In this document: positions 1-64,000 of the stretch, piece after piece
Numbering within the stretch: position 1 is the stretch's first letter
How the letters are laid out: each line of letters opens with the position of its first letter
Assembly: GCA_027483535.1 (NCBI GenBank)
Contig: JAIXUN010000002.1
Span: 2,108,001 to 2,172,000, forward strand
Direction of reading: 5' to 3'
Source: a bacterium
GTDB taxonomy: Bacteria > Armatimonadota > Fimbriimonadia > Fimbriimonadales > Fimbriimonadaceae
Length of the DNA stretch: 64,000 bases
The notes under the pieces: generated by a model
Databases searched by the model: none
Seen by the model: the letters and a program-made list of their open reading frames with translations, nothing else
What the model was told of the DNA's origin: nothing
Made by a program: the position numbers and the translations under genes

Positions 1-2
1 TT

Positions 3-86
3 GTCCACGCCACGGGCAAGCCGATGGACCCAACCGATTACATCGACGGTCTCAACGCCAAATATCGAGCCATTTACGGCTTGTAA
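3..86 (+). CDS. C-terminal end of an unidentified protein (partial)
   Basis: Only the last 27 codons lie in the window, in frame 3, ending with TAA at 84-86. The tail reads as ordinary coding sequence (...DYIDGLNAKYRAIYGL) and a strong intrinsic terminator follows 20 bases later, so this is a genuine gene end and not noise. The family cannot be recognised from so short a piece. Confidence 0.6.
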   Translation, partial: VHATGKPMDPTDYIDGLNAKYRAIYGL

Positions 87-105
87 GAAGCCCTGAAAGC
101 CCGCT

Positions 106-147
106 CACGCCGTCCAGATTCAACTCCTGGACGGCGTGTTTTGTTTT
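106..147 (+). terminator. Intrinsic terminator
   Basis: A perfect 12-bp stem (CACGCCGTCCAG at 106-117 pairing with 127-138) with a 9-base loop is followed by TTTTGTTTT. It ends the transcript of the gene whose tail is at 3-86 and separates it from the small gene at 213. Confidence 0.85.
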
Positions 148-212
148 GTCCCTGAATCCGGCGGCACTCCGCACCCGCTCTAGTTGTTCACAATCTACGT
201 AGGACAAACAAG

Positions 213-380
213 ATGCTCGAAACCTTCACATACAAGGACGCCTGGATCACAACGCTCGTTTTTGGCGGCTTGTTCTTGCTGGCGATGTGGGGCAGCTTCT
301 TCTTCTTTGTCCGGTTCAAGAAGCGCGACGACGCCCGGCGCTATCGGGACTTCAACGAGAACGGGCCCAAGTTCAAGTAA
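213..380 (+). CDS. Small single-pass membrane protein, 55 aa
   Basis: This 55-codon frame starts with ATG preceded by AGGA at 201-204. Residues about 13-34 form one strongly hydrophobic, Phe-rich segment (TTLVFGGLFLLAMWGSFFFF), followed by a basic and acidic tail rich in Arg, Lys and Asp. By the positive-inside tendency the tail is probably cytoplasmic. Such small one-helix proteins are often subunits of respiratory or transport complexes, but no family is recognisable. It lies between a terminator and a convergent acetyltransferase gene that ends 7 bp away. Confidence 0.55.
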   Translation: MLETFTYKDAWITTLVFGGLFLLAMWGSFFFFVRFKKRDDARRYRDFNENGPKFK

Positions 381-387
381 GGAACCG

Positions 388-1323
388 TTAGAGGTCTAGC
401 TTCGCCGACCGATAGGTTCGCGTGGGCTCGAATCCATGTTTGCCATAGAACTCGACGAGGGTCGTCCAGTCGATGATGGACTGCTTCGCACCCGACTTGG
501 AGAGATGTTGAAGAGCGGCTCCAAGGAGCGCGCCGCCCCAACCCTGACCGCGCGTCTTTTGCGATACGCCAATAGGTCCGAGCGATCCCCACTTCTCACC
601 GAGATCGCCTCGCCAAACCGCTCCCCCTATCGGGAACTTATGCGTCGCGTCCTGCAGCAGAGCGAATCCTCGAACGCGACGCTCGTGGATCAGACCGTAA
701 ACGAAGTCGTAACGACCTTCCTTCTCCACCTTCCAGAGAACGTCGTACTTCCATCGACCCGGGAACTCGTCATCGAAGAATGCCACCAGACTGTCGTGGT
801 CTCCGGGAGTCAAGGGTCGAAACTCCACGCCCTCGGGAAGCGCCTTCGGGAGTTCGTAGGAAGAGAGGTCGCGCTCAAGATCCACTTGCTCGCCCCCAAA
901 CTCAAATCCTTCCACCATCAGCAGATCGTTCAGCGCGGGAACGTCTAGCGGCACGCCCGGGAAGAAGTGCTTAGAGTCGGTTCCAAACACAATTCGGGTG
1001 ACCCCACGCTCGCGTAGGATCTTCTTTGCTTCGCTCAGGAGGTCGATCGCAATGGAAGGTGAAGAGAAGGCGATCGAGTTAAGGTGAACCGAATCGGGGT
1101 CGTTGACCTTGAAGTACCGCGTGGCAGGCTTCTTGAAACAGACAAATCCGAGCACACCGCCATCGTCGTCTAGCTTTACGAGCGAGACGCCCCAATCCAT
1201 GAGCGGCGAGTCAACCGTGTTGAGGGAAAACAGTTCGAGGTCGGTTTGATACCGCGCAGGGTAGAAGGCGTTCCATCGCTCAACGATCTTTTCAAGCGGA
1301 ATCCCGCGCCAATCCCTTGTCAT
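388..1323 (-). CDS. GNAT-family N-acetyltransferase (two-domain)
   Basis: This 311-residue protein probably transfers an acetyl group from acetyl-CoA; the acceptor is unknown. The C-terminal half carries the GNAT motif A (GVSQKTRGQGWGGALL, Q/RxxGxG/A acetyl-CoA pyrophosphate loop) and ends with the typical YxKHGFEP strand. The N-terminal half also looks like a diverged GNAT fold, as in tandem-GNAT proteins. It is the last gene of a minus-strand operon behind the genes at 1353 and 1865. Cytoplasmic, since no signal peptide is visible. Confidence 0.8.
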   Translation of the reverse strand: MTRDWRGIPLEKIVERWNAFYPARYQTDLELFSLNTVDSPLMDWGVSLVKLDDDGGVLGFVCFKKPATRYFKVNDPDSVHLNSIAFSSPSIAIDLLSEAKKILRERGVTRIVFGTDSKHFFPGVPLDVPALNDLLMVEGFEFGGEQVDLERDLSSYELPKALPEGVEFRPLTPGDHDSLVAFFDDEFPGRWKYDVLWKVEKEGRYDFVYGLIHERRVRGFALLQDATHKFPIGGAVWRGDLGEKWGSLGPIGVSQKTRGQGWGGALLGAALQHLSKSGAKQSIIDWTTLVEFYGKHGFEPTRTYRSAKLDL

Positions 1324-1352
1324 CCTTTCTGTTCCCTACTCGCCCGAAAAAG

Positions 1353-1862
1353 CTATTCGCTTCTTGCAAGAAGGTACCGCAAATGATCGCTGTACAGGGT
1401 CAAAGCTTCGCGTGTTCGCATGATCCGAGCGATCATGTGTCCGTCGTCGTATTGAAGGAAAGTCGCGAGGTCCGGGGCGGCGGTGAGAGCCTCAAAGGGG
1501 TCGCATCCCTTGCCAGCCGCTTTCAGACCAAATTCTTCGTCCTCCAAACTAAGTCGCACGTAGGCAAGCACGTATGGGCGGATCGCCGGATACGACTCTG
1601 CCATGTACGCCTTCATGCCCGCGTATCGCTTCTCCAGTTCTGGAGTCGGCCCAAACTGAGCGCCGTCGACCAACACTTCGACCGTCTCCTCGTACTTCTC
1701 GTAAAACTCCAGCAGGTGGGCTTGGCGAGCCTGCGGGGAGAGACTCAGGTCCTGCTCTTCACGGTCGCGAATGTCCTTGATCGCGATTCGAATACGATTC
1801 AGAACCGTTCGACCGACGCCCGTTACGCCAGAAAGCCCACCGGAGCGAGCGGAAACGTCCAA
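1353..1862 (-). CDS. Conserved-looking hypothetical protein
   Basis: I do not recognise this 169-residue protein. It is soluble, rich in charged residues and mostly helical by composition, with no signal peptide or membrane segment. The start is TTG at 1862, 2 bp after the stop of the DUF1844 gene, so it is translationally coupled and in the same operon as the GNAT gene downstream (gap 29 bp). The reading frame has the same codon character as its neighbours. A function cannot be assigned. Confidence 0.6.
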   Translation of the reverse strand: MDVSARSGGLSGVTGVGRTVLNRIRIAIKDIRDREEQDLSLSPQARQAHLLEFYEKYEETVEVLVDGAQFGPTPELEKRYAGMKAYMAESYPAIRPYVLAYVRLSLEDEEFGLKAAGKGCDPFEALTAAPDLATFLQYDDGHMIARIMRTREALTLYSDHLRYLLARSE

Positions 1863-1864
1863 GA

Positions 1865-2182
1865 TTAGACCTCACTCCCGATCGCATTCGAGCCAGGGTT
1901 TCCACCCTCCATCGCTGATCGCTGGACGAAGTTGATTTTGAGGTCTCTCATTACGTTCTGAATTTGTCGGCGATCCCCTTCGTCGTCCAGTTGCTGCTCT
2001 ACCTGGGTTCCTAAGAAGGTAACCACGTCGATAGCGACCTTTGCCTCGGCGATATTCGGCTCCAACTTGCCGCTGAGCGGGTCGGGTCTGAGACCGAGTT
2101 TCGCCCATGCAACAACGACCATCTGTTCGAACATCACCAAAAGGTGATCGTAAACGGTTGGGGTAGGGGTTGATTCCGACAT
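1865..2182 (-). CDS. DUF1844 family protein
   Basis: The 105-residue protein matches the small DUF1844 family: a helix with WAKLGLRPDPLSGKLEPN, then AKVAIDVVTFLGTQVEQQ, then a C-terminal helix with DLKINFVQR. The family is widespread, cytoplasmic and of unknown function. I chose the ATG at 2182, where the family's N-terminus fits, although AGGA lies very close to it; an in-frame ATG at 2224 would add 14 residues that do not look conserved. It is the first gene of a three-gene minus-strand operon. Confidence 0.75.
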   Translation of the reverse strand: MSESTPTPTVYDHLLVMFEQMVVVAWAKLGLRPDPLSGKLEPNIAEAKVAIDVVTFLGTQVEQQLDDEGDRRQIQNVMRDLKINFVQRSAMEGGNPGSNAIGSEV

Positions 2183-2250
2183 TCCTGTACGTAAGAAAAG
2201 ACGGAGGTCGCGACCAAAAAGCATCGCCTACAACCTGGAACTTCGGCAGG

Positions 2251-2275
2251 AAAAAAACCCTTCTGAAAGAGGGTT
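2251..2275 (-). terminator. Terminator-like hairpin, minus strand
   Basis: On the minus strand AACCCT (2270-2275) pairs with AGGGTT (2256-2261) across an 8-base loop and is followed by a run of T (2251-2257 read in complement). It sits upstream of the DUF1844 start and behind the plus-strand trxB start, so it may block antisense readthrough or act as an attenuator. The stem is short. Confidence 0.4.
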
Positions 2276-2316
2276 ACTCATCTTCCGGGAGCGGTAGGTA
2301 ACCTCTGGATTCAAAC

Positions 2317-3249
2317 ATGGTGCACAACGTTTTGATCATCGGATCGGGGCCGGCCGGATACACCGCAGCCCTTTACGCGGCTCGGGCAGACCTCAAGCCC
2401 GTCGTCTTTGCGGGACTCCAACCCGGCGGTCAGCTGACCATCACCACCGACGTCGAAAACTATCCCGGATTCCCGGACGGCATCATGGGCCCCGAAATGA
2501 TGGAGCTCTTCCGCAAGCAAGCGGAGCGGTTCGGTGCCGAAGTGCGCTACGAGATCGTCACCAAGGTGGACTTCTCCCAGCACCCCTATCGAGTCTGGGT
2601 GGATGACACCGAGTACCAAGCGAATAGCATCATCGTTGCAACGGGAGCCAGCGCAAAGTGGCTGGGCCTGGAGGGCGAAGTTTTCTTTGGTGGATACGGC
2701 GTGAGCGCTTGCGCCACCTGCGACGGTTTCTTCTTCCGAGGCAAGAAGGTCGCCGTTGTTGGCGGTGGCGACACTGCCATGGAGGAAGCTCACTACCTCA
2801 CCCGACACGCGGAGAAGGTTTACGTGATCCACCGCCGCGACGAGTTTCGCGCCAGCAAGATCATGCAGCAGCGCGTTCTCGAAAACCCGAAGGTGGAGGT
2901 CATTTGGAACAGCGCCATCGAAGAGATTTTGGGCGTTCGAGAAGGCGTTCGTAAGGTGACCGGAGTCAAGCTCAAGGACACCGTTACCGGAGAGCAATCG
3001 GAACTCGCTCTCGATGGCGTGTTCGTTGCGATCGGCCACAAGCCGAACTCCGACCTTTTCAAAGGCGTGCTCGATATGGATGAGACGGGCTATCTCCTCG
3101 TCAAGCCAGGATCGACCGCCACAAATATTCCCGGTGTGTTTGCATCCGGTGACGTCGCCGACTCCGTTTATCGACAAGCGGTCAGCGCTGCCGGAACGGG
3201 TTGTATGGCCGCGATTGATGCGGAACGATTCCTCACCACGCTTGAGTAA
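2317..3249 (+). CDS. trxB: Thioredoxin reductase
   Basis: This flavoprotein uses NADPH to reduce thioredoxin in the cytoplasm. Its 310 residues are the normal length. It has the FAD-binding GSGPAG at 9-14, the redox-active CATC pair at 132-135, the NADPH-binding GGGDTA at about 150-155 and the C-terminal second FAD motif ending in GDVAD. The start is ATG at 2317. A TlpA-like thioredoxin lies 2 kb downstream on the other strand, but the gene is transcribed alone and is followed by a strong hairpin at 3268. Confidence 0.96.
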
Positions 3250-3267
3250 AACTCTTAAGCGGTTGGA

Positions 3268-3296
3268 ACCTGCGAGCGGAACCGCTCGCGGGTTTC
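3268..3296 (+). terminator. Intrinsic terminator of trxB
   Basis: A 12-bp GC-rich stem (3268-3279 with 3282-3293, one G-T pair) has a tiny loop and is followed by TTTC and later CCCTTTCTTT. It lies 19 bp behind the trxB stop. Confidence 0.6.
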
Positions 3297-3350
3297 AACG
3301 TCCCTTTCTTTAGCGAAAGCTCATCTGCCCGAAAGGCAAAGCGCATCACC

Positions 3351-4499
3351 ATGAACGCTTCTCTTCTAGCCGCCACTTTTGCTCTTGCTCTCCAACCCCT
3401 TTCCGTTCAGGAGGAGCAAAAACCCAACCGAACCCCAAAGACGATCACGATCAATAAACTGGGAGACGCCACTGGGAAGGCGATGCTGCAGACCTACTTC
3501 ACTTTGGAGCCAATGGACGCTCCTAAGCTCTCTCCAAAGAAGTTTCCCCCGCTCGATGAATCGTATGCGTTCGACTACTTTGTGGCGGGTTTCGTCGCGT
3601 TGGATAAGGCGCGTGAAGATTTCAACATCCGCCTCAAAGTTTTCTCTCAGCAGCGCAAAGAATCAGGCGACTTGGCCGAACCCGCCACAAGGTTGCTGCT
3701 GAGAATCTGGGAGTACAACTTCAAGCGACTTCGCCTTGACCACCGCCAGGACATGGGCGGAGGATCGGTGGACGTTTACCTTTGTTGGGGAGGTAAGGCG
3801 GGCGGCGAACAGCTCTTTGATGTCGACAAGCAGTACGACCCCAAGGGAGCAAGCGTGAATACGGTCTACATTTACGACCTCCCCTCGTTTACGAACAAGG
3901 TCGAACAGGTGCGGGAACTCGCTCACGAATATGCTCACGCGGTGTTCCCCGCCATTGGTGGGTTCGAACAGCCGGAAAACTGGGCCAACGGGTACATGGG
4001 CGAAAAGCTCTACCTAAAGTGGCTCGCCGCCGATATGGCCGCTGGGAAGCTCAACAACCAAGACGTCATGGGGGTCGATCCCAAAGCACTCGCCGCGTGG
4101 GTTGCCAAAGAGGTCGATCCGCTCATGGTGAAAGCGGCTCAGATCAAGCCAACGTCGGAAATGCTCAATGGAAAGGCGAAGGTGAACATGGACGCCTACA
4201 TTGGGTTGAATCTTTGGGCAGAGGCGGTTTTGCCTCAGCGTGCATTCGCGCGGGCTCAGGTGATAGTGGGTTCGACAGAGGCCAAAGACCTGATCCCTGC
4301 GCTCAGCAACGCGCTCGTTGGAGAGGACCCGTTTTCAGTGACGTTGCCCGCTCAGGTAGCAGGGCTGAAAGTTTGGTTGCCGTTTGGCAAGTGCCAGATC
4401 AACGGGTTGATCATCGACAAGAAGTCGGGAGAGTGGGTGCAGGTGACGGTTCCTAAGACCCCGAAACCGTTCCGGGTGATTCCGCCGAAGGCTGATTAG
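3351..4499 (+). CDS. Secreted protein with HExxH zinc-metallopeptidase motif
   Basis: The 382-residue protein begins with a signal peptide (MNASLLAATFALALQPLSV) and is probably exported. At residues 192-196 it has HEYAH in the context RELAHEYAHAVFP, the HExxH zinc-binding signature of gluzincin-type peptidases; a Glu in NGYMGEKL some 27 residues on could be the third ligand. The rest matches no family I know. The catalytic role is an inference from the motif. It ends at 4499, overlapping by 47 bp the low-confidence convergent frame at 4453. Confidence 0.7.
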   Translation: MNASLLAATFALALQPLSVQEEQKPNRTPKTITINKLGDATGKAMLQTYFTLEPMDAPKLSPKKFPPLDESYAFDYFVAGFVALDKAREDFNIRLKVFSQQRKESGDLAEPATRLLLRIWEYNFKRLRLDHRQDMGGGSVDVYLCWGGKAGGEQLFDVDKQYDPKGASVNTVYIYDLPSFTNKVEQVRELAHEYAHAVFPAIGGFEQPENWANGYMGEKLYLKWLAADMAAGKLNNQDVMGVDPKALAAWVAKEVDPLMVKAAQIKPTSEMLNGKAKVNMDAYIGLNLWAEAVLPQRAFARAQVIVGSTEAKDLIPALSNALVGEDPFSVTLPAQVAGLKVWLPFGKCQINGLIIDKKSGEWVQVTVPKTPKPFRVIPPKAD

Positions 4500-4734
4500 G
4501 GCTTACAGATTCGCCGCGGCGTCGAGTGCCGCCAACAGTCCGATCCATCCGCTCACTCCCGGTGCCGGGATGAAGCACTTCGTAGTAGATTCTTCGGAGT
4601 TCGAAAATGGCTTCGGTTCGAGCTTCTAAACCCGCGTCCTGCCAGTACTGCGCATCGAAAGCGGCAGTCCCTTCTGAGACCTTTCCTTTTCCGCCCTTCA
4701 GTTCAGAGCTCGTTTTGGGTTCAGGCTTCTCCAT
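4453..4734 (-). CDS. Possible small hypothetical protein
   Basis: A 93-codon frame starts with ATG at 4734. Residues about 32-60 (YWQDAGLEARTEAIFELRRI, then YYEVLHPG) look like real helical protein and loosely resemble small helical proteins of the ERxxALxELRRxYYG type. The C-terminal 30 residues are low-quality and run 47 bp into the convergent gene. A second frame over 4503-4570 encodes a more natural C-terminus (GWIGLLAALDAAANL), so a frameshift is conceivable. No good ribosome site is seen. Confidence 0.3.
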   Translation of the reverse strand: MEKPEPKTSSELKGGKGKVSEGTAAFDAQYWQDAGLEARTEAIFELRRIYYEVLHPGTGSERMDRTVGGTRRRGESVSPNQPSAESPGTVSGS

Positions 4735-4750
4735 GTCGGCCGCCTACAAT

Positions 4751-4797
4751 GAAAAATCCTCCCAATCGAGCTCTCACGAACTGCGACTGGGAGGATT
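4751..4797 (-). terminator. Intrinsic terminator of the TlpA-like gene
   Basis: A 14-bp stem (4784-4797 with 4755-4768, one mismatch) with a 15-base loop is followed on the minus strand by TTTTTC. It begins 8 bp behind the stop of the gene at 4806. Confidence 0.85.
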
Positions 4798-4805
4798 GAG
4801 TTCGA

Positions 4806-5336
4806 TCAGCCCTTGAGCGCGCCGTCGATTGCCTTCGAAAGGTCGGCGCCGAGTTGCGGGTAGTAACCCTCGATAACCTTCACGACCTTGCCCTTCTTGT
4901 CCACGACCATGAATGCCGGGATAGGACCGACGCCGATCTTGCCCGCGAACGGAATCGCGTCGATGGCGAAGGTGTAGGTGTACTTGTGCTCTTTTGCATA
5001 CGCCTTCGCGATCTTGGCGCTGTCCTCTTCGTCAACGTTTGCACCAATGACCATCACACCCTTAGAGGCGTACTTCTTGTGAAGCTCTTGAAGGGTCGGC
5101 GAAGCCTTCTTGCAAGGTCCGCACCAAGATGCCCAGAAGTCGACGAGGTAAACCTTGCCCGCCAGACTCTTGTTGGTGAGGGACTTACCCGCAGTTGTTT
5201 TGAGCGAGAAAGCCGGAAGCGTCTTTCCCTCTACCTTGGAAAGCGATTGTCCGCCCTTTGCAGAGACAACCGTCCATGCGCCCACCAGTACAGCGGCGGC
5301 GGCAACTTTCAAAATCGTTCCGGTCAATTTGTTCAT
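4806..5336 (-). CDS. TlpA/ResA-like exported thioredoxin
   Basis: The 176-residue protein has an N-terminal signal segment (residues 1-26, ILKVAAAAVLVGAWTVVSA) and a thioredoxin fold with the redox motif WCGPC at 71-75 and the cis-proline loop IPAFMVVD near 145. It belongs to the TlpA/ResA/AhpC-TSA-like group that reduces disulfides outside the cytoplasm, for example in cytochrome c maturation. The start ATG at 5336 is preceded by GAGGA at good spacing; a longer frame to 5441 lacks such a site. It is a single-gene unit with its own terminator. Confidence 0.9.
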   Translation of the reverse strand: MNKLTGTILKVAAAAVLVGAWTVVSAKGGQSLSKVEGKTLPAFSLKTTAGKSLTNKSLAGKVYLVDFWASWCGPCKKASPTLQELHKKYASKGVMVIGANVDEEDSAKIAKAYAKEHKYTYTFAIDAIPFAGKIGVGPIPAFMVVDKKGKVVKVIEGYYPQLGADLSKAIDGALKG

Positions 5337-5453
5337 CCTTGTTCCTCGGCGGTCATCGTATTGCGCGATTCCAACCCTTAACGGAATTGTACGTGATTCG
5401 GCAATTGATGAAAGAAGCCTCTTACCCCTGCCGGAACGCAAGTTGGGTGTGAA

Positions 5454-6956
5454 TTGTTCCCCAAAACGCGCCGAGCGGTATCCTCCCGTATCGTGTCAAC
5501 GCCGCGGGGAAAGATTTCAAAGCGACTGGGGCGAAACCAGATCCATTTCTTGCTGGCCCTTGCCACGATCATCCCCTTCCTCTTGAAGCGTTCGAGCGGC
5601 CCGGGGCTGCTTCGAGATTCGGACACCGCCTTCCTTTTGATGAAGATCAAGGAGCGGGCGAATCCTTGGTCTTGGTTCGGCGGAGATTGGCCGCTCGAAA
5701 ACCACTTTTATCGACCCGTCAGCACCCTATTCTTTGAGCTGGACAACGCAATTCACGGCTCGAATCCCGCGGGGTTTGGTCTCACCAACGCCCTTCTTTG
5801 CTTCGCTTGCACGATGGCGACCTACTGGTTTGTCGCCGAGTGGCGACGCAGCTCGACGGTCGCACTCCTAAGCGCCTGGTTGTTCACTCTCTGGCAAATC
5901 GGGGGCTTCGGCTTTGAGTACTTCGCGCTCCTGATTCTGCCGATCGCGTTTCTCATCGCCGTTGTTGCTCGCCCCAAGAACACCGGAAAGCTGCTCGCGG
6001 CGTTCTTACTCATCTTCTATGCGGCCACTGAGCTAACCGGAGTGGCTGGGGTGAGCGGGGGTCGAAACATTTTTGGCGACACCCTCGGCTGGATTCCGGG
6101 TCGAACCGCGACTTCGATGACCCTGTTCTGCATGCTCTCGCTTGCTGCCTACTTTCGGTACGAGCGCCTCGGAGCCGAACGGGAGATCTCCGATACCGTC
6201 ACCGCCACCGATCTCCCCGCTACGAGAACTTCGGAAGCCAAGCGTGAATCCGTTAACAAGCCGGCATGGCTCATTGCTGCCTTTGGTTTCTACTTGCTTG
6301 CCCTGGGTTGCTACGAGCAAGCGGTGATGCTCCCGTTCGTCCTGATTCCGCTCGGATGGCTCTGGAAATGGGAAGGGTATCGCTTGCGATGGGTAACGCA
6401 GTTAGGATTCTGGGCGGGGCTCGTTCTTTACGCGGTGATGAGGTCGCAACTGCTTCCGGTGAAGCCCAGCGGCTACCAACTTCAGCAGTTCAGAACCGGC
6501 CCGGGGGTCATTCAGGACTTGGTGAGCTATTTGGTCCCGGGTGCCAACTCAGTTCCAACGTTGCAAACTTCCCTCTCCGTCAGCCTGCTCAACTTGCTCA
6601 ACTCCGACCCTTGGCTACTCCTTCTCGTAATAGCATCCAATGTGAGCGTCTTTGTGGTCGCAATTGCGACAGCGAAAGCCATCCGTAACCAATCGGCGAC
6701 GGTCTTACAAAAAGCGACCCCTCCTCTGTTCTGGGTCTTTGTTGCGGCGGCACTCGCCTCCGCGCTGGCGTTCGCGCCAATGGCGTTCCTGCACTCGTTT
6801 GGGCACTACGATTACTGGCCTATGGCCCTGAGAGCCATAGGCGTGATTGCGCTTGTGCAGTTCGCGCTAAGACACGCGCTTAGCGCAGTGTCGCTCCAAG
6901 CGATACAAGCTCCGCCACGATCGCATCCCGCACCTGGTTCGCTTCCTCATCTGTGA
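5454..6956 (+). CDS. Polytopic membrane protein, unknown
   Basis: The 500-residue frame has about ten hydrophobic segments. Early on it has DSDTAFLLMK and HFYRPVSTLFFELD, a layout (acidic motif in the first loop, then an RP-rich loop) reminiscent of membrane-bound glycosyltransferases of the GT39/ArnT type, but I cannot confirm this. The start is uncertain: TTG at 5454 or GTG at 5496. The last 77 bp overlap the convergent pheT gene, and the final 25 residues look poorly structured, as expected for an overlapping tail. Confidence 0.65.
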   Translation: MFPKTRRAVSSRIVSTPRGKISKRLGRNQIHFLLALATIIPFLLKRSSGPGLLRDSDTAFLLMKIKERANPWSWFGGDWPLENHFYRPVSTLFFELDNAIHGSNPAGFGLTNALLCFACTMATYWFVAEWRRSSTVALLSAWLFTLWQIGGFGFEYFALLILPIAFLIAVVARPKNTGKLLAAFLLIFYAATELTGVAGVSGGRNIFGDTLGWIPGRTATSMTLFCMLSLAAYFRYERLGAEREISDTVTATDLPATRTSEAKRESVNKPAWLIAAFGFYLLALGCYEQAVMLPFVLIPLGWLWKWEGYRLRWVTQLGFWAGLVLYAVMRSQLLPVKPSGYQLQQFRTGPGVIQDLVSYLVPGANSVPTLQTSLSVSLLNLLNSDPWLLLLVIASNVSVFVVAIATAKAIRNQSATVLQKATPPLFWVFVAAALASALAFAPMAFLHSFGHYDYWPMALRAIGVIALVQFALRHALSAVSLQAIQAPPRSHPAPGSLPHL

Positions 6957-8940
6957 AGTTCGCGCCGTGCTTGCGGAACTGCAGACCGATCCCCAAGGAA
7001 TGCTTGCCCGGCTCGATTCCGGTTCCCTCGTAGACGTCGAAGAGCCAGTGCTTCTCCAGCACTTCTCCAGCACCCTTCTTGATTGCAGACTCCAATGCGG
7101 AGAACGGAACCGTCTTTTCGACCACCACCGCAAGATCTCTTCGAACCGCCGGGTTGCGACTGATCGACCGCTGATCGATCCGAGGCTGACCGCTTGCAAA
7201 GACCGATTCGAGGTTGATCTCGAATAGAACCGTCTCTGCAAGGAGATCCTCTTTGTCCGCCACCTCGGGGTGGATCTGACCGATGATCCCAACGGGTTCG
7301 CCGGCAAGAACAACCGATGCTTGTCGGGTTGGGTGGAATCGCTCGTCCAAGCTTGAAGGGACCGAAAGCTCCACCGCATGACCAAGCGCCAAGGTCACAA
7401 ACAACTCGTTGAGAGCCGTCTTCAAAGAGAAGAAATCGGCTGTAGGAACCGAGTCGCCCTTCCGATTGACCGGCCAGAGCGCACCGACCGAGAGTCCCGC
7501 CGCGTGGAGAACTTCCGAGGTCTCGGCCCCAGATCGAGAGAACACCTTGCCCACCTCGAAAAGGTGAAGATCACGCGATCCGTTGCGACGGGCCGCTTCA
7601 CCCAGGCAAGAAAGCAACGAGTTGCGAAGAACACAGTGCTCGGGAGAGGCTGGATTCCGAGGGGCGACTCTTTCGCCCGGAGCATCCAGCGCGCTGTAGT
7701 CGCGCAGCGAGTGAGCGATGATCTGGACGAACCCAGAACGAACGAGGGACTCTCGAACGAGATCGGCCTGACGATAAACACCCTTGCTTCCGCCGAGAGT
7801 CGTCGATCCTTCGGGAAGTCGTTCCGGAATGAGATCGAAGCCGTGCACTCGGCCGAGCTCTTCGACGAGGTCCTCTTCCCGAACGATGTCTGGTCTCCAA
7901 GAAGGAGGGGTTACGGTCAGTTCATTTTCACCTGAAACCGCCACGCTCATGCCCAGTCGCGAAAGATATTGCTCGGCTTGGGCGAGGGTGATCTCCATTC
8001 CCAGCAGCCGCGAGGCTTTCTGCACTCGGACCTTTACGGGCACCAAAACGGGTGGACGCGGGTAAAGGTCAAGGATGTTGGATATGCGTACGTCGGGTAC
8101 GGATTCCACCAGCAGTTCGCTGAATCGCCGTGTCGCGGCGACCACTCCCTCCGGATCGACGCTTCGCTCAAACCGATAGGAAGCTTCCGTGCTGAGTCCA
8201 AGCTGCTTGCGCGTCTTTCGAACGTTGAGGTTCAAGAAGTTTGCCGATTCCAAGAGTAGCCGAGTCGTGTTGTCGTTGACCTCAGTCTCCAGACCGCCCA
8301 TCACGCCCGGGACTCCGACAGGCTTGGCGGCGTCGCAGATCATCATCTGACCCGCAAGCTCGTGCTCTTCCCCGTTAAGGGTCGTGAGCTTCTCTCCGGG
8401 CTTTGCGTAGCGAACCACAATCCGACCCTCGCTCAGGAGGTCTCGATCAAAGGCGTGGAGCGGCTGACCAAGCTCCAACATAACGTAGTTGGTTAGGTCG
8501 ACCAGCAGCGAAATCGGTCGCATTCCGGCTTGGGTGAGCCGTTTTTGCATCCATTCCGGGGAGGCTAGGTTGCCGAGAGGTCGATCCGAATCCACCCCGC
8601 GAACCGCGAACCGTTTGCACTCTTCAGCCTCGACCGTTGCCGCGTTCGACTCTAATTGGAAATGCTCCGCTAACGTGGAATCGGCAAATCGGCTTGCGGC
8701 TCGGGTGTAGAGTGCCGTCGGCTTCGCCTCAAGGTCTTTCGCCAAAACCTCTCGGGACAGGCCAAAAACGCTGAGCCCGTCGCCGCGATTGGAGACAACC
8801 TTTATGTCGAGTACGGCATCGCCATCGACCTCTTCGATCCCTTCCAATTCAAACCCTGCCATGGTGAGCAGATCACCGATCTGCTCGGCATTCAGGTTCG
8901 TGTCCACGAAGTCTCGGAGCATTGCGTAAGGAAATTTCAT
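6880..8940 (-). CDS. pheT: Phenylalanyl-tRNA synthetase beta subunit, short form
   Basis: With PheS this forms the alpha2-beta2 enzyme that charges tRNA-Phe. At 686 residues it is about 110 shorter than the usual 790-800. The N-terminal B1 part (MKFPYAMLRDFV...AGFELEGIEEV) runs directly into the core B3 strand (LDIKVVSNRGDGLSVFG), so the EMAP/OB-fold tRNA-binding B2 domain normally between them is missing. The B3/B4, B5 and catalytic-like B6/B7 regions and the C-terminal FDX-ACB domain (SRNPAVRRDLAVVVE...) are present. It follows pheS by 39 bp in one operon and overlaps the convergent membrane gene by 77 bp. Confidence 0.95.
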   Translation of the reverse strand: MKFPYAMLRDFVDTNLNAEQIGDLLTMAGFELEGIEEVDGDAVLDIKVVSNRGDGLSVFGLSREVLAKDLEAKPTALYTRAASRFADSTLAEHFQLESNAATVEAEECKRFAVRGVDSDRPLGNLASPEWMQKRLTQAGMRPISLLVDLTNYVMLELGQPLHAFDRDLLSEGRIVVRYAKPGEKLTTLNGEEHELAGQMMICDAAKPVGVPGVMGGLETEVNDNTTRLLLESANFLNLNVRKTRKQLGLSTEASYRFERSVDPEGVVAATRRFSELLVESVPDVRISNILDLYPRPPVLVPVKVRVQKASRLLGMEITLAQAEQYLSRLGMSVAVSGENELTVTPPSWRPDIVREEDLVEELGRVHGFDLIPERLPEGSTTLGGSKGVYRQADLVRESLVRSGFVQIIAHSLRDYSALDAPGERVAPRNPASPEHCVLRNSLLSCLGEAARRNGSRDLHLFEVGKVFSRSGAETSEVLHAAGLSVGALWPVNRKGDSVPTADFFSLKTALNELFVTLALGHAVELSVPSSLDERFHPTRQASVVLAGEPVGIIGQIHPEVADKEDLLAETVLFEINLESVFASGQPRIDQRSISRNPAVRRDLAVVVEKTVPFSALESAIKKGAGEVLEKHWLFDVYEGTGIEPGKHSLGIGLQFRKHGANFTDEEANQVRDAIVAELVSLGATLR

Positions 8941-8979
8941 CGTTTCTGTTCCCTCTCTACCTCTGTCATCCCACCCGGT

Positions 8980-9987
8980 TTAGGCGACGGGTTCTCCTCG
9001 GAATTGCTCCAAGAACCGAAGGTCGTTCTCTAAGAAGTGGCGAAGGTCGTCGATGCCGTACGCCATCATTGGAATTCGGTCGACACCAAGTCCGAACGCG
9101 AATCCTGAATACCGTTCGGTATCGATGCCGTAAGCCTCAAGAATGTTGGGGTGAATCAGTCCCGCGCCTCCAAGTTCCACCCATCGACCGCCGAACAGCT
9201 TCGGGGTCGAGATGGCGTAGTCCACGCCGGGTTCGACAAACGGGAAGAAGTCAGGGCGGAAGCGAATCTTCACTTCGTCGCCGAACATCGCCCGCGCAAA
9301 AGCTCCAAGGGTTCCTTTGAGGTGGGCCATCGAAACGCCCTCGTCCACCATGAAGCAGTCCACCTGGTGGAAGGTGTGGCTATGGGTTCGATCGACCGCC
9401 TCGTTACGATAGGTTCGCCCGACAGTGAACATTCGCAACGGTGGCTTGGTGCTTTCAAACACGCGACCCTGGATGGCGGTGCACTGGGTCCGAAGAAGCC
9501 AGTTGTCGTCGATGTAGAAAGTGTCCTGATCGTCCATCGCGGGGTGATCGGGCGGATAGTTCAGCGCATCGAAGTTGTAGCGAAACTCTTCCAGTTCGGG
9601 ACTCTCTCGGTATTCAAATCCGAGTCCCCCAAGGGTGCGCTTCACCTTGTTCATCGTGGTCTGGAGCACGTGCTCGTACCCACCGCGCATCGGTCGACCG
9701 GGCATGGTTACATCGATCCGTTCGGCCTCAAACTGTGCCGCTCGCTCTTTAGACAGCAGAACCGATTCCCGTTCGGAGAGGGCAGCTTCTACGGCACCCT
9801 TCGCCCCGTTCACCGCCTGACCAAACGCTTTCTTGTCTCCCGGGTACTTGCCTATCTCGGCGAGTTTTCCGGAGATAAGCCCCTTGTTCCCCAAAAACTT
9901 GATTCGAGTCTCCTTCAAATCAGCGGTGGATGTCGCGGCGGCGACCTCCTCCAAAGCCTGCGACTGAAGCAACTGAATCTCTTCCAT
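8980..9987 (-). CDS. pheS: Phenylalanyl-tRNA synthetase alpha subunit
   Basis: The 335-residue catalytic subunit activates phenylalanine and transfers it to tRNA-Phe. It has the N-terminal coiled coil (residues 1-90), class II motif 2 (RTYRNEAVDRTHSHTFHQVD) and motif 3 (GLGVDRIPMMAYGIDDLR). The Phe pocket residues in WVELGGAGLIHP are in place. It is the first gene of the pheS-pheT operon. The 195 bp between this start and the SufT-like start at 10183 contain no gene I can support. Confidence 0.97.
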   Translation of the reverse strand: MEEIQLLQSQALEEVAAATSTADLKETRIKFLGNKGLISGKLAEIGKYPGDKKAFGQAVNGAKGAVEAALSERESVLLSKERAAQFEAERIDVTMPGRPMRGGYEHVLQTTMNKVKRTLGGLGFEYRESPELEEFRYNFDALNYPPDHPAMDDQDTFYIDDNWLLRTQCTAIQGRVFESTKPPLRMFTVGRTYRNEAVDRTHSHTFHQVDCFMVDEGVSMAHLKGTLGAFARAMFGDEVKIRFRPDFFPFVEPGVDYAISTPKLFGGRWVELGGAGLIHPNILEAYGIDTERYSGFAFGLGVDRIPMMAYGIDDLRHFLENDLRFLEQFRGEPVA

Positions 9988-10182
9988 AGTGGAACCCTAC
10001 AACCGCATAAAGGTACCCCGCGAGACTCAGATTTGAACCTGAAAGACCTTTGGAACGGTGGATGGTTTTCCCAGAATTCAACCGTTGCCATACTCCTTGC
10101 CGGTACAACGTAGGAACAGATGCCGTCAAGAATCGAATCTCAGGAGCGAGTCAAAACGGACGGGAATTCGGGAGGAATGCCA

Positions 10183-10503
10183 ATGAACACCATCGAACGG
10201 TCATTGCTAGAAGGAGAGATCATCGAATCTCTGCGCACTGTTTTCGACCCGGAGTTGCCCATCAACATCTACGATCTGGGTCTGATTTACGACATCCAGA
10301 TCGCAGACACCAAGGACGTTAAGGTGGTGATGACCCTTACCTCGCCCGCTTGTCCCGTTGCCGGGACCCTTCCGGGCGAGGTCGAGGGAGCGGTGCGATC
10401 GACTCCCGGGGTTGGAAACGTGTCCATTGAACTCACTTGGGATCCGCCGTTCACCATTGAAATGATGAGTGAGGAAGCTAAACTCATTCTTGGACTGGAC
10501 TAA
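10183..10503 (+). CDS. SufT/MIP18-type (DUF59) Fe-S assembly protein
   Basis: The 107-residue protein is a MIP18/DUF59 domain: FDPELPINIYDLGLIYDIQI, then TLTSPACPVAGTLP with the conserved reactive Cys at about 57, and the C-terminal WDPPFTIEMMSEEAK. Members such as SufT assist maturation of Fe-S proteins in the cytoplasm. I chose ATG at 10183 because GGAGGA stands 7 bp before it. It is followed after 6 bp by an Rrf2 regulator and then an A-type Fe-S carrier, so the three form a small Fe-S cluster operon. Confidence 0.9.
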   Translation: MNTIERSLLEGEIIESLRTVFDPELPINIYDLGLIYDIQIADTKDVKVVMTLTSPACPVAGTLPGEVEGAVRSTPGVGNVSIELTWDPPFTIEMMSEEAKLILGLD

Positions 10504-10509
10504 CCCGTC

Positions 10510-11004
10510 ATGAAGTTTTCCGCTCAAGAAGAGTACGGTCTACGCTGCCTCTTGCAGATCGCAAGGCGCGGTCCCAACGAGTCGATGACCATCCCGGAAA
10601 TCTCAAAGGCCGAGGGATTAACTCCTACCCACGTTGCGAAGCTTTTGATGATCCTGCGAAAAGAGGGATTCATTAGCAGCACCCGCGGACAATCGGGGGG
10701 ATACCAGTTGTCTCGCGACGCCGCTGAGATCGGGGTTGGAGATGTTTTGGCCGCTCTTGGTGGAAAGCTCTACGACGAAGAGTTCTGTCGGAGACACTCC
10801 GGAACGCTCGATATCTGCTCTCACGATGTGGAATGCTCCATCCGAAGCGTCTGGCAAATCGTTCAGGAAGCCATTGACTCCGTTCTTGGAAAACTAACCA
10901 TTGCCGATATGCTTCAGCAAGCAAAGGCCGTGAATGTTTCGTTTATGGCGGTCCCACCCAAACGTGGTTCTGGAGTTGCCGTGATCGATACGGAACGCGA
11001 GTGA
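10510..11004 (+). CDS. Rrf2/IscR-family transcriptional regulator
   Basis: This 164-residue regulator begins with the Rrf2 winged helix (MKFSAQEEYGLRCLLQIA..., recognition helix THVAKLLMILRKEGFI, wing TRGQSGGYQLSR). It carries three cysteines at about 93, 103 and 109, matching the cluster-ligand region of IscR-type members, so it could bind a 2Fe-2S cluster and sense cluster status. Placed between SufT-like and A-type carrier genes, it very likely controls this operon. The first cysteine interval is 9 residues instead of 5 as in IscR. Confidence 0.9.
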   Translation: MKFSAQEEYGLRCLLQIARRGPNESMTIPEISKAEGLTPTHVAKLLMILRKEGFISSTRGQSGGYQLSRDAAEIGVGDVLAALGGKLYDEEFCRRHSGTLDICSHDVECSIRSVWQIVQEAIDSVLGKLTIADMLQQAKAVNVSFMAVPPKRGSGVAVIDTERE

Positions 11005-11035
11005 CAATTAGCCGTAACCAATATTGGAACGCCTC

Positions 11036-11386
11036 ATGACGCAAACCGATTTTCCCGTTCAAATCACCGAATCTGCTCTCGCCCAGGTCAAGCGAATTGT
11101 CGCCAAAGATGGCCGAGAAGGCGTCTTTCTGCGCTTGGGTGTAAAGGGTGGCGGTTGCTCTGGATTCGAGTATTTGATGAAGCTCGACACCGAGTCGAAA
11201 GCCATCGACATGGTCATGGAGATCGACGGGATCACCGTTGTTTGCGATTCCAAGTCGGCAAAGTTTCTCGAAGGCAGCACGTTTGATTACACGGGCAACC
11301 TCATTGGCGGGGGCTTCCAGTTCAGCAACCCGAACGCGGCCCGGTCTTGCGGCTGCGGGACCTCGTTCACCCCGAAAGGGTTCTAA
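11036..11386 (+). CDS. A-type Fe-S carrier (HesB/IscA/SufA/ErpA family)
   Basis: The 116-residue protein is a Fe-S cluster carrier that delivers clusters to apo-enzymes. All three ligand cysteines are present: C41 in GGGCSGF and C105/C107 in RSCGCGTSF. ATG at 11036 gives the usual family length; a TTG 12 bp upstream is possible. It is the third gene of the Fe-S operon, 31 bp behind the Rrf2 regulator. Which family branch it belongs to (SufA, IscA or ErpA) cannot be told here. Confidence 0.93.
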   Translation: MTQTDFPVQITESALAQVKRIVAKDGREGVFLRLGVKGGGCSGFEYLMKLDTESKAIDMVMEIDGITVVCDSKSAKFLEGSTFDYTGNLIGGGFQFSNPNAARSCGCGTSFTPKGF

Positions 11387-11401
11387 ACAGAATCTGAGTC
11401 G

Positions 11402-11423
11402 GCGGGAGGACATCCCGGTTTTT
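11402..11423 (+). terminator. Weak intrinsic terminator candidate
   Basis: CGGGA (11403-11407) pairs with TCCCG (11413-11417) across five bases, followed by GTTTTT. The 5-bp stem is short, so it may end the Fe-S operon only partly. Confidence 0.35.
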
Positions 11424-11467
11424 CATCTCGCTGGGATGCCGAGGCGCGCTCTCGTTTCAACACAACG

Positions 11468-12379
11468 ATGGGAATCATCGGTGGCGCGCTTACGCCGCTC
11501 GCCTTATCCTCTAACGTCGTGACTTCTGCTCGAAAACGCGTTTACAGAATTGCTCACCTGACCGATATTCACGTTCAGCCGGAAAAGCAGGCCGCAACGG
11601 GGCTAGAACTCGCCCTTCAAAAAGCGCAAGAGACCACGCCGGACGCGATCTTCACCGGAGGAGACCTCATCATGGACGCCCTCGGTCAAGACAAAGATAG
11701 AGTTGCAGCCCAGTGGAAGATATTCAAAGACGTCACAAGGGCCAACCTTTCGGTACCGGTTGAACACTGCATCGGCAACCACGATGTGTGGGGTTGGAAC
11801 AACTGGTCGAAGTGGCAGAACGAAAGCAAATTCGGCAAAGTCTGGGCTCAAGAAGTGCTGGAACTCCCGAAGACCTATCGGACTCTGGACCGAGCAGGCT
11901 GGAAGGTCATTGTTCTCGACAGCACCCATCGAAAAGAGGGCAACGGCTATACCGCCAAACTCGATGAGGACCAATTCGCCTGGCTCTCGGACCAACTCAA
12001 AACTTCTGCGGGCAAGCCCATCTTGGTGGTCAGCCACATCCCGATCCTCGGCGTCTCGCCCTTCTTCGATGGAGACAACGAGAAGTCGGGCGATTGGCAA
12101 GTCCCGGGAGCTTGGATGCACATCGATGCTCGCCGAATCAAAGACCTGTTCAAACAACATTCCAACGTGAAGCTCTGCGTGAGCGGCCATATTCACCTTA
12201 TTGATAAGGTGGAGTATCTGGGAGTCCGTTACGAGTGCCTGGGAGCGGTGAGCGCGGGATGGTGGGGAGGCGACTATCAGGAGTGCACCTACGGTTTTTC
12301 ACTGATCGATCTGTACGATGATGGTTCCTCTGAAACGGCTTACATCCCGTACGGTTGGAACACTATTAAGGACGTTTAA
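11468..12379 (+). CDS. Calcineurin-like metallophosphoesterase
   Basis: The 303-residue protein has the ordered metallophosphoesterase motifs: HLTDIH at 30-35, TGGDL near 64, GNHD near 102, VVSHIP and SGHIH near 240. The two-metal centre hydrolyses phosphoesters; the substrate is unknown. The N-terminal 20 residues (MGIIGGALTPLALSS) look like the hydrophobic core of a signal peptide, but no Arg pair precedes it. The frame is closed upstream by the stop of the A-type carrier gene at 11386, and ATG 11468 is the only start, so the export signal may be truncated. Confidence 0.85.
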   Translation: MGIIGGALTPLALSSNVVTSARKRVYRIAHLTDIHVQPEKQAATGLELALQKAQETTPDAIFTGGDLIMDALGQDKDRVAAQWKIFKDVTRANLSVPVEHCIGNHDVWGWNNWSKWQNESKFGKVWAQEVLELPKTYRTLDRAGWKVIVLDSTHRKEGNGYTAKLDEDQFAWLSDQLKTSAGKPILVVSHIPILGVSPFFDGDNEKSGDWQVPGAWMHIDARRIKDLFKQHSNVKLCVSGHIHLIDKVEYLGVRYECLGAVSAGWWGGDYQECTYGFSLIDLYDDGSSETAYIPYGWNTIKDV

Positions 12380-12391
12380 TAATCCACAAGT

Positions 12392-12420
12392 AGAGTTACC
12401 GGGTTCGTCCTAGTAACTCT
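12392..12420 (+). terminator. Hairpin behind the phosphoesterase gene
   Basis: AGAGTTAC (12392-12399) pairs perfectly with GTAACTCT (12413-12420) across 13 bases. It lies 12 bp behind the stop, but there is no T-run, so termination is only possible, not shown. Confidence 0.35.
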
Positions 12421-12523
12421 ACGAAGTTCTTGTGAACTGTGTCCCCCTCGAGCAAAGTCCCTTCCAAACTAATCCCGTTGTCTTCCCAATAGGGGAGCAA
12501 AGGGTTTCGCGAAAGGACTTCTC

Positions 12524-13177
12524 ATGAACATTCGAATTATTGCTATTGGCGCTACCGTTTTGGCGGCGTCTGTTTCTAGCGCAATTGTGCCGATCTCCAC
12601 GCTTAAGAGCACCGGAGACTCCGTTGCTGCGGGTGCACAAGACACCAACTACACCATCGTTTCTGGTCCCCTGACCGGCGACGTAGATGTAGCTCACCCG
12701 GGCTTCTTCGCGCTCAACGGCGCATGGGTTGCTAACACCGCAACCGCCAAGTGGATCGCTCCGGCTTCTACGGTTCCGACCACCCCAGGTGCGATCACCT
12801 CGGCTCCCGCAGGCGACTACGTCTTCAAGACGACCTTCGACCTCACTGGTCTCGTCTCCTCCACGGCTCTTATCTCGGGTAAGTGGGCGAGTGACAATAC
12901 GGGTCTTGGCGTTTACCTCAACGGTAACCTCGTTCCCGGATCCGCAAACAATGTTGCCAACGCGTTTGCCGCCTTTAAGAACTTCACGATCAGTTCCGGA
13001 TTCGTGGACGGACTGAACACCCTCGAGTTTCACGTCCGAAACCTTTCCGGCACCAACGGAAACCCGACGGGTCTCATCGTTGACATGAGCGGAACCGCTC
13101 AACCCGTTCCGGAGCCCGCGACCATCGCCGCTCTCGGCGCAGGTTTGCTCGCTTTCCGACGACGCAACAAGAAGTAA
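12524..13177 (+). CDS. PEP-CTERM sorting-domain protein
   Basis: The 217-residue secreted protein has an N-terminal signal peptide (residues 1-20) and ends with a PEP-CTERM tail: VPEPATIAALGAGLLAF followed by RRRNKK, that is the VPEP motif, a hydrophobic helix and a basic cluster. Such tails are processed by exosortase and the proteins are linked to exopolysaccharide-rich envelopes. The body is a beta-rich, Gly/Thr/Asn-rich module. AAAGGA stands 6 bp before the ATG, and a strong terminator at 13199 makes it a single-gene unit. No exosortase gene is in the window. The 144 bp before it hold only the hairpin at 12392 and presumably its promoter. Confidence 0.9.
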   Translation: MNIRIIAIGATVLAASVSSAIVPISTLKSTGDSVAAGAQDTNYTIVSGPLTGDVDVAHPGFFALNGAWVANTATAKWIAPASTVPTTPGAITSAPAGDYVFKTTFDLTGLVSSTALISGKWASDNTGLGVYLNGNLVPGSANNVANAFAAFKNFTISSGFVDGLNTLEFHVRNLSGTNGNPTGLIVDMSGTAQPVPEPATIAALGAGLLAFRRRNKK

Positions 13178-13198
13178 GAGACTCCACTTACGAGACAA

Positions 13199-13235
13199 GG
13201 GATCGTGGATAAACCATCCACGATCCCTTTTTTTT
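13199..13235 (+). terminator. Strong intrinsic terminator
   Basis: A perfect 12-bp stem (GGGATCGTGGAT at 13199-13210 with 13216-13227) and a 5-base loop are followed by eight T. It terminates the PEP-CTERM gene and lies just behind the convergent gene that stops at 13240. Confidence 0.93.
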
Positions 13236-13239
13236 CTTA

Positions 13240-13740
13240 TCAATCTAGGAGTGCCGGAATACCCAGTATTTCTTTTGGGCATTTGAATCGAACATGCCAG
13301 TCCGACCATGCAACATCGGTAGGCCCAATAACGTGAGTGACTCGAACCCACTTTTTCTTGGAAGCATTCAATTTTAACAACCCGTAGATCGATGGACCAT
13401 CCATGTACTGGGCGTCTTCCTTTAACTTCGTCTTCTTAAGGTCAATCGGCTGATCCTTCAAATCTAAAAGGACCCCGGAGAGAAACGCCCAACCGTTTAA
13501 GACCGACAAACGGTCGACCTTGAACCGAACTTTGGCTCCAAGCTCCGTTTCGACCCCAGGCCGCAAAGTATCGAGAAGTTCCTTGCGCAATTTGCTGCCC
13601 GGTGCCGGAGTTGTAGGTTTCGGAGTTTTCTTCGCTTGCCCGCTCGACGCACCTTTGGACCCGGCCTGGGCCGTACCCACCGAAGCGGTTAATGCTCCGA
13701 AAAGAGCGACATAGGCAAGGGTTCGGAGCAGGTGCTTCAT
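13240..13740 (-). CDS. Secreted hypothetical protein
   Basis: The 166-residue protein starts at ATG 13740, preceded by GGAG at 7 bp spacing, and has a clear signal peptide (MKHLLRTLAYVALFGALTAS...AQA). The mature part opens with a Lys/Pro/Ser-rich linker and contains RFKVDRLSVLNGWAFLSG, then a C-terminal region with VGPTDVAWSDWHVRFKCP ending in GIPALLD. The general layout recalls small exported proteins with one beta domain. I do not recognise the family. It stands alone, divergent from the pullulanase gene. Confidence 0.75.
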   Translation of the reverse strand: MKHLLRTLAYVALFGALTASVGTAQAGSKGASSGQAKKTPKPTTPAPGSKLRKELLDTLRPGVETELGAKVRFKVDRLSVLNGWAFLSGVLLDLKDQPIDLKKTKLKEDAQYMDGPSIYGLLKLNASKKKWVRVTHVIGPTDVAWSDWHVRFKCPKEILGIPALLD

Positions 13741-13840
13741 TGCGTCTCCACCGTAGCACCCCCAACCAAAACCAACAAGCCCAACTCTCCAGAAAAGGGA
13801 AAAGGGTTGGACATTCGGAAGAAGTGAGGCAAAATAAGGC

Positions 13841-16561
13841 ATGAGAATACGAATTCACAATCGACTCCGAGGCACAACCCCACTCGGGTTGATCGCCTTG
13901 ATTGCCGTGAGTGGCTTCGTTTGTTCGCCCGCAAAATCGGTTGCAGGGAAAGAGTCGTCCAAGCCCGCTGTTGCCCAGGGACCGGAGGATTCACCCGTAC
14001 TGCCCGCCTTCCTAGACGATTTCGACCTCGTTCGATTCTGGTCGGACACTCCCTACACTCTCGCCGAAATTCAAGCTCTGATCAAGACGAAAAAGATACG
14101 CGTCGTTGCCGACCGAGAAGCCCTCGAGGTCAAGGCAGTGGAGCTTGGCGGACCTATGGAGGAGATTGCCGATAAGGACCCGAACTCGGTGACCCTGGTC
14201 GGGACCTTCCAAGGCATCTTTGGCGGTACGGAATGGACTCCCGGCGATCCCAACGCTCGGATGGAGGAGGTATCGCCAGGTGTCTTCGAGATCACCGGCA
14301 AGGTGCCCTCCGGCTCTCACCGATACAAGATCACAAAGGGCACTTCGTGGGATAAGAACTGGGGGCTTGGATTCAAGGAGGGCGGTGCGGACATCCCCCT
14401 GAATATCAATGCTCCAGGCGGAGCCATTGTTCGCTTCCGAATCGACTTCAACAGAGGCGTCATTCTAGACTCCGTCAATCAGCCAAAAGAGGTCTCCGCT
14501 CCCGCGACCGTCCCCCCGAAAAAGGCCTCCTCGCAAGAAAAAGGGAAGGTCCGTGGATTCGCCCTGCGCCTAGCTTCCCCACTCAGGCCGACCGACGTTG
14601 CGACAGCAGTGACCCTTGCTTGGGAAGGCCAACCCACCCGAACCGTCTTCGCGCGGGAGGTCCTTTCTCACCCAGCTTTTTCGTATTCGGGCGATGATCT
14701 GGGAGCACGATTCACCCCCACTCAAACGAGCTTTAAAGTCTGGAGTCCGGTTTCGACGCAGGTCACACTGATTTTGAAGCGAAGTCCAAGTTCTTCCCGC
14801 GAAGATCGTGCCCCTATGCGGCGAGAGTCCAACGGCGTGTGGAGTCTCACCGTGCCCGGAAACCTGAATGGGGCGCGATACCGATTCCAATTCGAGTCCT
14901 ACGGGAAGAAGCGCACCGCTGCCGACGTCTACAGTTTTGCTTCCACTAACACCAAAAACGCAGCCGAGATGGAGTCGGTAGTGATCGATCTAGGCACGAC
15001 GAATCCATCCGGATGGCGGTCGGCAGCTAACCCGAAGCATAACGGCACCACCGATGCGGTGCTGTACGAGATTCACGTTCGAGATTTCACCGCTTCCAAC
15101 GATTCCGGAGTGGATGCAAACAAGCGAGGCAAGTATCTCGGACTGGCTCAACCGAGTGCAAAAAGACCCGACGGTGGTCCGGCAGGTCTGGATTATCTGA
15201 AGTGGCTCGGTGTCACCGACATCCACCTCCTACCGATCCAAAACTACAATCCATCGAACTCTCGAACCTACAACTGGGGCTACGAAACCACGCTCTTCAA
15301 TCATCCCGAAGAGCAGTATTCGACCCAGCCCGACAATCCAACGGAGACGATTCGAGAGACGAAAACCGCCGTGGAAGCACTTCACGGGGCAGGACTGCGA
15401 GTGGTGCTGGACGTTGTTTACAACCACACCGTCCCCGGTTACGGGCGGGATTCGGCCTTCTGGGAAACGGTTCCTTACTACTACTTCCGAACCAACCTGC
15501 GCGGCGACGTTCTCAACGAGTCCGGAGTTGGCAACGCGCTCCATGACGACCGCCCGATGGTTCGCAAGTACGTCATCGACAGCCTGCAGTTCTGGGTCAA
15601 TGAATACAACGTCGATGGATTTCGCTTTGACCTACTTGGCATGTTCACCCGCGAAACCTGCACCGAGATTGCCAAAGCGCTCCGAGCCAAACGCCCTGAT
15701 CTTGTTCTCTATGGGGAGCCGTGGACAGGCGGCGGACCGACTCGATTCGGGAAGGGACAGCAACGGGGGACCGGATTTGCGGTCTTCAACGATAACTTCC
15801 GCAGCGCCTATCGAGGAGAGTTGGACGGAAAGGGTCCTGGCTTTGCGATGGGTTCAGCGGACGTATACGGCGTGAAGCGCGGGATCGTCGGGTCGATCGA
15901 ATATGGCGCAGATGGATCAGGATCAAACCTTTCCGATTTCGCCCTCAACCCTACCGAGACCGTCAACTACGTCTCCGCGCACGATAACCTCACCTGGCTA
16001 GACAAGGTTTCCCTGTCTCTGCCGGAGGCCGATGAGGAGATGAAGAAGTCGGCCATTCGACTCTCTGCGGCTGGGGTTCTGCTCTCGCAGGGGATCCCCT
16101 TCCTGGAGGGAGGATACGAACTCGGTCGAACCAAGGGAGGGAACCACAACTCCTACAATGCGGGCGATGAGGTCAACCAATTCGATTGGACTCGGGCGAC
16201 CAAGTTCCAAGATGTCGCGGCTTATGTGAAAGGACTCATCGCTATCCGCAAAGCCCACCCGGTGTTCCGACTCACCAGCGCGGAACAGGTTCGCAAAGTC
16301 GTTCGGTTCATCCCCGATGCCGCACTGCCGAAGGGCGTTGTCGCCTATCGGCTCAACGGTTCGTTGGTGGGAGACTCCTGGTCGGATGTTCTCGTCATCC
16401 TGAACGGAAATCTCACCGCGACCAGCGTCCAAATTCCTGGCGAGTTCGTGGGGCAGGCGGTTGCCGTTCACGGAACGGAAAGCAACGTGCAGGGCTACCA
16501 ACGGGGCCCAGTAGCCGGCTTACTTCCGCTCTCGGCCCACGTCATTTACCGACGCAAGTAG
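13841..16561 (+). CDS. pulA: Type I pullulanase-like alpha-glucan debranching enzyme (GH13)
   Basis: The 906-residue enzyme should hydrolyse alpha-1,6 links of pullulan and branched glucans. After a signal-like segment (residues 8-30, with Cys in SGFVCSPAKS that could be a lipobox) come two N-terminal beta domains and a CBM48-like domain (about 280-370). The GH13 barrel shows YNWGYETT near 476, region I DVVYNH near 524, region II GFRFDLLGM near 593 (nucleophile Asp), region III YGEPW near 623 (acid Glu) and region IV VSAHDN near 712. The pullulanase-type YNWGY motif favours this over other GH13 members. It is a single gene converging on the gene at 16577. Confidence 0.9.
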   Translation: MRIRIHNRLRGTTPLGLIALIAVSGFVCSPAKSVAGKESSKPAVAQGPEDSPVLPAFLDDFDLVRFWSDTPYTLAEIQALIKTKKIRVVADREALEVKAVELGGPMEEIADKDPNSVTLVGTFQGIFGGTEWTPGDPNARMEEVSPGVFEITGKVPSGSHRYKITKGTSWDKNWGLGFKEGGADIPLNINAPGGAIVRFRIDFNRGVILDSVNQPKEVSAPATVPPKKASSQEKGKVRGFALRLASPLRPTDVATAVTLAWEGQPTRTVFAREVLSHPAFSYSGDDLGARFTPTQTSFKVWSPVSTQVTLILKRSPSSSREDRAPMRRESNGVWSLTVPGNLNGARYRFQFESYGKKRTAADVYSFASTNTKNAAEMESVVIDLGTTNPSGWRSAANPKHNGTTDAVLYEIHVRDFTASNDSGVDANKRGKYLGLAQPSAKRPDGGPAGLDYLKWLGVTDIHLLPIQNYNPSNSRTYNWGYETTLFNHPEEQYSTQPDNPTETIRETKTAVEALHGAGLRVVLDVVYNHTVPGYGRDSAFWETVPYYYFRTNLRGDVLNESGVGNALHDDRPMVRKYVIDSLQFWVNEYNVDGFRFDLLGMFTRETCTEIAKALRAKRPDLVLYGEPWTGGGPTRFGKGQQRGTGFAVFNDNFRSAYRGELDGKGPGFAMGSADVYGVKRGIVGSIEYGADGSGSNLSDFALNPTETVNYVSAHDNLTWLDKVSLSLPEADEEMKKSAIRLSAAGVLLSQGIPFLEGGYELGRTKGGNHNSYNAGDEVNQFDWTRATKFQDVAAYVKGLIAIRKAHPVFRLTSAEQVRKVVRFIPDAALPKGVVAYRLNGSLVGDSWSDVLVILNGNLTATSVQIPGEFVGQAVAVHGTESNVQGYQRGPVAGLLPLSAHVIYRRK

Positions 16562-16576
16562 GGAGTTTCGGAGGCA

Positions 16577-18007
16577 CTAGCCTCCGAATCCCTTCTTCGC
16601 CTCTTCCAGAGTCAACTTGCCATCGCCGTTGGCGTCGGCGGCTTTGATTCTCGACCAGAACGCGCCCGCCTCGGCCTCGGTCACCGTGCCGTCTTTGTTT
16701 CGGTCGAGCCGATTGAAGACTTCCTCGATCCGGTTTCGAGCTTCATTTCGAAGGCTTGGTCGAATAATATTCTTGCCTTCGCCCGGCTTTTCACCCGTAA
16801 CGATGTAATCCACATAGCCCAGGTGCATCTCGTCGTCGGTTTGCTCGCCCCAGGTGACCAGTTTGTTTGGGTTAGGGTTCGCCGGATTTTCCGCGGAGTT
16901 GTCATACCACGCGGTGTAGATCAACGACTGACCACCGGACACCGGAAGGGGCTTCTTGAGCACATAGTTCAGTTGCCAGTTGAAGTCGTATTTCGGAACA
17001 TCCAGCAAGGTCTTCTTGGAGCCGTTTGCATCGAGCAACTCGTACTTCGCCGCCTTCCCTCGAAGGTGCATGTGCGGCAAGAACGACAGGATCTGAACGT
17101 TCGTTGGAACCTCTAACTTTGCCTCAACCCGATGGTTGTTAGCCTTGGCCGGAATGAAGAAGGCGAGGTTGGCTAGGCTCCCCGTCCGGACTTCTTGCTT
17201 CGGAGCCGACTTCGCGAAGACGAGGCCGATCTTGGTTTGGTCGGTGGTTTCCGCTCCGTTGGTGGTGTAGTGAATCTGGAACCTCAGAACCGCGCCCTTT
17301 GGAATCTGCTTTGCCAGACCGTTGCCGTAAACCAGCGCCGAGTTGCCTGGCACATAGATGCCAAAGTATCCGCCCACGCCTTCTAACTGATCTTCCAACC
17401 GATTGGCACCGGGGGTGCGGGCAAAGACCAGGACGTGGTGAACCACCGAGCGATCTCCGGGGAGCACCTCGATCTTCTCGACCCACTTGTCTTCGGTGAA
17501 GTTGGTAGGAACATCGACGATCTTGTAAGGAAGAATGCCCTCCGCCGGAATTTTCACGGGCTGGGGAATCTTGAACTCCGCATCCGGCTTGCCAATGGTC
17601 CAATCGGCCACGAACGTGGGGGCTTTGCTCGCCTTGGACCGATCTCCTTCAGGCATTCCCGCACTGACCCACGAAGCGAACCGCTGTTTCTCTTCTTTTG
17701 TGAGAGAGCTATCGTTCATGAACGGCGCAGCGCTCTCCTTGGCGAACCAAGGCGGCATGATGCCCTCCGCGATCACTCGGTTGAGCATGGCTCCGCGCTT
17801 CTTCACCTCGGTGTAGGAATCCAACTTGAACGGACCAACACCCCCCTCTCGGTGACAGGGCAAGCACTTCTCTTGGACCAACTTATCAATGTTGCCGTGG
17901 TAACCAACTTCCTGAGGAACCGCCCGTTTTGTCGGCTGAACGGAAGAGGCAGTCAGACCCCCAACAAGGGGAAGAGTCATCGCGAAGAGTAAAACGGTTC
18001 GAGTCAT
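16577..18007 (-). CDS. Exported heme / copper-monooxygenase-like / EF-hand protein
   Basis: The 476-residue protein starts at ATG 18007 (AGGA at 8 bp) with a signal peptide. A heme-binding CLPCH lies at 48-52 in a cytochrome-c-like region. The middle resembles the two copper domains of ascorbate-dependent type II copper monooxygenases: VVHHVL (H190, H191), FQIHY (H246) and LPHMHLRG (H312, H314), the usual copper-ligand pattern. Two EF-hand calcium loops close the protein (DRNKDGTVTEAE and DANGDGKLTLEE). The domain set suggests an oxidative periplasmic enzyme of unknown substrate. Confidence 0.85.
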   Translation of the reverse strand: MTRTVLLFAMTLPLVGGLTASSVQPTKRAVPQEVGYHGNIDKLVQEKCLPCHREGGVGPFKLDSYTEVKKRGAMLNRVIAEGIMPPWFAKESAAPFMNDSSLTKEEKQRFASWVSAGMPEGDRSKASKAPTFVADWTIGKPDAEFKIPQPVKIPAEGILPYKIVDVPTNFTEDKWVEKIEVLPGDRSVVHHVLVFARTPGANRLEDQLEGVGGYFGIYVPGNSALVYGNGLAKQIPKGAVLRFQIHYTTNGAETTDQTKIGLVFAKSAPKQEVRTGSLANLAFFIPAKANNHRVEAKLEVPTNVQILSFLPHMHLRGKAAKYELLDANGSKKTLLDVPKYDFNWQLNYVLKKPLPVSGGQSLIYTAWYDNSAENPANPNPNKLVTWGEQTDDEMHLGYVDYIVTGEKPGEGKNIIRPSLRNEARNRIEEVFNRLDRNKDGTVTEAEAGAFWSRIKAADANGDGKLTLEEAKKGFGG

Positions 18008-18090
18008 GTTGAGGTCCTGAGGGAAGATACGTTCCAAAGAACTTTCGGTTCGGAAGAATCGCCTCTTTGCGAAAACATTAGGAAAAACGA

Positions 18091-20316
18091 CTATCGGTCC
18101 CTTGGTTTAAACGATCTCAGGCGCAGCGAGTTCCCAACCACCGAGACGCTGCTGAGCGCCATCGCCGCCGCCGCCCACATAGGAGTGAGCCCACCTGCGA
18201 TTGCAAGGGGAATCATGACCACGTTGTAACCGAACGCCCAAAAGAGGTTCATTTTGATGGTTCTAAGAGTTGCCTGAGCGAGTTCGACGGTGATTGGAAC
18301 CTTACGTAGGTCGGAACTCTGCAGCGTGACCCCAGCTGTTTCCATGGCGACCTCCGTGCCGCTGCTCATTGCGATCCCGAGATCGGCCGTTGCAAGAGCC
18401 GGAGCATCGTTGATGCCATCGCCGACCATTGCCACGGGCCCTTCCTTTTGCAGCCTTGAAATGGCCTCGGCTTTGCCGTCTGGAAGAACCTCCGCAATGA
18501 CTTCACCGATACCCACTTGATCGGCTATCGACTGTGCGGGTGCCCACCGATCGCCCGTAAGCAACACGACTTTGCACTCCCGTTCTTGCAGGGTCTTCAC
18601 CGCCGATAGCGCGGTTGGGTTCAGTTCATCGGTGACGGCCAAGACCGCCGCCCAACCACGGCCAATCGCCACAAACACCGACTTTCCGGCCCGCTCCAGT
18701 TCTTGGAAATGAGTCTCGATACGATCCCGCTCTTGATCCGAGATCTCCGAATTCACGAATACCCAACTTAGCCGTCCGATGAAAACGGTGGAATCTCCAA
18801 CCACGCCTCGAACGCCTTGCCCCCGGATCGCCTCAAAGTGAGAGGCGGCCGGAATCATCAAGATTTTTCGGCGAGCAAAGCCGACCACGGCACGTGCGAG
18901 TGGGTGCTCGCTCTTTGCTTCCACCGCCGCAAGTTGAGCGAGAACCTCGGTTTCCTGAACAGCGGCACCGTTCAGTGCGAACCAGTGAAAGTCGGTCACA
19001 ACGGGTTTGCCCAGGGTGAGGGTTCCCGTTTTGTCAAAGACCACCGTCCGCACGTAGGCGGCCCGCTCCAGTGCGTCACCATCCTTGATGAGAATCCCAA
19101 GTTCGGCCCCTCGCCCAGTTCCGACCATCAGAGCGGTCGGAGTCGCCAAGCCCAGAGCGCATGGACAAGCCACCACCAACACCGCCACCGCGCGCAACAG
19201 GCCCGTCTCTAGACTTCCTACCGAAAAGGCTGTGAAGACCATTGTCAGCAGCGCAACGACAATAACAATGGGGATGAAAACGGAAGAGACCTTGTCCGCC
19301 AATCCCTGCAACGGCGCCTTTGTCCCCTGAGCCCTCTCAACTTGCCGGGCGATCTGAGCAAGGGTAGTTGCCGACCCCGTTCGATCCACGCGAAAGACAA
19401 GCGAACCTTCGTCGTTCAGCGATCCCCCCGTGACCCGATCACCTCGACGCTTGGAAACCTCCAATGGCTCGCCGGTCAGCATCGATTCGTCGACATGAGA
19501 TTCGCCTTCGGTCACCACCCCATCAGCGGCAATGCGATCGCCCGGGCGCACCCGGACCAACATTCCTTTTCGTAGAGCCGAGGCGGCGATCTCACGGTCT
19601 TCTTGACCCTTCTCGACTACCCAAGCGGTTGGAGGCACAAGATTCATGAGCGCTCGAATGGAGTCGCTCATTCGGGATTTTGCCTTTGCTTCCAGATATC
19701 GTCCAAGCAGAATGAGCGTGACAATAACCGCGCCGGTCTCAAAGTAAACGTGATCGCTCTGAGCGTGACCCTTATAGGCGATGAGGGCATAAACAGAAAA
19801 GCCCCACGCGGCAACAGAACCCAGCGCGACGAGGGTGTCCATAGTCGCCGAGCCGTGCTTAAGACCGTTCCAACTCGCCTTTAGAAAGCTGCGTCCGAAC
19901 CAAAAGATCACCGGCGTGGCTAGGATCAGAAGCAATAGGTTCTGCCATTCGGGTCGATGGTGAGCGACCATGGAGAGCGTAAAAATCGGAACCGTCAACA
20001 GGGACGCACCCGCGAGCTCTCTAGCCTGACGCGCCAACTTCTCTTTCTCTCGGTTGGTGCGCTCTTGGGCGATTGCTAGAGAATCCTCAGCCGACTCCTC
20101 GACTAAGCTCGCTTCATATCCCGAGGCCTTCACCGCAGCTTGAAGGAATTCCGGGTTGATGGTTTCCGAAACAAGAACGCGCGCCTGGTGAGTGGCGAAA
20201 TTGACATTCGCCGATTCGACCCCCTCCACCCCGATCAGAGCTTTTTCAACTCGTGCGACGCAAGCGGCACAGGTCATGCCCTCGATTTGAAGCTCTCGCT
20301 CAATAGATACCCCCAT
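18091..20316 (-). CDS. copA: Copper-exporting P1B-type ATPase
   Basis: The 741-residue pump uses ATP to export Cu(I) across the inner membrane. It has one N-terminal heavy-metal domain (GMTCAAC, C16/C19), eight membrane helices, the TGE loop (TGEP at 281), the metal-binding CPC at 384-386, the phosphorylated D428 in DKTGTLT, and [10 protein letters not shown]. The last helices carry YN and [14 protein letters not shown], the Cu(I)-type (P1B-1) signature. It starts 5 bp behind csoR and is co-transcribed with it, hence copper-induced. Confidence 0.95.
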
Positions 20317-20321
20317 GAGTA

Positions 20322-20615
20322 TTAGGCTTTCATGAGGCGGCTCAATACCTCGTCCAGCTCCTCCAACATCTCCTCATGGGTCATCGAGTTTGTTTTCTCG
20401 TGGGCACTTGCGGATCCATGCCCGATCACGCACCCCTTGATGTGCGCAGAAGCGACTGCGGCTCCGATTTGACTGAGAGCCGAGGAGGCGGCCGCGATTT
20501 GCTGCAAGATATCGCAGCAGTAGTCGCCTTCCTGCACCATACGCCGAACGCCCCTTACTTGCCCTTCCAGCCGGGCCAGGCGGCGATCGATAGCCTGCTT
20601 TTCCGAATCGGTCAC
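20322..20615 (-). CDS. csoR: CsoR-type copper-sensing repressor
   Basis: The 97-residue all-helical repressor has the CsoR copper ligands C33, H58 and C62 with the exact spacing of CsoR (25 and 4), plus an extra C34, and the [15 protein letters not shown] helix. It should dissociate from DNA on binding Cu(I). The start is GTG at 20615; no ribosome site precedes it, and a -10-like TATTAT stands directly upstream, so the mRNA may be nearly leaderless. It heads the csoR-copA operon. Confidence 0.93.
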
Positions 20616-20622
20616 ATTCTTA

Positions 20623-20642
20623 TAATACTCCCAGCAGTATTA
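20623..20642 (-). promoter_or_regulatory. Candidate CsoR operator overlapping the csoR promoter
   Basis: TAATACT-CCCAGC-AGTATTA is a perfect 7-bp inverted repeat with a 6-base spacer, centred 18 bp upstream of the csoR start and containing the -10-like TATTAT of the minus strand. Position and symmetry suit autorepression by CsoR. Known CsoR sites are G/C-centred AT-flanked palindromes; the resemblance is general, not exact. Confidence 0.6.
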
Positions 20643-20732
20643 AACCGATCCCGGCTTGTGATTAATAGTTTCCTTTGAGCAGGCGTACTGCCCTCTCCCC
20701 ACGTTCTCCTCGTTCCGAGTAAGGTTAGAGCG

Positions 20733-21743
20733 ATGTCGCGTGTCAACGGCGAAAATGCGCCTCCCGAACAGCCCATTCAGGGTCAGCCCATTCAGGGGCA
20801 GCCAACTCCGGATCAACCCACGGCCGAACAGTTCTTCCGCACGATGGTCACCATGGAGATCGTTGAGAAGTCGTTGACGAGACTCTCTCAATCGGGGGAT
20901 CTCCGAGGATCGTTGCACCTTGCTCAGGGTCAAGAAGCCGTTCCTGCGGGCGCGTGTGCCGCACTGAACAAAGACGACTATCTCACCGCTACCTATCGCG
21001 GCCACGGATATGTTCTCGCAAAGGGTTGCGACCTGGAAGCGGTTCTCGCCGAGGTTCTTGGTCGAAGCACCGGGCTATGCCACGGATACGGCGGCAAAAT
21101 GCACCTGTTCGATGCTTCGCACGGTCTACTTGGGACGAACGGCATTGTCGCAGGCGGTATTGGGACTGCCGCAGGTGCCGCCCTTGCGGCAAAGATCGAC
21201 GGAAACGGTCGAGTCGCGCTCACCGTCTTTGGTGACGGCGCGATCAACCAGGGTCACGCCCACGAATGCTTCAACATGGCCGCCCTGTACAAGCTCCCTG
21301 CGATCTTCCTCTGCGAAAACAACCTTTACGCCGAGATGACCCCGCTCGACCGAAGTCACGGAAACACCAACCTCACCGAGCGGATCGGCTCCTATGGAAT
21401 CGCCACCACTCAGGTGGATGGCAATGATCCGGTCGCGGTTTTCCAAACGATGACCGAAGCGGTTGCGAGGGCGAGAAAGGGCGAGGGTCCGACCTTCATC
21501 GAGGCCCACACCTATCGAACCATCGGTCACTACCAAGCTGACCCCGGAACCGCTTATCGCACCCAAGAGGAGATCGATGAATGGCGGAGCAAGAACCCGG
21601 TCGCCCGGTATCAGGCGATGCTCGGAGACAAAGGCGACGCGATTCGAGCCGAGGTCGAGGAGCACGTCGAAAGCATCATCAAGAAAGTCCTCTCTTCACC
21701 GCTGCCCACATGGGATTCGGCCCTGGTAGGAGGTGCGAAATGA
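20733..21743 (+). CDS. TPP-dependent 2-oxoacid/acetoin dehydrogenase E1 alpha subunit
   Basis: The 336-residue protein binds thiamine pyrophosphate (GDGAINQG at 167-174 to ENN at 195-197) and with the next gene forms an alpha2-beta2 E1 that decarboxylates a 2-oxo acid or cleaves acetoin. The HGYGGKMHLFD loop and YRTIGHYQADPG are typical of the acetoin/pyruvate branch. The N-terminus has an unusual Gln/Pro-rich stretch (QPIQGQPIQGQPTPDQP) from a 15-bp DNA repeat at about 20770-20800. First gene of a tightly coupled six-gene operon. No E2 or E3 follows; an E2 lies at 45185. Confidence 0.92.
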   Translation: MSRVNGENAPPEQPIQGQPIQGQPTPDQPTAEQFFRTMVTMEIVEKSLTRLSQSGDLRGSLHLAQGQEAVPAGACAALNKDDYLTATYRGHGYVLAKGCDLEAVLAEVLGRSTGLCHGYGGKMHLFDASHGLLGTNGIVAGGIGTAAGAALAAKIDGNGRVALTVFGDGAINQGHAHECFNMAALYKLPAIFLCENNLYAEMTPLDRSHGNTNLTERIGSYGIATTQVDGNDPVAVFQTMTEAVARARKGEGPTFIEAHTYRTIGHYQADPGTAYRTQEEIDEWRSKNPVARYQAMLGDKGDAIRAEVEEHVESIIKKVLSSPLPTWDSALVGGAK

Positions 21744-22723
21744 GCGAAATGACCTTTGTTCAAGCGTGCAACGCCGCGCTTAGGCAAGAGCTGGATCGCG
21801 ACCCTAACGTGTTCCTCATGGGTGAAGATATCGCTCACTACGGAGGCATGTTCCGGGTCACCGAAGGTCTGCTGGAGACCTACGGAGAGAACCGCGTGAT
21901 CGACACGCCGATCTCGGAAAGTGGATTCATTGGCATGGCGTTGGGCGCAGCATTGGCGGGCAAACGGCCCGTTGCCGAACTGATGTTCATCGACTTCAGC
22001 CTGGTGGCGATGGACCAAATCCACAACCAGATCGCCAAAACCTTTGGCATGTCTGGCGGAACGGTGCACGTGCCGCTCACCATCATCACTCAAGGCGGAG
22101 GCTACAAAGGAGCAGCAGCTCAGCACAGTCAAATGCTGGAGGCCCTGTTCTTGCATGTGCCCGGTGTGAAGGTGGTCGCCCCGAGCAACCCCGCCGATGC
22201 GAAGGGTTTACTTGCCTCCGCCATTCGCGACAACCACCCGGTGCTCTTTTTAGAGCACAAACAGCTACTGCCCGTGAAAGGCGAAGTGCCGGATGGGGAG
22301 CATTTGGTTCCTCTTGGCAAGGCGAACGTGGTACGACCCGGAAAGGACCTTTCGCTCTTCACCTACAGCTTCTCCGTTCATATGGCGATGGAAGCGGCCG
22401 ACCTGGCCGCCAAAGAAGGGATCGAAGTGGAGGTGATCGACCTGCGATCGCTGGACCCGCTGGACTGGGAGACCATCGAAAAGTCGGTGAAGAAAACCCA
22501 CCGCGTCTTGATTGCCCACGAGGCTCACGCTCGCTGCGGAGTAGGCGTGGACCTCGCCGCCCAGATTCAAAAGCGACTGTTCGACGAACTCGACGCCCCA
22601 ATCGAGATCTGCGCCGCTCTGGACTTCCCGATTCCGTTTGCCAAGGTGCTAGAAGACGAAGTTCTCCCCACCGTGCCTAAGATTCTAAGCGCCATCAAGG
22701 AGGCGGTAGGTGGTAGGTGGTAG
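21740..22723 (+). CDS. TPP-dependent 2-oxoacid/acetoin dehydrogenase E1 beta subunit
   Basis: The 327-residue partner of the E1 alpha subunit has the transketolase-type pyrimidine-binding domain (VFLMGEDIAHYGG..., catalytic Glu in DTPISESGFIGMA) and C-terminal domain (VEVIDLRSLDPLDWETI). ATG at 21740 overlaps the alpha stop by 4 bp (ATGA) and GGAGGT stands 6 bp before it, showing translational coupling. Longer in-frame starts upstream lie inside the alpha gene and are not used. Its own stop overlaps the SDR start. Confidence 0.94.
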   Translation: MSEMTFVQACNAALRQELDRDPNVFLMGEDIAHYGGMFRVTEGLLETYGENRVIDTPISESGFIGMALGAALAGKRPVAELMFIDFSLVAMDQIHNQIAKTFGMSGGTVHVPLTIITQGGGYKGAAAQHSQMLEALFLHVPGVKVVAPSNPADAKGLLASAIRDNHPVLFLEHKQLLPVKGEVPDGEHLVPLGKANVVRPGKDLSLFTYSFSVHMAMEAADLAAKEGIEVEVIDLRSLDPLDWETIEKSVKKTHRVLIAHEAHARCGVGVDLAAQIQKRLFDELDAPIEICAALDFPIPFAKVLEDEVLPTVPKILSAIKEAVGGRW

Positions 22724-23448
22724 CTAACGGTTCCGGGAAGACCGCATTGGTCACCGGGGCCGCTCAGGGCATTGGGAAAGCCATCGCCGACGCTCTTCGG
22801 GCAGATGGAGTGACCGTCGTCGGGCTGGATCGCCAACTGGGAGCCTGCGAACTCACCGCCGATCTAAGCGATCTCTCCAACGTGAAAGGCATCATCGAAG
22901 GTCTAGCCGTTACGCCAGACATCCTGGTGAACGCCGCGGGAATCTGCCTGACTCGACCGTTCTTCGAAATCGAACTTGCCGGGCTTCAGAAGACCTTCGA
23001 CATCAATGTCCACGCGCTTCTGTTGCTTTCTCAAGCCTTTGCAGAGCGACTGAAGAACGAGCAAAAGCCGGGCGTGATCCTCAACATCGCTTCTAACTCC
23101 GGATTCAACCCGAAGCTGGAACAGCTCGATTACGGCGCGAGCAAGGCGGCCGTGATCTCCATCACCCGGTCGTCAGCGCTATGCCTTGCCCCTTACGGCA
23201 TTCGGGTAAACGCGATCGCGCCGGGCGTGATCGATACACCGCTCACGCAATCGATTGCCCAGCAGCGGAGCCAAATTCGGGGCGTCGCGCCGGAGGAAAC
23301 CCTCGCGCCGGTTTTGCAAGCGATTCCTGCCAAACGCATGGGCACCGCCGATGAGGTTGCTCAGGCCGCCGTTTTTCTTTGCTCTAACCAATCGTCGTAC
23401 ATCACCGGACAAACCCTGCTCGTCGATGGCGGGCAACTGATGAGATAA
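22717..23448 (+). CDS. Short-chain dehydrogenase/reductase
   Basis: The 243-residue oxidoreductase has the NAD(P)-binding TGAAQGIG at 14-21, NAAG, the catalytic Ser in NIASNSG and YxxxK (YGASK), and ends with the typical GQTLLVDGG. The Asp after strand 2 (GLDRQ) suggests NAD(H) preference. The start is GTG at 22717, inside the E1 beta stop region, with GGAGG upstream. In this operon it could oxidise a sugar or hydroxy acid, or reduce the E1 product; the substrate is unknown. Confidence 0.92.
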   Translation: MVANGSGKTALVTGAAQGIGKAIADALRADGVTVVGLDRQLGACELTADLSDLSNVKGIIEGLAVTPDILVNAAGICLTRPFFEIELAGLQKTFDINVHALLLLSQAFAERLKNEQKPGVILNIASNSGFNPKLEQLDYGASKAAVISITRSSALCLAPYGIRVNAIAPGVIDTPLTQSIAQQRSQIRGVAPEETLAPVLQAIPAKRMGTADEVAQAAVFLCSNQSSYITGQTLLVDGGQLMR

Positions 23449-23450
23449 CC

Positions 23451-23972
23451 ATGCCTTTTAACGGACTCTGGCACGCCTCTTTCACCGTCGCAGATATCGA
23501 CCGCAGTATCGCGTTCTACCGCGATCTTCTGGGTCTGGAACTTCACCACTATCAGGTGCAGCACAACGAGTACACCGCCAAGCTGGTTGGGTATCCCGAT
23601 GCTCACTTGAAGGTGGCGATGCTTCGCATTCCGAACTCGTTTGTGGGGCCGTCTCACCACCATTTGGAGCTGGTGGAGTACGTTTACCCTCGCGGAGAAC
23701 CCACCGACGTTTCCACCAATCGACCTGGGTCGCCGCACCTTGCCTTCGTGACCGACGACATCTTTGCCGACTACGAGCGACTCTCGGCGGCGGGGGTGCG
23801 ATTCAAAGCCCCGGCTCCTGTTGCCATCGAAGCGGGTGTGAACAAGGGCGGCTTCACCGTTTACTTCCTAGACCCGGATGACATCACGCTGGAAATGCTT
23901 CAGCCTCCGGCCGATCGTCCTTGGGGCACGTACAACGGAGCGGAAGTAACAAAGCCAGCAACGGGTGAATGA
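23451..23972 (+). CDS. VOC-family (glyoxalase/epimerase-like) metalloprotein
   Basis: The 173-residue protein has two beta-alpha-beta-beta-beta modules of the vicinal oxygen chelate fold. Candidate metal ligands are H8 (LWHASFTV), a Glu in HLELVEYV, a His in SPHLAFVT and a Glu in ITLEMLQ, the H-E-H-E set of glyoxalase I and methylmalonyl-CoA epimerase. The likely reaction is isomerisation or epimerisation on a substrate handled by its operon partners. It starts 2 bp behind the SDR and overlaps the next gene by 4 bp. Confidence 0.85.
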   Translation: MPFNGLWHASFTVADIDRSIAFYRDLLGLELHHYQVQHNEYTAKLVGYPDAHLKVAMLRIPNSFVGPSHHHLELVEYVYPRGEPTDVSTNRPGSPHLAFVTDDIFADYERLSAAGVRFKAPAPVAIEAGVNKGGFTVYFLDPDDITLEMLQPPADRPWGTYNGAEVTKPATGE

Positions 23973-25225
23973 TGACGAAGCTGGTCTTAACCACTCGCGA
24001 GCAACCCGTTTTCGAGCAGACCTTTGCGGCCCAGATTGAGGACTTCCGCAAGGTCCGCCCGGAGATTGAAATTGAAGTGGTTACTCGGCCGATTGCCGAC
24101 CACTACGTCTCGATGGTCGATCAGGGAGGGGCTGGAGAGCCGGGCGTAGACCTGTTTCTCTGCTGCACGGATTGGCTCCCGACCGCGTTTGCGAAGGGGC
24201 TTATTCACTCGCTCGACGCTTGGGTAAACGCAGATCCTCCCCAAGATTGGCCGAACGGCTGGCACCCCGCCATGCAAAAGCTGGTCTTCCAAGAGGGCTC
24301 ACTCATCGCTCTCCCTTGGCACGATGGACCCCAAATGTTCATCTACCGTACCGACCTGTTCGAGAGTCCTTCAGAGAAAGAACGGTTCCTCGCCGAGTAC
24401 GGTCGACCCTTGACGCTACCCAAGACATGGTCCGAGTTTTTGGAAGTTACGAAGTTTTTCAATCGACCCGAAACCGGTCTTTACGGGTGCGTTTTGGCGG
24501 GATACACCGACCACCACAACAACGTTTACGACTTTCTGATCCACCTTTGGAGTCGGGGCGGCGAGCTTCTGGACACCGAAGATCGCCCCGTTTTTGATTC
24601 GCCTGTCGCCGTAGAAGCACTCACTTGGTTGCGCGACCTCTATCACGTGCATCAGGTGATGGACCCAGTTTGCCTAACGCTTGGCAGCGTGGAATCGGGG
24701 AATCTGTTCGCTCAAGGCAACGCGGCGATGATGTGGAACTGGTGCGGATTCGCCGCCTACTGCGAGCTTCCCGAGCACAGCAAGGTGGTGGGCAAGATCG
24801 GCACCGCGATGCTCCCGGGTGGAGACAACTCGGCTGGCAAGCCGGTTTCGCTGAACATCTACTGGGGACTGACCATCGCCAAAGGTTGCAAAGACACCGA
24901 AGCCGCCTACGCTTTTCTGAAGCACATCGCCCAGCCTCAGTGCGACAAAATGACCTCCATGATCGGCGCGAACGGCACGCGTCTTTCCACCTGGAACGAC
25001 CCCGAAGTTCGAGCCAAGTACCCCTACTACAACATCATTGAAGAGGTGCACGGCAGCACCCTCACCCTGCCCGCGATCCCCGAATACGGCGAAATCAACG
25101 ACGCGATCTCTGCCGCCGTTCACCGAGTGATTCACGAGGGAGCCGACGTGCAAAACTCGCTGACTCAGGGGTGCCAAGAGGCGGCGGAAGTTCTTCGTCG
25201 CTCAGGACGCTTGGCAGGAGAGTAA
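23969..25225 (+). CDS. Solute-binding-protein-like (SBP family 1) protein without signal peptide
   Basis: The 418-residue protein has the family 1 extracellular sugar-binding fold (LIALPWHDGPQMFIYRTDLF, WSEFLEVTKFF, LFAQGNAAMMWNWCG). Unlike real ABC-transporter binding proteins it has no signal peptide or lipobox: MMTKLVLTTREQP goes straight into the first strand, and the start (ATGA overlap with the VOC gene) cannot be moved upstream. No permease or ATPase is nearby. It may therefore be a cytoplasmic ligand-binding protein, perhaps a substrate carrier or sensor for the operon's enzymes. Confidence 0.85.
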   Translation: MMTKLVLTTREQPVFEQTFAAQIEDFRKVRPEIEIEVVTRPIADHYVSMVDQGGAGEPGVDLFLCCTDWLPTAFAKGLIHSLDAWVNADPPQDWPNGWHPAMQKLVFQEGSLIALPWHDGPQMFIYRTDLFESPSEKERFLAEYGRPLTLPKTWSEFLEVTKFFNRPETGLYGCVLAGYTDHHNNVYDFLIHLWSRGGELLDTEDRPVFDSPVAVEALTWLRDLYHVHQVMDPVCLTLGSVESGNLFAQGNAAMMWNWCGFAAYCELPEHSKVVGKIGTAMLPGGDNSAGKPVSLNIYWGLTIAKGCKDTEAAYAFLKHIAQPQCDKMTSMIGANGTRLSTWNDPEVRAKYPYYNIIEEVHGSTLTLPAIPEYGEINDAISAAVHRVIHEGADVQNSLTQGCQEAAEVLRRSGRLAGE

Positions 25226-25227
25226 CG

Positions 25228-26286
25228 ATGATCGAGGTTCGGCAACAGCCCCCCATGCCCGCTCAAAAGGTGCCGATTCTCAGCATCGGCGCAGGCGGAA
25301 TTGTTCGGAATGCGCACTATCCCGCTTATCGGAAAGCCGGGTTCGAAGTCGCCGGAATCTTCGACCTGAGTTCAGAAAACGCAACTCTCGCCCAAGAACA
25401 GTTCCCGAACGCGACCATTTACAGTTCGTTAAACGAACTACTTGATTCGGATCACGAACAAATCATCTACGATCTCGCCCTGCCTGGATCGGCGGTTGCG
25501 GACACTCTGGAAAGGCTCCCGGATGGCACCTACGTGCTGATCCAAAAACCATTAGGAGAGACGTTAGAGCAGGCGCAAACGATTCTCGAGATCGTCGAAC
25601 GAAAGTCTCTGAAGGCCGCCGTGAATTTTCAACTCCGATGGGCGCCCTACACGCTCGCTGCCAAAGACCTCATCGCTTCAGGAATCATCGGCGAGCCTCA
25701 CGAACTCCATTTCGAAGTTTGCGTGTACACCCCCTGGGCGCTGTGGACCTTCTTAGAGAAGGCGCCGCGCATGGAGATGGTCTACCACTCTATCCACTAC
25801 ATCGACCTCATTCGCCACCTGTTCGGCGAGCCGAACTCGGTGATGGCTCACTCGATCAAAGACCCCCGGTCGCCCAAGTTGGAGTCTTCCCGATCGACCA
25901 TCATCTTTGACTACGGCGATTGGAAACGCGCCTCGGTGCACACCTATCACGGTCACAACTCCGGTCCCCGGCACCAGGAGTCGTACTACCGAATCGAGGG
26001 CCCGCAAGGTGCCATCAAGGTGCAGATGGGGCTCAACATGAACTACCCCGACGGCGCAGAGGACTATTTGGAGTACCACCGAGACGGGATGAAGGATTGG
26101 GTTCGGATTCCGCTGGAAGGAAGCTGGTTCCCAGACGCGTTTGTGGGTCCGATGGCGGCGATGATGATCTGGCAAAACGGCGGCGAGGCCCCCTCTACCG
26201 AAGTTCACGACGCGTTCGAGACGATGCAGTGGGTGGATGCGGCCTACCGAGCATCCGACGCTCGGGGATTTTCCCCCTTTAACTAG
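25228..26286 (+). CDS. Gfo/Idh/MocA-family oxidoreductase
   Basis: The 352-residue protein has an N-terminal Rossmann fold (ILSIGAGGIVRNAHYPAYRKAGFEV) and the family's KP motif (VLIQKPLGET), followed by the C-terminal substrate-binding beta domain. Members oxidise or epimerise sugars and cyclitols with NAD(P). ATG at 25228 lies 2 bp behind the preceding stop; an upstream in-frame ATG at 25171 would lie within the neighbour and is unlikely. It is the sixth and last gene of the operon and supports a carbohydrate-related role for it. Confidence 0.92.
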   Translation: MIEVRQQPPMPAQKVPILSIGAGGIVRNAHYPAYRKAGFEVAGIFDLSSENATLAQEQFPNATIYSSLNELLDSDHEQIIYDLALPGSAVADTLERLPDGTYVLIQKPLGETLEQAQTILEIVERKSLKAAVNFQLRWAPYTLAAKDLIASGIIGEPHELHFEVCVYTPWALWTFLEKAPRMEMVYHSIHYIDLIRHLFGEPNSVMAHSIKDPRSPKLESSRSTIIFDYGDWKRASVHTYHGHNSGPRHQESYYRIEGPQGAIKVQMGLNMNYPDGAEDYLEYHRDGMKDWVRIPLEGSWFPDAFVGPMAAMMIWQNGGEAPSTEVHDAFETMQWVDAAYRASDARGFSPFN

Positions 26287-26346
26287 ACGGCGTTTCCAAG
26301 ATTTCTTAACGTTCGGAATGCCGCTTTCCGGGATATAAAGTAATCA

Positions 26347-27057
26347 ATGACCATCCTCGCACTACTGGCAATGGCGCCGCTACCCGCAAGCAAGGTGGTT
26401 CAGGCGCTGGAAAATCATTATCAGCCTCTCTTCCAAGACATGGCTCTCACGAAGCCGACCAAGTGGAAGGTTTCTCGGGCAGGAAAGCCCGATCGAATTG
26501 TAGAGGGCCCGGCGTTAATGGGAGGCTCTCGCATGGAAGTTTGGGAGTTGGTGGAGGGCGGTCACGGCAGGATCCAGTTTCCGGTTGGCTACGCCGACCA
26601 ACGACTCGAAAAGCACGTCAAAACGCGAATGTTGGCAAAGCAAGCGCTTCAAGACTGGAGAGACAACGTCTACTTGGTCGGAAACAAAACGAACTCATTA
26701 AAGCCAGAAAGCCTTTCTGTGAGGCACGCCTCAACAACGTTCCGTCGTTATGGCAGACCACCGACGGAACTCTCCTACGAAGCGATTTTGGGTTATGCCG
26801 CAACTGCCCTTAGATCGGGCAAGAAACTCACCGCGAAAAAAGACGGGTGGACGGTTGCCGTATCGCCCATCGTCTTCAAAGACCAACGGTGCTTGACTTG
26901 CCATACAAAATCTAAAAAGGGAGATTTTGCGGGATTGATCGTCTACACGCTTCGACCCGAGCCGAGAGTAAAGGAACCAGATCTCGCCGAAATATATCGG
27001 CAACAGGGTCGAAAGCCAAAGAATGGCTCTGAAAAGGGGAACGAACCCACCCCCTAA
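26347..27057 (+). CDS. Exported monoheme protein, DUF3365/Tll0287-like
   Basis: The 236-residue protein has a short hydrophobic N-terminus that may be a signal peptide and one heme c motif, CLTCH at 182-186. The region before it (GWTVAVSPIVFKDQRCLTCH) resembles DUF3365 sensor-like heme domains, in which a second conserved segment resembles a PAS-like fold. A soluble redox or sensing role in the periplasm is inferred. The C-terminus is Lys/Gly/Glu-rich and disordered. It overlaps the convergent RraA-like gene by 4 bp. Confidence 0.7.
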   Translation: MTILALLAMAPLPASKVVQALENHYQPLFQDMALTKPTKWKVSRAGKPDRIVEGPALMGGSRMEVWELVEGGHGRIQFPVGYADQRLEKHVKTRMLAKQALQDWRDNVYLVGNKTNSLKPESLSVRHASTTFRRYGRPPTELSYEAILGYAATALRSGKKLTAKKDGWTVAVSPIVFKDQRCLTCHTKSKKGDFAGLIVYTLRPEPRVKEPDLAEIYRQQGRKPKNGSEKGNEPTP

Positions 27058-27743
27058 ACCACCGAGTCGTCCGCTTCTCGACCCAGTTGCACATACCGCT
27101 CGCGACGATTCTTTCGATCGCGGGCGTTCTCTTCGTGGGCGAACTTCGCCACCGCGCCCGCAACCTGCCGAGGCACCACGATCACTCCGTCTCCATCCGC
27201 AACAATCACGTCGCCCGGTTCCACGGTCACACCCCCAACGCAGACCGTGGAATCCTTTCCGTCGTACATCAATCGACCCTGCACCATCGACTGGCTCACC
27301 ATCTCTGTCCATAACGGCACTTTCTGCATGATCACCTCGTCAGTGTCTCGAACGCCGCCCGAGGTGACGAGTCCGGTGGCACCCTTCGCTAAACACGTAA
27401 GGGTGTTCTCCGAGCCCATGAGTCCCGCGTCGACACCGCTGGCATCAATGACGATGAAATCACCCGGCTGAATGGAATCGATCCAGGGGTACGGGCAGAC
27501 ATTGCCGTAGTACCAACCCGACCATTTGAGATACTCCTCCGGGCTCAGATTCGGAATCTCGCCTCGAAAGGGCACGTACCGGCAGGTGCGAGCGATGCCC
27601 ACCGCCGTGGTGCGCCAAAGGGGACGCATCGTGGGTCGCATGGAAGTCCCCAACCGATAGCCGACCGCGTCGAGTCCGTCCCGAACATCGGCGACTCGTA
27701 AGCCAGAGAAAAGCTCCAGCAGTTCTTTATTGGTGGGTCCCAT
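27054..27743 (-). CDS. RraA-like / HMG-type aldolase family protein
   Basis: The 229-residue protein belongs to the RraA superfamily: LRVADVRDGLDAVG at the N-terminus, DFIVIDASGVDAGLMGSENT, then GATGLVTSGGVRDTDE with the conserved RD pair and VEPGDVIVADGDGVIVVP. Members act as 4-hydroxy-4-methyl-2-oxoglutarate/oxaloacetate lyases or as RNase E regulators. It lies 44 bp downstream of the RNase G/E gene on the same strand, which makes the RNase-inhibitor role tempting, but sequence alone does not decide between the two. Confidence 0.85.
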   Translation of the reverse strand: MGPTNKELLELFSGLRVADVRDGLDAVGYRLGTSMRPTMRPLWRTTAVGIARTCRYVPFRGEIPNLSPEEYLKWSGWYYGNVCPYPWIDSIQPGDFIVIDASGVDAGLMGSENTLTCLAKGATGLVTSGGVRDTDEVIMQKVPLWTEMVSQSMVQGRLMYDGKDSTVCVGGVTVEPGDVIVADGDGVIVVPRQVAGAVAKFAHEENARDRKNRRERYVQLGREADDSVV

Positions 27744-27787
27744 GCGGGGTTTTTACCCGCACAAGACCCTTCCCAACGACGCGAACT

Positions 27788-29581
27788 CTAGCGAGACGCG
27801 CCGGGCATGATGAGATCGCCCACGCCGAACGATCGCCGTACATCGTGCAGAACCACCTTCGATCGTGATCCGACGACATCGTGACCCTGGAGCAGTTCGA
27901 TGAAGAAGCCGTCGTCGGTCCAACCAAGAACCCGATTCACGTTCTCGAAGGCAGACCGTCGGACGTTAACTTCCACCACCTGCGCTCGGCGCAGATTCAA
28001 GAACTCGCGATCGAACCGTTCCACCGTTCCGGCCGTGATCTCGTAATCTTCGTAATCGAAGTCGAAGTTGGCTCGAATGTAGATGCCGCGCCGAATCTCG
28101 TGCTCCAGATCCTCCACCGATTCTCCATCCAGACCGATAAGCGCTTCCACCACGCTTGGGTGCGCTTCGATCCAGAACGCGTTGCCCGGATCGGCCATTC
28201 GTCGGCGAAGGTCGCGTTCGATCCAGAGCGAAACCGTCTCTTTGCTCATGATTCGGCCCACGCCAAGGCACATGGGACAAACCTCGGTGATCTCTTGCGT
28301 CACCGATTCTCCGGTGCGCTTTCGAGTCAACTCGATGAGGCCCAACGAAGAAATCTTTCCGACCCTCGTGCGGGCTCTATCTCTGCCAAGACCGTTGGAG
28401 AAGTAATCGAGCAACTTCTTCTTGCCCTCCGAATCCTCCATGTCGATGAAGTCGCAAACGATGATGCCGCCCATGTCTCGAAGTCGCAATTGCCGCAGAA
28501 TCTCGTCGGCGGCTTCCATGTTGGTCTTCAGAATGGTGTCCGAAAGTCCGGTGGAGCCGATGTGCTTGCCCGTGTTGACGTCGATGGCGGTGAGCGCTTC
28601 CATCTCGTCGATCACCAAGTAACCGCCCGATTTCAGCGGCACCTTGTGCTGCATGATTCGCTCGAGTTCCTTCTCAATGCCGTACGCATCGAAAATCGGA
28701 ATCTCGCGGTCGTACAGCGAGATCTTGTCTCGCATTTGAGGAGCCACCATGCGGGCGATGAGGTGTACTTTCTCGAACTCGTCCGGATCGTCGATGACCA
28801 TTCGGCTGATGTCGTCGCCAAAAATGTCTCGAACGGTTCGGAACAAGAGCGTTTGGTCGCGGTGAACGCATGCCGGGGCGCGCAGCTTCTGAGACTGCGA
28901 GGTCACCTGCTCCCATAGGTACTTCAGGTAAGCCACGTCTCCACGAAGCTCAGACTCGGTGCGGGTTTCGCACTCGGTTCGCATGATCAGACCAAAGCCA
29001 GCCGGAACGATCTTTTCGCCGATCCGCTTCAGCCGATCGCGCTCGGTGCGGCTATCGATCTTTCGGCTAACGCCAACGCTGCTGGATTCCGGCATGAGCA
29101 CCACGTATCGACCCGGAAGGGTGATTCGGGTGGAAACTCGGGCGCCCTTGGTGCCCCGGGGACCTTTGGTGACCTGCACCATGATCTGTTGACCCGGCTT
29201 GAGTAGGTCTTTGATCTTGCGGCGTCGCATCTCGCTCTTTCGAACAGAGGCGGGCGAATTGTCGCTCGGCTCATCCGGCCAAAGGTCAGCGATGCTCAGG
29301 TAGGCGTTGCGTTCCAGACCGATGTCTACAAACGCCGCGTCCATGCCGGGCAGAACGTTTTGAACGATGCCCTTGAAAATAGAGCCGACAACTCGCTCTT
29401 CCCGCTCGACGCGGTACTCCATGAGCTTGCCGTTCTCCAAAAGCGCAATTCGCGTTTCTCGGCTGGAGACGTTCACAATCAACTCGCTCAACAGGTTGTT
29501 CGAGTTCGATACGGATTTAGGTTTTGATACGGTGGTTCTTGGTCGCCGGGTAACTCGCGGCGTTTTCGACTTTACAGCCAT
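27788..29581 (-). CDS. rng: Ribonuclease G/E
   Basis: The 597-residue endoribonuclease processes rRNA and turns over mRNA. It has the S1 RNA-binding domain (residues 55-140), the 5'-sensor and RNase-H-like region, the catalytic metal site (MEALTAIDVNTGKHIG; a second Asp in IVCDFIDMED) and the zinc-link CPMCLGVG. It lacks the long C-terminal scaffold of gamma-proteobacterial RNase E. A basic N-terminal tail (KTPRVTRRPRTTVSKPKS) precedes the S1 domain. The next gene on this strand is the RraA-like protein. The 229 bp between its start and fmdB hold no other gene I can support. Confidence 0.95.
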   Translation of the reverse strand: MAVKSKTPRVTRRPRTTVSKPKSVSNSNNLLSELIVNVSSRETRIALLENGKLMEYRVEREERVVGSIFKGIVQNVLPGMDAAFVDIGLERNAYLSIADLWPDEPSDNSPASVRKSEMRRRKIKDLLKPGQQIMVQVTKGPRGTKGARVSTRITLPGRYVVLMPESSSVGVSRKIDSRTERDRLKRIGEKIVPAGFGLIMRTECETRTESELRGDVAYLKYLWEQVTSQSQKLRAPACVHRDQTLLFRTVRDIFGDDISRMVIDDPDEFEKVHLIARMVAPQMRDKISLYDREIPIFDAYGIEKELERIMQHKVPLKSGGYLVIDEMEALTAIDVNTGKHIGSTGLSDTILKTNMEAADEILRQLRLRDMGGIIVCDFIDMEDSEGKKKLLDYFSNGLGRDRARTRVGKISSLGLIELTRKRTGESVTQEITEVCPMCLGVGRIMSKETVSLWIERDLRRRMADPGNAFWIEAHPSVVEALIGLDGESVEDLEHEIRRGIYIRANFDFDYEDYEITAGTVERFDREFLNLRRAQVVEVNVRRSAFENVNRVLGWTDDGFFIELLQGHDVVGSRSKVVLHDVRRSFGVGDLIMPGASR

Positions 29582-29810
29582 TCGGTTTTTCTCTCTTGCT
29601 GATCTGTCCCAAAAGCGGGAGGCAAGTCAGTCTTTAAAGTTGTGTTTCGCGCTCGACGACTCCGGTATCGAGTCGGTGCTGCGGTTGGGTGGTTGGTCTG
29701 TGCTCTGGTCTCGTGATTTCGTGGGACAAGACTCTCGGCAGAATGACGAGGACGGAATCCCTCCGTCGGTAACTCAGATATTCTACCGGAAGAGACGATT
29801 CAACGCGACC

Positions 29811-30140
29811 ATGCCTGTTTTTGAGTTCCGTTGCTTAACCTGTCACGCCAAGTTCTCGACCCTGGTCGGGATGACTCAAGACGCTTCCTCGGCGGTCGAG
29901 TGTCCTAAATGCAAAGGCGTTGAGACCCAAAAACTGGTCAGCCGTTTTCAGCGCGGACGGTCGGAAGATGATCGTTTGGATGAGATGGCGGATCGTTTGG
30001 AGTTGTATGGCGATCCCGACTCGCCCACGGAAATGCGTCGAATGGTAAAGGAACTCGGAAAGGCAACGGACAACGACGTGAGTGCGGATATGGAGTCGCT
30101 GTTTGAGTCCGATATGGAATCGGACATCGAGTCGGAGTGA
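29811..30140 (+). CDS. FmdB-family zinc-ribbon protein
   Basis: The 109-residue protein opens with the FmdB zinc ribbon (MPVFEFRCLTCHAKFSTLV, C8/C11 and C31/C34), a putative regulator fold of unknown target. The rest is charged, with a striking acidic C-terminus of repeated DMES/ESD units. ATG at 29811 is the family start; a longer frame reaching to 29367 runs through the divergent rng promoter and looks non-coding. It borders the AT-rich accessory insert that begins about 30150. Confidence 0.85.
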   Translation: MPVFEFRCLTCHAKFSTLVGMTQDASSAVECPKCKGVETQKLVSRFQRGRSEDDRLDEMADRLELYGDPDSPTEMRRMVKELGKATDNDVSADMESLFESDMESDIESE

Positions 30141-30207
30141 CAATTTCCTCGTTGGGTCTCAATGGAACAAGTTTTTAAACACTTTTTCACTTCAATCGGA
30201 TCTTTTC

Positions 30208-30564
30208 GTGCTAGCATACACACAGGGCGTTTTGTACTCAACGTTTCTCGGTAATATTGCAATTTTCACAAGCACCGTAAAGGTGCTTGCACAAGGACCA
30301 ATCTCACCAGCCCCAGTACTCCCATCCTGCTGCGCTGGCTGTATTAATTACGAGTTGCATGATAGAAATACATACGTGAAAGACGAAACTTGTCCAATGG
30401 AAAGATACACGTACGGAGACCGCAGAACGACCTACAAGTGTATACGGGCGGCTTGCCCAAATGACAAGCACTACTGGCGGACCGTGGTAACCGGCACTCA
30501 CGAGTGTACAAGTGATAAGGTGAGTGACTATGCGCGTCCAACTGGAGCAACATGTGTCCCCTAA
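30208..30564 (+). CDS. Small Cys-rich secreted-looking protein
   Basis: The frame encodes about 118 residues from GTG 30208, or 110 from TTG 30232 (AGGGCG upstream). The N-terminal 28 residues are hydrophobic like a signal peptide. The mature part has eight cysteines (SCCAGC, TCPM, YKC, AAC, HEC, ATC), suggesting four disulfides in an exported mini-domain. I know no such family. It overlaps the pseudopilin gene by 13 bp, so they are co-translated. The region is AT-richer than its flanks. Confidence 0.5.
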   Translation: MLAYTQGVLYSTFLGNIAIFTSTVKVLAQGPISPAPVLPSCCAGCINYELHDRNTYVKDETCPMERYTYGDRRTTYKCIRAACPNDKHYWRTVVTGTHECTSDKVSDYARPTGATCVP

Positions 30565-31220
30565 CTTCGCGCAATCGAGGCGCTAGCTTAGTAGAAGTTT
30601 TGGTCGTGATAACGATTATTGGGATCGTAAGCGCGATTGCGTTCAGTGCCCTCAACACCGCGAAGAGGACGGCTCAAAGCTCGTCTCATATGAGTGCCCT
30701 ACGTCAACTCAGTATGGCAGTAGTTCTTTACGGAGAAGATCACGCTGTAGAAGGCTCTCGTTTGAAATTCTTGGCAAGCGCCGAGACTCTCTCAAAAAAC
30801 GCGGCACTCAGCAAGTCTGGAATTTTTGCATTTGTAGGTGACAAGTACTCACAAGGATGGGGAAACTTCACTCGGGGGTCCGTCACCTTTACAGGTGAAG
30901 TGCCTTACATCTATAGTCCGTTAGGATTTGGCGATTTCGTCACCGAAGCTTTTGTTTTGTCTTCACCGAAGCGATACGGAGGCTGCCTTGAACACCCGTT
31001 TGCCCTCTTTGCTTATCCAGCAGCCGAGGTGAAGAAGTTTGGTGAGATGTACGACGTGAGCAAGCCTGCAAGCTCACGGCCGATCCTTAGAGCAAGCGCT
31101 GATGGTTCGGTAAGCCGAAACTACGTTCAGAAGACGACCGAACCTGGCGCGCATCCATTCGAAGTTTTCGGCGATTTGAATGGAGAGTGCGCAAAGGTTC
31201 GAGACATAGGACCAATATAA
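30552..31220 (+). CDS. Type IV pilin / pseudopilin-like protein, copy 1
   Basis: The 222-residue protein has a prepilin leader: basic MCPLTSRNRG, cleavage after G10, then ASLVEVLVVITIIGIVSAIA with Glu at +5. The globular part contains GDKYSQGWGNFTRG, then IYSPLGFGDF, and near the end ILRASADGSVSR, all shared with the protein at 31874. Prepilin peptidase would process it for assembly in the envelope; no secretin, ATPase or peptidase gene is here. GGAG lies before the ATG. Its stop overlaps the next start by 1 bp (TAATG). Confidence 0.85.
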   Translation: MCPLTSRNRGASLVEVLVVITIIGIVSAIAFSALNTAKRTAQSSSHMSALRQLSMAVVLYGEDHAVEGSRLKFLASAETLSKNAALSKSGIFAFVGDKYSQGWGNFTRGSVTFTGEVPYIYSPLGFGDFVTEAFVLSSPKRYGGCLEHPFALFAYPAAEVKKFGEMYDVSKPASSRPILRASADGSVSRNYVQKTTEPGAHPFEVFGDLNGECAKVRDIGPI

Positions 31221-31654
31221 TGTTCAATTCAATAAGTCTTAAAGAGCTAGGTCTTTTCGTTTTGGGCGCTTTACTCGCGCTCGTCTGCTATCAACAAATC
31301 ACGATGCCCGGGGCAAACTTAGCCACTTGGATGGCAGCCCTGCTGAATATCTCCGTTTCGATAGTTATAGCCTTTCTCGTAGGGCGGAAAGCCAGTCGCC
31401 TAAGTCTAGTTGTCTTTACAGCGACGTTCTTCCTAGTAGAAGCCATCGGCTACATACCGGCAATGGCCAGGTCTAACAATTTTAGATGGACCGTGGGTTT
31501 GACAATAACCTTAACTGCTGAGATTCTCATTTCACTTTTCGGAATGGGTTCAGTAGTGCTCTATCGAGTCTTAAAGGAGAGAAAGCCCAGCGGACCCAAG
31601 AATCCGACAAAAGTCACAACTGGAAGCAATTTCAAGAAGATTCACAGGCTTTAG
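31220..31654 (+). CDS. Four-helix membrane protein, cassette copy 1
   Basis: The 144-residue protein has four hydrophobic segments (about 8-26, 36-54, 61-80, 93-118) and a basic C-terminal tail. It shares a pattern with the protein at 32546: ATWMAALLNISVS versus ATWLTAFLNLTIS, then F-A-T-F-V-GYxPA, and T-T-AE-L-S-G. ATG at 31220 overlaps the pseudopilin stop. The pairing with a pseudopilin in both copies suggests a functional partner, for example a membrane anchor. Family unknown. Confidence 0.7.
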   Translation: MFNSISLKELGLFVLGALLALVCYQQITMPGANLATWMAALLNISVSIVIAFLVGRKASRLSLVVFTATFFLVEAIGYIPAMARSNNFRWTVGLTITLTAEILISLFGMGSVVLYRVLKERKPSGPKNPTKVTTGSNFKKIHRL

Positions 31655-31679
31655 GAGACGCTGAGTGATCACAGAACGA

Positions 31680-31744
31680 GTGTATAGTTTTTAGTGCCAA
31701 GAAGATCGAACAAGCCACTAGAAAAACTGAACGTGGTGTCTTAA
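31680..31744 (+). pseudogene. Remnant of the thymidine kinase 5' end (left repeat)
   Basis: This stretch repeats the upstream region and first 15 codons of tdk at 33002-33063, with about 52 of 62 aligned positions identical by my count. From GTG 31694 it reads VPRRSNKPLEKLNVVS then TAA, against VRKRSNKPLGKLTVVC in tdk. It is a truncated copy, and together with the intact tdk start it brackets the second pseudopilin cassette like the ends of an inserted element. Confidence 0.75.
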
Positions 31745-31873
31745 TGAATCCCTATGTTTCAAAGACGACTCGAACCTCGACCAATTGACCAATGTGCGAT
31801 GGCAAACGAGCCAGGTCAAGAAATGCCTTTCCAACATCACGCAGTTGGTCTTCCAAGGCATTCCGTCAAAGTT

Positions 31874-32521
31874 ATGGCGCACCGAGCGTTCACGCTCATT
31901 GAAGTGATAACGGTTACGGCCATTGTTGGTATCGTTGCCGGAATTCTTGCTATCGCCCTCATCCAAGCAAGGGATAGGGCGGCTTCAACTTCACATGTGT
32001 CAGCCATGCGGCAAATGGTCACTGCGACCATTCTTTACGGAGAGGCAAACAATTTTCCCCAAGATTATTTAAAGTTTGCCTCCTCTGGAGAATTACTCGC
32101 ACTCAACAAACAACTGCTGTCATCAAATCTGCTTGCTTTTCGCCAAGATCAAACGCCCGATGGGTGGGGCAACGGTGTTCGAGAAGAGCACACATACACC
32201 GGACGTCTCCCTTTTACCTACAGTCCATTTGGCTTAGGGGACCTTACGACGATCGAATTTGTGCGTTCTAATCATCGATACTCAAAATGCATCCAGACTG
32301 ATCTCGCGCTGTTCATATTCCCGACAAATACCAGTAAGAGCTGGTTCAAGATTCTCGACCCGAAGAGCCCCCCATCGGTTAGAACCATACTTCGTGCGCG
32401 CACAGACGGCTCGGTCGCTCGCGCTGTGATCTTCGGAAGAGCACGGACGTTCATACACCCTTACGAGGCGTTTGGGACGTTGGATGACGACTGTTCCGCG
32501 ATACTAAGTGTCGATGAATAG
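31874..32521 (+). CDS. Type IV pilin / pseudopilin-like protein, copy 2
   Basis: The 215-residue protein from ATG 31874 has MAHRA, then FTLIEVITVTAIVGIVAGI with Glu at +5; the residue before the cleavage site is Ala instead of the usual Gly. The body parallels the copy at 30552 (TPDGWGNGVREE, TYSPFGLGDL, TILRARTDGSVARA). An in-frame ATG at 31754 would give a 40-residue longer leader, which is unlikely. It is followed after 24 bp by the second membrane protein. Confidence 0.82.
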   Translation: MAHRAFTLIEVITVTAIVGIVAGILAIALIQARDRAASTSHVSAMRQMVTATILYGEANNFPQDYLKFASSGELLALNKQLLSSNLLAFRQDQTPDGWGNGVREEHTYTGRLPFTYSPFGLGDLTTIEFVRSNHRYSKCIQTDLALFIFPTNTSKSWFKILDPKSPPSVRTILRARTDGSVARAVIFGRARTFIHPYEAFGTLDDDCSAILSVDE

Positions 32522-32545
32522 AGCAAAAACAAAGCCACTGGAAAT

Positions 32546-32977
32546 ATGATGCAAAAACTAACACCGACAGAGATAGCCGCCTTTGCAGTATCCGTTTTGC
32601 TGGCGACTGTTATCCACTATCGATTGGTATACATGGGCGATACAGCAACTTGGCTGACTGCTTTCCTAAACTTAACCATTTCCACTTTTGTTGCTACGAT
32701 CGTCGCGTACCGCCTGCCAAAGCACGGGCTCACTCTGTTTTCAGCAACCTTTCTTTTCGTTCAACTGTGCGGATATGTTCCAGCGATTCTTTCCTCGAAG
32801 AGCTCATCTTGGATAGGCGGACTTGTACTCACGTTCACGGCGGAGCTCTTAACAGCGTTGTCTGGAACAGTTGCAGTCTTGCTGATGCGATGGATTTCTG
32901 CACATCGTAGCCCATCCGGTTCCCGAAGAAAGAGAGAACCTCGAGGCGCACACGATAGAAACGTGCACGATCTCTAA
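32546..32977 (+). CDS. Four-helix membrane protein, cassette copy 2
   Basis: The 143-residue protein is a diverged paralogue of the one at 31220, with the same four membrane segments and a basic tail (SGSRRKREPRGAHDR). Conserved landmarks are ATWLTAFLNLTIS, FSATFLFVQLCGYVPA and TFTAELLTALSG. It follows the second pseudopilin, so gene order is kept in both cassettes. The function is unknown. Confidence 0.7.
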   Translation: MMQKLTPTEIAAFAVSVLLATVIHYRLVYMGDTATWLTAFLNLTISTFVATIVAYRLPKHGLTLFSATFLFVQLCGYVPAILSSKSSSWIGGLVLTFTAELLTALSGTVAVLLMRWISAHRSPSGSRRKREPRGAHDRNVHDL

Positions 32978-33001
32978 CCTCGAACTTCCAACGGGCTACT
33001 G

Positions 33002-33063
33002 GTGTAAAGTTTTTTGGTGCGAAAACGATCGAACAAGCCGCTAGGAAAACTGACCGTGGTGTG
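33002..33063 (+). repeat. Right copy of the tdk-start direct repeat
   Basis: This covers 15 bp before and the first 15 codons of the intact tdk gene and is repeated at 31680-31741. Direct repeats at a gene's 5' end flanking about 1.26 kb of foreign-looking DNA resemble attachment sites of elements that replace the start of the gene they enter. No integrase is present. Confidence 0.7.
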
Positions 33064-33625
33064 CGGCAGCATGTACGCGGGTAAGAGCGAAGAGTTGATT
33101 CGACTCGCTCGCCGAGCCCTCTACGCCAAGAAGCCCGTGCAGGTCTTCAAACCCGCCATAGACGATCGCTATCACCAAAGCATGGTGGTGAGCCACCTTG
33201 GTTCGCAACACGAGGCGGTTCCAGTGCGAACTGTTGCCGAGTTAAAGACTCTGGTGAAAGCTGACACCGAAGTGGTGCTGATTGAGGAGGTCCAGTTCTT
33301 TGACGACTCCATCATCGACTTCCTGGTCCAACTGGCCGATCAAGGCAAGGATGTCGTTTGCGCCGGACTCGACCAAGACTTTCGCAGACAACCATTTGGT
33401 CCAATGGGCAAGCTCCTTTGCGCCGCCGACGAGGTCGTAAAGCTCCGCGCGATCTGCATGGAGTGCGGCAACCCCGCCAGCCACACCTACCGAATGGTGG
33501 ACGGCAAACCCGCCCACTGGGACGACCCGATCGTCCTCATCGGTGCCACCGAAAGCTACCAAGCGCGTTGTCGAAACTGCTTCGAGATTCGGGGCGATTC
33601 AGCCCGGCGCAAGAAGCGCACCTGA
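33017..33625 (+). CDS. tdk: Thymidine kinase
   Basis: This roughly 202-residue type II thymidine kinase phosphorylates thymidine in the salvage pathway. It has the P-loop GSMYAGKS, the catalytic IEEVQFFDD region, the lid QDFRRQPFGPM and two zinc pairs (CMECGN and CRNCF). The start is GTG 33017 or the adjacent TTG 33014; no clear ribosome site is seen. The 5' end (KRSNKPLGKL) is duplicated at 31694, next to the pilin cassettes. It converges on pyrD, with only 9 bp between stops. Confidence 0.95.
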   Translation: MRKRSNKPLGKLTVVCGSMYAGKSEELIRLARRALYAKKPVQVFKPAIDDRYHQSMVVSHLGSQHEAVPVRTVAELKTLVKADTEVVLIEEVQFFDDSIIDFLVQLADQGKDVVCAGLDQDFRRQPFGPMGKLLCAADEVVKLRAICMECGNPASHTYRMVDGKPAHWDDPIVLIGATESYQARCRNCFEIRGDSARRKKRT

Positions 33626-33634
33626 TCCGTTAGG

Positions 33635-34636
33635 CTAGCCCTTAAGGATCTTTGGGACCAACACCGGACCGCCGTAAATCCAGCCCGTGTAGAGCTGAAC
33701 AATATCCGCGCCGAGGTCTCGTTTGCGTAGATAGGTTTCCCGATTCCCCACGCCACCAACTCCGATTAGCACCATCTTTCCGCTTACGTGTTTGGCGACG
33801 TAGCCAAGAATCTCATCTGCGCGTTGCGTCAGAGGCGCCCCGCTCAGGCCGCCCGTTTCGTACTCGCCGTTTGGGTTCGGCGGAGTGTTCAGCCCAGCGC
33901 GGGAAAGAGTCGTATTCGTGGCGATGAGGCCCGTGAGACCCTTATCCAGCGCCATCCCGATCACCTCGTCGATCGCCTCAAACTCAAGGTCCGGAGCGAT
34001 CTTGACGAACAGGGGCCGAGAGGCGTTGACCGCTCGCATCGCATCAACGATTCCTTCGAGCGCCGAACGATCTTGGAGCGATCGCAATCCCGGAGTGTTG
34101 GGGCTGGAAACGTTGATGACAAAGTAGTCGCCAAAGGTGTGCAGCAGTTTGAAGCTGGATGCGTAATCCTCCGCTGCTTCTTCGAGCGGGGTGATCTTCG
34201 ACTTCCCCAAGTTGATTCCGATCGGAATTGCAGGCTTCGCAACCTTTAATCGCTCGGCAAGAGCGGCGGCACCGCTGTTGTTGAACCCCATTCGATTGAT
34301 CAGGGCGTTATCGGCTGGGAGCCTAAACAATCGTGGCTTGGGATTGCCGGGCTGAGCGTGAAAAGTCACCGTTCCGAGTTCCACATGCCCAAAGCCAAAA
34401 CGGTGCCAAAAGTCGATCCCAACCCCGTCCTTGTCGAACCCAGCCGCCAGACCGAGTCGGTTGGGAAAGCGGACCCCAAAAAGCTCCACCGGGTCGGATT
34501 CAAGAACCGTTGATAAGGGTCCCCCGAACCGTTGCATGAGACCCATCGCGGTGTAATGAACCTTCTCCGGGTCCATGTTGAACGCCAGGGGCTTGAGAAC
34601 GCTTTGATAGAGCTTGTCGTAAGCCTCTAGGTTCAA
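33635..34636 (-). CDS. pyrD: Dihydroorotate dehydrogenase (quinone), class 2
   Basis: The 333-residue membrane-associated flavoenzyme oxidises dihydroorotate to orotate with quinone in pyrimidine synthesis. The N-terminal helices (YDKLYQSVLKPLAFNMDPEKVH) are the class 2 membrane extension. FMN and substrate motifs include AAGFDKDG, NRMGFNN, INLGKSK, NVSSPNTPGLR with the catalytic Ser, and GVGGV near the end. Its ATG overlaps the gnd stop by 4 bp, so it is co-translated. Confidence 0.96.
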   Translation of the reverse strand: MNLEAYDKLYQSVLKPLAFNMDPEKVHYTAMGLMQRFGGPLSTVLESDPVELFGVRFPNRLGLAAGFDKDGVGIDFWHRFGFGHVELGTVTFHAQPGNPKPRLFRLPADNALINRMGFNNSGAAALAERLKVAKPAIPIGINLGKSKITPLEEAAEDYASSFKLLHTFGDYFVINVSSPNTPGLRSLQDRSALEGIVDAMRAVNASRPLFVKIAPDLEFEAIDEVIGMALDKGLTGLIATNTTLSRAGLNTPPNPNGEYETGGLSGAPLTQRADEILGYVAKHVSGKMVLIGVGGVGNRETYLRKRDLGADIVQLYTGWIYGGPVLVPKILKG

Positions 34637-35619
34637 GAATGGGCTCCCGAACCGTTTCCGTCTAGCTCGCCGGGTCGGAAGTAGTCGCCCACACGCGAGA
34701 TTTTGCGTTCAACTTGAAGCTCTTCCTTGGGCCCAAACGGGTGACCTCCAAAGCCGTTTCGCATCATCGCAATCGCCCGCGCCCAATCTCGCTTATCGTC
34801 GCGCGAGGTGAAAAGCTGAACAACGCTCTGAGTGATCACTGGGATGGGGACTTCCATATTGAGCGCATCCGCCACCAACCAGTTCACTTCCCCAGTGTCC
34901 TCGATGTAGCCGGGCACCGATTCCAAGCCGTCTTTCTGCACGTACTGCTCGTGCATGAGGTCCACCAGCCAAGACCGGATCACCGATCCGTTGCGCCAAC
35001 AGGACAGGACGTCGCCAACAGGGAGATCCTGATGGAACTTCTCCAGCAGGTCGATTCCTTCCCCGATCGCTTGGAGCATGCCAAATTCGATGCCGTTATG
35101 GACGAGTTTCACAAAGTGGCCCGACCCCGGTCCGGCGCAGCGGGTGTAGCCCCCTTCGATGCAGAGGGTCTTGAGAATCGGCTCCACTTGGTCCACCGCT
35201 TCTGAGTCGCCACCCACCATAAAGCAGGCGCCGTTCAAAGCTCCGGTGACCCCACCGCTGGTGCCGAGGTCCACGAAGTGAATTCCCTTCTCCGCCATTC
35301 GAGCGTGGCGTCGAATGCTATCGCCCCAATAGCTGTTTCCGCCGTCGATCACGATATCGCCGGGATTCAGGAGCGGCAAAAGACGGTCGAGCATTTCATC
35401 GATCGCCGGACCCGCATGGATATACAGAAAAAGGATCCGGCGACCGGTCATGCCGGAAACCAGATCCTCTAGATGTCGGGAATAAACCAAACCCGCATCG
35501 GTGAGTTCAGCGCTCGGCTCGGCGAGATCACAGCCGTGAACCTCAATTCCTTTGCGCAGCGCTTGCAGGGCCAAGCCCCCGCCAATCCGACCAAGACCGA
35601 TCACCCCAAACCGAAGCAT
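34633..35619 (-). CDS. gnd: 6-phosphogluconate dehydrogenase, short (NAD-type) form
   Basis: The 328-residue enzyme decarboxylates 6-phosphogluconate to ribulose 5-phosphate. It has the N-terminal GLGRIGGGLA dinucleotide site, DGGNSYWGDS and the catalytic GPGSGHFVKLVHNGIEFGMLQ (Lys). The short form of about 300 residues lacks the long C-terminal dimerisation arm of the 470-residue enzyme and is usually NAD-linked. ATG at 35619 was preferred to a TTG two codons upstream. Coupled to pyrD: ribulose 5-phosphate feeds PRPP, which pyrimidine synthesis uses. Confidence 0.93.
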   Translation of the reverse strand: MLRFGVIGLGRIGGGLALQALRKGIEVHGCDLAEPSAELTDAGLVYSRHLEDLVSGMTGRRILFLYIHAGPAIDEMLDRLLPLLNPGDIVIDGGNSYWGDSIRRHARMAEKGIHFVDLGTSGGVTGALNGACFMVGGDSEAVDQVEPILKTLCIEGGYTRCAGPGSGHFVKLVHNGIEFGMLQAIGEGIDLLEKFHQDLPVGDVLSCWRNGSVIRSWLVDLMHEQYVQKDGLESVPGYIEDTGEVNWLVADALNMEVPIPVITQSVVQLFTSRDDKRDWARAIAMMRNGFGGHPFGPKEELQVERKISRVGDYFRPGELDGNGSGAHS

Positions 35620-35670
35620 GTTCAACTTCTACCCGGTTTTTTGGGGTGACTCGTCTGGAATGTTGGAGAG

Positions 35671-36402
35671 TTACTCGCTCTTGCGAAGGTTGACGGCAAT
35701 GTTCAGAGGAGGCGCTTCGCCGTTCGGTTTGACCGCGTCGAACTTGCCATCCATGCCGATGAGTGCAAACGTGTCCTCAGCCAGCCAAATGGTGCCCGTA
35801 CCCGAGCCAGAGGCATCGCCCTTCATGGTGAGCTTGACCGTGAGTTTCACGCATTTGATCTCCATGAAGGTTTCCTTGCCCTCGAGTTTGAACTCAGAAT
35901 CGTGGTCCTTCTCTTCGACCTTCCACGTATCGCCAACCTTCACGTCCTCTTTCGGTTCATATTCGGTGACGTAGGAGATCAATCCGAACGGACCGGCTTG
36001 CATCAGATCGGTCTTCTCTTTGGGCTTACCATTCTCGTCGTATTCGGCTTTCTGAGGTGCCTGCTCGGGCATAGCCTGCTCTTGACCCATGGCGTTCATG
36101 GTGCCGCCCAGAAGAGTGTTCTCGCTCTCATAAGCGCGCTTGTCGCCCACCTTCGTGATCTTGCGCTTGACGCGCATTTCAATCTTGATCTCTTGACCCA
36201 TCGCGTCGATGGTGAGTCCAAGCTTGTGGGTGATTTCGTTGCCCACAACAGGCTTCTCCCAAAGCGAAAACTTCTGATCTTGAAGGTCTAAAACTGAGAA
36301 GGAAGTGGGTTCAGGAGCAAAGATTCCTTTGTCGAACGAGATCTCAGCGGGTTGCACCAAAGAAGCGGCAATTACGCCGGCAAGAGTTAAGAGCGAGGTC
36401 AT
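35671..36402 (-). CDS. Secreted protein of a four-member tandem family, member 1
   Basis: The 243-residue protein starts at ATG 36402 with AGGA 6 bp before it, and has a short signal peptide (MTSLLTLAGVIAASLVQPAE). The beta-rich body shares with the next three genes the order: EY.P...VKVGDTWKVEEKD, then EIKCVKLTVKLTMKGDASGSGTGTIWL, then a last strand. The family recalls planctomycete-type exported proteins with a VGDxW motif, of unknown function. It has a Gln/Met/Pro-rich insert near residue 110. All four genes are on the minus strand, 51-180 bp apart. Confidence 0.75.
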   Translation of the reverse strand: MTSLLTLAGVIAASLVQPAEISFDKGIFAPEPTSFSVLDLQDQKFSLWEKPVVGNEITHKLGLTIDAMGQEIKIEMRVKRKITKVGDKRAYESENTLLGGTMNAMGQEQAMPEQAPQKAEYDENGKPKEKTDLMQAGPFGLISYVTEYEPKEDVKVGDTWKVEEKDHDSEFKLEGKETFMEIKCVKLTVKLTMKGDASGSGTGTIWLAEDTFALIGMDGKFDAVKPNGEAPPLNIAVNLRKSE

Positions 36403-36580
36403 TGTTTTCCTTTTTGAATTGACCGAATTCCACGGTCGGGTCATTCCCACAACTGGGTCCAATCCGGGGAGTTCGGTATCAGATCAACCATTCAACGAGG
36501 AATGGGGAGCAGAGCCTCAAGACCGGCGACGGGTGCGAGTGATTGTTTAGTTAATGTACGTGTGCGGATGCTCAGAACGA

Positions 36581-37318
36581 TCAATCTTTTTTTGCATTGA
36601 TCGAGAATTTGAATTTCATTGGGTCCCATTCCTCACCAAGCTTTGCATCGGTGAACGAACCTTCTGCCTTTACGAGGTCAAAATTGGATGCCTTGATCCA
36701 AAGCGATCCAGAGCCTTCGCCACTTCTGTCTGGGCCCTTGATCTTCACTTGCGTGTCGAGGCGATAGCAGAGAGCTCCTTCGATGGTTTCGGTCTTGACG
36801 AAGGTGATTTCTTGCTCCACCAGGTCGCTCGATTTCTTCCAGGTATCTCCCGCCTTCACGGCGTTCTCTGGCTCAAAGTCGAGCACGTACTCGATCATCT
36901 CAAGCGGGGTCGATTCGTCCTCTTCCTCGTCGTTTTCGTCGACGATCTCGTTCCCCTTGGCGTCGTACTTCACGATTTCCGGCTCGTCATCGTCTTCTAG
37001 AGCCTCTTCTTCGCCATCGATAGAGAGTCGGGCGTTGGTGGTTTTGATGGTCACTTCGTAGGCACCGTCCTCTTCCACTTTCGTGACTTTCATTTGAGAG
37101 TCCCATTTGAACCCGACCGTGCCGTCTTCCGATTCCGATTGCGTATCGAAGGCCAGGTTGGTCTCCCAATCCATCACGGGTTTCCACTTGAACGTGATCG
37201 CCGAATCCTGACCTTTCCCAGGCTTTCCGGGGTTCCTAGTGGCAGGAGAGGAGGCCGTGGCGATCGAAAGGATTCCGAGGATTCCCAAAGTGGCGAGAAA
37301 TGGAGCGAGTGGCCTCAT
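36581..37318 (-). CDS. Secreted protein of the tandem family, member 2
   Basis: The 245-residue protein has a signal peptide (MRPLAPFLATLGILGILSIA) and the family body with NAVKAGDTWKKSSD, then CYRLDTQVKIKGPDRSGEGSGSLWI. A strongly acidic insert (EEEALEDDDEPE, then DENDEEEDES) sits near residues 105-145, where the neighbours have shorter loops. It lies between members 1 and 3. The roughly 180 bp after it, before member 1, contain no gene. Confidence 0.75.
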   Translation of the reverse strand: MRPLAPFLATLGILGILSIATASSPATRNPGKPGKGQDSAITFKWKPVMDWETNLAFDTQSESEDGTVGFKWDSQMKVTKVEEDGAYEVTIKTTNARLSIDGEEEALEDDDEPEIVKYDAKGNEIVDENDEEEDESTPLEMIEYVLDFEPENAVKAGDTWKKSSDLVEQEITFVKTETIEGALCYRLDTQVKIKGPDRSGEGSGSLWIKASNFDLVKAEGSFTDAKLGEEWDPMKFKFSINAKKD

Positions 37319-37387
37319 TGCTATTTAATGTCGTCTAAAACACCCCGTTCGCTACACGAATTATTGAAGTGGGGCGATGAGAATAAG

Positions 37388-37422
37388 GAAAAAGGGCTAC
37401 TCATCTTTCTGAGTAGCCCTTT
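37388..37422 (-). terminator. Strong intrinsic terminator of member 3
   Basis: A perfect 13-bp stem (TGAGTAGCCCTTT at 37410-37422 with 37391-37403) and a 6-base loop are followed on the minus strand by TTCC within a TTTTTCC run. It ends the gene at 37457 and shows that the family members need not form one operon. Confidence 0.92.
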
Positions 37423-37456
37423 GTGATGCGGTCTTGCGAGCGTTGTCCGCTAGACC

Positions 37457-38149
37457 TTACTTGACCAGGGTGATCGTGTACTTGCCCGAAACAGGTGCCG
37501 GGGAGCCTGGGAACGGCATGTTTGCCCATTCGCCCGTGGTCTTCACCATCGTCGCGGTCTTGGTGTCGATCCAGGTGGTGCCCTTGTGGGTGGCCGCCTC
37601 GCCGGAGGTCTCCTTCACCACGAAGTCGATCTTTGCGCACTCTGCGCCATCTACTTGCTCAAGAGCGGCGATCTTCATCGTTCCGGTCATGTCGACGGTG
37701 CCCTTGTCGGCCTCGCCCTTGATCGTGGTGGTCCACTCGTCGCCAACCTTCTTCGGCTCGCTTGGCAGAACCAGCGAGGTCATGGCGGCGTTTCGATAAG
37801 CGGTTGCATCGACACCCTCACCGACGAGTTCCTTCATGGTGCCGTCCTTGCGGAAGATCATGCTGGAAGACGGCATGGGGATTTCCATCTCCTGACCGTT
37901 CATCGTGATCTTGGCGTCGGCACTCTCCGTGCTCTGGGTGTAATTACCCTCGGCGTCAACATCGGTGGTCTTGGTGATCTGCATCGCTTCGAGAACGATT
38001 TCCATTCCAGCGACGTCAACATTTGCCTTCAACTTGTACTTTTGCGTATCTCCCTTGGCCGGAGCTTTGAAAAGAACGATTCCATCGGCCGCAAATGCAA
38101 CCGCAGCAAGTGCGAGAGAAGAAAGAGCGAGAACCTTCAGCGTTTTCAT
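37457..38149 (-). CDS. Secreted protein of the tandem family, member 3
   Basis: The 230-residue protein has a classic signal peptide (MKTLKVLALSSLALAAVAFAAD). The mature protein shows YKLKANVDVAGMEIVLEAMQ, KKVGDEWTTTIKGEAD, then AKIDFVVKETSGEAATHKGTTW and a final WANMPFPGSPAPVSGKY. It is closest to member 4, which shares the VGDxW, GxxW and FNIPWSGSPAKASGKYE-like end. Its own strong terminator follows. The function is unknown; an envelope or cell-surface role is inferred from export only. Confidence 0.78.
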   Translation of the reverse strand: MKTLKVLALSSLALAAVAFAADGIVLFKAPAKGDTQKYKLKANVDVAGMEIVLEAMQITKTTDVDAEGNYTQSTESADAKITMNGQEMEIPMPSSSMIFRKDGTMKELVGEGVDATAYRNAAMTSLVLPSEPKKVGDEWTTTIKGEADKGTVDMTGTMKIAALEQVDGAECAKIDFVVKETSGEAATHKGTTWIDTKTATMVKTTGEWANMPFPGSPAPVSGKYTITLVK

Positions 38150-38320
38150 GGTTACATCCAGAGATTACGAATCCGTAGCTAGGCGAAGTTTCGCCGTCTG
38201 TGTGGAAAGTTACCGCAAGACGCTCGAAACTGCTAAACCCCGGTTCAATATCGTTAGGACGATTAACATTCCCTAGGTCTTTCGCCCTCTTTCACATTTT
38301 TGAGACAAATGGATCGACGC

Positions 38321-39031
38321 CTAACTCTTTCTCGGATCGATCACGTCGATTTCATACTTTCCCGATGCCTTCGCGGGGGAGCCTGACCAGGGGATATTGA
38401 AGTACTCACCTCTTGCCTTGACTCTTTCCAGGGTTTTTAGGTTCACCCAAACAGTCCCCGTATGGCGAGCGACTTCTTCCGAGGAATCCTCTATCACAAA
38501 TTCAACTTTCGCACATGGTGCCCCTGCTACCTCTTCCACTTCGACAAACTCGAAAGCTTGCTTAACTGTTGTCGTTCCAAGTTTCGAATCCGCGGGTCTT
38601 GTCTCCACCCATTTATCGCCGACGGCACGTCGGCCCGGCGACAGGTGGACAACCGTGAGCAAGGAGTTCTTGTATGAGTAAATGTCGTTGTGGGGTTCAA
38701 GCGATCCCCGAAAACTCCCATCTGCATTAGAGACCATGATGTGGTCCGGGACATCTGCCTCTACTTCCTCACCATCTATCAGGAGTCTGATCGACTCAAC
38801 GGTCGTTTTCTGCTTGAATGCCACTCCCGGTTCAACAGCCTCGGTTGTCTTGCGGTGGACATAGTCAACGACTACCTTGGCTCCACCGATATCGAGGTCT
38901 GCCTTGACTCGCACCCGCTGAGACTCCCCAACCTTGGGTTCAACGAAAAGAGCGTATGACTCACTCGCCCAAGCAATGGTTGAAGTCGCAACTGCTGCTA
39001 GCAAATACAGGGTGCTTGTTTTGATTTTCAC
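38321..39031 (-). CDS. Secreted protein of the tandem family, member 4
   Basis: The 236-residue paralogue of member 3 has a signal peptide ending near WASES and landmarks VRVKADLDIGGAKVVVDY, RRAVGDKWVETRPAD, CAKVEFVIEDSSEEVARHTG and WSGSPAKASGKYE. Codon use is less GC-biased than in member 3, hinting at faster divergence. It is first in the tandem and divergent from queA. The 171 bp between it and member 3 hold only a probable promoter for member 3. Confidence 0.75.
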   Translation of the reverse strand: MKIKTSTLYLLAAVATSTIAWASESYALFVEPKVGESQRVRVKADLDIGGAKVVVDYVHRKTTEAVEPGVAFKQKTTVESIRLLIDGEEVEADVPDHIMVSNADGSFRGSLEPHNDIYSYKNSLLTVVHLSPGRRAVGDKWVETRPADSKLGTTTVKQAFEFVEVEEVAGAPCAKVEFVIEDSSEEVARHTGTVWVNLKTLERVKARGEYFNIPWSGSPAKASGKYEIDVIDPRKS

Positions 39032-39151
39032 AGTACAAACGACAAGGCTTTGCTTTCCAAAAGTTCCGCTGGTTAGTGTTAATCAATTAAGCTCATTCGA
39101 TTCCGATTTGACGTCCGACCACAGCCCTTTCATGCCATAACCAGAAAGCCT

Positions 39152-40183
39152 ATGCTTCGACTCAGCGACTTCGATTACGACCTGCCCGAAGACCTAATCG
39201 CCCAAACTCCGCTCACCGATCGGGCTGCTTCGAGACTGCTTCACCTCTCCCGAGAAAGCGGCGAAGTCGTTCATCGAATGTTTCGGGATGTCCCGAGCCT
39301 GCTCAACCCGGGCGATCTGCTGGTCGTGAATGACACTCGGGTCAGCGCGGTGAGGATCCTGGGGCGGAAAGCAACCGGAGGCGAGGTGGAGTTCCTGTTG
39401 ATGAAAGAGATTGCCGACGGGGTCTTTGAAGCGCTCATCAAGCCTGCCAAGAGGGCAAAGCCTGGAACGGTGATCCCAATCGACGAGCTGTTGGAGCTTG
39501 AGGTCATCCCCAATCCAGAGGGTGAGTCAGACGAAAACGATCCCACCCGATACGTGCGTGTCCATGCGAAAGGAGATCGGTATGAAGTGCTGCGCCGATT
39601 CGGAACCACCCCTCTGCCCCCCTACATCCACGAACGGCTAGAGAACGACGAGCGATACCAAACGGTTTACGCAAACAAGAACGGTTCCGCCGCCGCTCCG
39701 ACCGCCGGACTCCATTTCACGCCGGAGATCATGACCGCCCTGAAAGCCCGTGGCGTTCAAGTCGCCACCGTGACCCTTCATGTCGGTATCGACACCTTTC
39801 GGCCTGTCCAGATAGACGATGTGACCCAGCACCAAATGCACGGCGAAGAATGCGAAGTCAGTCCGGAAACCGCCGCCGCAGTCGCCAACTGCACTGGACG
39901 AGTGATCGCGGTTGGAACGACCACGGTTCGGACGCTAGAAACCTTTGCGATCGCGCCAAAGACCCTTGCTCATGGGAAACGAGTGTCCAAGTTGTTTATC
40001 TATCCGGGCTTTCCGTTCCAGATCATTGATGGCATGTTCACCAACTTCCATCTGCCAAAAACCACGATGCTTCTCATGATCTCGGCGCTGACCACCCGTG
40101 AGCACATCTTGAGCGCCTACCAAGAAGCGGTGCAAGAGCGGTACCGATTCCTCAGCTTTGGGGACTCGATGCTCATCCTTTGA
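39152..40183 (+). CDS. queA: SAM:tRNA ribosyltransferase-isomerase
   Basis: The 343-residue enzyme moves the ribosyl part of SAM to 7-aminomethyl-7-deazaguanine in tRNA, making epoxyqueuosine. Motifs are FDYDLPEDLIAQ at the N-terminus, LLVVNDTRVSAVRI, AAPTAGLHFTPE, TLHVGIDTFRPV, GTTVRTLE and FTNFHLPKTTMLLMISAL. Length is normal. It appears to be a single-gene unit with no obvious terminator; the 165 bp to the next gene hold no gene. No other queuosine gene is in the window. Confidence 0.96.
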   Translation: MLRLSDFDYDLPEDLIAQTPLTDRAASRLLHLSRESGEVVHRMFRDVPSLLNPGDLLVVNDTRVSAVRILGRKATGGEVEFLLMKEIADGVFEALIKPAKRAKPGTVIPIDELLELEVIPNPEGESDENDPTRYVRVHAKGDRYEVLRRFGTTPLPPYIHERLENDERYQTVYANKNGSAAAPTAGLHFTPEIMTALKARGVQVATVTLHVGIDTFRPVQIDDVTQHQMHGEECEVSPETAAAVANCTGRVIAVGTTTVRTLETFAIAPKTLAHGKRVSKLFIYPGFPFQIIDGMFTNFHLPKTTMLLMISALTTREHILSAYQEAVQERYRFLSFGDSMLIL

Positions 40184-40348
40184 AAGTTTTTGCCCTAAAC
40201 CTAGACAAACCCTCGTATTTCCACTAGGCTCCATCCAGAGACTTTGCGCCAAGGGATGAGTACAATTCCTAACCGCGCAACCTAGTTTTATCAATTGATT
40301 CGGATCGGGTGAGTCGGACTCGAAACAATCGGAATGGTAAAGGTATAG

Positions 40349-40945
40349 GTGGGTTTTGCCTCTGGGGAGATATTGTTGGCCAAGAAGAGTTTTGATCCGC
40401 TGGAATACATCGAAAATGCGTTTCTAGACCGTCGACCTGCGGGCACGCTCGTTCAAGAGGACGAGTTTTCCCTTCCAAGTCTTGGCGATTATCTCGACAA
40501 AGACGGTAGCACTGTTTCCAAGCGAACCCTCACACCCAAAAAGCCGCGCCGAAAGTTTCGCCGCACACTGCTAAGCGCCCCTCGTCCGCGCATGAAGGAA
40601 GGTGCGAGCAACGTCGTGGTCATCGACCCGCACCTGCGCGAGATTTGGCAGTCACTTCCGAAAAGCATCAACTTTCTCTGCCAAGAGTTCGATGATGCGG
40701 TCACCTCAAACTACTACCGAGGCGATTTCAAGGAGAGCCGAACCGAGCTTGTTCGAAGACTTCTCGACCCAGAGATCAGCTTAGAAGAAGCGAGTCGATT
40801 GCTTGGCGTTTGCCCTGCAACCGTCCGAAGGTACACCAACCGAGGTTGGCTGGAACACCACCGAACCCAGGGTGGTCAGCGTCGATTCCGACTCAGCAAC
40901 GTCATCAAGTTCGTGGAAGCTCACGGCCGATTCCCAGTCGAGTGA
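40349..40945 (+). CDS. Protein with C-terminal MerR/excisionase-like HTH
   Basis: The 198-residue protein has a basic, probably disordered middle (LTPKKPRRKFRRTLLS) and a C-terminal helix-turn-helix at about 150-195 (EEASRLLGVCPATVRRYTNRG, then GGQRRFRLSNVIKFVE), the BldC/MerR/excisionase type with its wing. It probably binds DNA as a regulator; targets are unknown. The start may be GTG 40349 (AAGG upstream) or TTG 40376 (GGGGAG upstream). It precedes the glycosyltransferase gene by 36 bp. Confidence 0.8.
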   Translation: MGFASGEILLAKKSFDPLEYIENAFLDRRPAGTLVQEDEFSLPSLGDYLDKDGSTVSKRTLTPKKPRRKFRRTLLSAPRPRMKEGASNVVVIDPHLREIWQSLPKSINFLCQEFDDAVTSNYYRGDFKESRTELVRRLLDPEISLEEASRLLGVCPATVRRYTNRGWLEHHRTQGGQRRFRLSNVIKFVEAHGRFPVE

Positions 40946-40981
40946 TCCACACGGTCACTGGTTGACGGATAGACTATCCGT

Positions 40982-42214
40982 ATGGCGGGTTCGGAGGAAA
41001 GATTGTTGTCGCACCAAGACAACCTTCGGATCGCCATTTTTTCAGACAGTTTGTTGCCCGTCCTCAACGGCGTCAGCATCTCTATCGACACGCTTGTGAA
41101 GGCGCTTCGCGACAGGGGGCACTCGGTCCACCTGTTTGGTCCAGGCCATCCCGGTGCTCCTGAGGAAGATCCGAACGTTCACCGATTCCGGTCCGTTCAA
41201 ACCCCTTGGACGAAAGGCTATCCCATTGCCATTCCTCCCTTCTACGACGAGCTTCAGCGCTTTCGAAAGCACCGCTTCGATCTGATTCACACCCATACGC
41301 CATGGGTGGTCGGGTTCGTGGGTCTTCGATGGGCCGAATCGCATGAGATCCCCATCGTCTCGACCTATCACACGCTCTACGATCGGTACGCCCACTACTT
41401 CCCCATCCTTCCAAGGCGCTACATTCGGTTCCGGATCGCAAAGCAGACGAACTTCTACTACAACAACGTCGCCCACGTGATCACTCCCACTGACGCCTCG
41501 CTGAAATGGCTGAGGCGGCACTCGGTGAAGACCCCGGCCACGGTGATTCCAACCGCAGGCGCGGCACCCGTACCCATCGATCGCAGCGAAGCGAGGTTGG
41601 CGCTCGACTTGCGTCCAAACCAAAGGGTTCTGCTTTACGTGGGTCGCTTAGCGAAGGAGAAGAACCTCCAGACCCTCATCAAAGCAACGGCGTTCGCGTT
41701 AAGAAAAGACCCTTCGCTACGGTTACTGGTCGTGGGAGATGGTCCATTTCGGGAAGACCTTCGCACCTACGCACGGAGCCTGGGCATCGGCGATAAAGTG
41801 CGATTCGTTGGGTTTGTCCCTAGGAACCAAGTCGACCGTTTCTATGCGGCGGCCGATCTTTTCGTATTCCCGAGTTTCACCGAAACGCAGGGGCTCGTCA
41901 TCGAAGAAGCTATGAACTACGGCCTCCCGACCGTGGCGATCGTTGGTGGGGGCGCGTCCGAAGCGATCGATCCCGGTGTGAACGGCCTCGTGGTCCGAAA
42001 CTCTGCCGAAGAGTTTGCGGATGCGATTGGTCTTTACTTCTCAGATGACGATCTACAGAAGCGGCTCACGTTTGCCGCTTCGCAATCTGGTCGCAGGTTC
42101 TCCGTAGACGACATGTGCGATCGCGTCCTTGGGGTGTACCATTCGGTTTTGGCCGATCATGACCGAGAACAGCTATCCACGTCAGCTCCAGCCGAACGAA
42201 CCGGTTTCCGCTAG
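40982..42214 (+). CDS. Glycosyltransferase family 4
   Basis: The 410-residue cytoplasmic GT-B enzyme transfers a sugar from a nucleotide donor to a lipid or glycan. The N-terminal domain shows RIAIFSDSLLPVLNGVSISIDTL and the acceptor-side THTPWVVGF. The C-terminal donor domain shows LLYVGRLAKEKNLQTLI, GDGPFREDL and the E-x7-E motif FTETQGLVIEEAMNYG. It resembles diacylglycerol or mannosyl transferases of the GT4 PimB/MgtA type. Its 3' end overlaps the next gene by 56 bp. Confidence 0.92.
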   Translation: MAGSEERLLSHQDNLRIAIFSDSLLPVLNGVSISIDTLVKALRDRGHSVHLFGPGHPGAPEEDPNVHRFRSVQTPWTKGYPIAIPPFYDELQRFRKHRFDLIHTHTPWVVGFVGLRWAESHEIPIVSTYHTLYDRYAHYFPILPRRYIRFRIAKQTNFYYNNVAHVITPTDASLKWLRRHSVKTPATVIPTAGAAPVPIDRSEARLALDLRPNQRVLLYVGRLAKEKNLQTLIKATAFALRKDPSLRLLVVGDGPFREDLRTYARSLGIGDKVRFVGFVPRNQVDRFYAAADLFVFPSFTETQGLVIEEAMNYGLPTVAIVGGGASEAIDPGVNGLVVRNSAEEFADAIGLYFSDDDLQKRLTFAASQSGRRFSVDDMCDRVLGVYHSVLADHDREQLSTSAPAERTGFR

Positions 42215-43133
42215 CCTTGTCTCCCATCGAGGGGTGCGGGCGTTCGTTTGCATCTTCTTGGGCATGTTCCTGGTCCGATTAGCGCTTGGTTACGTCCCAT
42301 TCCCTATCGCCATCCTTCCGTATCTGAACGTTGCTCTTGCGGCCGGATTTTTGGCCCTACCCGTTTACGCGGTCTTCCGGGTCGCCGAGTACCCCTGGAA
42401 GTTCTTCCACGGCTTCATCCTCATTGCGACAGGTGTCGCGCTCCAGTTCGGACTGCTTGCTCTCGACGATCGTTTGAAGCTTCAGGGAAGTCTAAGAGGG
42501 GTAGTTATCGGCCTATCTCAGCTAGGATTACCGCTCTGGTGCACCGGTCTCGGAGTTCTTCTTGGAGCGGGAGTGAAGGACAAGAACATCCTTATTCCCG
42601 TCTCGATCTTCCTTGCCGTCTACGACATGTTTTTGGTTCTCACGCCCGTTGGTCCAACCAGCCAACTCCTCAAGAACACCAAGATTTTGCAGAACGTGGG
42701 GATGTCGGTCCCGAAAGCGGAAGCCGCGCCAACCGTGGGGACCGCCGCGATCCAGGCCTACATCGGCATGGCGGATATCGTGTTCCTTGCCGCCTTCTTT
42801 GTCGCCATTTTCCGATTCCAAATGCGAGCCAAAGAGACCATGAAGGCGTTGCTTTGGGCCCTCTCGGCCTATTTGATCTTCGTCCTTGGCACCGGAATCA
42901 GCATGCCTGCGCTAGTTCCTATCGGTCTGGTCGTCTTGATCGTCAACCGCAAGGAGTTCAAGCTGAGTAAAGACGAGTGGGCTTCGACCGGGGTAGTGGC
43001 CGCTCTGGGCATCGCCCTGCTGGCCTGGGGCGCAACTCGCCCCAAACCGGTGGAAAAGAAGTCAGCCGTTACCGACCAGACTCAGCAGGCACCCGCATCG
43101 AAGCCAACGACGCCACTTGCGCCTTCGAAGTAG
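42159..43133 (+). CDS. Polytopic membrane protein, unknown
   Basis: The 324-residue protein from ATG 42159 has about nine hydrophobic segments and a hydrophilic C-terminal tail rich in Lys, Pro and Gln. I do not recognise the family. It begins inside the glycosyltransferase gene (56-bp overlap in another frame), so the two are likely co-translated and may act together in envelope glycolipid synthesis. Its tail overlaps the convergent HMG-CoA lyase gene by 65 bp. Confidence 0.75.
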   Translation: MTENSYPRQLQPNEPVSASLVSHRGVRAFVCIFLGMFLVRLALGYVPFPIAILPYLNVALAAGFLALPVYAVFRVAEYPWKFFHGFILIATGVALQFGLLALDDRLKLQGSLRGVVIGLSQLGLPLWCTGLGVLLGAGVKDKNILIPVSIFLAVYDMFLVLTPVGPTSQLLKNTKILQNVGMSVPKAEAAPTVGTAAIQAYIGMADIVFLAAFFVAIFRFQMRAKETMKALLWALSAYLIFVLGTGISMPALVPIGLVVLIVNRKEFKLSKDEWASTGVVAALGIALLAWGATRPKPVEKKSAVTDQTQQAPASKPTTPLAPSK

Positions 43134-43986
43134 GCGACTTCCCTAGCGCGTCCAAAACGGACAGCGAAGCTCGGGAGAGAGTCTCAAGATCAATCCCGGT
43201 CTCGAAGCCCATCCGATGAGCCAAGTAGACGACGTCTTCCGTAGCGACGTTTCCGCCTGCTCCCTTCGCGTAGGGGCAACCGCCGAGCCCAGCGGCACTG
43301 GCATCGAAGGCGCGGTAACCGTAGTCGAGCGCCGTGGCGACATTCGCCACACCCGTCCCGTTCGTATCGTGGAAGTGCCACACGGTGTACTCGCGAGGAA
43401 TTCGCTTGTCGACCGCTTCGATCAACCGCTGAATTTCGCTCGGAGCGGCCACGCCGAGGGTCTCGCCGAACGAAATCTCATCCACACCCAGATCTAAAAG
43501 CTTCTCAGCAACCTCAACCACTGCCGCCGGAGAGATTTTGCCCGCATATGGACATTCGACAATCGTGCTGAGGTAGCCGCGTACGAAGTCGCCACCCGCT
43601 TCTCGAAAGCCTTGAATCACCACTTTGAACTCATCGAGGCTCTCCTCGATGGTCATGTTGATGTTCTTTTTCGTGAATTCTTCGCTGGCAGCAGTGAACA
43701 CCGCGATCCGCTTGACGCCCGACGCGATGGCTCGATCAAGTCCTCTTCGGTTAGGCACGAGCGCCGAATAAAGGGGACCCGAAGGAAGCCCTTGCAAGAG
43801 CTCATCGGCATCCGCCAACTGAGGGACCCACTTTGGTGAAACAAAGCTGGTTGCTTCGATCTCCGTAACCTTTGCGTCGACCAGGTTAGCGATGAACTGT
43901 CGCTTGATATCCAAAGATATCTCAGTTGACTCGTTCTGGAGACCATCGCGAGGAGCAACCTCGATGATGCGCACGAAATCGCTCAT
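43069..43986 (-). CDS. Hydroxymethylglutaryl-CoA lyase
   Basis: The 305-residue TIM-barrel enzyme cleaves HMG-CoA to acetoacetate and acetyl-CoA, the last step of leucine degradation. It has EVAPRDGLQNE near the N-terminus, SFVSPKWVPQLAD, the metal HxH in WHFHDTNG and the signature GLGGCPYAKGAGGNVATED with the catalytic Cys. It overlaps the upstream biotinyl carrier stop by 4 bp and is last in an E2 / amidotransferase / carrier / lyase operon. Confidence 0.93.
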   Translation of the reverse strand: MSDFVRIIEVAPRDGLQNESTEISLDIKRQFIANLVDAKVTEIEATSFVSPKWVPQLADADELLQGLPSGPLYSALVPNRRGLDRAIASGVKRIAVFTAASEEFTKKNINMTIEESLDEFKVVIQGFREAGGDFVRGYLSTIVECPYAGKISPAAVVEVAEKLLDLGVDEISFGETLGVAAPSEIQRLIEAVDKRIPREYTVWHFHDTNGTGVANVATALDYGYRAFDASAAGLGGCPYAKGAGGNVATEDVVYLAHRMGFETGIDLETLSRASLSVLDALGKSPTSKAQVASLASMRVPAESGR

Positions 43987-44429
43987 TCCTTTACGATTAC
44001 GATAACAACCTGCCCATCCGCTACCTGATCGCCTCGATTTGATAATATTTTATGAACCAAACCGTCAAAAGGCGCCAAAAAGGGTTGTTGCGTCTTCATT
44101 GCTTCTAGAACGGCAACCTTCTGACCCTTCGTCACCGCTTGCCCTTCTTCCACCAAAACATCGACAATTTGTCCAGGCATCGGCGCGCGCAACTCGCCGG
44201 AATCAGTACCCGCGCTCGATCGCGTTCGGTGCAGTCGAGTGTCGAGTTGAACTTGGATCCCATCGAACGAAATAAGGACCTTGTCGCCTTCCCGAATAGC
44301 GACCCCAGTGCGAGTTGTGACTGAGCCGTCAGACCCGGTGGTTTTCACCACAAAGCGATCGCCAAGATCGGTGACCTGGACGTTGGAGAGGTCGGCTTGA
44401 ATGGCCTCGTCGTTGAGGTAGTACCGCAT
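43983..44429 (-). CDS. Biotinyl carrier domain protein (acyl-CoA carboxylase BCCP-like)
   Basis: The 148-residue protein ends with a biotinyl domain: APMPGQIVDVLVEEGQAV, then the biotinylation site LEAMKTQ (K112; usual EAMKM) and the final barrel strands. The N-terminal half is a beta domain like the one joining carboxylase and carrier in propionyl/methylcrotonyl-CoA carboxylases. With the lyase next door, a methylcrotonyl-CoA carboxylase role is plausible, but no biotin carboxylase or carboxyltransferase gene is in the window. Confidence 0.88.
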   Translation of the reverse strand: MRYYLNDEAIQADLSNVQVTDLGDRFVVKTTGSDGSVTTRTGVAIREGDKVLISFDGIQVQLDTRLHRTRSSAGTDSGELRAPMPGQIVDVLVEEGQAVTKGQKVAVLEAMKTQQPFLAPFDGLVHKILSNRGDQVADGQVVIVIVKE

Positions 44430-44453
44430 GGTTTTCTCGTTTAGGAAGACGGT

Positions 44454-45179
44454 TTAGTGAGACGTTGCATTCGCCTTCTTTGCGCGAAAAGATCGGGCTT
44501 GCTGAATGAAGGTATCGAAAAGTGCGAGCGTCGCCGGGTCTTCCGGAGTCCGCTCCGGATGCCACTGAACGCCGACGAGGAACGGATGGGATGGATCTTC
44601 AACGCCTTCCACCGTGCCGTCTGCGAAATGAGCGTTCACACGCAGCCCCTCGCCCAAACGGTTCACCGCCTGGTGGTGATAGCTCTTGCCGATCGCCTTC
44701 TCGGTGCCGACAATTGTCGCCAACTTAGAATCGGGCTCCAGGGAGTACTCCTGCAGCGTCCCACCCGTATGCTCTTCGTGATCGACCTTATCCGGCAAGT
44801 GCTGAATAAGGCTGCCACCGCGCTTGACGTTTAGGAACTGCGCCCCGTAACAGATGCCAAAAATGGGGAGTTCTGCGTCGATGGACTCGTAAAGGTTTGA
44901 TTCCGACTCGAAACGCTTCGGATCTTGCAGGCCCACTTTTGGATGATTCTCTTCACCAAACTGTTTGGCGTCGATGTCATCGCCACCCGGAATGAGCCAA
45001 CCGTCAATCAGCGGCAACAGGGGCGCTACATCGGTAAGGGGCGTGATAAGAATAGGGTTTCCGCCTGCCCGCTGAACACATTCCGCATAGTTCCAGTTCA
45101 ACTGGAGTCGCCCACGACTTCGAGCATCCTCGGGGTCGTGAGCGCAGTCAACGGTGATAGCGATCAGAGGGCGGTCCAT
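44454..45179 (-). CDS. Gamma-glutamyl-GABA hydrolase-like class I amidotransferase
   Basis: The 241-residue protein is of the peptidase C26 (PuuD-like) group: IPGGDDIDAKQFGE, nucleophile C110 in GICYGAQFLNV, then SYHHQAVNRLGEG and GVQWHPERT with the catalytic His. It would hydrolyse a gamma-glutamyl amide in the cytoplasm. It sits 5 bp behind the E2 gene and 24 bp before the biotinyl carrier, so it is co-transcribed, though its link to keto-acid or leucine breakdown is unclear. Confidence 0.9.
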   Translation of the reverse strand: MDRPLIAITVDCAHDPEDARSRGRLQLNWNYAECVQRAGGNPILITPLTDVAPLLPLIDGWLIPGGDDIDAKQFGEENHPKVGLQDPKRFESESNLYESIDAELPIFGICYGAQFLNVKRGGSLIQHLPDKVDHEEHTGGTLQEYSLEPDSKLATIVGTEKAIGKSYHHQAVNRLGEGLRVNAHFADGTVEGVEDPSHPFLVGVQWHPERTPEDPATLALFDTFIQQARSFRAKKANATSH

Positions 45180-45184
45180 AGAAC

Positions 45185-46366
45185 TTAACCTACGCAGACG
45201 GATGTGATGGATTCGACGTGCTTCTTCACCGTGTTGAGGAACTCCGCCGCACCGACCCCGTTCGCAAGTCGGTGATCAAAGGTCATGGTGACGTTCACCG
45301 AACGTTGAAGCTTCAGTTCCGAAGTATCCGAGGCGAGACCGTTGTAAGACTCGCCAAGGAAAATGGTTGCCATGCCTGGGGCGACCACTACCGGAACCGC
45401 ATCTCGAAGCCCGAACGCCTGCATGTTCGTGAGCGAAACCGTCACCGACTCGTTGGCTTGATCTTGGCCGCCTCGCGCCAGGTCGATCTTGGCCCGCATG
45501 TTCGCGGCAAAGTCTTGCCAAGAAAGCGCATCCGATTCCTCCACCACGGCGAGAACGAGTTGGTCGCCCGGTAGCGAGACCGCGATTCCGAGGTTGGCGT
45601 GATCGTAGGTGCGAACTTTGTCGTCTCCAACCATTGCGCTTCGGAACGCCGGGAACTCGCTGAGAGCCTTTGCTACGCAGTAAGCAAACATCGTGAACGC
45701 GCTCGGCTGGAAGTCGGCTCCAGAAGCTTTGATTCGGGCTCGTTCCCTTTCGATCGGTTCCCAGTTCGCGACAACCGTCATCGTGCCCGGTACGACCAAC
45801 GCGTTACTTCGCACCATGCGGCTGTTGAGAACGCGCTGCTTGGAACCGAGCGCCACTTCCGAGTAGCCCTTCGTTGGAACGCCGCTTCCGGCTCCCGCTA
45901 GGTAAGCATCGATATCCGCGGGCATGATCTTGGAACCCGCTGGGACGATCGAAGCGAGAACATCGTCGGTGATTCCCTTCTCTTTGGCGTAGGCGCGAGT
46001 TCGCGGAGGAATTCCTTGAAGTCCGGCTCGGCCGGAAGATGCAGGCTCGCCACCTGCGGCTTCGGCGTCGGCATGACCCGTGTTTTCGGCACCATGACCG
46101 TGCGGCGTGACCACTTCCACATCGTCGCCCACTGCCATCAGGGCAACTTCGGCCCCAATGGGGAGGACGGTGTCGACCTCGGCACTCCAAGAAACGAGCG
46201 TGCCTTCGTAGGGCGACTCAACATCCATCACCGCCTTATCCGTCTCCATTTGGTAGATCGGCTCGTCACGCTTGACGAATTCCCCGGGCTGCTTTAATAC
46301 AGCGACAAGTCGCGCCTCTTGGAGGCCCTCGCCGATTTGCGGAATGAAAAGCGAAACATTAGGCAT
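45185..46366 (-). CDS. 2-oxoacid dehydrogenase E2 (lipoyl acyltransferase)
   Basis: The 393-residue E2 has one N-terminal lipoyl domain (ETDKAVMDVES, K44), a linker, a peripheral-subunit-binding domain (GIPPRTRAYAKEKGI) and the catalytic domain ending in FDHRLANGVGAAEFL. In the active-site motif DHRxxDG the Asp is Asn here (N369); His365 is kept. It would accept acyl groups from an E1; the E1 alpha/beta pair at 20733-22723 is the only one in the window. First gene of its operon. No E3 is present. Confidence 0.92.
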   Translation of the reverse strand: MPNVSLFIPQIGEGLQEARLVAVLKQPGEFVKRDEPIYQMETDKAVMDVESPYEGTLVSWSAEVDTVLPIGAEVALMAVGDDVEVVTPHGHGAENTGHADAEAAGGEPASSGRAGLQGIPPRTRAYAKEKGITDDVLASIVPAGSKIMPADIDAYLAGAGSGVPTKGYSEVALGSKQRVLNSRMVRSNALVVPGTMTVVANWEPIERERARIKASGADFQPSAFTMFAYCVAKALSEFPAFRSAMVGDDKVRTYDHANLGIAVSLPGDQLVLAVVEESDALSWQDFAANMRAKIDLARGGQDQANESVTVSLTNMQAFGLRDAVPVVVAPGMATIFLGESYNGLASDTSELKLQRSVNVTMTFDHRLANGVGAAEFLNTVKKHVESITSVCVG

Positions 46367-46712
46367 GGTTTAAAGTCGGCGCTCCTTCGCGCCACCTCAT
46401 CCAGACGTTTTTACGCCTGAGTTTGGATAGAAGAAGTTTGGCATATGCCCCTTGCAGTTCGTAAGGGGACCGATTTGTTGGTTCCCAGGTTGCCCGCTAA
46501 TACTAACAAAGTCGCGTTAGGTATAATTTGAAGTCGCGCCGGGGCAACGCTTCCCTCTGCTTCGGGGTACTCGCTGATCTATTGAAGAAATGGATCGGCA
46601 AAGCCGCTTCGCAACTCATCCAGAACGGATGCCGAGCGACTCGGGAAAGGTCAAATCCGCCGCTCTGCAATCCGTTGCAAGCTAGGAACTGAACCTGAAT
46701 AGGACTTAGAAA
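46367..46712 (+). other. Divergent intergenic region and rplK leader
   Basis: No protein gene is supported in these 346 bases. A -10-like GGTATAAT at 46521-46527 could drive rplK and would give a leader of about 180 nt, which is GC-rich and foldable; AGGA stands 9 bp before the rplK ATG. The promoter of the minus-strand E2 operon must also lie here. An L1-type or other regulatory element in the leader is possible but I could not recognise one. Confidence 0.4.
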
Positions 46713-47138
46713 ATGGCAAAAAAGGTCACAGCCAACATTAAGCTTAACATCCCCGCCGGCAAGGGCACCCCTGCTCCTCCCGTTGGTCCTGCGCTTGGTC
46801 AAGCCGGCATCAACATGATGGAGTTTCTGAAGAAGTTTAACGAGCAAACCGCTCCGCAAATGGGCTTCGTCATGCCGGTCGAAATCACGGTTTTCGAAGA
46901 TCGCTCTTACGCGTTCGTCATCAAGCAACCGCTGGTAACCGATCTCATCAAGCGAGCCGCGGGCATCACCACGGGCGCTGCAAACCCCAAGACCGATAAG
47001 GCGGGCGTCATCACTCAAGAAAAGCTTCGCGAAGTCGCGAAGGCAAAGATGGCCGACCTCAACACCGACGACGAAGAGATGGCGATGCGAATCGTTGCCG
47101 GATCGGCTCGATCGATGGGCGTTCGCGTCGAAGGTTAA
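46713..47138 (+). CDS. rplK: 50S ribosomal protein L11
   Basis: The 141-residue protein binds 23S rRNA in the GTPase centre. It has the N-terminal domain (VTANIKLNIPAGKGTPAPPVGPALGQ...) and the RNA-binding C-terminal domain (TDLIKRAAGITTGAANPKTDKAG, with the usual tail RSMGVRVEG). Unusually it is not followed by rplA; a terminator lies at 47225 and the next gene is an exported protein. NusG and SecE genes are not upstream either. Confidence 0.97.
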   Translation: MAKKVTANIKLNIPAGKGTPAPPVGPALGQAGINMMEFLKKFNEQTAPQMGFVMPVEITVFEDRSYAFVIKQPLVTDLIKRAAGITTGAANPKTDKAGVITQEKLREVAKAKMADLNTDDEEMAMRIVAGSARSMGVRVEG

Positions 47139-47224
47139 TCCCCTTCGGCGAAAATTAGCCGAACCGAATCGGGCTTTCCAGCGTCCCTCTTAACAAGGGT
47201 TCGTAGAATCCCGACAGGCAATGA

Positions 47225-47263
47225 AGCCAAGGTAGGAACCGACAGGTCTTACTTTGGCTTTTT
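47225..47263 (+). terminator. Intrinsic terminator of rplK
   Basis: A 12-bp stem (AGCCAAGGTAGG at 47225-47236 with CTTACTTTGGCT at 47248-47259, including G-T pairs) is followed by TTTTT. It ends the single-gene rplK transcript. A smaller TTCGGC/GCCGAA hairpin without T-run lies at 47144-47163. Confidence 0.8.
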
Positions 47264-47385
47264 CATTGATAAAACCGTCAAAGTTCTTAATCAATCCGCA
47301 ATTCCCGGTATCGCGCCGACACCCGAATCGTCCGATAAAAACAGCAGCACAGGTCAATCTTAAAAACCGACCTTTTGGAGTCATT

Positions 47386-48060
47386 TTGAAAATCGGCACC
47401 GCCACCACAACCATGAAAGAGATCGCTCTTGTAGCGATGCTCCTGATGGTCGGTGTCACGGGAGCGCAGTCGCAATCGCCAGGTGCTCAGGCAACGGGCG
47501 CCTCGCAAGGAGCTTCTCAGGCGACCCTTCAAGAGTCAAAACTGGCCGAATCACAAGAGGCTCTTGCTTTTGGCCAATCCATCGCCGATGCGATGCGCGA
47601 GGCGACCAACGCCGACTTCGCATTCATCGCCGCCGGACAACTTCGCCCCAACGCACAAAGAACGAAGCTCGAAACCGGGTTGATGTATCCGAACGAAGAG
47701 CTCACCGTTCTGAAACTGAAGGGCAAGCAGATTCGCGATGCGTTCGAGCGAAGCTTCAGCTTCTACCCGCAAGCGAACGTCGGATTCCTTTACTTCAGTG
47801 GCTGTCAGGTAGGCATCAATGAGGGCGAGCTTCCCGGATCGCGAATTCGGTCTGTCGTTCCCGACGGAGGCTTGTTCGATAACGAAGCAACGTACACTGT
47901 TGCCATGCCGACCTCGCTAGCAAAAGGAGCCTTGGGATATTTCAAAGTTTGGGACGGTTCAACGGTGCCCACTCCGCGAAGTGAGCCCAAGACCTTGCTG
48001 CAAATCGCAACCGGCAAATCGGTGGTCACCACGGCGGCAAGATGGTTCTCCAAAGTCTAA
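47386..48060 (+). CDS. Exported 5'-nucleotidase C-terminal-domain-like protein
   Basis: The 224-residue protein has a signal peptide (IALVAMLLMVGVTGAQS) and a body resembling the C-terminal substrate-binding domain of UshA-type 5'-nucleotidases: NADFAFIAAGQLR, ELTVLKLKGKQIRDAFERS, NVGFLYFSGCQVGIN and PGSRIRSV. The catalytic metallophosphatase domain is absent, so it may be a binding module. TTG at 47386 with GGAG 5 bp before it fits best; ATG 47413 is the alternative. It overlaps the M28 peptidase gene by 19 bp. Confidence 0.75.
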   Translation: MKIGTATTTMKEIALVAMLLMVGVTGAQSQSPGAQATGASQGASQATLQESKLAESQEALAFGQSIADAMREATNADFAFIAAGQLRPNAQRTKLETGLMYPNEELTVLKLKGKQIRDAFERSFSFYPQANVGFLYFSGCQVGINEGELPGSRIRSVVPDGGLFDNEATYTVAMPTSLAKGALGYFKVWDGSTVPTPRSEPKTLLQIATGKSVVTTAARWFSKV

Positions 48061-48968
48061 TTCTCGCAACGCTTCTCACTGGCGGCATTCAGGGCACGCC
48101 TCCGCAGGAAAGCCCCATTCCGTCCGAATCCTTCCGTAAAGAGGTCGCCTTCGATTGGCTGAAAAAGCAATGTGACCTAGGATTTCGGTATCCGGGATCG
48201 GAGGGACACCTGAAGTGTCGCGACCTGATTCTGGAAGAGACCAAGAAGCACTGCGAAAACGCTCGTCTCCAGCCGTTCTCCCACAAATGGACGTCGGATA
48301 AGAAGACGTACTCCATGTGGAACGTCATCGGGGAGCAAAACTGGAAAGACGCGAAGGTGCGCATCGCTCTCTTCGCTCACTGGGACACGCGACCAACCGC
48401 CGACATGGAGCGGACCGCCGCCAACCGGAAAAAGCCGATCCTGGGTGCCAACGATGGGGCGTCGGGCGTCGCCGTTCTTCTGGAGCTCATGCGGGTCACG
48501 AAGAACGCTCCAAAAGACCTCGGCATTCTTTACGTTTTCGTGGACGGCGAAGATCTGGGCCCGGAGCTGGACGAGATGTTCCTTGGAGCGAGACACTTCG
48601 CCAAGAACATGCCGACCCCTCGGCCCGATTACGGCATCTTGCTCGACATGATCGGAGACAAAGACCTCAAGGTTCCGGTCGAGCCGAACTCTTATCGGTA
48701 CGCCTCTAAGGTTGTGAACGCGGTCTACGGCCACGCACGGACGGTTGGACTAGCGTCAACTTTCCCCTACACCTTCGGGCCCGAGATCGAAGACGATCAC
48801 ATTCCGCTCAACGAAGCTGGGCTCCCGACTATCGATCTCATCGACTTTGACTACGAACCTTGGCACACCCTCGGGGACACCCCGGACAAGTGCTCGCCGG
48901 ATTCGCTGGGCAAAGTCGGGCGACTCCTGGAAACGTGGCTGCTCAAGCCCAACCCCCAGAAGCCGTAA
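48042..48968 (+). CDS. M28-family zinc peptidase, glutaminyl-cyclase-like
   Basis: The 308-residue exported protein (signal MVLQSLILATLLTGGIQG) has the M28 fold of bacterial and animal glutaminyl cyclases: FAHWDTRP, ANDGASGVAVLLEL with the zinc Asp, VDGEDLG with the zinc/catalytic Glu, LLDMIGDKD and EDDHIPLNEAGLPTIDLIDFD, then WHTLGDTPDKC. These details (DDHIPF-like and DFDYPxWHT-like) favour glutaminyl-peptide cyclotransferase over an aminopeptidase. It overlaps the preceding gene by 19 bp and is probably co-translated. Confidence 0.85.
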   Translation: MVLQSLILATLLTGGIQGTPPQESPIPSESFRKEVAFDWLKKQCDLGFRYPGSEGHLKCRDLILEETKKHCENARLQPFSHKWTSDKKTYSMWNVIGEQNWKDAKVRIALFAHWDTRPTADMERTAANRKKPILGANDGASGVAVLLELMRVTKNAPKDLGILYVFVDGEDLGPELDEMFLGARHFAKNMPTPRPDYGILLDMIGDKDLKVPVEPNSYRYASKVVNAVYGHARTVGLASTFPYTFGPEIEDDHIPLNEAGLPTIDLIDFDYEPWHTLGDTPDKCSPDSLGKVGRLLETWLLKPNPQKP

Positions 48969-49003
48969 CCAGGGAGCACTAACAAGGGAGCCCTGACCAG
49001 AAT

Positions 49004-49015
49004 CCCTAATTAGGG
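49004..49015. repeat. 12-bp perfect palindrome
   Basis: CCCTAATTAGGG is a perfect palindrome between the M28 peptidase gene and the proteasome-like gene, 48 bp before the latter's start. It could be an operator; nothing else supports this. Confidence 0.4.
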
Positions 49016-49062
49016 TCGACAAAAGCGTAATCCGCATCCTTCCACCGGCGTAGGATCAAAAG

Positions 49063-49722
49063 ATGCTTACGCCTTACGACTGGCAAGAAGGAATGGGGAA
49101 CCGATCCGCGTTCGTGGAAGGACGCCTTAGCCAAGGATCACCCGTTCTCGCCGTCTCTTTGGAGGCCGGGATTTTGCTTTTCACCTACAAGCGACAATCC
49201 GGCAAGCTCTTCGAGATTTACGATCGGCTTGGGTTCGGGGCGCTCGGGCAACAATCCGACATTGAGGCGATTCGAGTCGCGGCAGTTGAATTTGCCCATC
49301 AGGAAGGCTTCTCGCGTAGCGAAGCCGATGTCACCATCCAACGCGTGGTCACCGGGGTCTCGACACCCTTGAAGCAGGCATTTGGAGACTTCACTCGCTC
49401 ACCCATTCTCGCCGCGTCCGTCTTCGCCGAACTCGGGGCGACCGCCGCAGATGACCGCTTTTACACCATCGACTACGATGGGGACTATCACCAACTTCGC
49501 GACTGCGCCGTGGTTGCGGTCGGGTCGTCTTCTAAACCCGATCTTCGCGAGTCCATTCCGGTCGATTCTTCGGTAGAAACCGCGATCGAAAAACTCGCCG
49601 AAATTTGGCAAACCGTCGCCTCCGAATCGGGCGAGAGAGATGTCCCGATGGAAGGACTTCACCGAGAGGTTTTGTTCTTACAGAGGCACTCGGTAAGAGA
49701 GAATCTCTTTACATATCTTTAA
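49063..49722 (+). CDS. Proteasome alpha-subunit-like protein
   Basis: The 219-residue protein follows the fold of actinobacterial PrcA: an N-terminal YDW...GMGNRSAFVEGRL helix lead, GSPVLAVSLEAGILLFTYKR, ELYDRVGF-like LFEIYDRLGFGALGQQSD, AVEFAHQEGFSRSEADVT, and RFYTIDYDGDYHQLRDCAVVAVG. As in alpha subunits there is no N-terminal Thr nucleophile. No beta subunit, Mpa ATPase, Pup, Dop or PafA gene is next to it, which is unlike the known operon. It could be a stand-alone proteasome-fold protein or part of a split locus. Confidence 0.7.
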   Translation: MLTPYDWQEGMGNRSAFVEGRLSQGSPVLAVSLEAGILLFTYKRQSGKLFEIYDRLGFGALGQQSDIEAIRVAAVEFAHQEGFSRSEADVTIQRVVTGVSTPLKQAFGDFTRSPILAASVFAELGATAADDRFYTIDYDGDYHQLRDCAVVAVGSSSKPDLRESIPVDSSVETAIEKLAEIWQTVASESGERDVPMEGLHREVLFLQRHSVRENLFTYL

Positions 49723-49745
49723 CATTTCTCCTTAACAATAGGCAT

Positions 49746-49770
49746 CGTTTCGGGGAGACTCCCCGAAACG
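49746..49770 (+). repeat. 11-bp perfect inverted repeat before the phytase gene
   Basis: CGTTTCGGGGA (49746-49756) pairs perfectly with 49760-49770 around GAC. It lies 24 bp behind the proteasome-like stop and 9 bp before the phytase ATG, where a ribosome site would be expected, so it may terminate the first gene or block translation of the second. No T-run follows. Confidence 0.5.
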
Positions 49771-49779
49771 GGCCCTGAC

Positions 49780-50820
49780 ATGACTGCCGGACTGCTTGCT
49801 CTCACTTTCTTTGCGACGCCATCCCTTCAGAAGGCTCAGCCCGTTTCGGTGAAGCCGGCTTTCGCAACCGCCCCGGTTGGGACGGATGCCGACGATCCGG
49901 CGATTGTTTACGTCCCGGAAAACCCCAAGTTCACGCTGATCTTAGGCACCGACAAATCGGAAGCCCCGGCGGGTGGAATCGTCGGATTCAACCTGAAAGG
50001 CAAGCAAGTTTTTCGTTTGAGCAACGTCGACCGACCGAACAACATCGACGTGTGGTTCGGTCAGATCGGGGGTCAAAAGCGGCACATCGCCGTCTTCACC
50101 GAGCGAATGAAGCGGCGATTACGCATCCTTGAGATTCTTCCCGGAGACAAACCAAGCTTTCGCGAGCTAACCGGTCGGACCGCTGTTTTTGCGGGAGAGG
50201 AAGGCGAAGATGCGGCCCCGATGGGCGTCACCCTCGGCATGATGTCGGGACGCTTATTCACTTGGGTCACCCCAAAAGCAGGTCCGAAAGAGAATCACAT
50301 CGCTCAATACGAGCTCCATTGGAACGGCAAGACCCGCAAGATCGACCTCTCTCTGACGCGCCGCTTCGGATCCTTCTCCGGAGTGAAAGAGACCGAGTCC
50401 ATCGCCTTCGATCCGCAATGGAATCAGGTGATCTACAGCGACGAGACGGTTTGCACCTGGATTTACAACGTCGATGCTCGCGCCGACGTGTCCCGCCCCG
50501 TCCTTCGGTTTAACGATTCGGGCACCAACGGAGATCACGAGGGGATTGCGATCTGGCCGACCGATGCTTGGGGTGGCGGATACTTGGTCCTTACCGACCA
50601 ACTGAAAGGCAATAGCGTCTACCGAGTCTTCGACAAACGGTCCCGAAAACTGGTCGGAGCCTTTACGGGTGGAGCGGACGAGACCGACGGAATCGATCTT
50701 TGCGCCAAGACCCTGCCCGGATTCCCGAACGGCATCTTCGTCGCGATGAACTCGAAAGACAAAAACTTCCTGGTTTACGATCTCGGCAAGATCGCCCGCG
50801 CCCTCAAGCTGAAACTCTAG
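49780..50820 (+). CDS. Beta-propeller phytase
   Basis: The 346-residue exported enzyme (signal within residues 1-20) releases phosphate from phytate with calcium. It has the family's order of propeller motifs: GTDADDPAIVYVP, LGTDKSEAPAGGIVGFNLKGKQ, RPNNIDVWFG, ETESIAFDPQWNQVIYSDET, GDHEGIAIWP and a closing ADETDGIDLC followed by PGFPNGIFVAMNSKD. These are the acidic calcium sites of Bacillus-type 3-phytase. No ribosome site is evident before the ATG, only the hairpin at 49746. Confidence 0.88.
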   Translation: MTAGLLALTFFATPSLQKAQPVSVKPAFATAPVGTDADDPAIVYVPENPKFTLILGTDKSEAPAGGIVGFNLKGKQVFRLSNVDRPNNIDVWFGQIGGQKRHIAVFTERMKRRLRILEILPGDKPSFRELTGRTAVFAGEEGEDAAPMGVTLGMMSGRLFTWVTPKAGPKENHIAQYELHWNGKTRKIDLSLTRRFGSFSGVKETESIAFDPQWNQVIYSDETVCTWIYNVDARADVSRPVLRFNDSGTNGDHEGIAIWPTDAWGGGYLVLTDQLKGNSVYRVFDKRSRKLVGAFTGGADETDGIDLCAKTLPGFPNGIFVAMNSKDKNFLVYDLGKIARALKLKL

Positions 50821-50825
50821 AGCGA

Positions 50826-52751
50826 TTAGGTTCCTGGGATGGTGGAGATCACCGTCTCGGACAAAGCGGGCGCTTTGCTGCGCAACTTCCCCCGTAGGTG
50901 ACCGATCAAAAGCGCGATGTCGGTCGGGCGGACGCCTGGTACACGGGAAGCCTGTCCGACCGTATTTGGTCGAAGGCGCGTGAGCTTCTCGCGCGTTTCA
51001 AAGCTCAGCCCGTTCACGGAATGATAGTCCCACCCATCGGGAATCTTCAGGTCGTCGAGCCGCTGCTGGTTGTCGGCGAGTCTCTGTTGTTTGACGAGAT
51101 ATCCCGCATACCGACCCCGAAGCTCCACCTGCTCCAGAACCTTGGGTTCATCGTCTAGCTGAATCTCCAGTCCGATGGCGGCCGCGATCTCGAGGCACTT
51201 CTGGAGATCGATTTCGGGACGCTTCATCAGTTCGAAGACGCTCTGCTTCCCTTTCGGCGCGGCGAGCCCCATCCCTTCAAACACCGTTTCGTGAGCGGGG
51301 GAGACAAAGGCGGATTCCAGTTGTTGGACGCCCCGTTCGATCTTTTCCCACTTTTCTTCAAACCTCTTTCGGCGCGCTTCGGTCGCGATTCCCAGTTCAA
51401 TCGCCAGCGGAGTAAGCCGTTCGTCCGCGTTGTCGTGGCGGAGCAAGAGTCGGTGCTCGGACCGCGCGGTGAGCATTCGGTAGGGATCTTCGACGCCCTT
51501 CGTAACGAGGTCGTCCACCATCACCCCGATGAAAGAACCGTTCCTTGGGAAATCCATCGGTTCCTCTTCCCGAGTCCACCGCGCCGCATTGATACCCGCG
51601 ACGATCCCCTGCCCAGCCGCCTCTTCGTAACCGCTTGTCCCGTTGAGCTGACCCGCAAGGAAGAGTCCAGGCATCAGCTTCGACATGAGGTGCGGCGTGA
51701 GTTGAAGCGGATCCGCCATGTCGTACTCCACCGCGTACCCTGGTCGGAGCATGACCACCTTTTCGAGTCCAGGAATGGTCTCCAAGAGGGCTTGCTGAAC
51801 GGCTGCCGGGAGAGATGTGCTCACGCCTTGAACGTAAACCTCCTCACCATGCCAGGTCTCTTGCTCCAAGAACACCGGGTGGCTGTCTTTGTCGGCAAAC
51901 CGAACGATCTTGTCTTCGATACTCGGGCAGTATCGCGGACCGATGCCTTCGATGCGCCCACCGTACATGGCGGATTCTTGAAGATTCGCCGCGATCACTT
52001 CGTGCGTGTTTAGGTTCGTTCGCGTTTGCCAGCACGGCAACAGCTCGCCCCGAGGGGAGGGTGCATCGTTGACAAAGCTGATCGCCCCCGCTTCCGGCTC
52101 ACTCGGCATCCATTCGGTCTTGTCCCAGTCGATGGAGCTCTTGGCGACACGCGGCGTGGTGCCCGTTTTGAACCTTCGTAGACGAATGCCAAGCTCTCGC
52201 AAACTCGCCGAAAGTCCAACCGCAGCGGGTTCGCCGTGTCGCGCCGCCACGGTTTGGTTTCGACCCTCGTGGCACAACCCATTCAAAAACGTCCCCGTCG
52301 TCAGAATGACCGAGCGGGATTCGATGCGACTGCCGTCGTTCAGAATCACGCCCATCAACCGACCCGATTCGATCCATAGCGATTCCACCATCGCTTCGAT
52401 CACGGTGAGGTTTGGCTCCGACGCAAACACTTCTTGCATCAGGATCGGATAAAGGTCTTTGCAAACGTGGGCGCGAACGGTTTGAACCGCCGGACCCTTG
52501 CCCGTGCCGACCCTTCGGATGTGCGTCATCGCAAGGTCGGTGGTGACACCCATCTGGCCGCCGAGAGCGTCGACTTCCCTGGCCATGTGCCCCTTTGCGG
52601 GCCCGCCGATGCTGCAGTTACACGGCAGGTGACCGATGCGATCTTTTCGAATGGTGACGCAGAGCGTTCGACGCCCCATGCGCGCCGAAGCAAGCGCGGC
52701 TTCTATTCCCGCGTGCCCTGCACCCACCACCAAAACTTCAAACGTCGACAA
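50826..52751 (-). CDS. mnmG: tRNA U34 carboxymethylaminomethyl synthase, MnmG subunit
   Basis: The 641-residue FAD enzyme works with MnmE to modify U34 of several tRNAs. It has the FAD site VVGAGHAGIEAALASARMG, the catalytic cysteine region HLPCNCSIGG, GTFLNG, LRRFKTGTTPR, GYEEAAGQG and the C-terminal helical tRNA-binding domain (HSVNGLSFETREKLTRLRP, then GQASRVPGVRPTDIALL). Length is normal. Neighbours are unrelated; mnmE is not in the window. Confidence 0.96.
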   Translation of the reverse strand: MSTFEVLVVGAGHAGIEAALASARMGRRTLCVTIRKDRIGHLPCNCSIGGPAKGHMAREVDALGGQMGVTTDLAMTHIRRVGTGKGPAVQTVRAHVCKDLYPILMQEVFASEPNLTVIEAMVESLWIESGRLMGVILNDGSRIESRSVILTTGTFLNGLCHEGRNQTVAARHGEPAAVGLSASLRELGIRLRRFKTGTTPRVAKSSIDWDKTEWMPSEPEAGAISFVNDAPSPRGELLPCWQTRTNLNTHEVIAANLQESAMYGGRIEGIGPRYCPSIEDKIVRFADKDSHPVFLEQETWHGEEVYVQGVSTSLPAAVQQALLETIPGLEKVVMLRPGYAVEYDMADPLQLTPHLMSKLMPGLFLAGQLNGTSGYEEAAGQGIVAGINAARWTREEEPMDFPRNGSFIGVMVDDLVTKGVEDPYRMLTARSEHRLLLRHDNADERLTPLAIELGIATEARRKRFEEKWEKIERGVQQLESAFVSPAHETVFEGMGLAAPKGKQSVFELMKRPEIDLQKCLEIAAAIGLEIQLDDEPKVLEQVELRGRYAGYLVKQQRLADNQQRLDDLKIPDGWDYHSVNGLSFETREKLTRLRPNTVGQASRVPGVRPTDIALLIGHLRGKLRSKAPALSETVISTIPGT

Positions 52752-52785
52752 CGGTTCTCCTTCCTAAAGATGCGTTCGGATAGCG

Positions 52786-53256
52786 TTAATCGTTCCAGCG
52801 ACCCGCGAGTTCGTCCGCGACGAGTTCGAGCATCGCCTCATCGGTGGCATCGAACGCGGCCACCGTATGCCCATCGATATCGATTTGCCCCAAGATGCGC
52901 TCCCCGTTGCGGATGAGCACCACGATCTCCGATCGAGTGGTGAGCGAACACGCTAGGTAGTTCGAAAGGGTTCGCACGTCCTCGATCACCTGGTTCTTGT
53001 TCTCGGCAACCGCGGTTCCGCATACACCCTTTCCAAACGGAATTCGGGTGTGGTCGGTAGGAGCCCCGACGTACTGATCGAGCACCAGTTCTTCGCCCTG
53101 CCCGTCCAGGGTCGAATCGACCCGGTAAATGCCGCTCCAATTGTAGTTGGGCAATTCGCTGAGTCTCTCCATCGCGAACTTCCGAAGAGGCGCACCTCGC
53201 AGCGGAGAGGCTTTGACGGCATCGAGGACGGCTTTCACTTGTTCGGGGTCGACCAT
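52786..53256 (-). CDS. Free methionine (R)-sulfoxide reductase, GAF-type
   Basis: The 156-residue GAF-domain enzyme reduces free methionine-R-sulfoxide. It has NWSGIYRV, then TRIPFGKGVCGTAVAENKNQVI and YLACSLTTRSEIVV. C79 and C103 have the 24-residue spacing of the catalytic pair of E. coli fRMsr (C94/C118). The third cysteine (C84 in E. coli) is a His here (H69). It is the only gene on its short transcript, 34 bp before mnmG, with which it may be co-transcribed. Confidence 0.85.
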   Translation of the reverse strand: MVDPEQVKAVLDAVKASPLRGAPLRKFAMERLSELPNYNWSGIYRVDSTLDGQGEELVLDQYVGAPTDHTRIPFGKGVCGTAVAENKNQVIEDVRTLSNYLACSLTTRSEIVVLIRNGERILGQIDIDGHTVAAFDATDEAMLELVADELAGRWND

Positions 53257-53346
53257 GAACCTTCATTTTGGCATGCTCCCTCTACCCACAACCCACCGCG
53301 CGTCGGTTCCCTTAGGCAGAAGGGTCGGTAGACTCGCGGATACGCC

Positions 53347-54996
53347 ATGGAACTGCGCATTTGGACTTACGATCTTGCTCGGGAGCAACAAGCCGATCTC
53401 GACTTTTTGCGCGAACTTTGTCGCCAGTCCCTTGCCTCCGGCTACAACGCGATCGGCCTCTACCTCGAGCACCGTTTCGCATACCCATCGGCCCCGTGGG
53501 CGACCGGCAAATACGCCCTTACGAAAGCGGACGTAAAGGCGCTTGAGCGGGAATTCCCAACCCTGCAAATCGTCCCGTTCATCAATCTGCTCGGCCACTT
53601 CGAGGGGATGCTGTACACGGAGCAAGGGCACACTCTGGCGGCGGAGCGATTCCGTGGTCTCCAAGCCGATGGTGCGAACCCCGAGTTCCAAAGCCTCTGC
53701 CGAAAGCTGATCGACGACATCTGTGACGCCTTCAGCAGCGAACTCGTCCACATCGGTGGCGATGAAACCGCCCAGCTTGGCGTGGGTCCGTACTCGAGTC
53801 GAAGGCTCGAAGAGATTCAGACCTCTGACCCGGCGGTCGACGCCAAAGCCCAGCTTTACGCCGAGCACTTCGCTCCGCTTTCCGATTACCTCGTGGCGAA
53901 GGGTCGAACCCCTGGCGTATGGGGCGACATGTTCTTTGAGCACCCCGCCGCTCTCGACGCCTTCCCCAAAGAGACGGTCATCTTCGACTGGCAGTATTTC
54001 AAAAGTAGCGAGTTCACCGCAAAGCCGTTCCTAGATGCGGGGTACCGCACCGTCTTCTGCCCCGCCATTCACACCTACAACGCCATCTGGTGCCACCTTG
54101 CGCAGAGCGAACGCAACGTCGCCGAGCAGGTCGAGGCCGCCCACCGCCTGGGGGCTTACGGAGTCTGCGTCACCACTTGGGAGTGCGGACTCTTCGGCAA
54201 CTACTCGTCCATCCTCCCCGCCATTCGAGCCGCCGGAAAAATGCTCATGAACCCTCGGCCGGAAGATCGCGGCGAACCCCTCCTCAGCGGGACCTTTGAA
54301 GAAGACGTCGCGATCTACGCCGCCAAGCCAAACGAGGCTCCCCGATTCCTGAAGGAGTATTTGGCGGAGAGCGAGGCCGACGAGGAGATCGCCCGACTTC
54401 TGGGAGTCGAACTCCAGAACTTAGGGGGAATTTACAAGTTCACCCGGCTGCGAAACCCATTGAAGTGCCGACTGTTTTTGTATGCCAATCCGTTCCTAGC
54501 CTGGATGCGTCACCGCGAGGATCTCGCCGGAGATTTACTCCCGACGACCGAATTCTTCACGCCGAACGAGACGGGTCTGCAGGCGATCCAGATTGCAGAG
54601 CGAGCCGTGATCTTTGCCAACAAGCCCCATTGGAAAGGACTGTACATGCTCACTCGAAAGTCAGCCGAGTTCGTCCGCTTCGCCGAGCGGGCTCGCCAGG
54701 CGTACGCATTGGGTCGACCCGGAGAGGCGATCACGCAACTTTCGCCTTGTCGCCAGATTTTTGAGGATCTGGAGCGCGTCGCCGTTGCCACTTCGATCAA
54801 CTCGGCGGGATCGCTTGCCGATGCCGAACGGTGCCGAACCGCGCGGCGACATGTGGAGGATGTGATCCTCCGGATCAAGTCTTACGGAGATGGCTCTTTG
54901 GGTTACCTCCCTTCGTTCGAGACCATCACTCACCCCGCGTTCTGCCCCCACGATCAGGGCAACTGGTGGCTCATCAATCGTTGGGCGCTCGAGTAG
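53347..54996 (+). CDS. GH20-type beta-N-acetylhexosaminidase-like protein
   Basis: The 549-residue protein has a GH20-like barrel with the catalytic pair in HIGGDET (D139, E140), a subsite strand QIVPFINLLGHFEGML, and WGDMFFEHP and VTTWECGLFGN further on. It would remove terminal N-acetylhexosamines. No signal peptide is present, so it probably acts in the cytoplasm on imported sugars or glycan fragments. The C-terminal 200 residues are helical and not part of the standard GH20 core. Confidence 0.85.
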   Translation: MELRIWTYDLAREQQADLDFLRELCRQSLASGYNAIGLYLEHRFAYPSAPWATGKYALTKADVKALEREFPTLQIVPFINLLGHFEGMLYTEQGHTLAAERFRGLQADGANPEFQSLCRKLIDDICDAFSSELVHIGGDETAQLGVGPYSSRRLEEIQTSDPAVDAKAQLYAEHFAPLSDYLVAKGRTPGVWGDMFFEHPAALDAFPKETVIFDWQYFKSSEFTAKPFLDAGYRTVFCPAIHTYNAIWCHLAQSERNVAEQVEAAHRLGAYGVCVTTWECGLFGNYSSILPAIRAAGKMLMNPRPEDRGEPLLSGTFEEDVAIYAAKPNEAPRFLKEYLAESEADEEIARLLGVELQNLGGIYKFTRLRNPLKCRLFLYANPFLAWMRHREDLAGDLLPTTEFFTPNETGLQAIQIAERAVIFANKPHWKGLYMLTRKSAEFVRFAERARQAYALGRPGEAITQLSPCRQIFEDLERVAVATSINSAGSLADAERCRTARRHVEDVILRIKSYGDGSLGYLPSFETITHPAFCPHDQGNWWLINRWALE

Positions 54997-55077
54997 GACA
55001 CTGCAAGTTCCCTTCGATAGATGGAAGCCGGCATTCTCGGGTGCAGGTTCGGGCTCTCATCCGTCTGTAAAGGACCT

Positions 55078-56826
55078 ATGGGATTTGACCCGCGCACCCT
55101 TGCCAGTTTGTTCTCGTCCGAGTCTGATCTCTCCCGCCGCAACCTTCTCGGCACGATCGCCGCTGCGGGGGTGACCGCGGGCCTTGCCGCCACCGCTCCG
55201 GAGGCCGCCGCCCAGGACGCTCCGGCCCAGGAACTCCCAAAAGACCCGATCGATCTCGAGGTTCTTAAGGCGGCCGGATTGGTCGCCGGAGTCGATTTCA
55301 CCGATCAGCACCGCCGAGCCATCCTCGGCTCCGTGCGCAACAGTCGCAAGGAGCTAAACGGGATGCGCTCCACCTCCATCCCCAACGAGGTTTATCCGGC
55401 GATGCTCTTTCAGCCTGCGGGCAAGCAGCCGGGAACGAGCAAAGAGGCCCGCGCCATTACGGGCAAGATCAAGGACCTCAAGGTTCCAGAAAGCGACGAC
55501 GACCTCGCCTTTCTCACTGTTAACGAACTTGGTCACCTCATTCGCACCAAGCAGCTCAAGCCCTCCGATCTTCTGGAGAAGACGCTCAACCGAATCAAGA
55601 AGTACGCGCCCGCGCTGCGATGCGTGATCACGCTTCTGGAAGACCAGGCGCGTGCCGAAGCCCAAAAAGCGGATCGGGAGATCGCCCGCAACTACTATCG
55701 CGGACCCCTTCACGGCATCCCTTACGGCATCAAAGACCTATTCGCGGTGAAGGGAGCCCCCACCACTTGGGGAGCTGAGCCGTATCGCAACCAAGTGATC
55801 GACACCGATGCGGAAGTGGTAGTTCGACTCCGAGAGGCGGGGGCGATCCTTGTCGCCAAGACCTCGGTGGGAGCCCTCGCGTACGGCGACGTTTGGTTCG
55901 GGGGACTCACCCGAAATCCTTGGAACCCCAAGCAGGGCGCCTCGGGTTCCAGCGCAGGTTCGGCTTCCGGCGTTGCCGCCGGGCTCTTCCCGTTCGCGAT
56001 CGGTACCGAGACGCTCGGTTCCATTGTTTCGCCCTCGCAGCGCTGCCGCGTCACCGGGCTTCGACCCACGTTTGGCCGCATCTCTCGCTACGGCGCGATG
56101 GCGCTGAGCTGGTCGATGGACAAGGTGGGGCCGATTGCCCGCACTGCCGAAGACTGCGCGATCATCTTTGCCGTGCTCTGCGGGGCCGACCCCAAAGATC
56201 CCACCACCGTCGATCGCCCGTTCAACTACCGCTCGATCCCGGACCTCTCGAAGCTGAAGGTGGGCATTCTTGGCGCCGATCCGCTGGATGAGGACGACGT
56301 TCCCAACGACCTGCTCCCCGCGATCGCGGCGCTGCGCACGGCAGGCGTGATGATCAAGGCGATTCAGCTCAGTCCTCCTCCTGCAGGGGTCGACACGGTT
56401 CTCACGGTGGAGGCCGCCGCCGCCTTCGACACCCTCACCCGTTCCGGCGATGTCGATCTGATGAAGGGCTCACTTTGGCCTCCGATCTTCCGCGCCGCGA
56501 TGTTCACCACCGGAGTCGACTACGTGCAGGCGCTTCGCCGCCGGACCGAGCTGATGCAAAAGTTCGAACGCGAGTTTGGCGACTTCGATCTCATCCTCGC
56601 TCCCGAGCGCGCCGGGACCGCGTTGATCACCACCAATCTCACGGGGCACCCTCAGCTTTACATGCCGATGGGTCTCAATAAAGAAGGCAAGCCGTTCGGC
56701 TGCTCGATCATTGGTCGACTCTACGAAGAGGACCAGGTGCTCGCCGCGGCGCACGTCATCCAGCAAGCGATCAACGCCCACCGCCTCCGACCCGAGATGA
56801 CCGAGGTTCTAAAAGAGACCCCCTAA
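55078..56826 (+). CDS. Tat-exported amidase (amidase signature family)
   Basis: The 582-residue enzyme has a twin-arginine leader (SRRNLLGTIAAAGVTAGLAA, R20/R21), so it is exported folded. The amidase signature triad is present: Lys in GIPYGIKDLFAV (near 218), the cis-Ser loop GASGSSAGSASG and the nucleophile Ser in GTETLGSIVSPSQRC (near 318). It would hydrolyse an amide outside the cytoplasm; the substrate is unknown. ATG 55078 (AAGGA before it) is preferred to one at 55021. It overlaps the convergent ruvC stop by 4 bp. Confidence 0.9.
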   Translation: MGFDPRTLASLFSSESDLSRRNLLGTIAAAGVTAGLAATAPEAAAQDAPAQELPKDPIDLEVLKAAGLVAGVDFTDQHRRAILGSVRNSRKELNGMRSTSIPNEVYPAMLFQPAGKQPGTSKEARAITGKIKDLKVPESDDDLAFLTVNELGHLIRTKQLKPSDLLEKTLNRIKKYAPALRCVITLLEDQARAEAQKADREIARNYYRGPLHGIPYGIKDLFAVKGAPTTWGAEPYRNQVIDTDAEVVVRLREAGAILVAKTSVGALAYGDVWFGGLTRNPWNPKQGASGSSAGSASGVAAGLFPFAIGTETLGSIVSPSQRCRVTGLRPTFGRISRYGAMALSWSMDKVGPIARTAEDCAIIFAVLCGADPKDPTTVDRPFNYRSIPDLSKLKVGILGADPLDEDDVPNDLLPAIAALRTAGVMIKAIQLSPPPAGVDTVLTVEAAAAFDTLTRSGDVDLMKGSLWPPIFRAAMFTTGVDYVQALRRRTELMQKFEREFGDFDLILAPERAGTALITTNLTGHPQLYMPMGLNKEGKPFGCSIIGRLYEEDQVLAAAHVIQQAINAHRLRPEMTEVLKETP

Positions 56827-57311
56827 AGCTTTGTTCGGGGCGCAGGCGGGGAACGCAAAATGTGGCAGATCGCGATAGCCAGCGCGTCTGCCACATCGTC
56901 CGGTTTCGGGTCCTCGCTCAGCCCAAGGAGTCGGCGGACCATGAACGTCACCTGCTTCTTATCCGCCGTACCCACCCCCACCACGCTCTGCTTCACCTGA
57001 GGTGGGGTGTACTCCGCCCAAGGGAGTGCTTGCTGGGAAGAACAGAGCAAGATCACCCCGTACGCCTTCGCGACGTCGAGCGCGGTGGTTTTATTGGCGG
57101 CGAAGATCTGCCTCTCGGTGGCGATCGCCTCCGGCTGATAGCGATCCAGAATGGTGGTCAACTCCTGATGGATCAGGTTGAGACGGTCCGGGATCACGAT
57201 TCTCGGCGTCTGGATCAACCCGTGGGCAACGTGCTCCAGTCGCGATCCGTTCTTGCGCACCAGCCCGTAACCGATCCGCTCGAGCCCGGGGTCGATTCCT
57301 AGAACGAGCAA
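56823..57311 (-). CDS. ruvC: Holliday junction endonuclease RuvC
   Basis: The 162-residue resolvase cuts Holliday junctions. The acidic catalytic set is there: D7 in GIDPG, a Glu in ATERQIFAANKT and two Asp in DDVADALAIAIC. I set the start at TTG 57311 (GGGG 5 bp before it), which gives the usual length; the frame is open far upstream but that part is not RuvC-like. It lies 50 bp behind mutL, so the two repair genes probably form one operon. ruvA and ruvB are absent. Confidence 0.93.
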   Translation of the reverse strand: MLVLGIDPGLERIGYGLVRKNGSRLEHVAHGLIQTPRIVIPDRLNLIHQELTTILDRYQPEAIATERQIFAANKTTALDVAKAYGVILLCSSQQALPWAEYTPPQVKQSVVGVGTADKKQVTFMVRRLLGLSEDPKPDDVADALAIAICHILRSPPAPRTKL

Positions 57312-57361
57312 CTCAACCCCTGCAATAAGTTCATCGTCGTCACATCCTCTCTCTCTATCTG

Positions 57362-59698
57362 TTAAACGCGCTTGAACAACTTCAGCAGTTCTTGGGTGGT
57401 CAAGGTTGCCGTGATCGGGCGCCCGTGCGGACAGTGGTACGGGTTCTCGGTGGTGGCCAGGTCCACGAGCAGCTTTTCCATCTCTGCATGAGAGAGTGGA
57501 TCGCCCGCCTTGACCGCCATTTTGCACGCCGACATGATCCAAATCGCCTCCCGAGTGGGCACCAGTTTCTTGGTGACCGTGCTATCGATGAGTTCGTCCA
57601 CCAGGTCGCGCAGAACCCGGATGGGGTCTTTTCCGCGCAGGGCCGCCGGAGCCGCTCGCACCACGAAGGCGTCCCCTCCGAATGGCTCGAGTTCGTACCC
57701 AACCTGCTCGAGTTCCCCGATCTTCTCCATGAGCAAGATCGCGGCGCGGCGATCGACCTCCAAGGTCTGAGGGACCAGCAACGGCTGCTTCTCCACAAGG
57801 GTCGAGCGTTTCAGACCGCACAAATATTCGTACAAAATGCGCTCGTGGGCGACGTGCTGATCGACCACCACGATGCCGTGCCGAGTCTCCGCCAAGATAA
57901 ATGTGTTTTGCGCCTGCCCAATGATCCGCAGTTCGTCCAGCAAATGCACGTACGGCATGGCCGAGGTGCGAGGCACCGAGAACGGATCGAGACCGCCTTT
58001 GGGGATATCGAGGAGCCGCCCATGTTCAAGTTCACGTTCATGTTCGCCTCGAACTTGTCCATAGGCACCCTCCAAAACTGCGCCCACTTCACCAAAACTC
58101 GGCGCTGAATCGGCGGACCGAAGACCCGGTGCGCCACCAAAATCGCCCGGCGGACGATCGAGCAATCCCAAGCCGCCCCCGCCCGTCCCCAAAGCATCTC
58201 GATCCACCTCTCGAACGACTCGCGCGGATGCCCCAAAATCCGAACCAGCCGAACCGACCGAACCAGCCGAACCTTCTGAACCATCGAAACCATTGGGCCC
58301 CGACGACCGACTGTCCGCACCCTCGGCAAAACCGCTCGAACCGCCCCCGAAACCAACCGACTTCTGAGCGATCCCGAACGCACTCGGCATCATGCCGTGA
58401 TCCAGCAGCGACTGCCGGATCGCATAGCGCAGACCCTCGAACGCCGTCCCCTCGTGCTCGAACTTCACCTCGCTCTTCGTCGGCGAGACGTTCACATCCA
58501 CTCGTTCCGGGTCGATCTCTAAATCCAGCGCCACCATCGCAAATCGGCGCTCGGGCGTAAGGTCTCGAAACGCCTGATCCAGGGCAATCGAAAGCGTTCG
58601 CGCCTTCACACTCCGCCCGTTCACCGTCAAATACTGATAGCTCCGGTTCGGCTTGGTGACGTGGGGAGGCGAGACGTAACCCCACACTCGCAAACCGCCA
58701 ATGGTGTGATCCACCGGAACCAACTGGCGAGCGACCTCGCGATTCCAAACCGCGCCCAGCGCGTCCAGCATCGATCCGTTGCCCGAAGTGCGCAGCGCCT
58801 CTTGCCCGTTGTGCCACACCGTGAACGCCACCCACGGGTAAGCCACCGCGTACCGCATCAGCGCGTCCAAGATTTGCCCCACCTCGGTGCCGTCGCTCTT
58901 CATGAACTTCATGCGCGCGGGGGTGTTGTAGAACAGATTCTCCACCCGAATTTCGGTTCCCTTCGGCCCGGCTCGCTTCGTTTCGCCCACGATCGTGCCG
59001 CCTTCCACCGTGATCTCATGCCGAACGCCGTCTGCGTACGCGGAGGAAATCGTCATCCGTGATACGGACGCAATGCTTGGGAGCGCCTCGCCGCGAAAAC
59101 CGAGACTCAACACCGCCTTCAAGTCGTCGTACCTGCGAATCTTGGAAGTCGCATGACGGTGAAGCGCCAAACGGGCTTCGTCGGGGGTCATACCGATGCC
59201 GTTGTCGGAAATGCGGATGAGTCCCTTCCCCGCTTGGCGAATCTCCACCTCGATGCGAGTCGCCCCCGCATCCAGCGAGTTCTCTACCAACTCCTTCACC
59301 GCCGAAGAGGGGCGTTCCACCACCTCGCCCGCCGCGATCTGGTTGATCGTGGTCTCATCGAGCAAGACCACGCGCATGGCGGGCTCATCGGGAGTGCCTG
59401 CGGACGGACGGATCTCTCCTGTTTCCTCGTCTACCCCTGTTTCTTCGTATTTGCCTGCGTCCTCGCCTTTCAAGACAAGGGGTCCATCCGCTCCTGCCTC
59501 GTTGCCTCCATGCGCACCTGTTCCAACTCCCGCAACTCCCGAAACTCCCGAAACTCCCGAAACTCCCGAAACTGCGGACGCACTCTCGGGTCCATTGGTC
59601 AAAACGTCCGCCGAAGAAGACGGCGCGACCCGATTCTTCGGCTTGAGTTCGGGGTGACTCGCCCCCGCGTCTTCCGGGGGGAGGGCACGGTAGGGCAT
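57362..59698 (-). CDS. mutL: DNA mismatch repair protein MutL with repeat-rich N-terminal extension
   Basis: The conserved protein starts at Met 59377 (MRVVLLDETTINQIAAGEV, then NSLDAGATRI and DNGIGM of the GHKL ATPase, NVSPTKSEVKF, and a C-terminal dimerisation domain with GIVVVDQHVAHERILYEY and CPHGRP). The frame stays open upstream: I give ATG 59698 (promoter-like TACAAT and AGGAG just before), adding 107 residues rich in Ser, Gly and Val; ATG 59914 is also possible. The true start is uncertain. The linker between domains has a second Ser/Gly repeat (58242-58286). Confidence 0.85.
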   Translation of the reverse strand: MPYRALPPEDAGASHPELKPKNRVAPSSSADVLTNGPESASAVSGVSGVSGVSGVAGVGTGAHGGNEAGADGPLVLKGEDAGKYEETGVDEETGEIRPSAGTPDEPAMRVVLLDETTINQIAAGEVVERPSSAVKELVENSLDAGATRIEVEIRQAGKGLIRISDNGIGMTPDEARLALHRHATSKIRRYDDLKAVLSLGFRGEALPSIASVSRMTISSAYADGVRHEITVEGGTIVGETKRAGPKGTEIRVENLFYNTPARMKFMKSDGTEVGQILDALMRYAVAYPWVAFTVWHNGQEALRTSGNGSMLDALGAVWNREVARQLVPVDHTIGGLRVWGYVSPPHVTKPNRSYQYLTVNGRSVKARTLSIALDQAFRDLTPERRFAMVALDLEIDPERVDVNVSPTKSEVKFEHEGTAFEGLRYAIRQSLLDHGMMPSAFGIAQKSVGFGGGSSGFAEGADSRSSGPNGFDGSEGSAGSVGSAGSDFGASARVVREVDRDALGTGGGGLGLLDRPPGDFGGAPGLRSADSAPSFGEVGAVLEGAYGQVRGEHERELEHGRLLDIPKGGLDPFSVPRTSAMPYVHLLDELRIIGQAQNTFILAETRHGIVVVDQHVAHERILYEYLCGLKRSTLVEKQPLLVPQTLEVDRRAAILLMEKIGELEQVGYELEPFGGDAFVVRAAPAALRGKDPIRVLRDLVDELIDSTVTKKLVPTREAIWIMSACKMAVKAGDPLSHAEMEKLLVDLATTENPYHCPHGRPITATLTTQELLKLFKRV
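58242..58286 (-). repeat. 9-bp tandem repeat in the MutL linker
   Basis: Five 9-bp units of GAACC followed by four variable bases (AGCC, GACC, AGCC, TTCT, ATCG) encode a Ser/Gly/Val series in the disordered linker of MutL. The 9-bp unit keeps the frame when units are gained or lost. Confidence 0.75.
59524..59577 (-). repeat. 9-bp tandem repeat in the MutL N-terminal extension
   Basis: Six 9-bp units: CAACTCCCG twice, AAACTCCCG three times and one variant AAACTGCGG. On the minus strand they encode SGVSGVSGVSG within the extension upstream of the conserved MutL start. Confidence 0.85.
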
Positions 59699-60317
59699 GA
59701 CTCCTATTGTATCGCTTGAGCCCCCCGTAAAAGCCCGAGTTCCAAAGAAGGGCACGGCGCCCTCCTCCCCGGCCGTCACCACCCGCGACACCTCGGTCAG
59801 CATGTCACTACTCTCTGCCAATGGGGAGATCTTCGCCAAAGGGGACAAGTTCGCCAAAGGGGAAACGGCATCCGCGCGAGTGCCCTCCAGACGAAGCGTC
59901 GGGATTTCAATCATCGAACCGGACTCACGCCAACCAAACGCCGCCAACAGATCACAACCGCGTCAAGAGGTTTCTCACCGATGCCCCTAAACAATTTATG
60001 AGACGATGACTCTCCATCATTTGATCTACCAATTTACCCATTATTATAAAAATTATCTTTAGTACCTATCACATAACAACGAAGCCCGCCAAATCTCTAG
60101 CCCCGAAAGAATCCTTCTCCAAAAGAAACCGGCCCGCACAAAAACTTGCCCCGCAAAGAAACTTGCCGGTGATTGCCCCGGGAAACGTGGAACAAAAACC
60201 TTGCGGAGAGTGAATCTCGCGTGCCGGTGACATTGCGTGAACCGGTTCGTGGGGGAGGGGGCTGATCGGCCAGGATGCAGATCAGGCGCTCGACGAGGCT
60301 AGGAAGGTCGTCTAAGT
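59699..60317. other. Intergenic region between mutL and motA
   Basis: About 619 bases. The part up to 59947 continues the mutL frame and holds the 18-bp repeats. From about 59980 to 60080 it is AT-rich (ATTATTATAAAAATTATC) and non-coding. A second stretch, 60130-60180, repeats ACTTGCC. The AT-rich part may hold promoters for mutL and motA; I found no clear sigma-28 motif and no RNA gene. Confidence 0.4.
59817..59870 (-). repeat. 18-bp tandem repeat upstream of mutL
   Basis: Three 18-bp units beginning GCCAAAGGGGA or GCCAATGGGGA run from 59817 to 59870. They are in frame with mutL and would read SPLANLSPLAKISPLA if translation began at ATG 59914; if it begins at 59698 they lie in the upstream region. 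Confidence 0.75.
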
Positions 60318-61178
60318 ATGTTTACGTTTATCGGAATCGGCATTGTGATGATATGCACAATCGTCGGCTACATCATGCACCACGGGCAGATCGCGGTCTT
60401 GATCGTGCCGAACGAGTGGATCATCCTCGGCGGATGCGCCGTTGGGTCGTTTATTGCCGCCAACGGCATGCAGAACACCACCAAAACCATCAAAGCCACG
60501 ATGGGATTGCTGAAGCCCGACCCGTACACAAAACCCGCTTACATCGACCTTTTGAAGATGATGTATCAGCTCTTCAACGTAGCCAGAAAGGAAGGATTGC
60601 TCGGCCTGGAAAAGCACATTGAGACCCCGGATAAATCCGAAATCCTGGGCAAGTACCCGGTGTTCCTTTCCAACCACCACGCTTCCGACTTCCTCTGCGA
60701 CACCCTCAAAGTCATCCTCTCCGGATCGGTGAGCCCGCACGACCTGAGCGAAATGATGGAGCTAGACCTTGAGGTCGCCCACCACGAAGAGGCTCTCCCC
60801 GCCGAAGCGATGCAGACCGTTGGCGACTCCATGCCCGCGTTCGGAATCGTCGCCGCGGTTTTGGGCGTTATCATCACGATGGGCAAGATCGGTGGAGAAG
60901 CCGCCGAGATCGGTAAATCGGTTGCGGGTGCGCTTGTTGGTACCTTCCTTGGAATTCTCGTCGCCTACGGCGTCTTCGCCCCGATCGCACGCGCCATGAC
61001 CCTGCGACTCAACAGCAGCGCCATGTATATGAACTGCATTCGACACGCGCTGTTCAGCTTCGCCCGAGGCGAATCGCCGATCACCTGCGTCGAATTCGCC
61101 CGACGAAACATTGAACCTTCCGTTCGACCCGGCTTCACCGAAATGGAGCAGGCAGTGAAGGAGCAAAAGGCCGCTTAA
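60318..61178 (+). CDS. motA: Flagellar motor stator protein MotA
   Basis: The 286-residue inner-membrane stator subunit conducts ions with MotB and pushes the flagellar rotor. It has the four helices (first MFTFIGIGIVMICTIVGY), the cytoplasmic loop with RKEGLLGLEKHIE and the P-rich segment GDSMPAFGIVAAVLG with the conserved Pro. Its length matches the longer E. coli-type MotA. It is 17 bp upstream of motB in one operon. No other flagellar gene is in the window. Confidence 0.95.
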   Translation: MFTFIGIGIVMICTIVGYIMHHGQIAVLIVPNEWIILGGCAVGSFIAANGMQNTTKTIKATMGLLKPDPYTKPAYIDLLKMMYQLFNVARKEGLLGLEKHIETPDKSEILGKYPVFLSNHHASDFLCDTLKVILSGSVSPHDLSEMMELDLEVAHHEEALPAEAMQTVGDSMPAFGIVAAVLGVIITMGKIGGEAAEIGKSVAGALVGTFLGILVAYGVFAPIARAMTLRLNSSAMYMNCIRHALFSFARGESPITCVEFARRNIEPSVRPGFTEMEQAVKEQKAA

Positions 61179-61195
61179 CGGTCTAAAGAGGCACC

Positions 61196-62113
61196 ATGGC
61201 CGATCACGGCACCGTCATTATCAAGAAGAAAAAGGTTCACGGGGGGCACGGGCACCACGGCGGATCTTGGAAGGTGGCCTACGCGGACTTCGTGACCGCT
61301 ATGATGGCCTTCTTCATGGTCATGTGGATCATGGGTCTGTCCGACCAGACGAAGGCGCAGATTCAAGGCTACTTCAACGACCCGATGGGCTTTATGAAGA
61401 ACCAGCCCCGGTCGAAGAACATTTTCAACGTCAAGTCGTTCCCCTCTGCCTCGCCCCAGCGCAAGCAAGCCGGATCTCCGGGTGCGGGCGAGCGAAGCGG
61501 CGGATCGGATTCCGAGGTCACCGCTCAGGCCGCCGAAGGCGCGGAGCTGGAACGGCGCATTGGCAAAGCCATCGCCGAAGCCCCGAATCTGAAGGCGCTT
61601 CTGAAGTACATCGACTTCACCATCACCCGCGAAGGGATTCGGATGGAGTTTGTAGAATCGACCGGGAGCGTCTTCTTCGAGTCCGGCTCGGCCAAGATTC
61701 GACCCGAAGCCAAGCGTCTGATCAAGCTCATCACCCCGGTTCTCCGGGCAAGCGGAAGAGGCATGATCATCGAGGGTCATACCGACGCCAAGCCGTACGG
61801 AGGCAAGGAGTACACCAACTTCGAACTCAGTTCGGATCGCGCCAACGCCCTGCGGCGCATGTTCTCTTACAGCGGGATACCCGACAATCGGTTCATGGGC
61901 GTGCGAGGCATGGCGGATCGTGACCTGAAGAACCCGCTCGACCCGCTCGACCTCAAGAATCGGCGAGTCACCGTGTTGCTCCCTTGGAATACGGGCGATA
62001 GCGGCGTGACCGAACTGCCCAAAGAAGGGCTGAAGAAGAACACCGAGGCCGAGTTCAAAGCGAAGCTCAACAATACGCCGCCGCCAATCGTGATTCGGCC
62101 GCGCGAGCCGTAA
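61196..62113 (+). CDS. motB: Flagellar motor stator protein MotB
   Basis: The 305-residue partner of MotA has a basic, His/Gly-rich cytoplasmic start (IIKKKKVHGGHGHHGG), one helix (ADFVTAMMAFFMVMWIMG) with the ion-carrying D31 and a periplasmic OmpA-like peptidoglycan-binding domain (IIEGHTDAKPYGG, NFELSSDRANALR). The helix lacks the Tyr/Ser pattern typical of sodium PomB, favouring protons; this is an inference. A Ser/Gly linker joins the parts. Confidence 0.95.
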   Translation: MADHGTVIIKKKKVHGGHGHHGGSWKVAYADFVTAMMAFFMVMWIMGLSDQTKAQIQGYFNDPMGFMKNQPRSKNIFNVKSFPSASPQRKQAGSPGAGERSGGSDSEVTAQAAEGAELERRIGKAIAEAPNLKALLKYIDFTITREGIRMEFVESTGSVFFESGSAKIRPEAKRLIKLITPVLRASGRGMIIEGHTDAKPYGGKEYTNFELSSDRANALRRMFSYSGIPDNRFMGVRGMADRDLKNPLDPLDLKNRRVTVLLPWNTGDSGVTELPKEGLKKNTEAEFKAKLNNTPPPIVIRPREP

Positions 62114-62142
62114 GTCGCTTGAAGGTCTCCCAAGAAAGCCGC

Positions 62143-62167
62143 CCCTGCACGCGACCGACGTGCAGGG
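62143..62167 (+). terminator. Hairpin behind motB
   Basis: CCCTGCACG (62143-62151) pairs perfectly with CGTGCAGGG (62159-62167) around seven bases. No T-run follows, so it may be a weak terminator or an mRNA-stabilising hairpin at the end of motAB. Confidence 0.45.
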
Positions 62168-62272
62168 AAATTGCTCTAGAGCCGCGGTTGAAGAACTTTT
62201 CCACCGACCCGCTGAGAATCGCGCCGTTTTCTCACTTCGATCCGTCTTGAAACATCGAGAAGGAACTCACCG

Positions 62273-62593
62273 ATGGCTGAAATCGCAGGAAGTCTTTGGC
62301 AGCACAACATGGCGCGAGTGGTGATTGTCGACGTAAGCGACGACTATCGCCTGATGCAGCCGCCCCTGCCCAGCGATCTGTATCCCATCCTTGCCGAAAC
62401 CTGGCTGCCCAAGTATCGGCTCACCCAGTTCCTCCCCGAGGCCGATTTGGTGGCGGGGTATCTGTACGACTGGCACGAATCGCCCCAACAAGAAGACGAC
62501 GTTTGGTACGTGGGCATGGTGCAAGAGGAACTCGCTCGATGCCTGCTAGAAGGTCATGGGCAGAACTTGCAGAAGCAGGTCGTCAACGCTTGA
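62273..62593 (+). CDS. Small hypothetical protein
   Basis: The 106-residue soluble protein starts at ATG 62273 with GAAGGA 8 bp upstream. It is acidic and aromatic (LYDWHESPQQEDDVWYVGMV) with no signal peptide or membrane segment. I do not recognise it. The good ribosome site and even codon use support a real gene. It follows motB by 160 bp, with the hairpin at 62143 between, and is the last normal gene before the Rhs debris. Confidence 0.65.
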   Translation: MAEIAGSLWQHNMARVVIVDVSDDYRLMQPPLPSDLYPILAETWLPKYRLTQFLPEADLVAGYLYDWHESPQQEDDVWYVGMVQEELARCLLEGHGQNLQKQVVNA

Positions 62594-62596
62594 CGG

Positions 62597-62886
62597 CTAA
62601 ACCGTCCTGGATCTCGCACCCAAACCTGTACGAGTGACCGCCGTGATGGTCGAAACGCCGCCTAGGGTCGTGCCCTCGATGTCCGCGATCCCCATCTGGC
62701 CGTCGTAGCGGTAGCAGGTCCACCTCGCCGAAAAAGCGCACGTTGCGGCAGACTTACTCGTCCGCAAACCGTCTGCCCGGTAGGCATAAACGTTATGAGC
62801 GTTGCGGCCCGCCTTTAACCCAATTATCCTGTTCATTTGGCTTCATAACTCCACCTTACGTGATGCTCGTCGGTCCGCTGGCTCTT
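62597..62886 (-). pseudogene. Rhs core fragment (decayed)
   Basis: The minus strand encodes pieces of an Rhs repeat core: RTDEHHVRWSYEA, a frameshift near 62838, then NAHNVYAYRADGLRTSK and CYRYDGQMGI, ending in GVSTITAVTRTGLGARS. The same last 17 residues occur in the Rhs frame at 63945-63990. Homology stops abruptly after GARS and the frame ends within three codons, so this is a displaced, truncated core fragment. Confidence 0.75.
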
Positions 62887-63005
62887 GAGATTAAAAAACA
62901 TTGAAAACCCTCGCGTTCATTTGGAATCTTCACTTTTCGAGTCCAAGTTAGGAGTTAGTCCCCTAAGTTTTCACCTCGAACAACACTTGTTGCATCAAAC
63001 CGTTC

Positions 63006-63311
63006 TCAAGGTTTCAGATTGCTCAACTCCTCTTTGGTCAACATAATGCTTCGGATGCTACCGTGATCATCCTGAAACAAACTCTGCAAATTTCGAAACA
63101 AAAACTCATCATCAGTTTCCTTCCAACTCAGGTGACTCACACCGTACCATTCTGCGCAGGTTAACGATTGAACGAGAGTTTCCCGAATAAAGATTAGCGT
63201 TCTGTTTGAAATCTGTGAGTTTTTAAGTGTGAACATCGCAAGTCCACTGCTGATTAACGGCTCTAATACTTCGAGATACTCAGATACACACCTTTGATAT
63301 CTTTTTAACAT
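63006..63311 (-). CDS. Possible immunity protein of the Rhs module
   Basis: The 101-residue acidic protein starts at ATG 63311, 54 bp downstream of the Rhs C-terminal frame's stop, in AT-rich DNA unlike the rest of the window. It has no signal peptide and no recognisable family. Rhs loci typically carry the cognate immunity gene right behind the toxin tip, and size, position and composition fit that. This assignment is by context only. Confidence 0.5.
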   Translation of the reverse strand: MLKRYQRCVSEYLEVLEPLISSGLAMFTLKNSQISNRTLIFIRETLVQSLTCAEWYGVSHLSWKETDDEFLFRNLQSLFQDDHGSIRSIMLTKEELSNLKP

Positions 63312-63365
63312 CCGACACTCTCGTCACCTAAGGGCTCATTTCATTTCTGACAGCAATGACAAGCA

Positions 63366-64000
63366 TCAACCTTCACTTAGCTTTTGCGTAAGATTCTTTT
63401 CCATTTCGGTTGCATTACTTAACCATTTAGATGTCCTATTCTTACAAGGAGCATTAGGACGATCTCCGCACTCTGCTTTAGGTGTCACGCGCAAATCGTC
63501 CGATATCCCTTTCTCCACGGCACCTGGAGCAATCTCCAGCCTTAACAGTGTGAGCAACATCAAAAACTTAGGCATTGAGCTATTGCTTGAATAGTCTGAA
63601 AAACTCAATGGACTGTTAATGCCATAGCTGTACCAATTACGCCCAGTGAGTCGTACGTCTTCGCTAACACCGACTCAACGTCAGCTCCCAATATCTTGCC
63701 CGTCTATAGATCAGGCCAGACTCATCGTCTTACTTATGCCCCAAATTCGCGCAATATCGCAGTTTGCTGTCCGACACAACGTGCGAGCGCACGTGTCCCC
63801 AGGGATCGTAGGTTGAAGCCTCGACCACCGAGAAGGTGGAACCAGCCTCGGAAAGTGCGGCGACCATGTTTCCATGAATATCGTACAGCGCATAGGTCAA
63901 AGTGTTGCCGGAAGAAGTGGTTTTTGAGATCACTTCCACCGATCTCGCACCCAAACCGGTACGGGTCACGGCCGTGATCGTCGAAACGCCGTTCATCGTC
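63366..64000 (-). pseudogene. Rhs protein C-terminal part, broken by stop and frameshift (runs off the window)
   Basis: Reading from the window edge leftwards: TYALYDIHGNMVAALSEAG, ASTYDPWGHVRS and YCANLGHK are the Rhs core end. Then TAA (63730-63732) stands where CAA (Gln) is expected, followed in the same frame by DDESGLIYRRARYWELTLSR. A frameshift near 63665-63670 leads to VSEDVRLTGRNWYSYGINSP, and the frame continues through a 75-residue variable tip to a stop at 63366. The tip (toxin domain) is unknown. The upstream part is outside the window. Confidence 0.75.

Follow-up and report, generated by a model that had tools for sequence, protein, structure and literature searches.

Why does AT-rich DNA carrying two diverged pairs of pilin-like and small membrane-protein genes lie between fmdB and tdk, and what might the encoded proteins do together? 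We addressed this question in the window, i.e., the whole 64,000-nucleotide stretch of DNA that was analyzed, which comes from a bacterium that has received little study, and by searches of related genomes. The results point to an undescribed, fast-evolving cell-surface module consisting of a pilin-like protein, a membrane protein, and usually a Cys-rich protein.

The insert between fmdB and tdk

The AT-rich insert separates fmdB from tdk, leaving 2.9 kb between the two genes in the window (Table 1). fmdB and tdk abut or overlap in 21 of the 29 related tdk loci, as counted from their coordinates, and comparison of the insert DNA with 60 relatives gave two short chance matches and nothing more. 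G+C computed along the region is 0.46-0.51 in the insert vs 0.56-0.60 outside, in agreement with the lower G+C that the original prediction had assigned to it. Its description as an accessory insert also holds, on the basis of the position between fmdB and tdk, the composition, and the absence at that place in relatives. A mobile element with terminal repeats or a tRNA/att site was rejected, since no tRNA was found and, besides a copy of the tdk 5' end, no further convincing repeats were detected. In four same-genus relatives whose tdk is highly similar, this gene is located apart from fmdB (L016, L018, L020, and L021 in genomes G011, G018, G001, and G015, respectively), and in two of these loci a small predicted membrane ORF is immediately upstream of tdk.

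Table 1. Features of the insert and its flanks (window positions)
Feature	Position	Strand	Remarks
fmdB-type zinc-ribbon protein gene	29811..30140	+	left flank, intact; basis: sequence
Cys-rich protein (8 Cys), probably exported	30208..30564	+	13-nt overlap with pilin 1
Pilin-like protein 1	30552..31220	+	prepilin N-terminus, DGSV-type C-terminal domain
Membrane protein 1 (144 aa, four-helix)	31220..31654	+	start overlaps pilin 1 stop (TAATG)
Fossil tdk 5' end (VPRRSNKPLEKLNVVS, then stop) plus ~14 nt preceding the start codon	31680..31739	+	52/61 columns identical to 33002-33062
Pilin-like protein 2	31874..32521	+	prepilin N-terminus
Membrane protein 2 (143 aa, four-helix)	32546..32977	+	
Right copy of 61-nt repeat	33002..33062	+	upstream end and start of functional tdk
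tdk, thymidine kinase	33017..33625	+	right flank, intact

The two neighboring pairs (30552-31654 and 31874-32977) were recovered with every ORF in its predicted place, and so were the landmarks said to be shared by the pilin-like proteins (YSP-GxGD and ILRAxxDGSVxR) and by the membrane proteins (ATWxxAxLN and GYxPA). Both pilin-like proteins have the prepilin motif, a Glu at +5, and the hydrophobic helix of pseudopilins, with leader/cleavage sites G/ASLVE and A/FTLIE (slash, cleavage); both score above cut-off with TIGR02532 and PF07963 (PF07963, 8.8e-7 for pilin 1 and 5.9e-5 for pilin 2), and they are 40% identical to each other. The structure model of the pilin is poor (pLDDT 37), and in a search of solved structures, solved pilins match the pilin family over the N-terminal part only.

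Each membrane protein has four hydrophobic segments and one cysteine (0-3 in those of other loci), the two are 34% identical, and the AlphaFold model of membrane protein 1 shows four helices (pLDDT 65). No relevant or convincing family match was obtained in Pfam and NCBIfam, the DUF6790 and TMEM18 Pfam matches of membrane protein 1 being below cut-off, and Foldseek with the membrane protein model returned nothing at E below 0.7. A membrane-protein profile searched against 291 phylum genomes, GTDB contigs, and viral contigs gave nothing credible outside its own genome, and neither did the single proteins against phages and plasmids; weak matches at L004 and L093 were judged as chance. A match to a known pilus or secretion component, which would have spoken against the original prediction, was not found.

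The 8-Cys exported protein predicted to overlap the first pair is also present as an ORF. It is without a clear ATG and its start is uncertain, with either GTG 30208 or TTG 30232 giving a signal-peptide-like N-terminus as read from the sequence. For the whole set, no known family or fold was matched beyond the prepilin N-terminus of the pilins.

Pseudopilins of the genome and the gene set in other genomes

With pilin 1 as the query, 60 pseudopilin N-termini, mostly of orphans, were detected in the genome (3.77 Mb), in line with Fimbriimonas ginsengisoli, in which 79 PulG-like genes were reported (PMC4072686). There is one prepilin peptidase (PF01478, one match) and there are several GspF/PilC genes (PF00482, twelve matched stretches) in the genome, and none of either kind is encoded within the window. 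The original prediction was thus correct that assembly genes are not nearby; this part is ordinary, since most pseudopilins of this genome are orphans far from assembly genes. There is nothing unusual in a lone pilin gene here, whereas its pairing with a membrane gene is not ordinary: among the 57 other pseudopilins read, a small multi-helix membrane gene directly adjoins two (L052 and L084). In both of these short pseudopilins the DGSV motif is lacking, and the gene overlaps (by 4 and 17 nt) a small four-helix membrane gene located upstream; they probably represent a sister type of this pilin-membrane arrangement. Two further short pseudopilins of the genome (193-200 aa; L073, C1:318808-322981, and L070, C1:1194303-1198488) are preceded by genes for proteins with thioredoxin-like CxxC stretches; both have similar-looking anchored proteins of ~200 aa behind the pseudopilin, and one has an overlapping 8-Cys exported protein downstream. 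Another candidate, L006 (G050), was judged an ordinary orphan pseudopilin.

The C-terminal profile of the pilins, used alone, recovered six genes outside this genome, distributed over four genomes of the family (G026, G056, G043, and G004). A two-sequence profile matched G026 (E 0.002; hhalign of the whole pilin against G026, N-terminus included, gave 98% probability), and a three-sequence profile then matched G056 (9.7e-14) and two loci of G043 (0.002 and 0.05), with a match to the same-genus G004 that is weak by itself (E 0.08). Leave-one-out profiles recover every pilin C-terminal domain. Both window pilins were found by a profile trained without either of them, at 11.7 and 25.6 bits, compared with 9.2 and 11.0 for the best of 500 shuffles and 1.2 for the best of the 57 other pseudopilins. 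Judged by these profiles, the C-terminal domains of the pilins constitute a family of their own.

Next to the gene of this pilin type there is consistently a gene for a small membrane protein, in most cases with four helices, and usually also a Cys-rich ORF. A small multi-helix membrane gene is found beside all six outside genes vs 2 of the 57 other pseudopilins (Fisher P 4e-7), the background being drawn from one genome and the pilins having been found independently of their neighbors, with the exception of the second tandem gene of G043, which was found via its neighbor and is not independent. A Cys-rich ORF with 8 to 15 Cys adjoins the pilin in 5/6 (G026, G056, and G043); the cassettes without one are cassette 2 of the window and that of G004. 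In G026, G056, and G043 the genes are arranged as Cys-membrane-pilin, and in G004 as pilin-membrane; most of them overlap by a few bases. One G043 locus (L130, 7392-10689) holds two complete sets in tandem, Cys-membrane-pilin followed by Cys-pilin-membrane. The conserved pairing that had been taken as a sign of an uncharacterized envelope system is thereby found in a stronger form, with four genomes having the pilin and the membrane gene and usually the Cys-rich ORF. We found no description of this set in the literature, which is no proof of absence; the genome searches covered one genome per species, strain-level alleles being outside their reach.

The three proteins are conserved to very different degrees. 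Between G026 and G056, the pilin is 42% identical, the Cys-rich protein 43%, and the membrane protein 23% (z 1.5). Across loci, the membrane proteins can hardly be aligned (z mostly 0 to 3; 2-3 per 1000 shuffles in pooled tests); they keep size and position, mostly topology (three to five scored hydrophobic segments outside the window, with three in G004 and five in one of G043), and almost no sequence, and possibly they are not related to each other and occupy the same position. By leave-one-out profiles, a family is formed by the Cys-rich proteins of G026, G056, G043a, and G043b1, and neither the window protein nor that of G043b2 was recovered. In a pooled alignment against the Cys-rich proteins of other loci, the window protein beats 2995 of 3000 shuffles, suggesting a weak but non-random similarity (5/3000 shuffles). 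No match to the Cys-rich family was found among solved structures.

A fossil tdk start and the history of the two cassettes

The two pairs are separated by a fossil of the tdk start, 60 nt long, 85% identical to the real one, and ended by a stop codon. Of the six substitutions in its coding part, second positions account for four and first and third positions for one each, a pattern that looks like that of a dead, neutrally changing copy. This differs from the pairs themselves, in which third positions are saturated while first and second positions are conserved: between pair 1 and pair 2, third-position identities are 0.28 and 0.26, close to random, and second-position identities are 0.57 and 0.61, indicating that both proteins have been under long purifying selection. 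By these substitution levels, the fossil arose long after the pairs had diverged, and the second pair therefore probably arrived separately from the first. A simple tandem duplication of the cassette together with the tdk start would give all parts an equal age and was rejected, because the fossil is 85% identical and neutral-looking, in contrast to cassettes with saturated third positions, and because the regions to the left of pilin 2 and of pilin 1 show no similarity to each other. We infer that the second cassette came later and brought with it the tdk start of a relative; one way to achieve this would be homologous recombination within tdk at one end combined with illegitimate joining at the opposite end. 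In an alternative history, the fossil may have been converted by tdk through gene conversion.

Immediately right of the fossil, on the minus strand of 31740-31873, there are nested inverted repeats (AATGCCTT/AAGGCATT), and this stretch may mark the joining point. The minus-strand fold between the cassettes is weak (z -2.16); an RNA element was rejected at this place in view of the weak fold and the lack of an Rfam match.

Possible role and comparison with known systems

Tentatively, and at somewhat less than an even chance, we favor that the insert consists of two divergent cassettes belonging to a pilin-accessory module that moves horizontally and feeds a genome-wide type IV pilus/T2SS machine. 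Both pilins would be cleaved by the single prepilin peptidase encoded elsewhere in the genome and would be taken, as accessory or tip subunits, into one of its existing type IV pilus/type II secretion machines. At their side, the membrane protein may be a pilin-specific stabilizer or loading partner at the inner membrane, by analogy with the TfpY/FimB proposal, and the exported Cys-rich protein, where present, could be an optional partner or cargo of the pilin subunit. The second cassette would have brought its own tdk start, leaving the old one as the fossil. It is possible, if rather unlikely, that this is instead an undescribed pilin-dependent system, in which a specialized pseudopilin exports or displays its own Cys-rich protein across the envelope and the rapidly diversifying four-helix protein provides specificity or self-protection, the cassettes being swapped between strains at chromosomal sites that change.

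The fast divergence of the membrane proteins also bears on antagonism or kin recognition, an unlikely role in which the Cys-rich protein would be a small effector, the four-helix protein its membrane immunity, and the pilin a carrier to or through the secretion machine. Membrane proteins that keep position and mostly topology while diverging far faster than their neighbors (23% vs 42-43% between G026 and G056) would be consistent with it, as would diverged cassettes in tandem with permuted gene order and a second cassette that arrived separately beside a fossil flank. However, cassette 2 and G004 are without the Cys-rich protein, making the supposed toxin the optional part, and none of the toxin, immunity, and defence models searched matches. 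We equally doubt an ordinary expansion, by which orphan pseudopilins, of which this phylum has many, came to lie by chance beside unrelated small membrane genes in hypervariable spots. About 60 pseudopilins here and 79 in Fimbriimonas ginsengisoli (PMC4072686), together with membrane proteins that are not alignable across loci, are what one may expect of it, but chance does not easily account for a membrane gene at 6/6 pilin-domain matches vs 2/57 (P 4e-7), for the overlap of the genes in most sets, or for a third, Cys-rich gene that recurs with its own family (G026, G056, G043a, and G043b1). As to a disulfide-linked surface assembly, with the four-helix protein as a DsbB/VKOR-like redox partner of the Cys-rich protein, we consider it highly improbable: the four helices, the Cys-rich exported partner, and the thioredoxin-like CxxC genes preceding two other short pseudopilins (L070 and L073) agree with it, whereas the membrane proteins, with 0 to 3 Cys and one each in the window, have no conserved redox Cys pair and match no DsbB or VKOR model. 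The lack of paired cysteines largely refutes this redox role.

Bacteria of this group have dozens of orphan pseudopilins. One subset of them now has a defined domain, a recurring membrane neighbor, and a recurring Cys-rich neighbor, a defined three-gene unit by which the role of orphan pseudopilins becomes testable. It is unusual, and needs explaining, that the membrane proteins are nearly unrecognizable where the pilin and Cys-rich proteins are conserved.

Compared with the orphan pseudopilins of Armatimonadota/Fimbriimonas (PMC4072686), which have the same prepilin N-terminus and occur as many scattered copies far from assembly genes, the window type is shorter (190-225 aa), has its own C-terminal domain with LRxxxDGSVxR, and comes with linked membrane and Cys-rich genes. 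Its DG(S/H) motif lies at a similar C-terminal place to that of pseudopilins of the H-X9-DG type, whereas the remaining C-terminal domain has no detectable similarity to the 57 other pseudopilins of the genome. A pilin gene likewise adjoins a small multi-helix membrane gene in TfpX/TfpY/TfpZ of Pseudomonas and FimB of Dichelobacter (PMC11841053), the Pseudomonas pilin-accessory cassettes likewise bear diverse pilin types, and their TfpY-like proteins were proposed to aid the entry of pilins into the pilus (PMC11841053). The window membrane genes share with TfpY/TfpZ/FimB the position beside a pilin gene, as adjacency alone; their products do not belong to these families, given the different helix number and domain and the lack of any model match. 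The window proteins have four helices and a short C-terminal tail, as against three helices and a periplasmic C-terminal domain in TfpY-like proteins. TfpY-like genes, moreover, follow the major pilin after a terminator, in contrast to the overlapping genes, the variable gene order, and the third, Cys-rich gene of the set described here.

Follow-up and report, generated by a model that had tools for sequence, protein, structure and literature searches.

The gene at positions 49063-49722 of the window, that is, of the whole stretch of 64,000 nucleotides analysed here (C1:2108001-2172000), encodes, with a probability that we put at about 0.93, the alpha subunit of a canonical UBact/Pup-type 20S proteasome, whose gene was relocated in Fimbriimonadaceae, probably in a single event close to the base of the family. 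The earlier note had described it as an orphan; it is not one, because the genome also contains prcB, UBact, Dop, PafA and the ATPase, and the alpha subunit co-occurs, and is co-lost, with them. The gene, called prcA hereafter, thus belongs to a complete system whose genes are scattered, and there is no need to invoke a new machine. This removes the apparent oddity of an isolated alpha gene. The features of the window that matter here are the following, with the share of the 32 family loci in which each flanking gene was found near prcA.

46713-47138, plus strand: rplK, ribosomal protein L11 (14 of 32)
47254-48060, plus strand: gene with a 5'-nucleotidase C-terminal domain (18 of 32)
48042-48968, plus strand: M28-family peptidase gene (PF04389), upstream of prcA (12 of 32)
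49063-49722, plus strand: prcA-like 20S proteasome alpha subunit, ATG start, 219 aa, intact
49072-49128, plus strand: codons 4-22, N-terminal H0 helix, an alpha-subunit feature, predicted as a helix over residues 4-22 of the model
49204-49206, plus strand: codon of Lys48, invariant in 79 aligned alphas
49780-50820, plus strand: phytase-domain gene (PF02333), downstream of prcA (5 of 32)
50826-52751, minus strand: mnmG/gidA (7 of 32)

As the earlier note had it, an alpha-like reading frame stands between an M28 peptidase and a phytase gene, both of which are confirmed by their domains, and no beta subunit, ATPase, Pup or ligase gene lies nearby; profiles for PF00227, PF03136, ARC and UBact detect no other proteasome or pupylation gene in the whole window. 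The genome (G000) is 99% complete in 4 contigs, and a search of all of it gives only two PF00227 genes, prcA as the sole alpha-type gene and one beta. The partners are as follows.

C3:7959-9446: dop, contiguous with UBact and prcB
C3:9443-9619: UBact, 58 aa
C3:9622-10377: prcB, the beta subunit, directly after UBact
C1:1308347-1309825 (L015 8348-9826): pafA
C1:318205-319941 (L014 8206-9942): ARC/Mpa ATPase with OB and AAA domains

The suggestion that the proteasome genes are dispersed in this lineage is therefore strongly supported, with partners on C3 and at two further C1 sites. The proposed search for prcB, mpa, dop, pafA and pup succeeded for the first four; Pup itself (PF05639) has no match in the genome, because UBact is present instead, scoring 77.7 bits with NF033388 (cut-off 35) and 77.8 with PF20513 (cut-off 27.8). 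Two genes carry PF03136 (395.7 and 375.8 bits), and PafA and Dop each match their own TIGR model best, both below the equivalog cut-offs; likewise ARC scores 438.5 bits with TIGR03689 (E 3e-131) and does not reach the cut-off of 504.75. In PrcB, HG is followed by TTV, and D17 and K33 are in register when counted by eye; we take Thr1, Asp17 and Lys33 to be the catalytic residues. Bpa/PafE (PF10759) has no match in the genome at E up to 1, and HslV, present in other genomes of the class, was not found in this one.

The separation from prcB is a property of the family. In the three sister families f2-f4 prcA stands directly behind prcB, and the alpha gene lies within 600 bp of the beta gene in 19 of 19 genomes, versus 0 of 74 in Fimbriimonadaceae (f1), a count based on a beta list assembled by hand from the matches listed (a hit near UBact, or near alpha in f2-f4) and leaving uncounted 4 of 78 family alphas without a beta in that list (G011, G022, G057 and G075). 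The two genes are on different contigs in 58 of the 74 genomes, where assembly breaks could mimic separation; in the 16 with both on one contig the distance is 18.4 kb to 1.9 Mb. No prcB occurs in any of the 32 family loci, read to about 6 kb on each side where the contig allowed. Relatives of prcA were found in Fimbriimonadaceae and other Armatimonadota, and among the best 80 of 434 loci prcB is present in 23, accompanied by dop and UBact in 17 of these and by pafA in 10. None of the 23 contains a neighbour gene of the window, and at 37 of the 57 loci lacking prcB one or more of these neighbours (rplK, the 5'-nucleotidase-domain gene, M28, phytase and mnmG) are present. Two entries at these loci carry unexpected names: L228 (JADZEW010000018.1), filed as a Methanoregulaceae archaeon, has a Fimbriimonadaceae prcA nearly identical to that of L232, likely a binning or naming error, and L279 (JACOSB010000119.1), a Candidatus Acetothermia MAG, has a full dop-UBact-prcB-prcA-pafA operon close to Armatimonadota, by transfer or misbinning.

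Many Fimbriimonadaceae share the new prcA site near rplK, the 5'-nucleotidase-domain gene, M28 and mnmG. When the loci are labelled as operon or detached on a tree of 80 alphas, 2 changes of label are needed, compared with about 19 in shuffles, on a topology in which many inner branches are weak, the branch grouping L257 and L259 with operon loci is unstarred, and one of the two changes falls at L283, where prcB was not recognised. The detached label was given where at least 700 bp could be read before the gene, and L233 is unlabelled; the truncated L276 was left out of A2 and of this tree, and L272 out of A2. It is likely rather than established that prcA was relocated a single time, close to the root of Fimbriimonadaceae, and moved again later in some members, because a window neighbour is common to 21 of the 32 family loci and none of the five is found in the other 11. 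In the proposed course of events, prcA would have left a dop-UBact-prcB-prcA(-pafA) operon for a site near rplK. The operon of other Armatimonadota has the same genes in the order dop-UBact-prcB-prcA-pafA, and from it both prcA and pafA have left in Fimbriimonadaceae. Family f2 has another break, which separates dop-UBact from prcB-prcA in 5 of its 6 genomes (G001, G004, G006, G007 and G008). As to traces around the gene in the window, a promoter scan near prcA gave 0 where 1.4 are expected by chance, terminators are at chance level, and no tRNA that could mark a relocation lies within 44000-54000.

The move raises the possibility that a canonical alpha subunit has gained an added role, with independent transcription, an excess of alpha, and alpha-only rings or antechambers. 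It is in favour of this that prcA and prcB are no longer on one transcript in the family, and that at L081 prcA is convergent with the M28 gene, hence it is no fixed part of that neighbour's transcript either. However, many operons are split without new functions and nothing points to a beta-free role, and we regard this extension as very unlikely.

That prcA belongs with the partners named above is indicated by their joint distribution. Over the phylum an alpha is found in 166 of 291 genomes. Across the 113 genomes of the class, TIGR03691 matches in 97, PF00227 in 108, PF03136 in 109, ARC in 104 and UBact in 100; alpha, PafA/Dop, ARC and UBact are found together in 82 of the 88 genomes at least 90% complete. 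All four are absent from three near-complete genomes (G067, G068 and G112), and one or two parts are missing from three others (G035, G051 and G105). Among the latter, G035 (92% complete) counts against the canonical reading: UBact, PafA/Dop and ARC are found in it, but no match for alpha is. G067 and G068 are 1.5 Mb genomes of the same family from which the whole UBact-proteasome system is absent, and this joint absence speaks for alpha being part of that system.

The gene is under purifying selection, with dN/dS of 0.015 to 0.09 in 7 of 9 close pairs and saturation in the other 2, two of the nine pairs being from the same two genomes. Faster evolution after the move was considered and rejected, as the median ratio of alpha to beta divergence shows no clear difference: it is 1.65 after the move (8 genomes, 28 pairs) and 1.58 in operon families of the class (7 genomes, 21 pairs, with L109 dropped since its beta was not picked up). 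A wider operon set of 16 out of 18 loci (L109 and L265 dropped) gives no median, at least one pair being at zero distance. With a low dN/dS and a similar ratio, prcA does not look released or repurposed.

In the AlphaFold2 model built with 79 sequences (pLDDT 91.7), the product has a predicted full-length alpha fold with the H0 helix and without the catalytic N-terminal Thr, the protein beginning with MLTPYDW. The best 50 Foldseek matches listed come exclusively from proteasome entries of M. tuberculosis or Rhodococcus; the alignments with the M. tuberculosis alpha chains 3mka_A and 6bgo_J begin at model residues 2 and 1, respectively. With VIA-align, an M. tuberculosis PrcA chain matches at Z 26.2 (200 residues, 2.1 A), and eukaryotic and archaeal alphas score lower, at Z about 22. 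Lys48 is aligned with a lysine of Rhodococcus PrcA, and its counterpart is presumably the lysine of the activator-docking pocket, K52 in M. tuberculosis numbering. A passage of PMC12288473 places the pocket lysine in almost all alphas, where it binds the tails of activators.

The earlier note had also considered that the protein might be a repurposed alpha, perhaps a ring without protease activity; such a protein would have quit the proteasome to build a separate ring. The gene does stand apart from prcB in all 74 family genomes, and its C-terminal tail is shorter than in f3 and f4 (219 aa vs 244-251). Nevertheless it is the sole alpha found in a genome whose beta has the catalytic residue positions intact, it is absent together with all its partners from the three genomes G067, G068 and G112, its pocket lysine is invariant in the 79 sequences, its divergence relative to beta is not clearly faster than in operon families, and the H0 helix and the whole fold appear to be retained in the model. 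With the alpha features kept in this way the suggestion is not supported, and we leave it only a very slim chance.

The likeness to PrcA, which the same note had pointed out, is borne out by the profile matches, the nearest solved chains and the full-length predicted structure at Z 26, and the protein does not fall outside the proteasome superfamily, the PF00227 match of 25 bits being above the gathering cut-off of 22.4. With TIGR03691 (20S_bact_alpha) it scores 61 bits (E 1.1e-16) and does not reach the cut-off of 139.05, which is reached by none of the 291 Armatimonadota genomes searched and which we read as set on actinobacterial sequences; we therefore limit the claim to the Gram-negative branch of bacterial alpha and do not extend it to PrcA of actinobacterial type. 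The closest solved chains by sequence are those of Rhodococcus (best E 1.9e-12) and M. tuberculosis PrcA, and identity to actinobacterial PrcA is about 22-24%. When a profile is built from 18 relatives, PrcA is its best match (1e-20 to 1e-21), and a eukaryotic alpha follows at 4e-4. In the phylogeny, for which 19 alphas, 11 betas and 11 HslVs of the class were chosen, the protein groups with the other alphas, apart from the betas and HslVs (support 73 for alpha, 98 for beta and 90 for HslV). Proteasome alpha, beta, HslV and Anbu share the Ntn-hydrolase fold, and this common fold is what would favour a misreading of an HslV, Anbu or beta-type protein as alpha, but such an error has next to no probability, as the protein lacks the N-terminal catalytic Thr and has the predicted H0 helix, the NCBIfam scan gives bacterial alpha at 1.1e-16, otherwise only archaeal beta at E 0.064 and no HslV model at E up to 1, and both the profile searches and the tree place it with alpha.

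With respect to known systems, prcA resembles the PrcA of Actinobacteria (M. tuberculosis and Rhodococcus) in the full-length fold (Z 25-26 in the model), the H0 helix, the pocket lysine and the YDRLGF strand region, as well as in having a PrcB partner and pupylation-type enzymes in the genome. It differs in its shorter C-terminus, in a gene that is not beside prcB, and in an ATPase tail that is not GQYL. A Gram-negative cluster of proteasome alpha and beta subunits covering Armatimonadetes, Nitrospirae and Verrucomicrobia is described in a part of PMC5666114, to which our protein corresponds in phylum and in kind of subunit as far as that part goes; it deals with neither accessory genes nor the order of the genes. 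Dop/PafA homologues in Armatimonadetes are mentioned in an excerpt of PMC7947786. Proteasome subunits of Armatimonadetes are hence already published, and prcA is such a subunit whose gene has an unusual position in the genome. Two points may be new, the disrupted order of the genes and, across the class, ATPase tails with two aliphatic residues at their end; proteasome gene order in Fimbriimonadaceae was not the subject of any paper that our literature search listed. The gene order was called rigidly conserved in 2012, in a section of PMC3511204, and Fimbriimonadaceae provide a checkable exception to it, as well as a natural test of whether alpha and beta must come from one transcript.

Under the canonical reading, seven prcA products would make up each outer ring of an alpha7-beta7-beta7-alpha7 barrel together with PrcB from C3; substrates would receive UBact from PafA, and Dop would both prepare this tag and take it off; the ARC ATPase, once docked on the alpha ring, would pass tagged, unfolded protein through the gate for degradation. 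The ATPase tail of the genome itself (L014:8206-9942) lacks GQYL/HbYX, so that docking on the alpha ring is not assured by motif. The same is seen over the class: in 50 ARC proteins, comprising the 30 best hits (L124-L153) and 20 chosen to cover families (L184-L203), the penultimate residue is aromatic in none and a GQYL end is found in none, the ends being IV in 17, VI in 17, II in 6 and others in 10. Tails without the aromatic residue also occur in the operon families, and the tail type is thus not tied to the prcA move. In mycobacteria GQYL is required for gate opening, according to passages of PMC8142254 and PMC12288473, and the non-aromatic tails make this gate-opening rule of bacterial proteasome ATPases testable outside Actinobacteria. 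We tentatively put forward, as a doubtful though not negligible proposal, that in Fimbriimonadia a new type of ATPase tail, with two aliphatic residues (mostly I/V-I/V) at its end, would open the alpha ring by docking on the invariant lysine, and that in Fimbriimonadaceae alpha would in addition be made from an independent locus, with the alpha:beta balance set outside a shared transcript and alpha-only assemblies possible.

Elsewhere in the window, at 57362-59947 on the minus strand, there is a reading frame that is MutL-like by eye and has an N-terminal extension and a low-complexity stretch, SGVSGVSG; its true start may be further in.
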